A stretch of DNA of 38,471 nt from the NCBI GenBank assembly GCA_009691335.1, contig SICR01000004.1:1-38471 (forward strand), read 5' to 3'. Shown in pieces: positions 1 through 38,471 of this stretch. The notes beneath the pieces were generated by a model. That model searched no databases. It saw nothing but the letters and a program-made list of their open reading frames with translations, and had not been told where the DNA came from. Within the stretch, counting starts at the first letter, position 1, and every line of letters begins with the position of its first letter. Position numbers and translations under genes: made by a program. This DNA is from Candidatus Zambryskiibacteriota bacterium (GTDB lineage: Bacteria; Patescibacteriota; Minisyncoccia; Phycocordibacterales; Zambryskibacteraceae).

Positions 1-71
1 CAAATACTTTGTTTATGCGTGACCCGGTGTGATCATACAAAAAACTCCTCTCAATATATTTCTTTAAACGC

Positions 72-184
72 TGTGTTCTGGCGCTTACCTACTTTCCCTT
101 TACAAGTATCATCGGCTCAACGAGGCTTAACTTCCGTGTTCGGAATGAGAACGGGTGTGACCCTCGCGATAAAGCACCAAAACA
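72..184 (-). rRNA. rrf: 5S ribosomal RNA
   Basis: Reverse complement reads TGTTTTGGTGCTTTATCGCGAGGGTCACACCCGTTCTCATTCCGAACACGGAAGTTAAGCC...GGGAAAGTAGGTAAGCGCCAGAACACAG, a typical 5S sequence. Ends approximate. Confidence 0.93.
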
Positions 185-234
185 CAATTTTCAAAGATAT
201 TGTTAGGAGTTTTTCCTAACAATTCCAGATTGTA

Positions 235-258
235 GTTGATTTCATTTAGCAGGACAGA
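235..258 (-). other. 3' strand of the pre-23S processing stem
   Basis: GTTGATTTCATTTAGCAGGACAGA is the exact reverse complement of 4059-4082 (24 bp). Confidence 0.85.
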
Positions 259-505
259 TAAGTGGTTTCCAAATTTCCTAATAGAATTCGGGCAATTAGT
301 ACGACTCGGCTCAAACGATTACTCGTCTTACACCTGTCGCCTATCAACCTGGTAATCTCCCAGGGCCCTCAAACGTTTCCTAATCTCGGGGCTGGCTTCA
401 TTCTTAGATGCTTTCAGAATTTATCCTGGCCCGACTTAGCTACCCTGCGTTCCTCTTGGCAGAAGAGCAGGTACACCAGTGGTCGGTTCACTCCGGTCCT
501 CTCGT

Positions 506-1076
506 CGCGTAATTCCCCTATCACTAGGAGCGCAGACTATATCTTCATCCTTCCGCTTGCGTGGTTAGGATGTTGGCGTATTACCTATGTAAACCGTCAT
601 TCTCTACGGAATGATTCGCTTATACACAAGTCTGTTATTTGATTTGAGTCAAATAACAAGTCGTTACGGGGTCAATATGATTTATTCTGCTGAGAGAAAT
701 TCTTCGAGTGTTGGTGATTTTTTGAGTTCTGGATTGAGATCACTCTCAACTCCAGTATGGGCAACGTGATCAAAAACTACTTCCGCAGTTTTCTGATAAT
801 TACCTTCATTCATGCGCTTCAACAGCGTCTTTAACTCATCCTTACACCAATCTAATTTACTATTCTCGAATTTCTTTTCCATTCAACAGACTATACCACA
901 CGACTTCCCACGGTATTGTCTTGTTTAGTTCTGGTCCTCAAGTAAGTTTACACTTACCATTGTACCACTACCTACGGACTAGGCCGGCAGTAGTTATCAA
1001 CAGACCAAACTTAGCAAGATTTCACCGTTATTAGCCACTTTGTCATCAAGTATTTCTACTTGAAGTAGCAAAATTT
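506..1076 (-). other. Group I intron in the 23S sarcin-ricin loop
   Basis: The universal GCTCCTAGT/ACGAGAGGACC junction is split. The 5' exon ends in T and the intron ends in G (omega-G). P7 strand AACAGACTTG near 630-640 pairs with S-like GATATAGTCTGCG near 531-543, followed by a GNRA-capped P9 (CTCCTA GTGA TAGGGG). Confidence 0.85.
682..882 (-). CDS. Intron-encoded 66-aa protein of unknown function
   Basis: Open frame inside the intron (MEKKFENSKLDWCKDELKTLLKRMNEGNYQKTAEVV...); no LAGLIDADG, HNH or GIY-YIG motif recognised. Confidence 0.5.
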   Translation of the reverse strand: MEKKFENSKLDWCKDELKTLLKRMNEGNYQKTAEVVFDHVAHTGVESDLNPELKKSPTLEEFLSAE

Positions 1077-1128
1077 ACTAGGAGCAAATCCCCTCAAGAA
1101 ACGAACGCCTGCAGTAGATAGGAGTCCA

Positions 1129-1163
<35 letters not shown>

Positions 1164-1787
1164 ACTTTTTAAATGGCGAACAGCCATACCCTTGGAAGCT
1201 TCTTCACCTCCAGGATAAGTTGAGCCGACATCGAGGTGCCGAACTGCGCCGTCGCTATGGACGCTTAGGCGCAACCAGCCTGTTATCCCCAGGGTAGCTT
1301 TTATCCGATAATCCCGAGCCGCATCTAATGCGTACTGTCGGTTCACTATGCTCTGCTTTCGCATCTGTTTGTCATGTACGACTCACAGTCAAGCCAGCTT
1401 GTGCCATTACACTATCGGCACGGTTTCCATTCGCGCCTAGCTGACCTTAATAGACTCCTCCGTTACTTTTTAGGAGGATAGCGCCCCACTAAAACTGCCC
1501 GCCAGATACTGTTTCTCGCCGTTTTTTCCGTCGAGGTTAGAACTTACAATCTAGAAAAGTGGTATTTCACTGGCGACTCCATCTGCCCCGAAAGGCAAAC
1601 TTCAAAGTCTCCCACCTATGCTACGTATCGTGACCGTAAGCTCAATATCAAGTTGCAGTAAAGCTCCTGGGGTCTTTTCGTCTAACTGCAGGAAACCGGC
1701 ATCTTCACCGGTATTGTATTTTCACCGAGCAAGTCCCCGAGACAGTTCTCCAGTCATTACACCATTCGTGCGCGTCTGAACTTACCA

Positions 1788-1838
<51 letters not shown>

Positions 1839-2546
1839 CAGGGCTTATACAAGTCAGCTCATGTCTTGCGACAATCACCGCCCGTATTTAACCTTCTGGC
1901 ATTGGTCAGGTGTCACCCCCTATACATCCTCTTGCGAGTTCGCAGGGAGCTGTGTTTTTGGTAAACAGTTGCCAGAGATACTTTAGCTGCGGCCCCTAAT
2001 AAAAGGGGCAAGCCTTATTCCGAAGTTACGGCTGCTTTTTTGCCGAGTTCCTTGGGGACCTCTCACTCGTTCGTCTTCGTCTTCTCGACGTGAACACCTG
2101 TTTCGGTTTGCGGTACGGATGCTATGCAATAAGTTTAGAGATTTTTCTTGGGAGGTAGCTTTGTATCATTTCCCCCGGCGAACCGGGACATTTTCGCTCC
2201 AGTTGAGATCGGTATTTAAACCAGGGTCCGGATTTTCCAGGACACCGCTCTTGAGGCACAAACGTCAAATCCGATAATGCGCGATACATACTTACCTCCG
2301 TCCTCCCATCACTTGCATAGTCAGTCAGGGAATATTAACCCTGTGTCCATCGGATGCGGATCTCTCCATTTCCTTAGGCCCGACTAACCCCACTCCGACA
2401 ATCGTTGAGTGGGAAACCTTGTTCTATCGACGTGCGGGTTTCTCACCCGCATTGTGGTTACTTGTGCCAACATTCTTACTTCGCAACGCTCCAGCGTGGG
2501 TCGCCCCTTCGCCTTCACAGCAGATGCGAATACTCTCCTACCGCTC

Positions 2547-2642
2547 CAGTTCTCAATTTTGGCGAGAAGCTCACTTGGAAGCTCAACTTCCAAGTGGAAG
2601 TTGAGCTTCGTTGAGCTTCCAAAAAGCCAAAATTGAGAACTG
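2547..2642. repeat. Palindromic insert 1 in 23S rRNA (helix-45 region, IVS-like)
   Basis: 17-bp perfect outer arms CAGTTCTCAATTTTGGC/GCCAAAATTGAGAACTG. Inner perfect hairpin GAAGCTCAACTTCC-AAGT-GGAAGTTGAGCTTC. Confidence 0.88.
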
Positions 2643-3351
2643 AAACCCTCAGTTTCGGTACCATGCTTAGCCCCATGAATCTGCGGTGCAAAATCTCTGA
2701 CTGAGTGAGCTGTTACGCTTTCTTTAAAGGATGGCTGCTTCTAAGCCAACCTCCTCAGTGTCAGGGAAATTTCACCTCCTTAAGTGCACTTAGCATGAAT
2801 TTAGGGACCTTAAATAGAGATCTAGGCTGTTTCCTTTTTGACGCACGGAGCTTAGCCCCCGCCGTCTAACTGCCGAGTTTTTAACTAAGAGAATTCGGAG
2901 TTTGATAGGTCTAGCGAGCTTTCGCCCTGTCCAGACCTTCCAGTGCTCTACCTCTCTTAGGAACACTCGACGCTAGCCCAAAAGCTATTTCGGAGAGAAC
3001 CAGCTATTACCAGGCTCGATTAGCTTTTCACTTCTTATCACAAGTCATCCCAATGTATTGCACGGCAAACGGGTTCGGGCCTCCCCCCGACTTTCGTCGG
3101 GGTTCACCCTGCTCATGACAAGCTCGCTCTGGCTTCGGGTCTTTAGCATACTACCAACCCTTCGATTGCTCTCAGGGTAAACGCGCTATTCACACTCGGT
3201 TTCCCTATGGCTCCATCCTTTGTGGGGACTTAGCCGCGCAGCATGCTAAAACTCGTTGGCTCATTCTTCAATAGGCACGCCGTAGAGGTTCCGAAGAACC
3301 TCGCCGACTCCTTGTAGACATACGGTTTCAGGTCTATTTCACTCCCCTTCC

Positions 3352-3394
<43 letters not shown>

Positions 3395-3615
3395 ATCTAG
3401 AAGTGTATTTAGCCTTACCGGTTAGTTCCGGCAAATTCCCCCGAGCTACTCGTGTCTCGAGGTACTCAAGAACGGAAACAAAAGAGATTTATGATTTTCG
3501 AACACGGGACTATTACCCTCTGGGGTGCTTCTTTCCAGAAGCTTATTCTAACCATAAATTTTTTAACTCCTCTTCCATATAAATATGGAACGTCTCCGCC
3601 TTATAACTCCCAGCA

Positions 3616-3699
3616 TCAATCTTTGGCAAGAAGCTCACTTGGAAGCTCAACTTCCAAGTGGAAGTTGAGCTTCTTTGAGATTCCAAAACCAAAGATTGA
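3616..3699. repeat. Palindromic insert 2 in 23S rRNA (domain I)
   Basis: Outer arms TCAATCTTTGG/CCAAAGATTGA. The 66 nt at 3623-3688 match 2559-2624 at 63/66 positions by eye. Confidence 0.88.
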
Positions 3700-4058
3700 A
3701 ACTGAGTTTGGGCTTCTTCGTTTTCGCTCGCCGCTACTAACGAAATAACAATTGTTCTCTATTCCTCCAGTTACTGAAATGTTTTACTTCACTGGGTGTA
3801 TTCCATGCATAATTTGCATGGTGCTATCAATAGATAGCGGGTTTCCCCATTCGGACATCTCCGGATCAAAGGTTGCTAGGCACCTCCCCGAAGCGTATCG
3901 CCGCCAAGCCACGTCCTTCATCACCATCTTCTAGTCAAGGCATCCACCGTACGCCCTTAAATTTCCTATTAGGAAATTTAAAAACCACACTCAGCTATTT
4001 CTACAAATAACTGAGCTTACTTCTCCTGACACCTGCGAGTGACGCGGGCACCAGGATT

Positions 4059-4082
4059 TCTGTCCTGCTAAATGAAATCAAC
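4059..4082 (-). other. 5' strand of the pre-23S processing stem
   Basis: TCTGTCCTGCTAAATGAAATCAAC pairs perfectly with 235-258. Confidence 0.85.
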
Positions 4083-4305
4083 CCTTCGACAGATTCGATA
4101 AACTCACTGTGGTGAGCCTGTCAAACCATAAACTCAGGATAAACTCTCACTTAGCCCCCGGTCTGCTAGAACCGAGGCTTTTGTTTCTGTCTTCCTACAA
4201 TCAGAAGACAGAAAATCTTGTCCACCTACAAATCCGAAAAGACCCTCTTGGATCAATAATTCGTGGTGGGATTAATTTGACAAAGTACTATCAACCGTAG
4301 AAATG

Positions 4306-4337
4306 AAGACCCCGTCGCTCAGGAGCGACGGGGTCTT
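4306..4337. terminator. Strong hairpin upstream of the rRNA unit
   Basis: AAGACCCCGTCGCT-cagg-AGCGACGGGGTCTT, 14-bp perfect stem; no long T tract. Confidence 0.55.
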
Positions 4338-4511
4338 AACCCATAAAACAGCTCAATAGAGCTATCTTTGCCGCTTTTTGAGGTTATGGTTTATAAACAT
4401 TTCTAGGTAAGAATCATTTTATACCCAATCAAAAATTGTGTCAAATGTGGTCGTATAATATCTAGTTGACTCTGCAGATTTATCGTACTATGGTTCTAAT
4501 CGGAGGGTTCT

Positions 4512-4751
4512 ATGGTAAGCAGTATCTTACCACTCCTTAGAGTGGTACTGTCGCAGAATGGGCTACGCTCGCTCTGTCAGTTTCGCCTCTCTGCACTCGA
4601 GAGAGACATTCAAGCCGCAAGTAGAGACACTCGCAACGCCAGTATGTCGATGATGGAGAGAGTCGCTGCCGCCGAACTCCTTGTGGAGCTCAAGCACAAG
4701 GAAACATTGTACAAACACGAGCTCGCCAATCTGAAAGTCGGCACTATGTGA
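4512..4751 (+). CDS. Small hypothetical protein (79 aa)
   Basis: GGAGG Shine-Dalgarno just upstream of ATG and a strong terminator-like hairpin directly downstream. Confidence 0.6.
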   Translation: MVSSILPLLRVVLSQNGLRSLCQFRLSALERDIQAASRDTRNASMSMMERVAAAELLVELKHKETLYKHELANLKVGTM

Positions 4752-4760
4752 TGCAGGTGC

Positions 4761-4786
4761 AAGGGTGGACCACAAGGTCCACCCTT
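4761..4786 (+). terminator. Terminator-like hairpin
   Basis: AAGGGTGGACC-acaa-GGTCCACCCTT, 11-bp perfect stem. Confidence 0.7.
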
Positions 4787-4835
4787 AAAATTATCAGGAA
4801 TTAATTTATCCTCCTACTCATCATCCATCATCACA

Positions 4836-5582
4836 CTATATCTCACCAGCCGAAAGCCTGGTGACAAGCTCTTGAAGAATATATATGAGCATTCCCATAT
4901 TGTGTCTTATATAATATTCCCTTACCTCTTCATTGAGACAATATAGACCGGCCAATGTGTCCACGCACCTAGGTCTATCCCCATCACGATGAGATGATGA
5001 TGAACCAGAAGAACTGTCAGACGACGCTGGGGCATCAAATATTAAAAACGGAGTAAATGACATAGAGAAGAGCGTGGACGGAACCATGTCGAAGTTATTG
5101 GCCAACGCTGCCCAGTCGGTGCTCGTCTGCCCAGACACCGTCACATGCGCATTGACTATCTCGGTCGTACCAGCTTTCTTGACTATAGTGGTATAGCCAG
5201 TAGCATCGAACTGGACATCGTAAGAATACCAATCTGTCCCATGCGTACCAGAGAGAAGTTGGTAGATAACATTTGTAGTCCTTACGGTTGGAGAAGAGGT
5301 AGTGGTTGGGTCGAGAGCCGTTATATATAAGAGGGGAGGGAAGCTTGAGAAAGTTATGGTGTGGTGAGTATAGGTAAAAGTAAGATGAAGGTAGCTATCT
5401 ACATACTCGTGCGTGTAGTTCTCAAGCCCTTCGTGTCCAGAGACTACCGTAGAGTCCCCAAACATAACTTGGGACTTCTCATCTACTGTATATGATGAAG
5501 TAATTTCGGCGAAGGCATCATTTGCCACACCCAGAAACAGCACCGAGCATACGATTGAGATGAATAAAACTTTCTTCACCAT
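4836..5582 (-). CDS. Secreted hypothetical protein with signal peptide
   Basis: 248-aa ORF with N-terminus MVKKVLFISIVCSVLFLGVANDAFAE (signal-peptide-like). Confidence 0.75.
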   Translation of the reverse strand: MVKKVLFISIVCSVLFLGVANDAFAEITSSYTVDEKSQVMFGDSTVVSGHEGLENYTHEYVDSYLHLTFTYTHHTITFSSFPPLLYITALDPTTTSSPTVRTTNVIYQLLSGTHGTDWYSYDVQFDATGYTTIVKKAGTTEIVNAHVTVSGQTSTDWAALANNFDMVPSTLFSMSFTPFLIFDAPASSDSSSGSSSSHRDGDRPRCVDTLAGLYCLNEEVREYYIRHNMGMLIYILQELVTRLSAGEI

Positions 5583-5600
5583 ACAAGGGACTTTACCATA

Positions 5601-6710
5601 TTATTTGGTCCTCAAGAAAAAGTGCTTGAAAACATCAAACCAGCCTGATCTTACCGCAGTGGATGTTCTAGCTTCATCATCTTCTCTAAATATCGGTTCA
5701 ACCGAAACAGTCGTAGTAGGGATATCCTTTGCAATATTTTGCGGAACACTATTATAAATGTTGGCCAGTTTTTCTTCGATTATTCCGAGCTCTTTCTCCA
5801 GATTGATAATCTCTTTTGATCTCTGTTCTTCTATCTTTGCCCATAATTTATTCTGCTCTGTATCTCCTATAACCATAATGGTGACATTTCTCATCGTATC
5901 CGGCCTAAGCCCTGTCACCTTAGAACTGAAAGATATGCTTTGTCCCGCCCCAACAATAGTATCTTGGGGGAAGACAAATGTTTTCGCCCCGGACCACAAC
6001 ACCCTGCCGTATAAATTCACTTCATTCTTTGAGCTATTCTTAAGCTCTATTCTATCAGCGGTAGCAAGCGAGACAGTAACTTCTGGATTGATAATTTTGA
6101 CATTTATCCTCGATATCGCCTGACCGGATGGCAGAGATACATTTAGCACCACAACATACTCACCCGCGTATTCATATGTATGATTCAAAATTGATCCACC
6201 ACTCTGACTACCGTCTCCGAAATTCCATTTGAAGATACTACTCTTGGTGTAGTCAAGATCGGTTTTCGCCGCAAACTCCATGGGACTGCCTGCCGTACCA
6301 AGCCGATCACGGCCCGCACTTATATATACATCCTTTCCTTTGTCTGTATTGGAAATAGGGACCGAACCATAATGCACAGACGAAGCGCTATTATTGGGAG
6401 CGGATGTACTTGTGTTTTGTACCGATGCAGATGGCGGATCGCCTATGGTGATGTAATCTTTTATGTTGGCGTATGTCACTTCGCCTATACCGCTCACATT
6501 CTTGATTTCCTCAATCGTTTCAAATGGGCCGTTTAAATTCCGGTACCCTATAATCGCGGCGGCCTTGACCGGACCTACGCCATTTAATGTTTGTAGTCCT
6601 GTGGAATCCGCCGTATTAATATTTACCAGCGCTCCTTGAGCATAAACAAAGAGAGGAAAGATTATCCATAGAAAAGCCGAGCGAAAAAAGACTTTATAAA
6701 AATAATGCAT
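5601..6710 (-). CDS. Exported ComEA-like helix-hairpin-helix plus PKD domain protein
   Basis: VNINTADSTGLQTLNGVGPVKAAAIIGYRNLNGPF (ComEA-type HhH) then FKWNFGDGSQSGGSILNHTYEYAGEYVVVLNV (PKD). Start moved to the ATG at 6710 because the upstream ATG lies in a terminator. Confidence 0.82.
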   Translation of the reverse strand: MHYFYKVFFRSAFLWIIFPLFVYAQGALVNINTADSTGLQTLNGVGPVKAAAIIGYRNLNGPFETIEEIKNVSGIGEVTYANIKDYITIGDPPSASVQNTSTSAPNNSASSVHYGSVPISNTDKGKDVYISAGRDRLGTAGSPMEFAAKTDLDYTKSSIFKWNFGDGSQSGGSILNHTYEYAGEYVVVLNVSLPSGQAISRINVKIINPEVTVSLATADRIELKNSSKNEVNLYGRVLWSGAKTFVFPQDTIVGAGQSISFSSKVTGLRPDTMRNVTIMVIGDTEQNKLWAKIEEQRSKEIINLEKELGIIEEKLANIYNSVPQNIAKDIPTTTVSVEPIFREDDEARTSTAVRSGWFDVFKHFFLRTK

Positions 6711-6722
6711 CCCTAAATTATA

Positions 6723-6756
6723 GAACAAAAACACCCCGGTAGGGGTGTTTTTGTTC
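6723..6756 (-). terminator. Rho-independent terminator of the surface-protein gene
   Basis: GAACAAAAACACCCC-ggta-GGGGTGTTTTTGTTC, T-rich arm on the minus strand. Confidence 0.85.
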
Positions 6757-6796
6757 TCTCTGACTAGTGCAGAGACCTTAGCAATCCTTGGAAGGA

Positions 6797-8761
6797 TTAC
6801 GGGAAGGAAACGTCAGCTGTCCTCCAGTCAGTGAGACCAGCCATGAAGGTGGTGGTCTGAGAAGAACCAGTCGTAGCGTTGAACCAAGTAATACCTTCTA
6901 AGCCTACAGAGTAGACGCTGCCAGTCGTTAGAGTTACACCGCCTACAGTTCTACCTATAATCAGGAAGGTAACAGGGACAGTAACTTCAGCACCATCTGC
7001 AAGGTCACAAGTATTCGTTCCGTTCGCGCCACAACCATTTGGGATGGTATACGCAGTTGAGGTTGCGCCAGCTGAGATCAGAGCATCGTAGGAACCGTTT
7101 CGGTAGACCTTGAACGAAGCTGTGGAGCTTGCGAACAAAGGTGTACTAGAAGCAGCGCTACCAAGCGAGAGTACTCCACCAACTGCCTTGATCTTAATGT
7201 TGAACGTAGCAGTCAAAGTAGAGGTAGATACGTTAGTCGTAACTCCGTTGTTTTGGGGAGTGGCAGGTCCAACAATCGACTTGGAAACCAAAGTGACCTG
7301 AGGACCAACCTTTCGGATGGTCAGAGTCTTGCCTTGTGCAGTGCCAGATTCAGTAATAGCTGTGCCAGCAGAATTCTCTGCTGTTACGTCAGCAGTATCG
7401 ATGTCAGCTGCATAAGTATCAGAAGCCAATTGCGCAGTTCTAACGTCAACCTTAACAGACAAGGTCTTGGTAGTGTCCCTAGGGATCACATAGTCAATGT
7501 CAGCGAAGGTCGCACCAGAAACAGTAGCAGAAGTACCAGCTACAGAAGCTGAACCTATGAGAGTAGAACCATCGTAGAGGTAAGCAACAGTAGTGGTAGC
7601 CACGTTTGTAGTAGCAGGGGTAGCGTTGTTCGTACGAACGAGGTCAACCACGAGATCGGTAAGAGTAACGTTGTCTTTCTCTGCCTTGAAATCAACTTTC
7701 ACGAGCTCGAGAAGATCACAGTCGTTAGTGTCTGTACCAGACTTACAGATAACCTGGTTTGTCTCTGGGCTAGCTGAATTGAGAGAAACAGCAAGAGTAG
7801 CGGAATCTACGAGGTCAGCCGCAGAGGTAAACTCGCGGGAGAAAGCTGTAGAAGGGCCGTACTCATTCACACCAACACCGTCTATGCCACGAAGGCCGTT
7901 AGCCGGAATACCGAGTGACCAGCTGTCGTTGTCGTAAGCTGAGTCCCAAGAAGCCTTAGCATCAAGAGCGATGTAAAGAACCTTGGTGCTGTTAGCAGGA
8001 ACAACGTAACCGAAGCCAGAGAGGGTAATGAAGTAATCAGAACCATCCTTAACTACAGTAGTGCTGTTGAGATCTGCAGATGCAAGTACGGTAGAACCGT
8101 CCATGACGTAGATCTTGGAAGCAATCTTGGTGTAGGTCAGGTTGTCGCCTGTGTTGGTAACAGAGTCAAGGTCAATCTTGATTCTCTCAACCTTGATGTC
8201 AGAAGCCTTAGCTTCAAGCTTGAGACCAAGAATCTGCTTCTTTTGCTCACCTTCATAGAGCTTTGTTCCAGCTGCTGGAGAAGGATTGACAGAAACAGCA
8301 ATGGTGCCTTCAACTCCAGGAGTACTGATACCAACTGTTGAGACGGGAGCAGTAACTGCAGGAGCAGAAGCATTGTACTTAGCTCGAGAAAGAGGACCGA
8401 AGTAACCAGTGGCTGAAACGCCATTGGCTGCCTGCCATTTCTGAACTGCGGACTTAGTAAGAGAACCGAAGTAACCAGTAGCTACACCTGCTGGCATGAC
8501 GAGGTGACCCTGTGCTACAAGTGCGCCCTGAAGAGCGGATACTTGTGCGCCAGAGCTACCGACAGTCAAGTCAGAAGTGACTGCAGCGCTGGTAGACACA
8601 GCTGAACTACCCTGAAGGGCAGCGAGTTGTGCCATAAGTGCATTGACCTGAGCCTGAAGTTCAGCAACAGTCACAGCGCCTGCCATTGGTACAAAAGCAC
8701 CAAAGGCAACGGTTGCGCCTACTGCGATTCCAGCGATCTTTGCGATTTTCATTTTTAACAT
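6797..8761 (-). CDS. Exported protein with N-terminal coiled coil and peptidoglycan-binding domain; candidate major surface/S-layer-like protein
   Basis: Signal peptide, VAELQAQVNALMAQLAALQG, then a PG_binding_1-like segment (DLTVGSSGAQVSALQGALVAQGHL...GYFGSLTKSAVQKWQAANGVSATGYFGPLSRAKYN) and a long Ser/Thr/Val-rich beta region. Confidence 0.8.
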   Translation of the reverse strand: MLKMKIAKIAGIAVGATVAFGAFVPMAGAVTVAELQAQVNALMAQLAALQGSSAVSTSAAVTSDLTVGSSGAQVSALQGALVAQGHLVMPAGVATGYFGSLTKSAVQKWQAANGVSATGYFGPLSRAKYNASAPAVTAPVSTVGISTPGVEGTIAVSVNPSPAAGTKLYEGEQKKQILGLKLEAKASDIKVERIKIDLDSVTNTGDNLTYTKIASKIYVMDGSTVLASADLNSTTVVKDGSDYFITLSGFGYVVPANSTKVLYIALDAKASWDSAYDNDSWSLGIPANGLRGIDGVGVNEYGPSTAFSREFTSAADLVDSATLAVSLNSASPETNQVICKSGTDTNDCDLLELVKVDFKAEKDNVTLTDLVVDLVRTNNATPATTNVATTTVAYLYDGSTLIGSASVAGTSATVSGATFADIDYVIPRDTTKTLSVKVDVRTAQLASDTYAADIDTADVTAENSAGTAITESGTAQGKTLTIRKVGPQVTLVSKSIVGPATPQNNGVTTNVSTSTLTATFNIKIKAVGGVLSLGSAASSTPLFASSTASFKVYRNGSYDALISAGATSTAYTIPNGCGANGTNTCDLADGAEVTVPVTFLIIGRTVGGVTLTTGSVYSVGLEGITWFNATTGSSQTTTFMAGLTDWRTADVSFP

Positions 8762-8931
8762 TTTGTAATTTTATTTCTAATGCGCTTACGAGAGCCCTAT
8801 TAATTAATTTCTAAATTGTGGGCCCCGCTTGCGGGTACTAATTTGCCAGTAACGGTTGTGCCTTCACCGGCAAGCCCCATGAGATGCCGAAAAGCTATCT
8901 CATGGGGACATCTACTAATGCACACTCATAA

Positions 8932-8961
8932 ATTATAACGATATTCCGCCAAAGTACCTAA
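8932..8961 (-). promoter_or_regulatory. Candidate promoter of the surface-protein gene
   Basis: Minus strand TTAGGT - 18 nt - TATAAT, ~170 nt upstream of the ATG. Confidence 0.45.
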
Positions 8962-9033
8962 AAGTACTGTGGATAACACCATTTTAGCCTTTCTATCTAA
9001 TTATGCAAGTCTAGGCTAGGTTGTAAGCAAAGG

Positions 9034-9675
9034 TTAGATACTTCCTGCGAGGCAATACCTACTCCAGCGTTTTTCCCCTATTTTCCTAAGGATTCCGTCC
9101 GCCACCATAGCTAGAAGTTCTCTTTGGATAGTCTTCTCACTACACCCGGTTACAAGTGGGGCAATGTCCTTTATCATTATCTCTCTTTTACGCTTAAGGA
9201 GGCCAATAATGGCACCTTGACGACTATTCTTCTTGACAGAGACAACTCCAAACTCCTTCAATGGCTTATTAAGTGCCACTGCTCTTACCTCATGCTTAAC
9301 CACTCCTTGCTCTCTCATTACATTTTTGTCCTTTATTGTTCCAGTCATATTTTGTGGAGGCAATATTCTTTCCCCACTAGGCACTTCGTGAAAAAACATT
9401 TGATACAAAGGGTTTTCTACTTCTTTCCCAAGTTTAGATAACTCGGCAACCAAGATGCTGTGATTATCCTCGGAGATAAGATTAGTATTTTTAGCTATAG
9501 TAAAAAGGGAGAGTATTTCTTTGGATATATTAAATTTGTCTTTTACCATATCTCCTGCCAAATCTAGAGCCAAAGTTCTCAATCTCCACTTTAATGGCTC
9601 TCTATCATCAAAAAAACTGGTAACAAAATACATAGCAGATGAGATTCTTTGTGTTTTTGTAAAAATATCAGACAT
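9034..9675 (-). CDS. Conserved hypothetical protein with C-terminal winged-helix/DeoR-like HTH
   Basis: 213 aa; C-terminus RQGAIIGLLKRKREIMIKDIAPLVTGCSEKTIQRELLAMVADGILRKIGEKRWSRY reads as a DNA-binding wHTH. Confidence 0.7.
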   Translation of the reverse strand: MSDIFTKTQRISSAMYFVTSFFDDREPLKWRLRTLALDLAGDMVKDKFNISKEILSLFTIAKNTNLISEDNHSILVAELSKLGKEVENPLYQMFFHEVPSGERILPPQNMTGTIKDKNVMREQGVVKHEVRAVALNKPLKEFGVVSVKKNSRQGAIIGLLKRKREIMIKDIAPLVTGCSEKTIQRELLAMVADGILRKIGEKRWSRYCLAGSI

Positions 9676-9840
9676 TTTCTAAATTTATATGTCTCTTATC
9701 TGTCCTTTATATTCTATCTTTTGTCCCTTAAACTAAGTAAGTCCATTATGTTACTAATGGACAAATTTTACAACCACAGACTAGTGTATTGCACTAATCC
9801 GAATCTACAACCTGACTACGAGGTAGCGGTAGCTCGTGAT

Positions 9841-12048
9841 ATGATTGACAAGAAATATTTTAAAATGGCACGCAAAAAGAAGGGGGAATACAGTGATGGC
9901 GAGATGTCTAAATTTCTTACTTTTAGACTGACCTCTCGAGAGACTTTCAACACTATTTTGGGTATCTTTTCTGTTGTGATTTCGGCCTTCTTGTTGTTGG
10001 CAGCTTTCGAGGCAGCTGGGCGCGTAGGCTCTGTCTCATACGAGCTCCTCTCTACTCTCTTCGGCATCGGCTATTACCTGATGCCGGGAGTTTCCCTTCT
10101 CTTGGGTATATCCCTACTCCACGAACGTGAACGTGAATTCGCCATTCCACAGATATTCGGCTCTTCGCTTCTCTTCCTTTCGGCATTAGGTTTGGTAGAT
10201 TTAGTTTCTACTAAGGGGGGCGTAGTTGGAGAACTTATATCTAATCCTTTGGTCGGACTTTTCGACATTTATGTGACTGCCTTATTCTTGGTAGCCTTAA
10301 TGATTATAGGAGTGCTTGTCATCTTTGACATCCCGTTGAGGCTAAACCTTATAGGCTGGTTTAAGCAACTATTTTCAAAAGAAGCTGACTTTGAAGAACA
10401 GAGCGCGCTCGAAGTTGCCGCCATAGAGAAGGCTATAGAAGAAGTTGAAAGAGTAGAACCTAGAGACAAGACTACTGAAGCTCTAGCATACAAATCTAAA
10501 AAATCCGAAAGCGAAGGATTTGTGCCGATGATAACGCGCAAGAGTGGTAAGGTGTGGGCTCCACCGCCCTTGGCACTTCTAGAGAGAGATAGCGGTAAGC
10601 CCGGAGTGGGGGACATCAAGGCCAATGCCAATATTATAAAGAGAACTCTTTTGAACTTCGGCATCATGGTTGAGATGGATGAAATATCTATCGGCCCATC
10701 AGTAACCCGCTACGCGTTGAAGCCGGCTGAAGGCGTCAAACTTTCAAAGATTCTAGGCCTCCAAAACAATCTTGAGCTAGCTCTCGCGGCGCACCCTGTG
10801 CGTATCGAAGCGCCCATCCCGGGGAAGTCCCTTGTCGGTATAGAGATTCCAAACACGGCCAAGTCCACTATTGGACTTGGTTCCCTCATCTCCGAAAGTG
10901 AGTACACCAAATCCGACAAGCCTCTCCTCATAGCACTTGGTAAGGACATCACAGGTCATTCCATCTTCGACAATATTTCTAAGATGCCACACCTGCTCAT
11001 CGCTGGCGCGACCGGTTCCGGTAAATCCGTCACCATACACGCCATTATTAATTCCCTTCTATACAGAAATCCTCCGGAAAATCTGAAATTTATCATGATA
11101 GACCCGAAGCGTGTAGAACTCACTCTATACAACGGTATCCCTCATCTACTCACACCTGTTATTACCGACCCCAAGAAAGCTATCATGTCATTGAAGTGGC
11201 TAGCCAAGGAAATGGAGCGTCGTTACGACATTCTAGAGAAAGCCAGCGTGCGCGATGTAAGTTCGTACCACAAAAATGTTTTCTCTCCTACCCTAGACAA
11301 GAAGAAGGAGGGTGAAGAACTCCCAGACGCCATGCCTTATATACTAGTGGTCATCGATGAGCTTGCTGACCTTATGCAAAGCTACCCCAGAGAGCTTGAA
11401 TCGGCTATCGTACGCTTGGCCCAGATGAGTCGTGCCGTAGGTATACACCTCATACTTTCAACACAAAGGCCGTCGGTGAATGTCATTACCGGCCTGATTA
11501 AAGCCAATATCCCCTCTCGCGTCGCTCTGCAAGTCGTCTCACAAATCGATTCACGCACCATCCTTGACTCCCCCGGTGCGGAAAAACTTCTTGGCGCGGG
11601 CGACATGCTCTTCCAATCTGGAGAAATGAGCAAGCCTATACGTATCCAATCCGCCTTTATCCGCGAAGCCGAGGTCAAGGCCGTAGTTAAACATCTAAAG
11701 GATTCTTATGCCGATGAACTACGTGATGAGATAAACTTCACTGCCAACAATACAAGCAACGCCATCTTTTCTACAAGTCTTGAGAATGACGAATTTGATG
11801 GAGATGATGATGACCTTTATGAGGAAGCTCGCGAAACTATTGTCCACGCCGGCAAAGCTTCCACATCATATCTCCAAAGGAAGCTCCGCATTGGTTACGC
11901 GCGCGCCGCGCGACTTATGGACATGCTCGAGGAACGCGGCGTAATCTCCGCTGGTGACGGAGCCAAACCTCGTGAAGTGATTGGGGTAGAAGTAAGAAGT
12001 ACGGAGTACGAAGTGGGTGGGGACAATGCAGAAAAAGAAAGTTTATGA
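9841..12048 (+). CDS. ftsK: DNA translocase FtsK/SpoIIIE
   Basis: N-terminal TM segments, Walker A GATGSGKSV, DELADLM Walker B, C-terminal gamma wHTH. Start uncertain (9649, 9841 or 9865). Confidence 0.93.
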   Translation: MIDKKYFKMARKKKGEYSDGEMSKFLTFRLTSRETFNTILGIFSVVISAFLLLAAFEAAGRVGSVSYELLSTLFGIGYYLMPGVSLLLGISLLHEREREFAIPQIFGSSLLFLSALGLVDLVSTKGGVVGELISNPLVGLFDIYVTALFLVALMIIGVLVIFDIPLRLNLIGWFKQLFSKEADFEEQSALEVAAIEKAIEEVERVEPRDKTTEALAYKSKKSESEGFVPMITRKSGKVWAPPPLALLERDSGKPGVGDIKANANIIKRTLLNFGIMVEMDEISIGPSVTRYALKPAEGVKLSKILGLQNNLELALAAHPVRIEAPIPGKSLVGIEIPNTAKSTIGLGSLISESEYTKSDKPLLIALGKDITGHSIFDNISKMPHLLIAGATGSGKSVTIHAIINSLLYRNPPENLKFIMIDPKRVELTLYNGIPHLLTPVITDPKKAIMSLKWLAKEMERRYDILEKASVRDVSSYHKNVFSPTLDKKKEGEELPDAMPYILVVIDELADLMQSYPRELESAIVRLAQMSRAVGIHLILSTQRPSVNVITGLIKANIPSRVALQVVSQIDSRTILDSPGAEKLLGAGDMLFQSGEMSKPIRIQSAFIREAEVKAVVKHLKDSYADELRDEINFTANNTSNAIFSTSLENDEFDGDDDDLYEEARETIVHAGKASTSYLQRKLRIGYARAARLMDMLEERGVISAGDGAKPREVIGVEVRSTEYEVGGDNAEKESL

Positions 12049-12389
12049 AGATAATAGATGTTAGACCAAAGCATGTCATATTAACTGCTTTCTTCTTTCT
12101 CCTTACTGCCTACTCCTTATATCAAGCCCGCTTCCTCATATTGGGCCCGCTGGTCTGGATTGATGCCCCCCAAGATGGTGCTACCGTCTTGGGCTCTACT
12201 GTCACCATAAGCGGTCGCGCCAAGAATATTGCTTGGATGAGCCTCAATGACCGACAAATCTTTACAGACGAGAACGGTCTCTGGGATGAAAAATTGATAG
12301 TGGCCCAAGGACTCAGTATAATGACCGTCAAAGTCCGAGATCGCTTCGGGCATGAGACACAAAGAAGTGTTCGAGTAATATCAAATTAA
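12045..12389 (+). CDS. Membrane-anchored beta-sandwich (glucodextranase-B-like) protein
   Basis: One N-terminal TM then [22 protein letters not shown]...; overlaps the ftsK stop by ATGA. Confidence 0.7.
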
Positions 12390-12393
12390 CACC

Positions 12394-13407
12394 ATGACCA
12401 AAACATCAAAGACAGAGAGCAAAGAAGCAGATAGGAAAAATATCGACGATACACTTGATGCTATTCGCACAAAGTTCGGCGAAGATTCAATAATGAAACT
12501 GGGTGATAAGCCGAGAGTTGGCGTAGATGCTATCTCCACCGGCTCGATCGGACTTGACGCGGCACTCGGCGTCGGAGGACTCCCTCGCGGACGCATTATA
12601 GAAATCTTCGGTCCGGAATCTTCCGGCAAGACTACTCTTTCGCTGCATTGCATCGCCGAGGCTCAAAAGCTCAGTGGCATTTGCGCCTTCATAGACGCTG
12701 AACACGCCATGGACCCGGAGTACGCCAAGCGCTTAGGTGTCAAGATTGATGAATTGCTAATTTCCCAGCCGGACACAGGTGAGCAGGCGCTCGAGATCGT
12801 GGATTCGCTCGTGCGTTCCGGCAAGCTCGATGTCATCGTCATAGACTCTGTGGCAGCTCTTACCCCCAAGGACGAGATCGAGGGTGACATGGGCGCGTAC
12901 CATGTTGGCAAGCAGGCCAGACTCATGAGCCAAGCCTTGAGAAAGCTCACCGCCATCGTGGCCAAATCCAGGACCATCGTCATTTTCATTAACCAAATCA
13001 GAATGCAGATCGGAGTGATGTTCGGTAATCCAGAAACCACTACAGGAGGTAAGGCTCTTAAGTTCTATACTTCCGTACGCCTCGACATACGTCGCATAGC
13101 ACAGATTAAAAAGGGTGATGAAGTAATGGGTGGCCGCACTAGAGTAAAGGTGGTCAAGAATAAAGTCGCCGCACCATTCAAACAAACTGAGTTTGATCTC
13201 ATGTACAACGAAGGCATCTCCCGCGAAGGTGAACTCATCGCTCTTGGAGAGAAATTTGGTCTCGTGCAAAAAACTGGTAGCACATACAAGTTCAATAATG
13301 AAAAGTTGGCTGTAGGCTACGACGCCACGCGCACCTTCTTGCGTGAAAATAAACCTATCTCCACACAACTTCTCAAAGAAATTAGAGCGAAGTTTAAAGA
13401 GGTATAA
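12394..13407 (+). CDS. recA: Recombinase RecA
   Basis: GPESSGKTT Walker [52 protein letters not shown]. Confidence 0.98.
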
Positions 13408-13414
13408 AGCAGAA

Positions 13415-13448
13415 AGCCGGTCGAGCATGGCATTCTGCTCGACCGGCT
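13415..13448. terminator. Bidirectional terminator-like hairpin between convergent recA and the 65-aa ORF
   Basis: AGCCGGTCGAGCA-tggcattc-TGCTCGACCGGCT, 13-bp perfect stem. Confidence 0.7.
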
Positions 13449-13644
13449 AGGTCAATTCCTTATCTTCGTAGAGCAAGAAGAGCCAAACATTCTTACACAC
13501 ACCGGTTGCGCCAGAGACGGTGTGTGAGTGCTTGATCTCGATCTTACCTTTCTTGCTGGAGAGCCACTTGTTTACTCTCTTCTCCATGGGCTCACCAAAT
13601 ATTTCGACAAAAACTTTTAATTTCACTGCCGTCTCCTGTTCCAT
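13447..13644 (-). CDS. Small hypothetical protein (65 aa)
   Basis: ORF between a consensus-like promoter (13705-13733) and a terminator hairpin. Confidence 0.6.
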   Translation of the reverse strand: MEQETAVKLKVFVEIFGEPMEKRVNKWLSSKKGKIEIKHSHTVSGATGVCKNVWLFLLYEDKELT

Positions 13645-13704
13645 CGCTGGGATGCCATCGCTGGCGGTTGTGAGGATCGCTCCTCGGTGAACTAGCTATT
13701 TATA

Positions 13705-13733
13705 ATCATACACCAAAAAGATATATTTGTCAA
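13705..13733 (-). promoter_or_regulatory. Sigma70-like promoter for the 65-aa ORF
   Basis: Minus strand TTGACA - 17 nt - TATGAT. Confidence 0.75.
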
Positions 13734-13772
13734 GTACATAAAAAGGCTTAATTAAGCTATATTTCTAAAACT

Positions 13773-14357
13773 ATGTTGGACTACAACGAAGTCACGGTAC
13801 ACAAATACATCATTTTCGAAAAGGAGCCGTGGGAAGTTGTCGGCTCGCATGTCTTTAGGAAACAGCAGAGGAAGCCGGTAAATGCTACTAAGTTAAGAAA
13901 TCTTATCACTGGCCGCATCACCGAGGTCTCTTTCCACGTCTCGGACAAGGTCGAGGAAGCTAATATTGGTAAAAAGGAAGTTAAGTATCTTTATACAAAC
14001 AAAGGAGAATTCTGGTTCTGTGATGCCAAAGACCTCTCAAAACGTTTTCAACTTCCGGAAGAAATGATTGGCCCAGGTTCAAAATTTTTAAAGCCTAATA
14101 CTATTGTCGACTCCATGCTCTTTGATGACCCTTTGAATCCAAAAGGGCAAGGTAAAATTATCGGAATCAAGATACCTATCAAGATAGAGCTCAAGGTCGT
14201 TGAGGCTCACAGCACAACTAAGGGTAATACCGCACAGGGTGCGACTAAAATGGTGGTTTTGGAGACTGGGGCAGAAGTACAGGTGCCAATGTTTGTGAAG
14301 GAAGGGGATGTTGTTCGGGTGAATACGGAGACCGGTGAGTATACAGATCGAGTATAA
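13773..14357 (+). CDS. efp: Elongation factor P (divergent)
   Basis: KOW-OB-OB layout: ATKLRNLITGRITEVSFHVSDKVEEANI...; TKGNTAQGATKMVVLETGAEVQVPMFVKEGDVVRVNTETGEYTDRV. Confidence 0.93.
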   Translation: MLDYNEVTVHKYIIFEKEPWEVVGSHVFRKQQRKPVNATKLRNLITGRITEVSFHVSDKVEEANIGKKEVKYLYTNKGEFWFCDAKDLSKRFQLPEEMIGPGSKFLKPNTIVDSMLFDDPLNPKGQGKIIGIKIPIKIELKVVEAHSTTKGNTAQGATKMVVLETGAEVQVPMFVKEGDVVRVNTETGEYTDRV

Positions 14358-14601
14358 ATCCAATTAGGACTCCTATGGCTCCCCAATACGAGAATACAAA
14401 TAGAAGCTCATTCCCCACCCCAACAACTTCTTCACCAAAAATATTGTATATAGCAACAAGAGGCAAGAAAATCGGCACCGCGAAGTAATCTGCGAAACAC
14501 GTACTATCGTCCAAGTTTGAGCAGAAAGCTTTCAACATAGACATCAGGCCGACAATTGCAGGCAGTAACACGACCCCTTTCACAGCATACGGTATACGCA
14601 T
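14245..14601 (-). CDS. Small hydrophobic membrane protein, convergently overlapping efp
   Basis: 118 aa with hydrophobic segments (VKGVVLLPAIVGLMSML; LLFVFSYWGAIGVLIGFILDL). C-terminus overlaps efp. Confidence 0.5.
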   Translation of the reverse strand: MRIPYAVKGVVLLPAIVGLMSMLKAFCSNLDDSTCFADYFAVPIFLPLVAIYNIFGEEVVGVGNELLFVFSYWGAIGVLIGFILDLYTHRSPYSPEQHPLPSQTLAPVLLPQSPKPPF

Positions 14602-14613
14602 GCTTATAGTTTA

Positions 14614-14817
14614 CTACCTGCTAACGTATGGTAAAAGCCCCATGAAGCGAGCACGCTTAATAGCTATGGCGAGAGAACGCTGACTCTTGGAAGGAGCGCT
14701 GGAGCGCTTCTTGGATTGGATACGAGCATGAGGAGTGAGAAACTTCTTAAGAGTATCAATATCCTTGTAGTCGATGTAATCTATTTTATTTTCTTTAAAG
14801 TAATTTTTCATTGTCAT
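14614..14817 (-). CDS. rpsR: 30S ribosomal protein bS18
   Basis: IDYIDYKDIDTLKKFLTPHARIQSKKRSSAPSKSQRSLAIAIKRARFMGLLPYV. Confidence 0.95.
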   Translation of the reverse strand: MTMKNYFKENKIDYIDYKDIDTLKKFLTPHARIQSKKRSSAPSKSQRSLAIAIKRARFMGLLPYVSR

Positions 14818-14861
14818 GTTAATGATTTGGCCCCTCGGTGCTCGGGACGTTTTAGCTAAAG

Positions 14862-15311
14862 CTAAAACGGAATGTCGTCAATATTAATATTCTCTTCTGG
14901 ATATTCAATAGTCTCAGCTGGAACATCATTAGCTTCTGCCGGCTTACCTGTTACCGCCTTGGTATCGGCTGGAGCGACGCCGTCGCGTCGCGGACCGAAT
15001 TGTATCCTATCGGCAACTATTTCAGTACGATACTTCTTCACTCCTGCGGCATCATCCCAACTTCGTGTCTGCATCCGACCTTCCACAAGAAGAGAGGCAC
15101 CCTTGCGCAAGTATTGTGCCGAGGTCTCTGCCTGACGACCGAAGACTACCACATTGTGATAATCCGCGCTTTCCTGCTTGGCACCATTCTTGTCCTTCCA
15201 AACGCGATTGGTAGCTACAGAGAGTGTGGCCACCTGAATACCGGACGGCAAAGAGCGCAGCTCCGGGTCGCGAGTAAGGTTACCGATAATGATAGCGCGA
15301 TTGAAGTACAT
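14862..15311 (-). CDS. ssb: Single-stranded DNA-binding protein
   Basis: MYFNRAIIIGNLTRDPELRSLPSGIQVATLSVATNR...; C-terminal DDIPF tip. Confidence 0.96.
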   Translation of the reverse strand: MYFNRAIIIGNLTRDPELRSLPSGIQVATLSVATNRVWKDKNGAKQESADYHNVVVFGRQAETSAQYLRKGASLLVEGRMQTRSWDDAAGVKKYRTEIVADRIQFGPRRDGVAPADTKAVTGKPAEANDVPAETIEYPEENINIDDIPF

Positions 15312-15339
15312 AAAATTATTTATAGTGAGTTTATAGAAT

Positions 15340-15768
15340 TTATCCTACCACGGGTTCTTTGATAACCTCTGCCTTCTCCTTTTCCCTTTCGAGAGCTTCG
15401 AGAGTGGCGGACTTCTCGGCTATAAGTGCTTTGGCCTTGGCGAAGGTGAAGCCAGTTTCGCGAGGAACCTTCACAAGAAGTGAGCGCAGAACTTCGTCTA
15501 TCTTATCGATCTCAGACTTTATAGCCACAGCTTGAACAGGCTCCAGTTCGAACTTAGTCCAGCCAATATAGGCGTCATCTATCACATAGCGGCTTGCTCC
15601 AATGGTCTTACTCATCGTATAAGCTAATTCGTATTTAAATGGCTCTTCCCCGTCAATTTCCTTGCCACCTGCATCTGCGATAAGAGTCTTTATCTTGGAG
15701 ACAACAGAAGGTAGCTCGTTTTCTGGAATGCTTGGCAGTATGAGATAGCCCAACTCGTAAATTTGCAT
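15340..15768 (-). CDS. rpsF: 30S ribosomal protein bS6
   Basis: MQIYELGYLILP... S6 fold; rpsF-ssb-rpsR synteny. Confidence 0.9.
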   Translation of the reverse strand: MQIYELGYLILPSIPENELPSVVSKIKTLIADAGGKEIDGEEPFKYELAYTMSKTIGASRYVIDDAYIGWTKFELEPVQAVAIKSEIDKIDEVLRSLLVKVPRETGFTFAKAKALIAEKSATLEALEREKEKAEVIKEPVVG

Positions 15769-15775
15769 TGCTGGG

Positions 15776-16546
15776 TTACCTTATCATATTAAGGGCATTC
15801 TCGACAAGCGCCTCTTGAACAGTCCACAAACTCACACCTCTTATTTCAGCCATCCTTTTGACCACCTCACTGACATAGCTTGGTTCATTCCTCTTCCCCC
15901 TATATGGAATCGGGGCTACATAAGGGGCGTCAGTCTCAGACATTATAGAGCTTAAGGGGGCGTTTCTAATGACTTCATCATAATCATGGACGAAGGTAAT
16001 AACTCCAGTAAATGAGAGAGTGAATCCTATAGCAATGAAGCGTTGGGCTATCTCCCAATTACCAGCAAAGAAGTGGATGTTGCCGCGCAGTTTGTCTCCA
16101 TATATCTTTTTGAGAGGTTCAAGAATAGAGAGGAGCTCTTCGTAAGCATTACGAGCGTGTATCATCAAAGGTTTATTGTGATTGAGAGCAAAATTTATCT
16201 GGAAGAGAAGTAGTGCCTCCTGTCTTTCATAATCAATACTCTTATCCGCATGATAGAAGTCCAAGCCACACTCCCCAATAGCAACCACTTTAGAATGCTT
16301 GACCAGTTCGGCGAAAGCAATTTCGTCGAAAATTTCGCTAGTCTTGTCTACAGGATGGATACCAATACAGGCATAAATTTCTTCGTATTTTTCCGCCAAC
16401 TCCACAGCTTTTTTTGACGACTCAAAATCCGTTCCAATAGTAATGGTGTGCGTATCAGAATCTTTGAGTCTTTTTATCACTTCCTCCAAATCCTTCTCAT
16501 AGTCTGAGAAATTTAAGTGAGAATGAATATCAAAATATTTAGGCAT
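15776..16546 (-). CDS. tatD: TatD family metal-dependent hydrolase
   Basis: FDIHSHLNF, IGIHPVDK, IGECGLDFYH, SETDAPYVAPIPYRGKRNEPSYV. Start placed at MPKYFD. Confidence 0.93.
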   Translation of the reverse strand: MPKYFDIHSHLNFSDYEKDLEEVIKRLKDSDTHTITIGTDFESSKKAVELAEKYEEIYACIGIHPVDKTSEIFDEIAFAELVKHSKVVAIGECGLDFYHADKSIDYERQEALLLFQINFALNHNKPLMIHARNAYEELLSILEPLKKIYGDKLRGNIHFFAGNWEIAQRFIAIGFTLSFTGVITFVHDYDEVIRNAPLSSIMSETDAPYVAPIPYRGKRNEPSYVSEVVKRMAEIRGVSLWTVQEALVENALNMIR

Positions 16547-17951
16547 TGAGTCGTGGGAAAAGATTTTCTGGCTTTTTGTTTTCTTCAATACACTCTTCTA
16601 TTCTCTTTGCAGTTTCAGGCATGAAGACGATAAGAGAATGGGCAATATGATAAAGGCGGGAAACGATATCATTGAGCACCTCTGGATCTTTACTCTCCCA
16701 CGGCTTCTCATTTTGTATGAACACATCAAGATCGGCTATTTCTCCCCAGATGTGATCCAAGGCTTTATGTATCTCAAATTTAGTTAACAAGGATTGAACA
16801 GTGCCATGAGATTGGTGCGGAGTGAATACCAGTTTGTCTACATAAGTTTCGCTGAGCTTCATAATACGAGCAACCAGATTGCCTAAACCGTTTACAAGAC
16901 CGGATTCATACCACTCATCCAATCTTTCCCAGGTAACATCCGTGTCTTCCGTAGAATGTATGTGGCGCAAAAGAAGGTAACGGGTCGCGTCGGTGCCATA
17001 TTTTTCTACCAACTCGTATGGACTTATTACATTTCCCAGCAACTTACTCATTTTCTGCCCACCAGAATTGATGAATCCATGATAGAAGATTTTGTCCGTA
17101 TTTCTTACATTGACCGACATAAGCATCGCTTGCCACATGAGAGATTGAAACCTCACTTGATCTTTGCCAGCCACCTGAAGAGTACTGCCTTCTGTCCAGA
17201 ATTTCTTAAAATCCTCTTCTTCATTGGGCCAACCGAGAGTTGAGATATAACTCGTCAGAGCATCAAACCATACATACATCACCTGAGTATCATCTTCTGG
17301 TACCGGAATGCCCCAAGAGAGACGACTTTTGTCCCTAGAAATACTGAAGTCCTCTAATCCATCTCTTACGAAGTTTATCGCCTCCTCCCTGCGCCAATCT
17401 GGAATGATAACTTCTGGATTTTGTAGATATTTCAACAGTTTCTCCTCATATCTTTTGAATTTAAAAAACCAATTCTTCTCCTTCAATAATTGTGGTTCAG
17501 CTTGGTGAATATGACACTTGCCATCAATTAGATCCCTTTGGGATAAAAATCTCTCGCATCCTACACAGTACAGACCTTCAAATTCTTTTTCATAAATATC
17601 GTCATTATCTTTGCACCTCTTCCATATTTCTTGCACGGCCTTAATGTGGTTCTCATTGGTAGTTCTGACAAAGGCGTTATATGTAAGACTCAAGGCGCTT
17701 TTCAGTTCTTCGAACTTCTCAGCATAATAATCTGTATATTCTTGCACATCTTTCCCTGCCTTTTCTGCTGCTTCAAAAATTTTCTGACCATGTTCATCTG
17801 TGCCAGTGTTGAAAAAAACTTCTTTACCTAATTCTCTATTCCATCTAGCCAATACATCGGCCTGCAATATTTCCAATGCGAAGCCGATATGCGGTTCCGC
17901 ATTTACGTAAGGGAGCGTAGTAGTTATGTAGAAGCTTTTCTTCTCAGACAT
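16539..17951 (-). CDS. metG: Methionyl-tRNA synthetase
   Basis: TTTLPYVNAEPHIGF (HIGH-region variant), TGTDEHGQKI, GGQKMSKLLGNVISP (KMSKS-region variant). Start placed at MSEKKSF. Confidence 0.95.
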   Translation of the reverse strand: MSEKKSFYITTTLPYVNAEPHIGFALEILQADVLARWNRELGKEVFFNTGTDEHGQKIFEAAEKAGKDVQEYTDYYAEKFEELKSALSLTYNAFVRTTNENHIKAVQEIWKRCKDNDDIYEKEFEGLYCVGCERFLSQRDLIDGKCHIHQAEPQLLKEKNWFFKFKRYEEKLLKYLQNPEVIIPDWRREEAINFVRDGLEDFSISRDKSRLSWGIPVPEDDTQVMYVWFDALTSYISTLGWPNEEEDFKKFWTEGSTLQVAGKDQVRFQSLMWQAMLMSVNVRNTDKIFYHGFINSGGQKMSKLLGNVISPYELVEKYGTDATRYLLLRHIHSTEDTDVTWERLDEWYESGLVNGLGNLVARIMKLSETYVDKLVFTPHQSHGTVQSLLTKFEIHKALDHIWGEIADLDVFIQNEKPWESKDPEVLNDIVSRLYHIAHSLIVFMPETAKRIEECIEENKKPENLFPRLNA

Positions 17952-17952
17952 T

Positions 17953-19026
17953 CTAAGTTGTTGAACCTTCCGCGGCCAATTTAGCAATCTTCTTCTCTTC
18001 AAGGTCAGACAGGAACTCCATTACTACTGCGGCAACAGGCACCGCTACAATAATTCCCAAGAATCCCGCAAGCTCCCCGCCAATAACTAGGGCCATAATA
18101 GAAACTATTGGGGGCATGCCAATAACTTTTTTCACCACCAATGGATAGATAATGTGATTCTCAAATTGCTGTATGACAAGGTAAAGGCCAGCCACGATGA
18201 GCGCCGTGGTCATATCAAGCGATGCATAGGCAACAAATACCGCCGGAATAGCCGCAAGCACTGGCCCGAAAAGAGGTATGAGCTCAAATATGCCAGCTAC
18301 TACCGCAAGGAGAAGTGCGTGTGGCACACCTATGATTAAGAGCCCAAAATAGACCGAGACCATGACCAAGGCTCCAAGGAATATCTGTCCCTGCATCCAA
18401 AGTCCTATCTTTATTTGGGATCGGTGCCACAGTCTTAACACATAGGCTTCATGTTTGAGAGGCACGATAATGCGAAGGAATTTGGTTATGCCGTCTTCTT
18501 GAACAGCCAAATAGAATGACAGGACGATGATGAGTATAAAGCTTATTACTCCACCAGAAACAGTAGTTAGGCTCGACAATATCCCTCGAGAAAGAAATTC
18601 CGCCCATGAATTAAGATGCGATGAGAGTTGCCCAATGAGTTGCGGAGTGTCGAGACCGCCAAAAACATTTTGAGTGGCAAACATGTCTGAGAGTATACCG
18701 CCACTTACTACTGCATTGGAATAGATGGTCAGAGTTTTAATAAACCCTGAGACCTCGCCTATGAGTGGCAAGAGAAAAAAGTAGAAAAAACCAGACAAGA
18801 ATACTGCCCCTCCAAGATAGACAGCGACCACGCTTGGAACTCGAGGGATATTCCTTCTCTTAGACCAGAGCGCTACTGGCTCAATGGCTGAAGCGATGAT
18901 AATCGAGGCTATGAGAACCAAGAAAAATTTGGCCACCAAAATAAAGCCGTAAGCCAAGGCCACCACGACAATCAATCGTGCCCAACTGCCGGTCGAGATA
19001 GCCATTTCTTGCCTTTCGGATTCCAT
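17953..19026 (-). CDS. AI-2E family transporter (PerM/YdiK-like)
   Basis: Many TM segments; GIFELIPLFGPVLAAIPAVFVA and FENHIIYPLVVKKVIGMPPIVSIMALVIGGELAGFLGIIVAVPVAAV. Confidence 0.92.
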   Translation of the reverse strand: MESERQEMAISTGSWARLIVVVALAYGFILVAKFFLVLIASIIIASAIEPVALWSKRRNIPRVPSVVAVYLGGAVFLSGFFYFFLLPLIGEVSGFIKTLTIYSNAVVSGGILSDMFATQNVFGGLDTPQLIGQLSSHLNSWAEFLSRGILSSLTTVSGGVISFILIIVLSFYLAVQEDGITKFLRIIVPLKHEAYVLRLWHRSQIKIGLWMQGQIFLGALVMVSVYFGLLIIGVPHALLLAVVAGIFELIPLFGPVLAAIPAVFVAYASLDMTTALIVAGLYLVIQQFENHIIYPLVVKKVIGMPPIVSIMALVIGGELAGFLGIIVAVPVAAVVMEFLSDLEEKKIAKLAAEGSTT

Positions 19027-19110
19027 GATACGAATATTAACAAATTTGATCGAATGATACGAATGGGCTTAATTGCATGTACCTATTCGTTAAGGCTATT
19101 CGCACACCAC

Positions 19111-20382
19111 CTATTTGAAAGTTAACACTTTTTTAATCGGTTTCGAATCAGCGATATCTCCTACAATAGCTAAGTTAAGATTGTTGTCCTTAAAGATTTC
19201 TCTCGCCACCTTCATCACATCTTTAGCCGTGACGGCCCTAAGCCTCTTCTCTAACTCATATGGGGACTCAAGGTCGCCCCTGCCCACCTCTTGATCAGCA
19301 TAGAATTCAGCCAACGAGTCCGTAGTTTCAAGATCCATATAGAGATGGCCGACATTGTGTTCTTTGGCCTTTTGCAATTCCTCATTAGAAACAAGGACAT
19401 TGGCGAGCTTGGCACATTCTTCTAAGAGAACCCCCACCACTTCTTTAATACGCGAAACATTGATACCTGTGGAGATAGTAAGTGCCCCGTGGTCAGTGTA
19501 TTGATCATGTCCGGCGCGAACATAGTAACAAGCTCCCATTTCATCACGTAATTTTGTGAACAAGCGAGAGGACATGCCCTTACCTAAGATCTCTGTCAGG
19601 ACGGCGAGAGCCGGAGTCCTCTTGTCCCTGGCTCCGCAAGTACGGAAGGCCATGACCATATGAGTCTGATCAGTTTTCTTCTTATAGACAAGGAATCCTG
19701 GTGAATCTTGTCTTTCTCTGACGACTTGTTTGGAAAGCCTTTTTCCCTTTGGAATATCTTTGAAATTTTTATTAACTTCTCTGAGCACGACTTGCTCGCT
19801 CACATCTCCAGCTACTATGACGACAGTTTTGGAAGCCACATAATGCTCGCCTCGATAATCAACAAAATTGTCACGGGTGAATCTCTTAATATTCTCTCGC
19901 GGACCAAGGATACTCCTGCCCGCCGGAGTCTCGCCGTACATAAGCTTCGAAAGTACTACCCAGACGTTCCTCTGTGGCTGATCTTCATACATACTAATCT
20001 CCTCTAATATCACCCCCCTCTCTTTCTCCAAGTCAGCGGCTGGTAGAGTAGGATTGAGATAAAGATCAGAGATAATCTCAAACAGCTTGGCGAAATGTTT
20101 TTTGGCCGCCTTAGCGTAGTAACCAGTCAATTCATTGGAGGTGAAGGCATTGTTTTGCGCACCCAGTCCGTCCAACTCCTTGGCTATTTCACTGGCTTTA
20201 GGCCTCATAGTAGTACCCTTGAAACACATATGCTCGAGGAAATGGGAAAGACCATTTTGAGCTTTAGTCTCATAGTTGGAGCCGGTTTCCACCACTACTA
20301 AGACCATGACCGCTGGATTGCCATTCGTCGGAATTGTAATAACCCTCAAGCCATTCGGCAAAGTTGTTTTCTTGTATTTCAT
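19111..20382 (-). CDS. M16 family zinc peptidase
   Basis: HFLEHMCFKGT (HxxEH) with downstream Glu region ERGVILEEISMYEDQP. Confidence 0.95.
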   Translation of the reverse strand: MKYKKTTLPNGLRVITIPTNGNPAVMVLVVVETGSNYETKAQNGLSHFLEHMCFKGTTMRPKASEIAKELDGLGAQNNAFTSNELTGYYAKAAKKHFAKLFEIISDLYLNPTLPAADLEKERGVILEEISMYEDQPQRNVWVVLSKLMYGETPAGRSILGPRENIKRFTRDNFVDYRGEHYVASKTVVIVAGDVSEQVVLREVNKNFKDIPKGKRLSKQVVRERQDSPGFLVYKKKTDQTHMVMAFRTCGARDKRTPALAVLTEILGKGMSSRLFTKLRDEMGACYYVRAGHDQYTDHGALTISTGINVSRIKEVVGVLLEECAKLANVLVSNEELQKAKEHNVGHLYMDLETTDSLAEFYADQEVGRGDLESPYELEKRLRAVTAKDVMKVAREIFKDNNLNLAIVGDIADSKPIKKVLTFK

Positions 20383-20466
20383 AGTAAAAGAAGTCTACCA
20401 ATAATTACTACGAACTGCCAATTCCCTCAATCTGCCACCTACATCTACAATCCGCTATAGCGTAAG

Positions 20467-21774
20467 TTAGTTGTATGCGATCCTTTCTCTCAAACCTGCA
20501 ATTTTTACCCTCTCTTGCTCACCAGAATCACGATCGCGGACTGTAACAGTGTCATTTTCAAGAGTGTCGAAGTCTATAGTGATGCAATACGGAGTACCTA
20601 TCTCATCCTGCCTTCTATAACGCTTGCCGATGTTACCATTGTCATCGAATTCTATACTTGGAATTTCTTTTTTCAACATCTGATAAACTTCGCGAGCTTT
20701 AGAAACTAATTCCGGCTTGTTTTTAAGAAGTGGAAAAACAGCCGCTTTTACTGGAGCAATATTTTTCGCCAACTTTAGGTAAACCCTTTTTTCACCCCCC
20801 AAATCATCTTCTGTATAAGCTTCCAACAAAACTACCAAGAGAAGCCTGCCGATACCGAAGGTTGGTTCAATAACATGAGGTACGAATTTTTCTCCAGCCA
20901 CATCGTCTCTAAAACTCAAATCCACTCCAGAACCTTCATTATGACTTTTCAAGTCATAATCCGTTCTATACGCGATAGCTTGTATTTCCATATCTCCAAT
21001 AGGGCCTTGATACTCGAAATCGACAGTCCGCTTGGAATAATGTGCTCTCTCATCTTCTGTCAAATCGTTTTCTTTGACTTTTTTCCTATCAATTCCTATT
21101 TCATCCAGCCATTCGAGCATCTCCTTTTTCCAATATTCAAAATGCTTTTCCCACTCTTCTTTTTTAATAAAGTATTCGAATTCAGCGATTTCAAATTCCC
21201 GCACTCGATAGATAAAGTCTCTCGGAGAAATTTCATTTCTAAATGCTCTGCCGACTTGAGCTATGCCAAATGGAATATGGGGATGAAAGGTGTCAAGAAT
21301 ATTTTTGAAATTCACAAACATTCCTTGGGCAAGCTCCCCTCTCAAATATGACTTGGCTGTTTCACCGCCAAGTGAACCTGTCTCAACAGGAAACATGGTA
21401 TTAAAAGCTTTTTCTTCCCCTAACTCTCCTCCGCAATCCGGACATTTTTTCTTATTCTTCAAATGATCTGCCCTAAAACGATGGTGACATTTTTTGCACT
21501 CAATGAGAGGGTCGGTGAAATTTTTCAGATGACCGCTGGCTTGCCACACCGATTTTGGCATGATTGTAGAACTTGATATTCCGTACATATCCTCTCGCGA
21601 TTTTACAAAGCGTTTCCACCATAAATCTTTTATATTGTAGGCCAACTCGGCTCCATATGGCCCATAATCCCAGAATCCAGATAAACCACCGTAGATTTCG
21701 GAGCTTGGGAATATAAATCCTCTGCGCTTGCACAAAGAGACCACTTTCTCCATCAGATCAGCATTTTTCTGCAT
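20467..21774 (-). CDS. glyS: Glycyl-tRNA synthetase (alpha2 type)
   Basis: SSEIYGGLSGFWDYGPYGAELAYNIKDLWW; FGIAQVGRAFRNEISPRDFIYRVREFEIAEFEYF; VIEPTFGIGRLLL. Confidence 0.96.
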   Translation of the reverse strand: MQKNADLMEKVVSLCKRRGFIFPSSEIYGGLSGFWDYGPYGAELAYNIKDLWWKRFVKSREDMYGISSSTIMPKSVWQASGHLKNFTDPLIECKKCHHRFRADHLKNKKKCPDCGGELGEEKAFNTMFPVETGSLGGETAKSYLRGELAQGMFVNFKNILDTFHPHIPFGIAQVGRAFRNEISPRDFIYRVREFEIAEFEYFIKKEEWEKHFEYWKKEMLEWLDEIGIDRKKVKENDLTEDERAHYSKRTVDFEYQGPIGDMEIQAIAYRTDYDLKSHNEGSGVDLSFRDDVAGEKFVPHVIEPTFGIGRLLLVVLLEAYTEDDLGGEKRVYLKLAKNIAPVKAAVFPLLKNKPELVSKAREVYQMLKKEIPSIEFDDNGNIGKRYRRQDEIGTPYCITIDFDTLENDTVTVRDRDSGEQERVKIAGLRERIAYN

Positions 21775-21813
21775 TTCTGTATTTTACCATTCCTATTACT
21801 TACTATCTACTAC

Positions 21814-23730
21814 TTACTTCTGGACGATATCATCCCCCTGAATAAATGCTGGGTCGCCTGATATACGCGTAGTCAAAGCCGGTGAAGGTACTGTTATATT
21901 CTTGCCCAATGTAGTATCGCGTGCCGAGAAGACAATACTGTTGACCAGAGTCGGCACACTGCCGATCTGACTAGCCGAAGGCGTCAAAGTAATCTGGAAA
22001 GCCGCAGTTCTTGGCGGTGTAGAGAACCCTAAGCCGGAAGGAATCGCCCCCAAATCCCAGCTAATAGTGTTGGTAGATGGTTCATAAGAAACGCTCTCGT
22101 CTCCAGCACTTTGAACACCTACCCATTTAACACCAGAGCCAAGTTTGGCCGTGACCTTGGTGTCATTGAGATCATCGTAAGTATTACTGACAGACCACAA
22201 TACAGTGTAAGTAGTATCCTTGCCGACTTGTGGCGGAATTGGTCCAGTATTACTAAATGTACCGAGAGAGCGGGTCGCCTGCGAACCCAGAGTGACTTGA
22301 GAGCCGATCTTGACCGTACGATTTTCCGTAATAGTCATTGGTTTATTGTCAGTAACAGAAGTCCCTGTAAATATAAATTGCAGAGTTATATCTCTATTTC
22401 CAACTAGAGCCAGCTCGGGTGCTGATGCGAAGAAAAATGAGACATCCCCTCTTTCTCCAGAAGATAAAGTTGGGAGCGCTTGAATGTTAAGAAGATTCCA
22501 ATTGATGTGCTTGGTGACCGCATTATAAACTCCATTATTCTGTGTAAAGACAGTGGCGTTATTTAAGGCGGTGCCAGACAAGCGCACCTCCAACTTTGGA
22601 TTAATAAGCTTCTCTGGCAAATTATTCTGGAATCTTATTGAAGTATTAATATTTTGGCCCGCCGGAGCAAGGTAAGTCGGCACAGTCTCACCATTGAAAC
22701 TTATATTGAGAAAGATAGATGGCCGCTCTATGGTAATAGTCTCCTGCGAAGAAACCAGAACTGTTCTGAAATTTGGTGTAGCACCATCAATTTCCGCCAC
22801 TCCGAGATAAAAGCGGAAGGTACGCTCATCCTGATTCTCTCCTACCAGACGACCGCGTATTGAGATCTTCTTTGTCGCCCCCGGTGCCAGATCACCTAGT
22901 GCCCACACATTGCTTTCTCCCAGAGCTTGTGGTTCCAGACTCTCCGTACTGTAGCCATAGGGATATTCGGCCCGAAGCATCACATTTTTCAAAGTCTCCG
23001 TGGAGTTGAGTACGACATTCACTTCCGTGACAAAACTCTCTCCAGAAGTAACCTTGGACAAACTCTTTATGGAGAGCAAGAGTGGGGCCTCTCCAATAAT
23101 TACCTCGTATATCTTGTCTTTGTAAAATGTAGCGTTACTGCCTCTTACCTTATATTCAATAGAAAACTTTATTTCCTTCACTTCACCCGTACTACCCAAA
23201 AGAATCGTGCGGATACTATGCGACACTTCTTCCCCGGCTTCGACCACCCCTAAATCATATTTTATAAACGAAAGCCCCTTGCTTGAGTCCTGCGGATCCC
23301 GGCTATCCTGTGGATATTGAGCCGAAAGGTTTGCAAACTCAAGATCCGTATTATTTTTATTTTCTACGGTAATGCCGAGTTCTATCACCCCTCCCGCGGA
23401 AGCAGTGGTCGGCCCAACTACATTGATGTCAACATTCTTAGAAGAGATGAAATTGGACCCGCCCAAAAATACGAAAGCCGCCACAAGAAGAGTGGCAACA
23501 AAGAAGAGTATAGAAAAGATGAAGAATTTCTTCATGGCGGGATTAAGTGGCTCTGGAACGTGCTCATGAGTGAGTATCTCATTGAGTTCGGGGCTGTGCC
23601 ACTTCTCTTCGACATCTACAGTGTCTCCCATTTTTACATCACTTCTAATATCGCTCGGATTTTTATAGCGTGTCCGCGAATCGAGTGTTTCATTTAATGC
23701 ATCAATTCTGCTTTTTATTTCGTGATCCAT
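21814..23730 (-). CDS. Single-TM membrane protein with long extracytoplasmic beta-sandwich repeats (DUF11/CARDB-like)
   Basis: TM segment FFIFSILFFVATLLVAAFVFLGG then repeated Ig-like beta segments. Confidence 0.75.
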   Translation of the reverse strand: MDHEIKSRIDALNETLDSRTRYKNPSDIRSDVKMGDTVDVEEKWHSPELNEILTHEHVPEPLNPAMKKFFIFSILFFVATLLVAAFVFLGGSNFISSKNVDINVVGPTTASAGGVIELGITVENKNNTDLEFANLSAQYPQDSRDPQDSSKGLSFIKYDLGVVEAGEEVSHSIRTILLGSTGEVKEIKFSIEYKVRGSNATFYKDKIYEVIIGEAPLLLSIKSLSKVTSGESFVTEVNVVLNSTETLKNVMLRAEYPYGYSTESLEPQALGESNVWALGDLAPGATKKISIRGRLVGENQDERTFRFYLGVAEIDGATPNFRTVLVSSQETITIERPSIFLNISFNGETVPTYLAPAGQNINTSIRFQNNLPEKLINPKLEVRLSGTALNNATVFTQNNGVYNAVTKHINWNLLNIQALPTLSSGERGDVSFFFASAPELALVGNRDITLQFIFTGTSVTDNKPMTITENRTVKIGSQVTLGSQATRSLGTFSNTGPIPPQVGKDTTYTVLWSVSNTYDDLNDTKVTAKLGSGVKWVGVQSAGDESVSYEPSTNTISWDLGAIPSGLGFSTPPRTAAFQITLTPSASQIGSVPTLVNSIVFSARDTTLGKNITVPSPALTTRISGDPAFIQGDDIVQK

Positions 23731-23777
23731 AGAGCTTTTAATGTACGAGTGTAGACTTTTATTATATCAGAGGCAAT

Positions 23778-24311
23778 TCAGGTTAATTGACTAGCCTGTA
23801 TACCTATATTTATGGCTTTGATTAAGGCTTTTCTACCAGCTTCGTCAACAGACGGGTCTAAATTTAAATCCGACTCATGCAAATATCCTAGCTGGTAGAG
23901 TATTTTTGCCACCAATCGCATCTCAAACATCTCTTGGTCAACATCCGATGTTGACCATCTAGACACAACAGCTCCTTCCACCACATCAAACAATTCTGGA
24001 TGAGGTTCCTCACCCTGAACCAATTTTTCTAAAAGTGACAGAGGTCTCGCCATCTCTCTCATAGAAGAAAAATTTTGTAGAAATTCTCCTGAAGTAATCC
24101 GCCAATATTCCTTGCCTCTTACGAGCGATATTCTGGATAGAGAAAGTGGCTCAAGTGCTCCGCGAAGTTTAGAGGCTTCCTTGCGCACACCAAGTGCCGT
24201 GGCGTGTATCAAGCCTAGCTCACGGGTAAGAATGCTGTATACTCTGTCCGCTTCTTTTATCGGCCTTTCGGACAAAATTATCCCCTTAGTGGTATAAATA
24301 TGGTAAGACAC
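23778..24311 (-). CDS. recO: DNA repair protein RecO
   Basis: VSYHIYTTKGIILSERPIKEADRVYSILTRELGLIHATALGVRKEASKLRGALEPLS. GTG start at 24311 proposed, avoiding ileS overlap. Confidence 0.85.
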   Translation of the reverse strand: MSYHIYTTKGIILSERPIKEADRVYSILTRELGLIHATALGVRKEASKLRGALEPLSLSRISLVRGKEYWRITSGEFLQNFSSMREMARPLSLLEKLVQGEEPHPELFDVVEGAVVSRWSTSDVDQEMFEMRLVAKILYQLGYLHESDLNLDPSVDEAGRKALIKAINIGIQASQLT

Positions 24312-24330
24312 GGGAATTAATTTACAATTC

Positions 24331-27300
24331 TCAATTGAACTCCACATTCGTAGCTTTTTGAATTTCTCCAGCATGTTTGGTAAAAAACTTTTTCCCTCCT
24401 TCTGGTATTTCATAAGCCGCCCTTTCTCCAGGTTTCAACCCTCTCTCTTTTCTCCACACCTGAATAGTACGGACTGCGTCGCGCACTCTCCCCTCTTCTT
24501 CCAATTCTGAAGTTATATTTATATCAAGCCAGACCTCTTCAGTAAGATTTTCATCGACTGTTACAGCCTTAACATTCAGTTCATCTTTTATTATTTCCAG
24601 ATATTCTTTTTCCAAATCTTTATCCTTAATTTTAAGTTGAGCTAAGGGCTGGCGAACCTTAATATTTGCTTTCATACGCGCTTCAAGAGCAAGAGAAGTG
24701 AGTCTTCTGGTTTCTTCCATCGCAGTCAATATATCCTTATCTGGCTTACCACCTTCAGGCCATGACTCGAGGTGAACACTCAATGAATCATTGGATTCTT
24801 TTACTTTCTGATACATATCTTCGGCAATAAATGGCATTATCGGTGCTATCAATTTCGAAAATTCTTTAAACACGTAGCGAGTAGTGGCTAGAACACTCTG
24901 CTTGTCTTCTGTATCACCGCCCTTAAATCTTTCTCGCGAGCGCCTAATATACCAAGTGGACAAATCCGCTACGAAGTCGCGGATTGGACGGCTGGCTCGC
25001 ACCAAGTCGTACTCCTCCATTGCTCCCGTTATCTCTATCGTCAATTGCCTAAAGCGAGAGATTATCCAACGGTCAAGCACGTGTTTACTCTCGGCAGAAG
25101 CAGTGACATCGGTAGCATAAAGTTCATAAAAGCCAAAGGCGTTCCACAAAATATTAATGAGCCGGTTATGAACTTCTTTCACCTCTTCATCCTTAAATAG
25201 CATATCCTCCGCCCGCATCACCACGTTACTCATGAGGTAATAGCGGAATGCATCAGCTCCGATACTATCAAGCAGAATCAGCGGATCTGTGTAATTACCT
25301 TTGGATTTGCTCATCTTGGAACCATTCTTGGCCTGAACATTCCCTGTAGATATGACATTCTTAAAGGCCACATCATCAAACAGCATCACCGCGATAGTAT
25401 GCATGTAGTAAAACCAGGTACGGGTCTGAGCTATGTACTCAGCCACGAAGTCCCCGGGAAAGCACGATTCAAACTCTTTCTTATTTTCAAAAGGATAATG
25501 ATACTCGGCAAACGGCATTGAGGCCGACTCGACCCAGCCGTCTATCACTTCTGGAATCCTCTTGAGAGGCTTACCGTCTTTCTCAAGATTTATTTCATCT
25601 ATATACGGGCGATGAAGATCAATTTCGTAATTGTCATTGTGAGGTAGAGGCGCAAAATCTAACTCACGGACTTCTGCATTCCCAAAACGTTTAAACTCAT
25701 CGACAAATACGTGAGTATCTGCTGGACGATAAACTTTATTATTTGGGTCAAACATGCCCGCGTTTACATAAAATAGCCACGCTGGTCCTCCGTGTGTGAC
25801 AAAGAGTATGTTTTTACCCTGATATTTATTTTCAATTTCATAGAGACATTCGCCCACTCTCTTTTGACAATCAAGAAGAGACTCGCTGTTACCGAGATGC
25901 CGAGTAAACCAATCACTACCTGAAACAAGCATGTCTGAATGATAATCCGGCCAAGCCTTGCCATCATAATCGCCTGGATTTATTTCCTGAATCCTTTCAT
26001 CGAAAACTACTGAGCCTTTTTTCAATCCAAGTTCGGTTCGTACTATTTCAGCAGTTTCTCTAGTTCGAGCAAATGGAGAAGCGACAATTAGATCAATTTT
26101 GTTTTGAGAAAGATTCCTCGCAATCTTCAAAACTTCTTTTTTACCTTCTTCAGTTAAGTGATCATTACCTTGATTCTTGTAACTGATAACATCTTTAGCG
26201 TTTCCCTCAGTTCCTCCATGTCGCATTACGAAATATTTATTTCCTGATTTTTTTGAATATTTTTTCAACTCATCCAAAGAGCCTATCAAAATAATTTTCC
26301 CTTCTTCATCCTTCCAGATTGGTAATGGCGCAGCCCAATAGCGATTGCGAGAAATAGTCCAGTCAGGAGCGTTCTCAACAATATTCAAGAATCGGCCATG
26401 CTTGAGGTGTCCCGGCACCCAATTAATCTTTTCATTCAACTTGATCATCTTCGCTTTTACCTTCTGGATATTTATAAACCATGAGGAAATAGCATTATAG
26501 AGGAGGGCGGTACCACAGCGATGACAGTGAGGATATGAGTGGGTATGTTGTTCGCGTTTAAAGAGAAGATTTCTCTTTTCCAAATCTTCCTTTATCGCCT
26601 TCTCCGCTTTCTTGAAATATTGGCCGCTTATGAGTTCTGGAGCTTTCTCATTGAAATGGCCAGCATGATCAAGAAGTTGGACCATCGGCAAATCAAGTTT
26701 AAGTCCCAGTGCATAATCGTCTTCTCCATATAACACCGCGGTATGAACAACCCCTGTTCCTTCATCAATGTTTACGAATTCTGCTTCTGCCACATACCAA
26801 CCTTTCTTTCCACCTTCTTTGGCCGCAGGAATTTCATAAATTGGCTCGTACTCTATACCAACCATTTCACTTCCCTTATGTTCTGCTACGATTTCGTACG
26901 GTTCAGACATGAGAAGAAGTCTGCTTTTAGCCAAAATTAGAATTTCACCCCCTATTTTTATCTCCACATAATCAATATCTTTACCCACTGCTAGTGCCAC
27001 ATTGCCCGGTAGTGTCCAAGGAGTAGTCGTCCATGCTAAAAAGTAGGTATTAGGAAAGTCTTTTAATTTAAATTTCACATAGACTGACTCTTCAGCAACA
27101 TCTCTATAGCTGTTATCCATCGCGATCTCAGCTTTCGCTATGGGAGTTTCGCAATGAGGGCAATACAGGAGCACCTTACGACCTTCGTACAACAAACCCT
27201 TCTCATTTATATTTTTCAACGCATGCCAGACGCTCTCAATATAAGTGTTATCCATGGTCTTATACGCATTGTCGTACTCCACCCAGCGTCCTATACGCTC

Positions 27301-27696
27301 TATATAACGCTTCCAGTCATGGGCATAGCGCAAGACTGACGCTCGACACGCTTCATTGAAGGCTTTGACTCCGATCTTATCTTCTATTTCTTTCTTATCC
27401 TTAATACCGAGCTCTTTCTCTATCATGTTCTCTATAGGCAGACCATGGCAATCCCAACCCCAGCGACGACGGACATGATAACCCCTCATAGTTTTGTATC
27501 GAGGCACAACATCTTTGATAATAGAAGAAAGCAAGCTCCCGGCGTGTGGCAAGCCTGTAGCAAATGGCGGGCCATCGTAGAATACGAAATCACCCTTGGG
27601 AGCTTTTTTCTCCAGACTTTTCTCAAAAATCTTATTATCCTTCCAGAATTGGATGACTTCCTCTTCCTTTAGGGCTCGTTCTGACTTTTCAACCAT
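24331..27696 (-). CDS. ileS: Isoleucyl-tRNA synthetase with inserted histidine-phosphatase domain
   Basis: WTTTPWTLPGNVALAV, GEDDYALG editing region, KMSKSKGNYTDP. Continuous frame containing RHGGTEGN...SPFARTRETAEIV...THGGP (about 25660-26250). Confidence 0.95.
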   Translation of the reverse strand: MVEKSERALKEEEVIQFWKDNKIFEKSLEKKAPKGDFVFYDGPPFATGLPHAGSLLSSIIKDVVPRYKTMRGYHVRRRWGWDCHGLPIENMIEKELGIKDKKEIEDKIGVKAFNEACRASVLRYAHDWKRYIERIGRWVEYDNAYKTMDNTYIESVWHALKNINEKGLLYEGRKVLLYCPHCETPIAKAEIAMDNSYRDVAEESVYVKFKLKDFPNTYFLAWTTTPWTLPGNVALAVGKDIDYVEIKIGGEILILAKSRLLLMSEPYEIVAEHKGSEMVGIEYEPIYEIPAAKEGGKKGWYVAEAEFVNIDEGTGVVHTAVLYGEDDYALGLKLDLPMVQLLDHAGHFNEKAPELISGQYFKKAEKAIKEDLEKRNLLFKREQHTHSYPHCHRCGTALLYNAISSWFINIQKVKAKMIKLNEKINWVPGHLKHGRFLNIVENAPDWTISRNRYWAAPLPIWKDEEGKIILIGSLDELKKYSKKSGNKYFVMRHGGTEGNAKDVISYKNQGNDHLTEEGKKEVLKIARNLSQNKIDLIVASPFARTRETAEIVRTELGLKKGSVVFDERIQEINPGDYDGKAWPDYHSDMLVSGSDWFTRHLGNSESLLDCQKRVGECLYEIENKYQGKNILFVTHGGPAWLFYVNAGMFDPNNKVYRPADTHVFVDEFKRFGNAEVRELDFAPLPHNDNYEIDLHRPYIDEINLEKDGKPLKRIPEVIDGWVESASMPFAEYHYPFENKKEFESCFPGDFVAEYIAQTRTWFYYMHTIAVMLFDDVAFKNVISTGNVQAKNGSKMSKSKGNYTDPLILLDSIGADAFRYYLMSNVVMRAEDMLFKDEEVKEVHNRLINILWNAFGFYELYATDVTASAESKHVLDRWIISRFRQLTIEITGAMEEYDLVRASRPIRDFVADLSTWYIRRSRERFKGGDTEDKQSVLATTRYVFKEFSKLIAPIMPFIAEDMYQKVKESNDSLSVHLESWPEGGKPDKDILTAMEETRRLTSLALEARMKANIKVRQPLAQLKIKDKDLEKEYLEIIKDELNVKAVTVDENLTEEVWLDINITSELEEEGRVRDAVRTIQVWRKERGLKPGERAAYEIPEGGKKFFTKHAGEIQKATNVEFN

Positions 27697-27738
27697 ATTT
27701 AGTTATTATAACAGATCATATTTTAAGATAAAAAATTA

Positions 27739-27768
27739 CCCCCCAATCCGCTTCAGCTGATTGGGGGG
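27739..27768 (-). terminator. Rho-independent terminator
   Basis: CCCCCCAATC-cgcttcagct-GATTGGGGGG, followed on the minus strand by TAATTTTTTA. Confidence 0.85.
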
Positions 27769-27769
27769 G

Positions 27770-28276
27770 TTAGACTCGCTCAGGCTCTGGAGTCTCCAAT
27801 GATTCAAGTGCCAAATTACGGGAGAATACACGACTGCCCATAAACCATCCGTCTGGATCAGAGATCTCTTCGGTAATGATGCGCCAGCCATCTCTAGCTC
27901 CACGACGTGCAAGCACGGCGCAACCATCAACATAGAAAATGTTTGTGCGCCCGTCAACGAGGAGATCACCCTTACGGCCATTTGCTTGCGACTCTACCTT
28001 ATCGAAGAGCCAAGCCAAGAAGATTTCGTGACCCTCACCAAGTTCGGCCTTGATGGGACCAAGGGTCGAGCTCTGCACCAATCGATGACTAGAGAGTGTA
28101 GCAGATGGGACATTCTCCTCGATCTTGTCACAAAACAACCTTTCAAAGTTACCACCGAGGTAATAAATCCCGGCGTTGCCCTTTTTGAAGTTTTTAGCAA
28201 CTATGAACCTCTCATGCGCTGAGACCTTGACGTCACTCTTGACGAGCTCAAGGATCGACTTCATTGCAAACTCCAT
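27770..28276 (-). CDS. Hypothetical protein (168 aa), monocistronic
   Basis: GGGAG Shine-Dalgarno, strong promoter (28350-28378) and own terminator. Confidence 0.75.
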   Translation of the reverse strand: MEFAMKSILELVKSDVKVSAHERFIVAKNFKKGNAGIYYLGGNFERLFCDKIEENVPSATLSSHRLVQSSTLGPIKAELGEGHEIFLAWLFDKVESQANGRKGDLLVDGRTNIFYVDGCAVLARRGARDGWRIITEEISDPDGWFMGSRVFSRNLALESLETPEPERV

Positions 28277-28349
28277 ATGATTCTCCCTGAGCTTGAGTTA
28301 AACTGTCATCGACAAAGTGAAGAGTCTCTAAATATTACTATCTTTTCGT

Positions 28350-28414
28350 ATTATACACCTTATAAAGTCACTTGTAAAGTGACTTCAGTTTCTCACTATC
28401 AAATAAAGTTACTT
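28350..28414 (-). promoter_or_regulatory. Promoter with three AAGTNACTT boxes
   Basis: Minus strand TTTACA - 17 nt - TATAAT (28350-28378); boxes at 28365-28373, 28377-28385 and 28406-28414. Confidence 0.75.
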
Positions 28415-30018
28415 TACATACTTAAGGGAGTCGGAATACCAAGAATGGTCAAACCATTTTTGATAACAATACTGAAAGCTTGGACGATAGCCAATCTATA
28501 AGCTGATTCTGAAGAATCATTAAGCACCTGCTCATTGGCATAGAAATTATTGAAGGATGATGAGAGCTCAGTAAGATATGTGGTGATGTAATTGGGTGCA
28601 TATTCCTTGGCCGCCCGCTCAACTATCTCTGGGAATCTATGTAGAAGCTTCTCAACCTCATGGGTTTCCCTGGACAAGGTTGAACCCTGTCCGACTTCTA
28701 ACAAAGTCCGACCTTGGGAATCCGCTTTCTTGAGAAGTGAGTTGGCGCGGGCGTACGCATACTGCAGATAAACACCGGAATCACCTTCGATCGAGACAGA
28801 TTTCTCTAAGTCGAATACGATATCATTGCCAATAGCTTGACGCAGTATCATGTATTTGATAGCCCCAATAGCTACTTGCTCATCACCCTTAACTTTCCCT
28901 TTCACTTCTTCAATTAAAGCTTCGGCCGTAATTACATTCCCCGTCCTAGAAGACATTTTACCTGTTAGAAGTCTTAATATGCCATGCGAAAGATGTTTGG
29001 TCTTCTTGGCCAATTCAGGATAAATCTGACTCAGAGCAGTAAGCATTACTCTGAAATATTCCTTAATCTCATTACTTGTAACTACAACCGATAAATCATA
29101 CGGATAGTGGTCATACTTATTTTTTGCATTTCCCAAATCCTTAGCTTCATATGTTGGTAAACCTTGAGAGTTTATAAATACACGAGTATGAAGCGAAGGT
29201 CCAAACTTCTCGCCCTTAAACACAATAGCACCATCAGATTCTTCAAAAACTCTTCCGATATTTTCTTGTACAATCTTTTTTCCCGCTTCACCAGTTTCTG
29301 ATTCAAAAAAATAATAATCGAATTTAGTGCCGAGTCTTTTATAGATTACTTCAAAAGATTCCAAACTTTTCTTCTTTCCTTCTTCGTAGATTTTGTTTAT
29401 TTCTTCATCAGACTTGTCATAGATCTCTTTATTAATATCTTCAATCTCTTTTTTCGCCCTTTGGTCTTCCTCATACGCCTTATGTCCTAAAGCATAGGCA
29501 TTATCTTTCTTTCCCTCTCTTATCGCCCAAACCGCCTTGGCAACATGAAGTCCTACATCTCCCTGATAATTCACCTGTTTCACTTCCGCACCGTTCCATT
29601 CAAATATTCTGGCAAGAGTTGAGCCAATAACATTAGGCATTAAATGTCCTATGTGAAATTCTTTGAATGGGTTTGGGTCAGTATGCTCCACCATTATCTT
29701 CGTGCCTTTTATATATTCACTTTTCCCAAAATTCTCTCCTTCATCAATAATCTTTTTCAAACTTTTTTTAAAAAATTCTTTTGAAAGATAGAAGTTGATA
29801 AACCCAGGCCCAGCCAATTCCACCCTTTCCACCCCACTTGGCGGTGAAACCGCCAAGTGGGCATAAATCTCCCTGGCTTTACCTGTTTTGATCCCAACAT
29901 TTGTCGAATAGTCCCCCATCTTGAGGTCTGCTGGGTGTTCCACGACAAATCCAGTCTCGGTTATGCCGAGCTCTTTGAGCGCATTCTCAATGACTTTCCT
30001 TATTTCTTCTTTTATCAC
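28414..30018 (-). CDS. argS: Arginyl-tRNA synthetase
   Basis: VEHTDPNPFKEFHIGHLMPNVIGSTLARI, LAGPGFINFYLS, GKMSSRTGNVITAEAL. Confidence 0.96.
   Translation of the reverse strand: MIKEEIRKVIENALKELGITETGFVVEHPADLKMGDYSTNVGIKTGKAREIYAHLAVSPPSGVERVELAGPGFINFYLSKEFFKKSLKKIIDEGENFGKSEYIKGTKIMVEHTDPNPFKEFHIGHLMPNVIGSTLARIFEWNGAEVKQVNYQGDVGLHVAKAVWAIREGKKDNAYALGHKAYEEDQRAKKEIEDINKEIYDKSDEEINKIYEEGKKKSLESFEVIYKRLGTKFDYYFFESETGEAGKKIVQENIGRVFEESDGAIVFKGEKFGPSLHTRVFINSQGLPTYEAKDLGNAKNKYDHYPYDLSVVVTSNEIKEYFRVMLTALSQIYPELAKKTKHLSHGILRLLTGKMSSRTGNVITAEALIEEVKGKVKGDEQVAIGAIKYMILRQAIGNDIVFDLEKSVSIEGDSGVYLQYAYARANSLLKKADSQGRTLLEVGQGSTLSRETHEVEKLLHRFPEIVERAAKEYAPNYITTYLTELSSSFNNFYANEQVLNDSSESAYRLAIVQAFSIVIKNGLTILGIPTPLSM
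28672..28718. repeat. Second palindromic segment inside argS coding sequence
   Basis: GGACAAGGTTGAACCCTGTCC followed by GACTT-ctaaca-AAGTC and CGACCTTGG. Confidence 0.6.
29833..29861. repeat. Perfect palindrome inside argS coding sequence
   Basis: CCCACTTGGCGGT-GAA-ACCGCCAAGTGGG, 13-bp arms. Confidence 0.85.
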
Positions 30019-31187
30019 CCTCTCAATATCTTATCAATCTTTTGAGCAATCTTAATCATATCCTTTTCTTTCTTGCCACGCGTGGTTTCTGCGGCCGTAC
30101 CAATGCGAATACCGGATGGGTCCATAGGACTTCTGGTTTCTCCAGGAATAGTGTTCTTGTTGACAATGATGCCAGCCTTTTCGAGTTTGTCGCTAGCTTC
30201 TTTGCCGGATATTCCATTACCTCCCATCCAAGTATCAACTAATGCCAGATGAGTATCGGTCCCACCAGACACGATTCTCCAGCCTAGTCTCTTGAGCTCT
30301 TCTGCCAATACTTTGGCATTTGTTATAACTTGCTTGGCATATTTTTTATAAGCTGGACTCATATCTTCCTTAAGCATAGTGGCAACAGCCGCAATCTGAT
30401 TGAGATGAGGTCCTCCTTGAAGTCCAGGAAATACAGCTCTATCTATCTTCTTATACAACTCTCGTTCGTCAATGCGGGAAAAGATTAGAGCACTTCTAGG
30501 ACCGCGCAAAGTTTTATGCGTTGTGGTGGTAACCACATCGGCGTATAGGAATGGAGATGGGATTACTCCCCCGGCCACAAGACCGGCTGTGTGCGACATA
30601 TCTACCATAAGATATGCCCCGGATGCATCGGCTATCTCTCTAAACTTTTTATAATCCACAAGCCTTGGATACGCGGTAAAGCCCGCCACGATAATATTCG
30701 GTTTTTCTCTTTTTGCCAAATCTTTCAACCTTTCATAATCAATTCTCTCCGTTTTGGGGTCTACTCCGTATTGAATTGCTTTCCAAAACTTTCCGGTAGC
30801 CGAAACTTTGTATCCATGTGTGAGATGCCCGCCATCAGTCAAGGACATACCCATGATAGTCCCACCAAGCGGCACGAGACCAAGATAAACGGCCAAGTTT
30901 GCCGGAGAACCAGAGTGAGCTTGGACATTTACTGCCCATTTTTTAGACGAAAGCTTGAAAAGCTTTAGCGCCCGACCTTTGGCAAGATTTTCAATTTTGT
31001 CAGAATAAATGTTCCCACCATAGTAGCGATGAGCTGGATAGCCTTCGGCATATTTATTGGTCAGCTCCGAACCTAGTACCTCTAGCACGTCTCGTGAGAC
31101 GTAATTCTCTGAAGCGATCAGGTTTATGACGCCTCTTTGACGTTTCTTTTCAAGCTTGATTAATTTCTCAATTTCTTTGTCTTTCAT
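30015..31187 (-). CDS. glyA: Serine hydroxymethyltransferase
   Basis: LIASENYVSRDVLEVLGSELTNKYAEGYPAHRYYGG; VTTTTHKTLRGPRSALIF. Confidence 0.98.
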   Translation of the reverse strand: MKDKEIEKLIKLEKKRQRGVINLIASENYVSRDVLEVLGSELTNKYAEGYPAHRYYGGNIYSDKIENLAKGRALKLFKLSSKKWAVNVQAHSGSPANLAVYLGLVPLGGTIMGMSLTDGGHLTHGYKVSATGKFWKAIQYGVDPKTERIDYERLKDLAKREKPNIIVAGFTAYPRLVDYKKFREIADASGAYLMVDMSHTAGLVAGGVIPSPFLYADVVTTTTHKTLRGPRSALIFSRIDERELYKKIDRAVFPGLQGGPHLNQIAAVATMLKEDMSPAYKKYAKQVITNAKVLAEELKRLGWRIVSGGTDTHLALVDTWMGGNGISGKEASDKLEKAGIIVNKNTIPGETRSPMDPSGIRIGTAAETTRGKKEKDMIKIAQKIDKILRG

Positions 31188-32161
31188 TTCTTTTTTGCTT
31201 TCTCAAATGTTCCAAATCCTCCCGTGACAGAAAGTATCGCTTTTATTGGCGGATGCGAGTTGTAGTTAAGCAAGGTGACATATTTTGGCAAAAAGCTATC
31301 TATACTTCTTACCCTCTTATCAATCCGTACCGTTGGGAATGGCATTGGCTTGCGCTTAAGTTGTTCTTTGACTTGATCCAGATGTTTCTCATAAATATGA
31401 ACATCACCGAAGCTATGTACAAATTCTCCTGGCTTATAACCCAGAACTTTGGCAATGACGATTGTCAGTAATGCATAGCTCGCAATGTTGAATGGTACCC
31501 CGAGAAACATATCCGCACTTCGTTGATAAAGATGGAGAGAGAGTCTTTTGTTAATTATATTTATTTGGAACATATTGTGACAAATCGGGAAATAAGATGT
31601 GTATTTCTTTTCGGCCATCGTATACAAATATTCCGGATTCCAGGAATTTACTATCGCATTGTGAGCATTTGTGTCCCCCTTTATTTCTTCTACCGCCCAC
31701 CTCAACTGGTCAATAGTCCTCTTGGTACGAGTCGGCCATTTGCGCCACATCACTCCGTATATATTTGGCAATTCACCCCACTTCTTGGCAAAAGCTTTGT
31801 CATCCGCAATCCTTGCAATAAATTGCTCTTTGGTAAGTATGTTTTTGCTTTTGAGTTCTTTGTTCCTTATCTTATAAATTCTATAAGGATAATCATCCCA
31901 AATATGGACATTGTTATCGACAAGATATTTGATATTTGACTGGCCCGACATAAACCAATAGAGCTCCTGTATCACCCCATTCCAATAAACTTTCTTGGTA
32001 GTAAGCAAGGGTAGTCCCTGTGCCAAGTCAAAACGAAGTTGCCCTCCAAACAGACTATATGATGCGTCTCCTGTGCCTCTGTCCACCTTACGGTCTCCGT
32101 TTTTCAAAATATCTCTAAGTAGGTTTAAATATTGATACTCGGGATGTTTATTGTCTGCCAT
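31184..32161 (-). CDS. thyA: Thymidylate synthase
   Basis: RGTGDASYSLFGGQLRFDLAQGLPLLTTKKV; YFPICHNMFQINIINKRLSLHLYQRSADMFLGVPFNIASYALL. Confidence 0.97.
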   Translation of the reverse strand: MADNKHPEYQYLNLLRDILKNGDRKVDRGTGDASYSLFGGQLRFDLAQGLPLLTTKKVYWNGVIQELYWFMSGQSNIKYLVDNNVHIWDDYPYRIYKIRNKELKSKNILTKEQFIARIADDKAFAKKWGELPNIYGVMWRKWPTRTKRTIDQLRWAVEEIKGDTNAHNAIVNSWNPEYLYTMAEKKYTSYFPICHNMFQINIINKRLSLHLYQRSADMFLGVPFNIASYALLTIVIAKVLGYKPGEFVHSFGDVHIYEKHLDQVKEQLKRKPMPFPTVRIDKRVRSIDSFLPKYVTLLNYNSHPPIKAILSVTGGFGTFEKAKKK

Positions 32162-32162
32162 G

Positions 32163-32738
32163 TTATTTGCGGTTAAATCTTTTTACTTTTTTCTTAATAT
32201 TTTTTGGCGGCGTTTCAATTTTCCAACGATCATTTACATACTTACTAACTTTTTTATAACTAGTTTTCGGCTCTGTAACCATCTTGGAGAAAGTAAGTTG
32301 GGCTATCGGCATTCCAGGAGTGAGCACTATGGGAACAGAGTTTAAATTGCATAATTCAAAAGTAATACAGAGAAAATGCCCTGGATTTATTAGGCCGGCT
32401 GTATTGTGGACCATGAGACCGATGCGGGCCAAGCTAGATTTGCCGTGAAGCTGCACCAAATACTTGTAAGAACCAAAGTAGTCGATAGAGATACCTAAAA
32501 TGCTAACTCCCGGATGAAGAATGAAGGTTTCTCCTTTTTTCAAAAGAACTTCTCTCATGGGAGCATATTTTTTCTTTACAGGATCGATAGATTCAGCGCC
32601 ATGGGATTCCGTCAACAAAAACTTATTCCCCAAGAGGATATCGTAACTTGCAGGCTGTAACCTGCTTTCATCGAAATCCGAAAGAATGATATCTTCGTCC
32701 TTTACAGCTTTTTTTATATCAACATCAGATAAATACAT
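32163..32738 (-). CDS. dcd: dCTP deaminase
   Basis: LQPASYDILLGNKF; VQLHGKSSLARIGLMVHNTAGLINPGHFLCITFELCN. Confidence 0.93.
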   Translation of the reverse strand: MYLSDVDIKKAVKDEDIILSDFDESRLQPASYDILLGNKFLLTESHGAESIDPVKKKYAPMREVLLKKGETFILHPGVSILGISIDYFGSYKYLVQLHGKSSLARIGLMVHNTAGLINPGHFLCITFELCNLNSVPIVLTPGMPIAQLTFSKMVTEPKTSYKKVSKYVNDRWKIETPPKNIKKKVKRFNRK

Positions 32739-32742
32739 ATTA

Positions 32743-33411
32743 TTATTCTATGTTAAAGACATTATCAGTCCCGTAATAATCTCGCCAGTTGGCATTGTAA
32801 TAAGCAAACATTCTTTCCAATCTATCTTGAGGAAGCTCTTCCACTCCGAGAGATTGCATGGTTCCGAGCAAATTTGCTTTTACCGAATCAGCCAGAGTCT
32901 TGTCTTCTACAACCATTTCAAATTCTACTAGATATCCATAACCTGCATTCTTATCTAGACAAATGTTTATATCATCCAGCCTGTATTCTTCGCGTTCGCG
33001 GGACCATTTGGCCTGACACTCTAACCCAGAATTGAGAAGCAGTTTGTCCAATTGCTCTAATGTAATACTCATCTTATCTTCAAACTCCATTCTAGAAACT
33101 CCGTTAGAACTTGAGTCTATACCGATAGAAGCCTTGACCACCAGTTTTACTTCCCCATCTGTATCGCGAGTGCGGATGGAGAAATTATTCCCTTCATTGA
33201 GAATCCTTTCGAAAGATTCTCTCTTGTCCGCACTTATGTAACCAGTCAAAATATTTTTAAACTTAGTTACATCAGAAATGGTGAAGTAGTGGTTAAGCTG
33301 ATTATTTTTTGTTAAGAAAGATGCCCCCCTTTTATTTATCTTTTCTCTTAAATTGTCGGCATTTTCCTTCGCACCGAGCAGACTTTTGATTTCTATTTCG
33401 TAAAGAGACAT
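32743..33411 (-). CDS. CYTH-domain protein (class IV adenylate cyclase/ThTPase-like)
   Basis: MSLYEIEIKSLLG (ExExK-like), SIRTRDTDGEVKLVVKAS, VEFEMVVED. Confidence 0.82.
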   Translation of the reverse strand: MSLYEIEIKSLLGAKENADNLREKINKRGASFLTKNNQLNHYFTISDVTKFKNILTGYISADKRESFERILNEGNNFSIRTRDTDGEVKLVVKASIGIDSSSNGVSRMEFEDKMSITLEQLDKLLLNSGLECQAKWSREREEYRLDDINICLDKNAGYGYLVEFEMVVEDKTLADSVKANLLGTMQSLGVEELPQDRLERMFAYYNANWRDYYGTDNVFNIE

Positions 33412-33452
33412 AATAAATAAGCTTTTAATTATGCCCCAGTATATCAATACCT

Positions 33453-33980
33453 ATGAAAGCCACAACTATTGAAAAAAGGCCCAAAATCAGCATAGTCGTA
33501 GCCATCCGAAAACAGGACAATGCTATTGGCAGAGATACTGGGGAACTCCTTTTTCGTATCTCTGATGACCTCAAACGCTTTAAATCCTTGACTACTGGAC
33601 ACCCCATAATTATGGGGCGTAAAACTTATGAATCCATTGGTAAACCTCTCCCAGAAAGAACAAACATAGTAGTCACTCACAATCTAGATTTCAAGGCGGA
33701 AGGATGCTTGGTGGTCTCATCGCTAGAAGAAGCTATTGAGCGAGGGCGAGAAACAAGCACGGAGGAAATATTTGTGATAGGAGGAGGAGAAATATACAGA
33801 CAAGCTCTTCCTTATACTGACAAGTTATATCTGACTATCGTGGATGGTGGCGCAGAAGGAAATGTATTTTTCCCCGAATGGCGAAAACATTTTAAAAAAG
33901 AAATCTCTCGCGAAGAGAGGGTGGATGAAAAGACTGGGTTGGGATACGTTTGGACAACTCTAGAAAGAGAGGCTATTTAA
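33453..33980 (+). CDS. folA: Dihydrofolate reductase
   Basis: ISIVVAIRKQDNAIGRDTGELLFRISDDLKRFKSLTTGHPIIMGRKTYESIGKPLPERTNIVVT; VIGGGEIYRQALPYTDKLYLTIVD. Confidence 0.96.
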   Translation: MKATTIEKRPKISIVVAIRKQDNAIGRDTGELLFRISDDLKRFKSLTTGHPIIMGRKTYESIGKPLPERTNIVVTHNLDFKAEGCLVVSSLEEAIERGRETSTEEIFVIGGGEIYRQALPYTDKLYLTIVDGGAEGNVFFPEWRKHFKKEISREERVDEKTGLGYVWTTLEREAI

Positions 33981-34060
33981 CGTCTACTCACACATACTTT
34001 TCTGGTGAAAAGTTGCGCGAGCCAACCTCGCGCCGCCGTGCTCCGGCTGGTCGATGTTTA

Positions 34061-34483
34061 TTACTTCACATCGACCCCCATGCTCCTTGCGGTACCAGCA
34101 ATGATGTTCATCGCGGCATCTATGTCAGATGCGTTAAGGTCCGCCATTTTCTTCTCGGCTATTTCCTTAACCTTTGACTTAGAGAGCGTGCCGATTTTTA
34201 CTGTGTTAGGAGTACCAGAGCCTTTTTCTTTGCCTAAAGCCTTGAGGATGAGGGCTGCAGCTGGTTCAATCTTATAACTGAGTTTGTAAGTGCGGTCTTC
34301 GTAAACTTCTACCACGGTAGGCACGGTCTCGCCCCTGCGCTCCTTGGTCTCTTCGTTGAAGCGCTTTACGAATTCCCCAATGTTAATACCCGCAGCTCCT
34401 AGAACAGGGCCAAGTTGCTGGCCGGGCACAGCTGCTGCGCCTGGGATTTGAAGCTTTAGAATTTTTGTAACTTTCTTGGCCAT
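34061..34483 (-). CDS. rplK: 50S ribosomal protein uL11
   Basis: LQIPGAAAVPGQQLGPVLGAAGINIGEFVKRFNEET...AGTARSMGVDVK. Confidence 0.98.
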   Translation of the reverse strand: MAKKVTKILKLQIPGAAAVPGQQLGPVLGAAGINIGEFVKRFNEETKERRGETVPTVVEVYEDRTYKLSYKIEPAAALILKALGKEKGSGTPNTVKIGTLSKSKVKEIAEKKMADLNASDIDAAMNIIAGTARSMGVDVK

Positions 34484-34500
34484 AAGGGTAATACAATACC

Positions 34501-35046
34501 TTAAACTTTCTTAACCTGCAAAAAGTCTAATTCGACAGGAGTTTCGCGTCCGAACATGTTTACCAGCACCTTGACCTTGCCTCTCTCTTCATCAATTTCA
34601 CTTACCTTGCCTTCAAGTTCCTTGAACGGTCCATCTACGATAAGCACCGCGTCATTCTCTATGAGATTGATAGTGTGCGTGATTTTATCTACAGACATTC
34701 TAGCAAAGAGAGCATCGACCTCTTTCTTCTCTATCGGCACAGGGTACACTCCAGAACCGACGAAGCCTGTCACTCTAGGAGTATTTCTCACCACGTACCA
34801 TGAATCATCGGTTACTATCATATCCACGAGAATGTAACCGGGGTAAATTTTCTCTTCTTCTTCCACACGCTTGCCGCCTTTTATCTTTATCTTTTTTTCC
34901 GTAGGCACAATGACATTAAATATTTTATCCTCCATACCTAGAGACTCTATACGTTGCTTGAGATTCCTCATAACAGCATTCTCATACCCAGCATAGGTAT
35001 GCACTACGTACCAATTTCTACCTTCTGAAAGATTTTGTTTTGCCAT
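34501..35046 (-). CDS. nusG: Transcription termination/antitermination protein NusG
   Basis: WYVVHTYAGYENAVMRNLKQRIES; YPGYILVDMIVTDDSWYVVRNTPRVTGFVG. Confidence 0.98.
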   Translation of the reverse strand: MAKQNLSEGRNWYVVHTYAGYENAVMRNLKQRIESLGMEDKIFNVIVPTEKKIKIKGGKRVEEEEKIYPGYILVDMIVTDDSWYVVRNTPRVTGFVGSGVYPVPIEKKEVDALFARMSVDKITHTINLIENDAVLIVDGPFKELEGKVSEIDEERGKVKVLVNMFGRETPVELDFLQVKKV

Positions 35047-35070
35047 GTTACTTGTGGTGGACTTGTTGAA

Positions 35071-35253
35071 CTATAGAATAAACTTCTGAAGAATAAGTGA
35101 GAAAATGTAATCAAAGAAACCTAGAAAAATAGCGGTGGCCACAGAAATAAGGATGACCACTATAGTAAATGTCACTGCTTGTCGGCGAGTAGGCCAAGAG
35201 ACATGGGCGAGTTCAGCGCGCGTATCCTTGATGTAATTGATGAGTCTGTTCAT
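35071..35253 (-). CDS. secE: Preprotein translocase subunit SecE
   Basis: MNRLINYIKDTRAELAHVSWPTRRQAVTFTIVVILISVATAIFLGFFDYIFSLILQ; secE-nusG-rplK synteny. Confidence 0.93.
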   Translation of the reverse strand: MNRLINYIKDTRAELAHVSWPTRRQAVTFTIVVILISVATAIFLGFFDYIFSLILQKFIL

Positions 35254-35320
35254 ATTTTTACTGTGTACGCCATAGCCTTGGCGACGGCTGTAAGAAAAAA
35301 CACCCCGCGGGTGCAAATTT

Positions 35321-35349
35321 ATAATACTACACCCACTCCTATATTGCAA
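35321..35349 (-). promoter_or_regulatory. Candidate promoter of secE-nusG-rplK
   Basis: Minus strand TTGCAA - 17 nt - TATTAT. Confidence 0.6.
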
Positions 35350-35388
35350 GGACGAGTGTAGACCCAGAGCCTGATAACCTAAAAACTT

Positions 35389-36189
35389 TTAGCGAATCTC
35401 ATAAGTGATATTGACAACGATTTTGACTTTATTCTCCCCTATTGGAATAGTTGGTACTGACTTGGAAAAATTAAACTCGCCCATATTCAGGGCTTCCTTT
35501 TCCATATAGACAGGCATTGGACCACTATCAGTAGAGTCACTGAAGCTCACCACTCTTACAAGTTTGACATCCAGCTCCTCGGCAAGAGTTTCGGCTTTCT
35601 CCTTCGCATTAGCGATAGCCTTAGCTCTAGCTTCTTTAGTAAGCTTGTCAGGGTCGTCGACAGTAAAAGTGATGCCAGAAAGATTGGTGGCACCGCTATC
35701 TCCTACATCCGCCAAAACCTTGCCAACATCTTCAGTCTTCCTAACTTTGACAGTAATCGAATGGTTGGCTGTATAGCCATCTTGAACTTGTTTACCCGGA
35801 GAAGGAGGGCAGTTGTATGGAGTGCAGGGATAGAGCATAACTGTCTCGTAACTATATTTAGGCCAGACGGAATAGTTGGTAGTTTTGATATCCTTCTCTT
35901 CGATATCCAAGTCTTCAAGACTTGCAAGAATGACACCGACCTTCTCGGCCACTTTCTTTTGTGCATCACTCACACTTTGAGCATCAGCAGAGATTGTAAA
36001 GGAAAATGTGGCAATATCTGGCACAGACACAGCTTCTCCATCTCCTGTAACAGTAATAGAATTATAGGCCGGATCAGTATTGCGCAAACTTTTTAATTCC
36101 CCAAGAGTTTTTGCACCTAGAAAAACCGCAAGAATAATAAGTACGATCCAGACCCACTTATAAATATCGCTAATTTCTTTATTTTGCAT
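35389..36189 (-). CDS. SIMPL-domain (DUF541) exported protein
   Basis: ITVTGDGEAVSVPDIATFSFTISADAQSVSDAQKKVAEKVGVILASLEDLDIEEKDIKTTNYSVWPKYSY. Confidence 0.9.
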   Translation of the reverse strand: MQNKEISDIYKWVWIVLIILAVFLGAKTLGELKSLRNTDPAYNSITVTGDGEAVSVPDIATFSFTISADAQSVSDAQKKVAEKVGVILASLEDLDIEEKDIKTTNYSVWPKYSYETVMLYPCTPYNCPPSPGKQVQDGYTANHSITVKVRKTEDVGKVLADVGDSGATNLSGITFTVDDPDKLTKEARAKAIANAKEKAETLAEELDVKLVRVVSFSDSTDSGPMPVYMEKEALNMGEFNFSKSVPTIPIGENKVKIVVNITYEIR

Positions 36190-36206
36190 AGGGTGATTTT
36201 ATCACA

Positions 36207-36278
36207 CCCAGCACTGAATTTTGACATCATTCGCTAGAAGCGAACGCGTTTTACGCGATGTCAAAATTCAGTGCTGGG
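36207..36278. repeat. Long perfect inverted repeat with two internal hairpins
   Basis: CCCAGCACTGAATTTTGACATC (36207-36228) and GATGTCAAAATTCAGTGCTGGG (36257-36278), enclosing TTCGCTAGAAGCGAA and a CGCGTTTTACGCG hairpin. Confidence 0.9.
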
Positions 36279-36941
36279 TCACATGTCTATAAACCTTCTC
36301 AAAGAACGCTTGCTTCCAAAGAAAATATTGAACATAAGAACCGTGAAGCTAACGCAAAGGAGTCCCAAGGCTACACCCGCCAAGATATCCAGAGTCCAAT
36401 GAGCGCCAAGATATAGGCGAGAGAAAGAGACTATAACCGTCGCGACGATTGAACCAATTATCAAGCTGATTCTCTTCGCCGTTGTGTGCACTTTACCGAA
36501 GAATGTATGCCCCAGAAGGAAGAAGAATGCCGTAGCAACCGTAGCGTGACCACTTGGGAAGCTCCAACCTCCCGCAATATATACATCAGATATTGGTCGA
36601 GTAATCTGAAAAACATTTTTGAGGATAGTTAGAGAAACCACCGTTACCAAAAGACCAATGAGAAAAAGTATCGCGTCATAAATATATCCTCGCATGGCAA
36701 GCAATGACGCCATGAGGACGGCGAGACAAGAGAGTATAAAGGGATTCCACAGTGTCGTTACCCATACCAGAAAAGTTGTTAGAAGCGGAGTGCGCATATG
36801 CACCACAAACTTTTCTACAACAGTATTGAGAGGGGTAAGGTCGCTCCCTGACAAAAGACCCTCAATAATGACAACTAGCACTAGGCCAGAAATCATATAA
36901 ATGAGGAGAAACAAAATGTTTTTGGCCCAATTGGGAACCAT
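36279..36941 (-). CDS. PAP2 family phosphatase
   Basis: KNVFQITRPISD, FPSGHATVATAFFFLLG, SFSRLYLGAHWTLDILAGVALG. Confidence 0.92.
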   Translation of the reverse strand: MVPNWAKNILFLLIYMISGLVLVVIIEGLLSGSDLTPLNTVVEKFVVHMRTPLLTTFLVWVTTLWNPFILSCLAVLMASLLAMRGYIYDAILFLIGLLVTVVSLTILKNVFQITRPISDVYIAGGWSFPSGHATVATAFFFLLGHTFFGKVHTTAKRISLIIGSIVATVIVSFSRLYLGAHWTLDILAGVALGLLCVSFTVLMFNIFFGSKRSLRRFIDM

Positions 36942-37069
36942 GGTGTGAAATTATATCACGATAACCAGCCTTACCTATAGCTTTCCGGACCTGATCAGCG
37001 TGCGAGAGTGGACGTATATAACAATCTTTTTCATAAATTGTATTTAGTGGCTTTTTTGAGCCGTATTTG

Positions 37070-37143
37070 GGTGACCGACGGGGCTCGAACCCGTAACAAC
37101 CAGCTCCACAAGCTGGGACTCTACCAATTGAGCTACGGCCACC
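37070..37143 (-). tRNA. tRNA-His(GTG)
   Basis: Cloverleaf GGTGGCCGTAGCTCAATTGGTAGAGTCCCAGCTTGTGGAGCTGGTTGTTACGGGTTCGAGCCCCGTCGGTCACC; anticodon GTG, G-1:C73 present. Confidence 0.97.
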
Positions 37144-37150
37144 ATTATTA

Positions 37151-37651
37151 TTACCTAGTAGCAATCTTTTTCAGCAGTTTCTGCTTCTCTAAAGTATCAT
37201 GATGCACTAGATAATGGCAATTATGACACAGCCAGGTTAAATTTTCTGGGGAATTATTTTTACGATTCTCGTCAATATGATGTGCTGCTAATATTCTTTC
37301 GTCTTGCAATAAACATAGACTGCACTCCATACTTTGGTTTTGATCAATTAATATTTTTCGATACCGAGAGAAACTCCCCTTCCAATTCTTACTTTTCTCT
37401 CCACTGAATTCTTTATTGCGCCATACGGTTTGGCAAGATTTGTCACAAAAAAATTTTCCGCTTTTAGAATGCTCAATTTTACTATGAACTTTTTTAGTAA
37501 CTTTTCCACAAATTGCGCAGTTCAAACTTAGCCTTTCTTGCGTTCCAATACCCTTGCATTTCATTGAACAGAACTTCCCTTGCCCTTTATTGATAAGAAA
37601 GGGCCGGGCATAGAATAACTTTGAGCACTCTTTACAATTAACGAACGGCAT
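37151..37651 (-). CDS. HNH endonuclease-like zinc-finger protein
   Basis: Cys-pair zinc ribbons, then CSLCLLQDERILAAHHIDENRKNNSPENLTWLCHNCHYLVHH. Confidence 0.85.
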   Translation of the reverse strand: MPFVNCKECSKLFYARPFLINKGQGKFCSMKCKGIGTQERLSLNCAICGKVTKKVHSKIEHSKSGKFFCDKSCQTVWRNKEFSGEKSKNWKGSFSRYRKILIDQNQSMECSLCLLQDERILAAHHIDENRKNNSPENLTWLCHNCHYLVHHDTLEKQKLLKKIATR

Positions 37652-38144
37652 TATTGATTAAAGATAAGAATTTTTTATATTCTTCTGCATGGTGATGAAC
37701 TAAGAAATGACAGTTATGGCATAACCAAGCCAAATTTACCGGGTTATTATTTTGTCTATTTTTATTTGTGTGGTGGATAGCTAAGATTCTTGTGTCAGTT
37801 TTCCCACATATTACACAACTCGGATTGGACGACCTGCGTTTCATCATTGCCTTATAAGAGAACCCGCCCGTTATCCAATTGGGATGATTACTTTCTGAAT
37901 GCTGTTTACCTAACCAAATATTACTGCACTTTTTGCTACAGAAATATTTTTTATTCATTGACCTGCTCATGGCTTGTCGGCTTTTATACACCTCTTTACT
38001 ACACAAGTAACACTTAACCATGACCCCCATTTTACGGCCTTGATACCGACAAGCCTGAGAACAATAATGTTTAATGCTCCTATTTATTTGCGAGGCTTTT
38101 TTGGAAAACCTTTCTTTACAATAATCACAATTTATTATTGTCAC
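37638..38144 (-). CDS. HNH endonuclease-like zinc-finger protein (paralogue)
   Basis: CVICGKTDTRILAIHHTNKNRQNNNPVNLAWLCHNCHFLVHH; overlaps the next HNH ORF. Confidence 0.85.
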   Translation of the reverse strand: MTIINCDYCKERFSKKASQINRSIKHYCSQACRYQGRKMGVMVKCYLCSKEVYKSRQAMSRSMNKKYFCSKKCSNIWLGKQHSESNHPNWITGGFSYKAMMKRRSSNPSCVICGKTDTRILAIHHTNKNRQNNNPVNLAWLCHNCHFLVHHHAEEYKKFLSLINNAVR

Positions 38145-38203
38145 TCTTTAATTATAATGCACGGGTGCTTAAATGCATATACTGAAGTCTGTGGATTAAT
38201 TGA

Positions 38204-38232
38204 TTGAAAGAACTCTTACTTCCTGATATTCT
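38204..38232 (+). promoter_or_regulatory. Candidate tRNA-Leu promoter
   Basis: TTGAAA - 17 nt - TATTCT, ~10 nt before the tRNA. Confidence 0.6.
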
Positions 38233-38242
38233 AATGGCAACT

Positions 38243-38324
38243 GCTCGGGTGGTGAAATTGGTATACACGCAGCCTTGAGGTGGCTGTGCCGCAAGGCGTG
38301 GAGGTTCAAGTCCTCTCCCGAGCA
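38243..38324 (+). tRNA. tRNA-Leu(GAG)
   Basis: GCTCGGG/CCCGAGC acceptor, anticodon loop TTGAGGT, variable arm TGCCGCAAGGCG, GGTTCAAGTCC T-arm. Confidence 0.96.
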
Positions 38325-38329
38325 CAGAC

Positions 38330-38365
38330 AACAAAAGCCAGGAATAATTATTCCTGGCTTTTGTT
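38330..38365 (+). terminator. tRNA-Leu terminator
   Basis: AACAAAAGCCAGGAATAATTATTCCTGGCTTTTGTT perfect palindrome with T-rich 3' arm. Confidence 0.8.
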
Positions 38366-38384
38366 ATGAATATAAATTAGAGAT

Positions 38385-38471
38385 TTATTTTGCTTCCGCT
38401 TCTTCCGAGACCACCTCAACCACCTCCTTCTTGAGACGGAGATTTCTCATCTGTCTACTAATCTCTTTAGC
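38385..38471 (-). CDS. C-terminal fragment of a CDS running off the window
   Basis: Minus frame ...AKEISRQMRNLRLKKEVVEVVSEEAEAK*, charged tail; family not identified. Confidence 0.5.
   Translation of the reverse strand, partial: AKEISRQMRNLRLKKEVVEVVSEEAEAK

Follow-up and report, generated by a model that had tools for sequence, protein, structure and literature searches.

A predicted histidine phosphatase inserted in the zinc ribbon of isoleucyl-tRNA synthetase in Patescibacteria

The closest described relatives of the domain reported here are enzymes that stand alone. PhoE (YhfR), the broad-specificity phosphatase of Bacillus stearothermophilus, is freestanding, and so are phosphoserine phosphatase 1 of Hydrogenobacter thermophilus (4IJ5/4IJ6) and the alpha-ribazole phosphatase CobC. 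A histidine phosphatase (HP) can also be part of a larger protein. In the bifunctional RNase H / acid phosphatase (PRK07238) it is joined to RNase HI, an RNA-related enzyme. Isoleucyl-tRNA synthetase (IleRS) bearing an enzyme domain is the subject of NF040702 (NCBIfam ileS_w_GNAT). Since NCBI curates this model, enzyme domains in IleRS have already been noticed in annotation. The protein described here carries a phosphatase where NF040702 carries a GNAT, and it scores 284 against that model's cut-off of 1999. Unlike the HPs above, its HP is inserted in a synthetase, and both of its ends connect to the zinc ribbon.

The window is a stretch of 38,471 nucleotides of contig SICR01000004.1 from Candidatus Zambryskiibacteriota bacterium. 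Its relevant features are as follows, where counts out of 146 refer to HP copies in frames of 1000-1260 aa.

28414-30018, minus strand: argS, upstream neighbour of ileS (similarity search)
27770-28276, minus strand: 168-aa ORF between argS and ileS, no Pfam match
24331-27696, minus strand: ileS, IleRS with an internal HP domain, a single open frame of 1121 aa
26245-27696, minus strand: N-terminal core of IleRS (Pfam, NCBIfam, 1ILE alignment)
About 25627-26244, minus strand: inserted segment, residues about 485-690 (alignment and flank mapping)
25741-26232, minus strand: His_Phos_1 (PF00300) match, residues 489-651 (Pfam E 2e-29)
26215-26223, minus strand: R492-H493-G494, catalytic Arg and nucleophilic His (R and H invariant, 146/146)
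26065-26079, minus strand: S540-P-F-A-R544, second catalytic Arg (R invariant)
25984-25986, minus strand: E571, general acid at the PhoE-type position (E in 143/146)
25882-25971, minus strand: HP cap segment, residues about 576-605, deleted in nine genus mates
25792-25794, minus strand: H635, second catalytic His (invariant)
24331-25626, minus strand: C-terminal core of IleRS (Pfam, alignment)
25303-25317, minus strand: KMSKS signature, residues 794-798 (alignment)
23778-24413, minus strand: recO-like gene overlapping the end of ileS (similarity search)

The frame scores as an IleRS, with 812 bits against TIGR00392 (ileS, NCBIfam; cut-off 621). Its Pfam matches are tRNA-synt_1, split in two, Anticodon_1 and His_Phos_1. 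The N-terminal core holds the HIGH-type motif GLPHAGS, the CP1 editing domain, SRNRYW and the first half of the zinc ribbon. The C-terminal core holds DLHRPYID, the second half of the ribbon, KMSKS and the anticodon-binding domain. The editing motif of CP1, including a Thr-rich strand and the catalytic Asp, is also present (WTTTPWTLPGN and GTGVVHTAVLYGEDD), and D327, K794 and K797 are invariant across the IleRS alignment. With its signature motifs intact the synthetase is probably functional. An AlphaFold model of the full protein, made with 76 homologues, has a pLDDT of 91.7 and a pTM of 0.85, and the solved structures closest to it are the IleRS of Priestia, yeast and Thermus.

The first-pass annotation had proposed that a histidine phosphatase interrupts this frame, and that identification holds. 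The insert scores 103 bits against PF00300, where the gathering cut-off is 21.7. The motifs named in that annotation are all present: RHG, SPFAR and the second catalytic His (residues 492-494, 540-544 and 635). Folded alone, the insert reaches a pLDDT of 92.3, and the top fold matches in the PDB are histidine phosphatases (E 2e-13), namely phosphoserine phosphatase 1, mycobacterial glucosyl-3-phosphoglycerate phosphatase and PhoE. Profile comparison with solved structures gives PhoE (1EBB/1H2E, 1e-25) as the best match, aligned through all catalytic positions; phosphoserine phosphatase 1 and CobC also match highly. On these models the insert is a complete branch-1 histidine phosphatase with the alpha/beta HP fold. 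CobC is the top NCBIfam HP model, and CobC identity itself was rejected at 79.9 bits against an equivalog cut-off of 162.9.

The insertion is internal and not a terminal fusion, as the first-pass annotation had also claimed. Flank mapping used L180, an insert-free IleRS from the window's own order, as the reference. Nearly all IleRS inserts at this site map between its residues 472-484 and 505-514. L180 and L181, a second insert-free IleRS of the order, have about 30 and about 20 residues there, and no insert interrupts the alignment of the solved IleRS 1ILE at this site. The alignment of 1ILE and L180 places the insert at the tip of the zinc ribbon, with one cysteine pair on either side, so the HP sits between the two knuckles. 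In Thermus IleRS these cysteines bind zinc. Many IleRS with the insert, in other parts of the order and class, keep both pairs; the window genus has lost the ligand cysteines.

The insert is not a peculiarity of one genome. Full-length IleRS frames with the insert are the rule among the 60 relatives examined. Nearly all of the window-order genomes examined carry it at the common site, with insert-free IleRS in two members of the order (G058 and G051). In the phylum sample 9 of the 15 genomes that represent the remaining orders of the class have it, as do several other classes of Patescibacteria. The first-pass annotation had called for a survey of CPR IleRS, and the recurrence at a matching site in the order, the class and other Patescibacteria agrees with the CPR origin it supposed. 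A scan of named genomes was the sole search that reached phyla beyond Patescibacteria. Among its best 80 matches the carriers are Nomurabacteria, Taylorbacteria, Campbellbacteria, Wolfebacteria, Zambryskibacteria, Yonathbacteria, Kaiserbacteria, Vogelbacteria and one Berkelbacteria, including the complete chromosome CP011209.1. In the window genome the IleRS-borne copy is the only PF00300 match, a statement bounded by the genome being 83% complete. G058 has neither the insert nor any PF00300, so HP activity is dispensable there.

The pattern of conservation is that of an enzyme. Some loci were fetched by patterns containing the second Arg or His, so the count was repeated without the copies found in that way. 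All five catalytic residues are kept in 100 of 100 pattern-free IleRS-borne copies. They are also kept in 12 of 14 ValRS copies and 21 of 25 freestanding HPs, where Asp is scored as Glu throughout this count. The rest of the domain is less conserved. Over 2850 pairs the insert diverges faster than the IleRS core in 96%, with median identities of 37% and 47%, and every catalytic residue lies among the lowest-entropy columns of the insert. About 30 residues of the HP cap are lost in nine genus mates (L017, L023 and L182-L188) and likewise in one species of a sister genus (L189). These capless copies retain R, H, R, E and H, although RHA replaces RHG in L186. They resemble the minimal HPs of the SixA type, which are short and have an open layout. 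The window copy differs from SixA in having a cap, and identity with the phosphohistidine phosphatase SixA was rejected (35.3 bits against an equivalog cut-off of 74.5). Judged by its residues, the inserted HP is likely catalytically competent, a predicted working enzyme.

The HP does not always share the history of the synthetase that carries it. The window IleRS and L017, from the same genus, are 89%, 45% and 79% identical in the N-core, insert and C-core. The values against L005, also from the same genus, are 54%, 66% and 49%. The core tree unites L001, L003, L004, L017, L023 and L185 in a clade with a support of 99. Forcing this clade on the HP data is rejected (AU test, p 4e-49), as is forcing the HP grouping on the core data (p 4e-39); since the groups were named after the trees had been seen these p values are not strict, and the likelihood gaps are large (241 units for the HP data and 1977 for the core data). 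The conflict between the core and insert trees, together with the AU rejections, argues for exchange of HP cassettes between ileS lineages. The direct reading is that the window HP would have been swapped in from another ileS lineage by intragenic exchange of the cassette. IleRS cores of one genus also fall in distant branches of the core tree, which suggests frequent horizontal transfer or several ileS lineages within the genus.

HP genes that stand alone are also found. Similarity to argS is present in 98 fetched loci and to recO in 111, so argS-ileS-recO is the usual setting. The 168-aa ORF of the window has a relative in only one other fetched locus (L028). Three genomes, G409 (L079), G334 (L080) and G392 (L234), have an IleRS without the insert and, in the same orientation, a separate HP gene immediately flanked by argS and ileS. 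In G409 and G334 the frames overlap or are almost contiguous. Within the class a freestanding HP adjoins ileS in 3 of 4 cases, and an HP gene of the same clade can be located away from ileS, as in G235. The HP tree makes the G334 gene and the inserted copy of G383 sisters (support 99/89), and it groups the G409 gene with that of G235 inside the inserted copies. These placements imply at least two moves between the inserted and the freestanding form, for which the tree gives no direction. The G392 gene has no supported position, so we count its adjacency and leave its ancestry aside. In G133 one HP is inserted and another lies just upstream of ileS. It must be noted that G317 (L224, L233 and L252), labelled as the same order, has only freestanding HPs. 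On both strands of its three HP-bearing stretches, long frames overlap one another, the pattern one expects from high-GC DNA; its contigs are possibly contaminated.

The choice of host protein is narrow. All fetched HP-bearing frames of at least 500 aa are IleRS or ValRS. In an unbiased PF00300 survey of 192 genomes the listed frames of at least 800 aa agree with this restriction as far as checked, the check taking in all but four f112 genomes (G153, G227, G247 and G266). HPs occur at the equivalent loop of ValRS in L062, L063, L065, L067, L070, L071, L075, L078 and others, and the IleRS of family f112 have two HPs each. The HP tree requires several changes of host label, which means several acquisitions and not one; its deep branches are weak. 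Some of these proteins are elaborate. A ValRS of G106 (L067:2375-6208) has two tandem HPs at the ribbon loop. An IleRS of G302 (L064:1667-6382, 1572 aa) has three HPs in three different loops. An IleRS of G106 (L066:2638-6990, 1451 aa) combines two inserts, a GNAT acetyltransferase ahead of DFIAEGLDQTRG and an HP ahead of the anticodon-binding domain. A ValRS of G289 (L078:827-4657, 1277 aa) has HAD-like hydrolase, serine hydrolase and HP insertions. Among the smaller frames, Pfam confirms in G335 (L073:3273-4658) a fusion of an HP with a VTT (DedA-like) membrane domain, and the frames of about 440-460 aa in family f89 are candidate fusions of the same kind.

We argue the best explanation is that the insert would be an autonomous phosphomonoesterase of the PhoE/CobC-like HP branch, grafted on the tip of the IleRS zinc ribbon. 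The invariance of the catalytic residues despite the faster divergence of the insert supports an active phosphatase. So do the catalytic sets of the capless genus mates and the match in fold and sequence to the active enzymes PhoE and phosphoserine phosphatase 1. The HP very probably cleaves phosphate esters, with His493 forming a phosphohistidine intermediate. Why it stays where it is can be argued with less assurance. It may be kept with IleRS and ValRS because its substrate arises at the charging of tRNA(Ile/Val) or interferes with it. Candidate substrates would be an inhibitor that bears a phosphate, a synthetase residue that has been phosphorylated or a tRNA with phosphate at its 3' end. 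The HP would then clean up on board the synthetase and would not serve as a step in central metabolism. We consider the case for retention with IleRS, and elsewhere ValRS, on account of a charging-linked substrate to be evenly balanced. The full picture, an autonomous HP on a functional IleRS acting as a charging-linked clean-up phosphatase, has in our judgement about an even chance of being right. HP genes of the same clade that lie away from ileS, as in G235, count against the link to charging.

One can also imagine a metabolic phosphatase that rides a permissive synthetase loop for steady expression and has a substrate unrelated to isoleucine charging. This is possible, though we find it somewhat doubtful. 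A permissive loop also fits the range of enzymes (HP, GNAT, HAD and serine hydrolase) that different loops of IleRS and ValRS carry, as well as the occurrence of up to three HP sites in one protein, the existence of freestanding HPs and the fast divergence outside the catalytic residues. That various other enzymes are inserted, and that G058 can dispense with the activity, favours such a passenger over a clean-up enzyme. The specificity for IleRS and ValRS and the adjacency to ileS favour the opposite. Against the passenger, no HP is fused to any other protein of at least 500 aa in the loci checked, and three of the four freestanding copies within the class adjoin ileS.

It is very unlikely that the HP clears the by-products PPi or AMP to drive charging. 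The HP would be physically close to the charging reaction, and some window-family genomes are without the pyrophosphatase PF00719. However, that pyrophosphatase is present in the window genome and 9 other window-family genomes, and every synthetase makes PPi, yet the HP is in IleRS and ValRS only. A separate pyrophosphatase and a fusion confined to two synthetases weaken this role. Characterised HP relatives are phosphomonoesterases, which counts against it too. A domain that keeps the HP fold for structure or binding without catalysis is most improbable. Several genus mates have lost the cap, but even the capless copies share the invariant catalytic residues, against a background of drift in the rest of the domain.

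There is scarcely any case for reading the HP as the cell's phosphoglycerate mutase of glycolysis, housed within IleRS. Such mutases share the superfamily, and the metal-dependent phosphoglycerate mutase (PF01676) is absent in 17 of 17 window-family genomes. However, enolase is also missing in 14 of the 17, including G017, an insert-bearing genome rated 100% complete, so a mutase role is rejected for most of the family. The window protein also reaches only 62.9 bits on the model of the cofactor-dependent mutase (dPGM), where the cut-off is 225. An assembly chimera or frame artefact joining two genes is ruled out by the insert and site being shared in scores of independent genomes, with full-length frames in dozens of relatives and a complete chromosome (CP011209.1) among them.

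The swapping, doubling, loss and splitting-off of the HP suggest an undescribed activity tied to tRNA charging. An essential and ancient translation enzyme of a very large radiation of tiny, uncultured bacteria carries an intact predicted phosphatase. If a phosphatase step is tied to isoleucine and valine charging, an unknown reaction would be added to the biology of aminoacylation. Even under the ordinary reading, class I synthetases would be hosts of enzyme cassettes in reduced genomes. A bolder version, which we think unlikely, is that IleRS and ValRS carry exchangeable protective cassettes, made of HP and in some lineages GNAT, HAD and serine-hydrolase modules. These modules would disarm inhibitors directed at the synthetase, or would reverse phosphorylation of the synthetase or tRNA by toxins, and an arms race would drive their swapping, duplication, trimming and loss. 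If true, this would be a layer of immunity built into an essential translation enzyme.

A known anti-phage defence protein was considered and rejected, with zero matches to PADLOC defence profiles for the insert, the whole protein, a freestanding copy and the triple-HP IleRS. In the terms tried, the literature search returned no paper joining IleRS with a histidine phosphatase or with a GNAT domain. The two ValRS papers it returned (fly sterility, Acinetobacter proteomics) look unrelated, and a text search of a paper on synthetase insertion modules (PMC10810186) gave no phosphatase or candidate-phyla passage. The domains are known, and the architecture of an HP in IleRS and its evolutionary behaviour are apparently undescribed in the literature searched. 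A parallel is microcin C immunity, in which the GNAT MccE2, the carboxypeptidase MccF, the S51 peptidase MccG and the phosphoramidase MccH disarm a nucleotide inhibitor of AspRS (PMC9239234). The enzyme types in that set, an acetyltransferase, a serine hydrolase and a phosphorus-bond hydrolase, are analogous to those inserted in synthetases. MccH is not known as an HP. The microcin C genes are freestanding and act against an inhibitor of AspRS, whereas the cassettes described here are built into IleRS and ValRS. By analogy, and not as evidence, these synthetases, which change rapidly, swap modules and combine GNAT, serine hydrolase and phosphatase, recall the enzymes that disarm microcin C.
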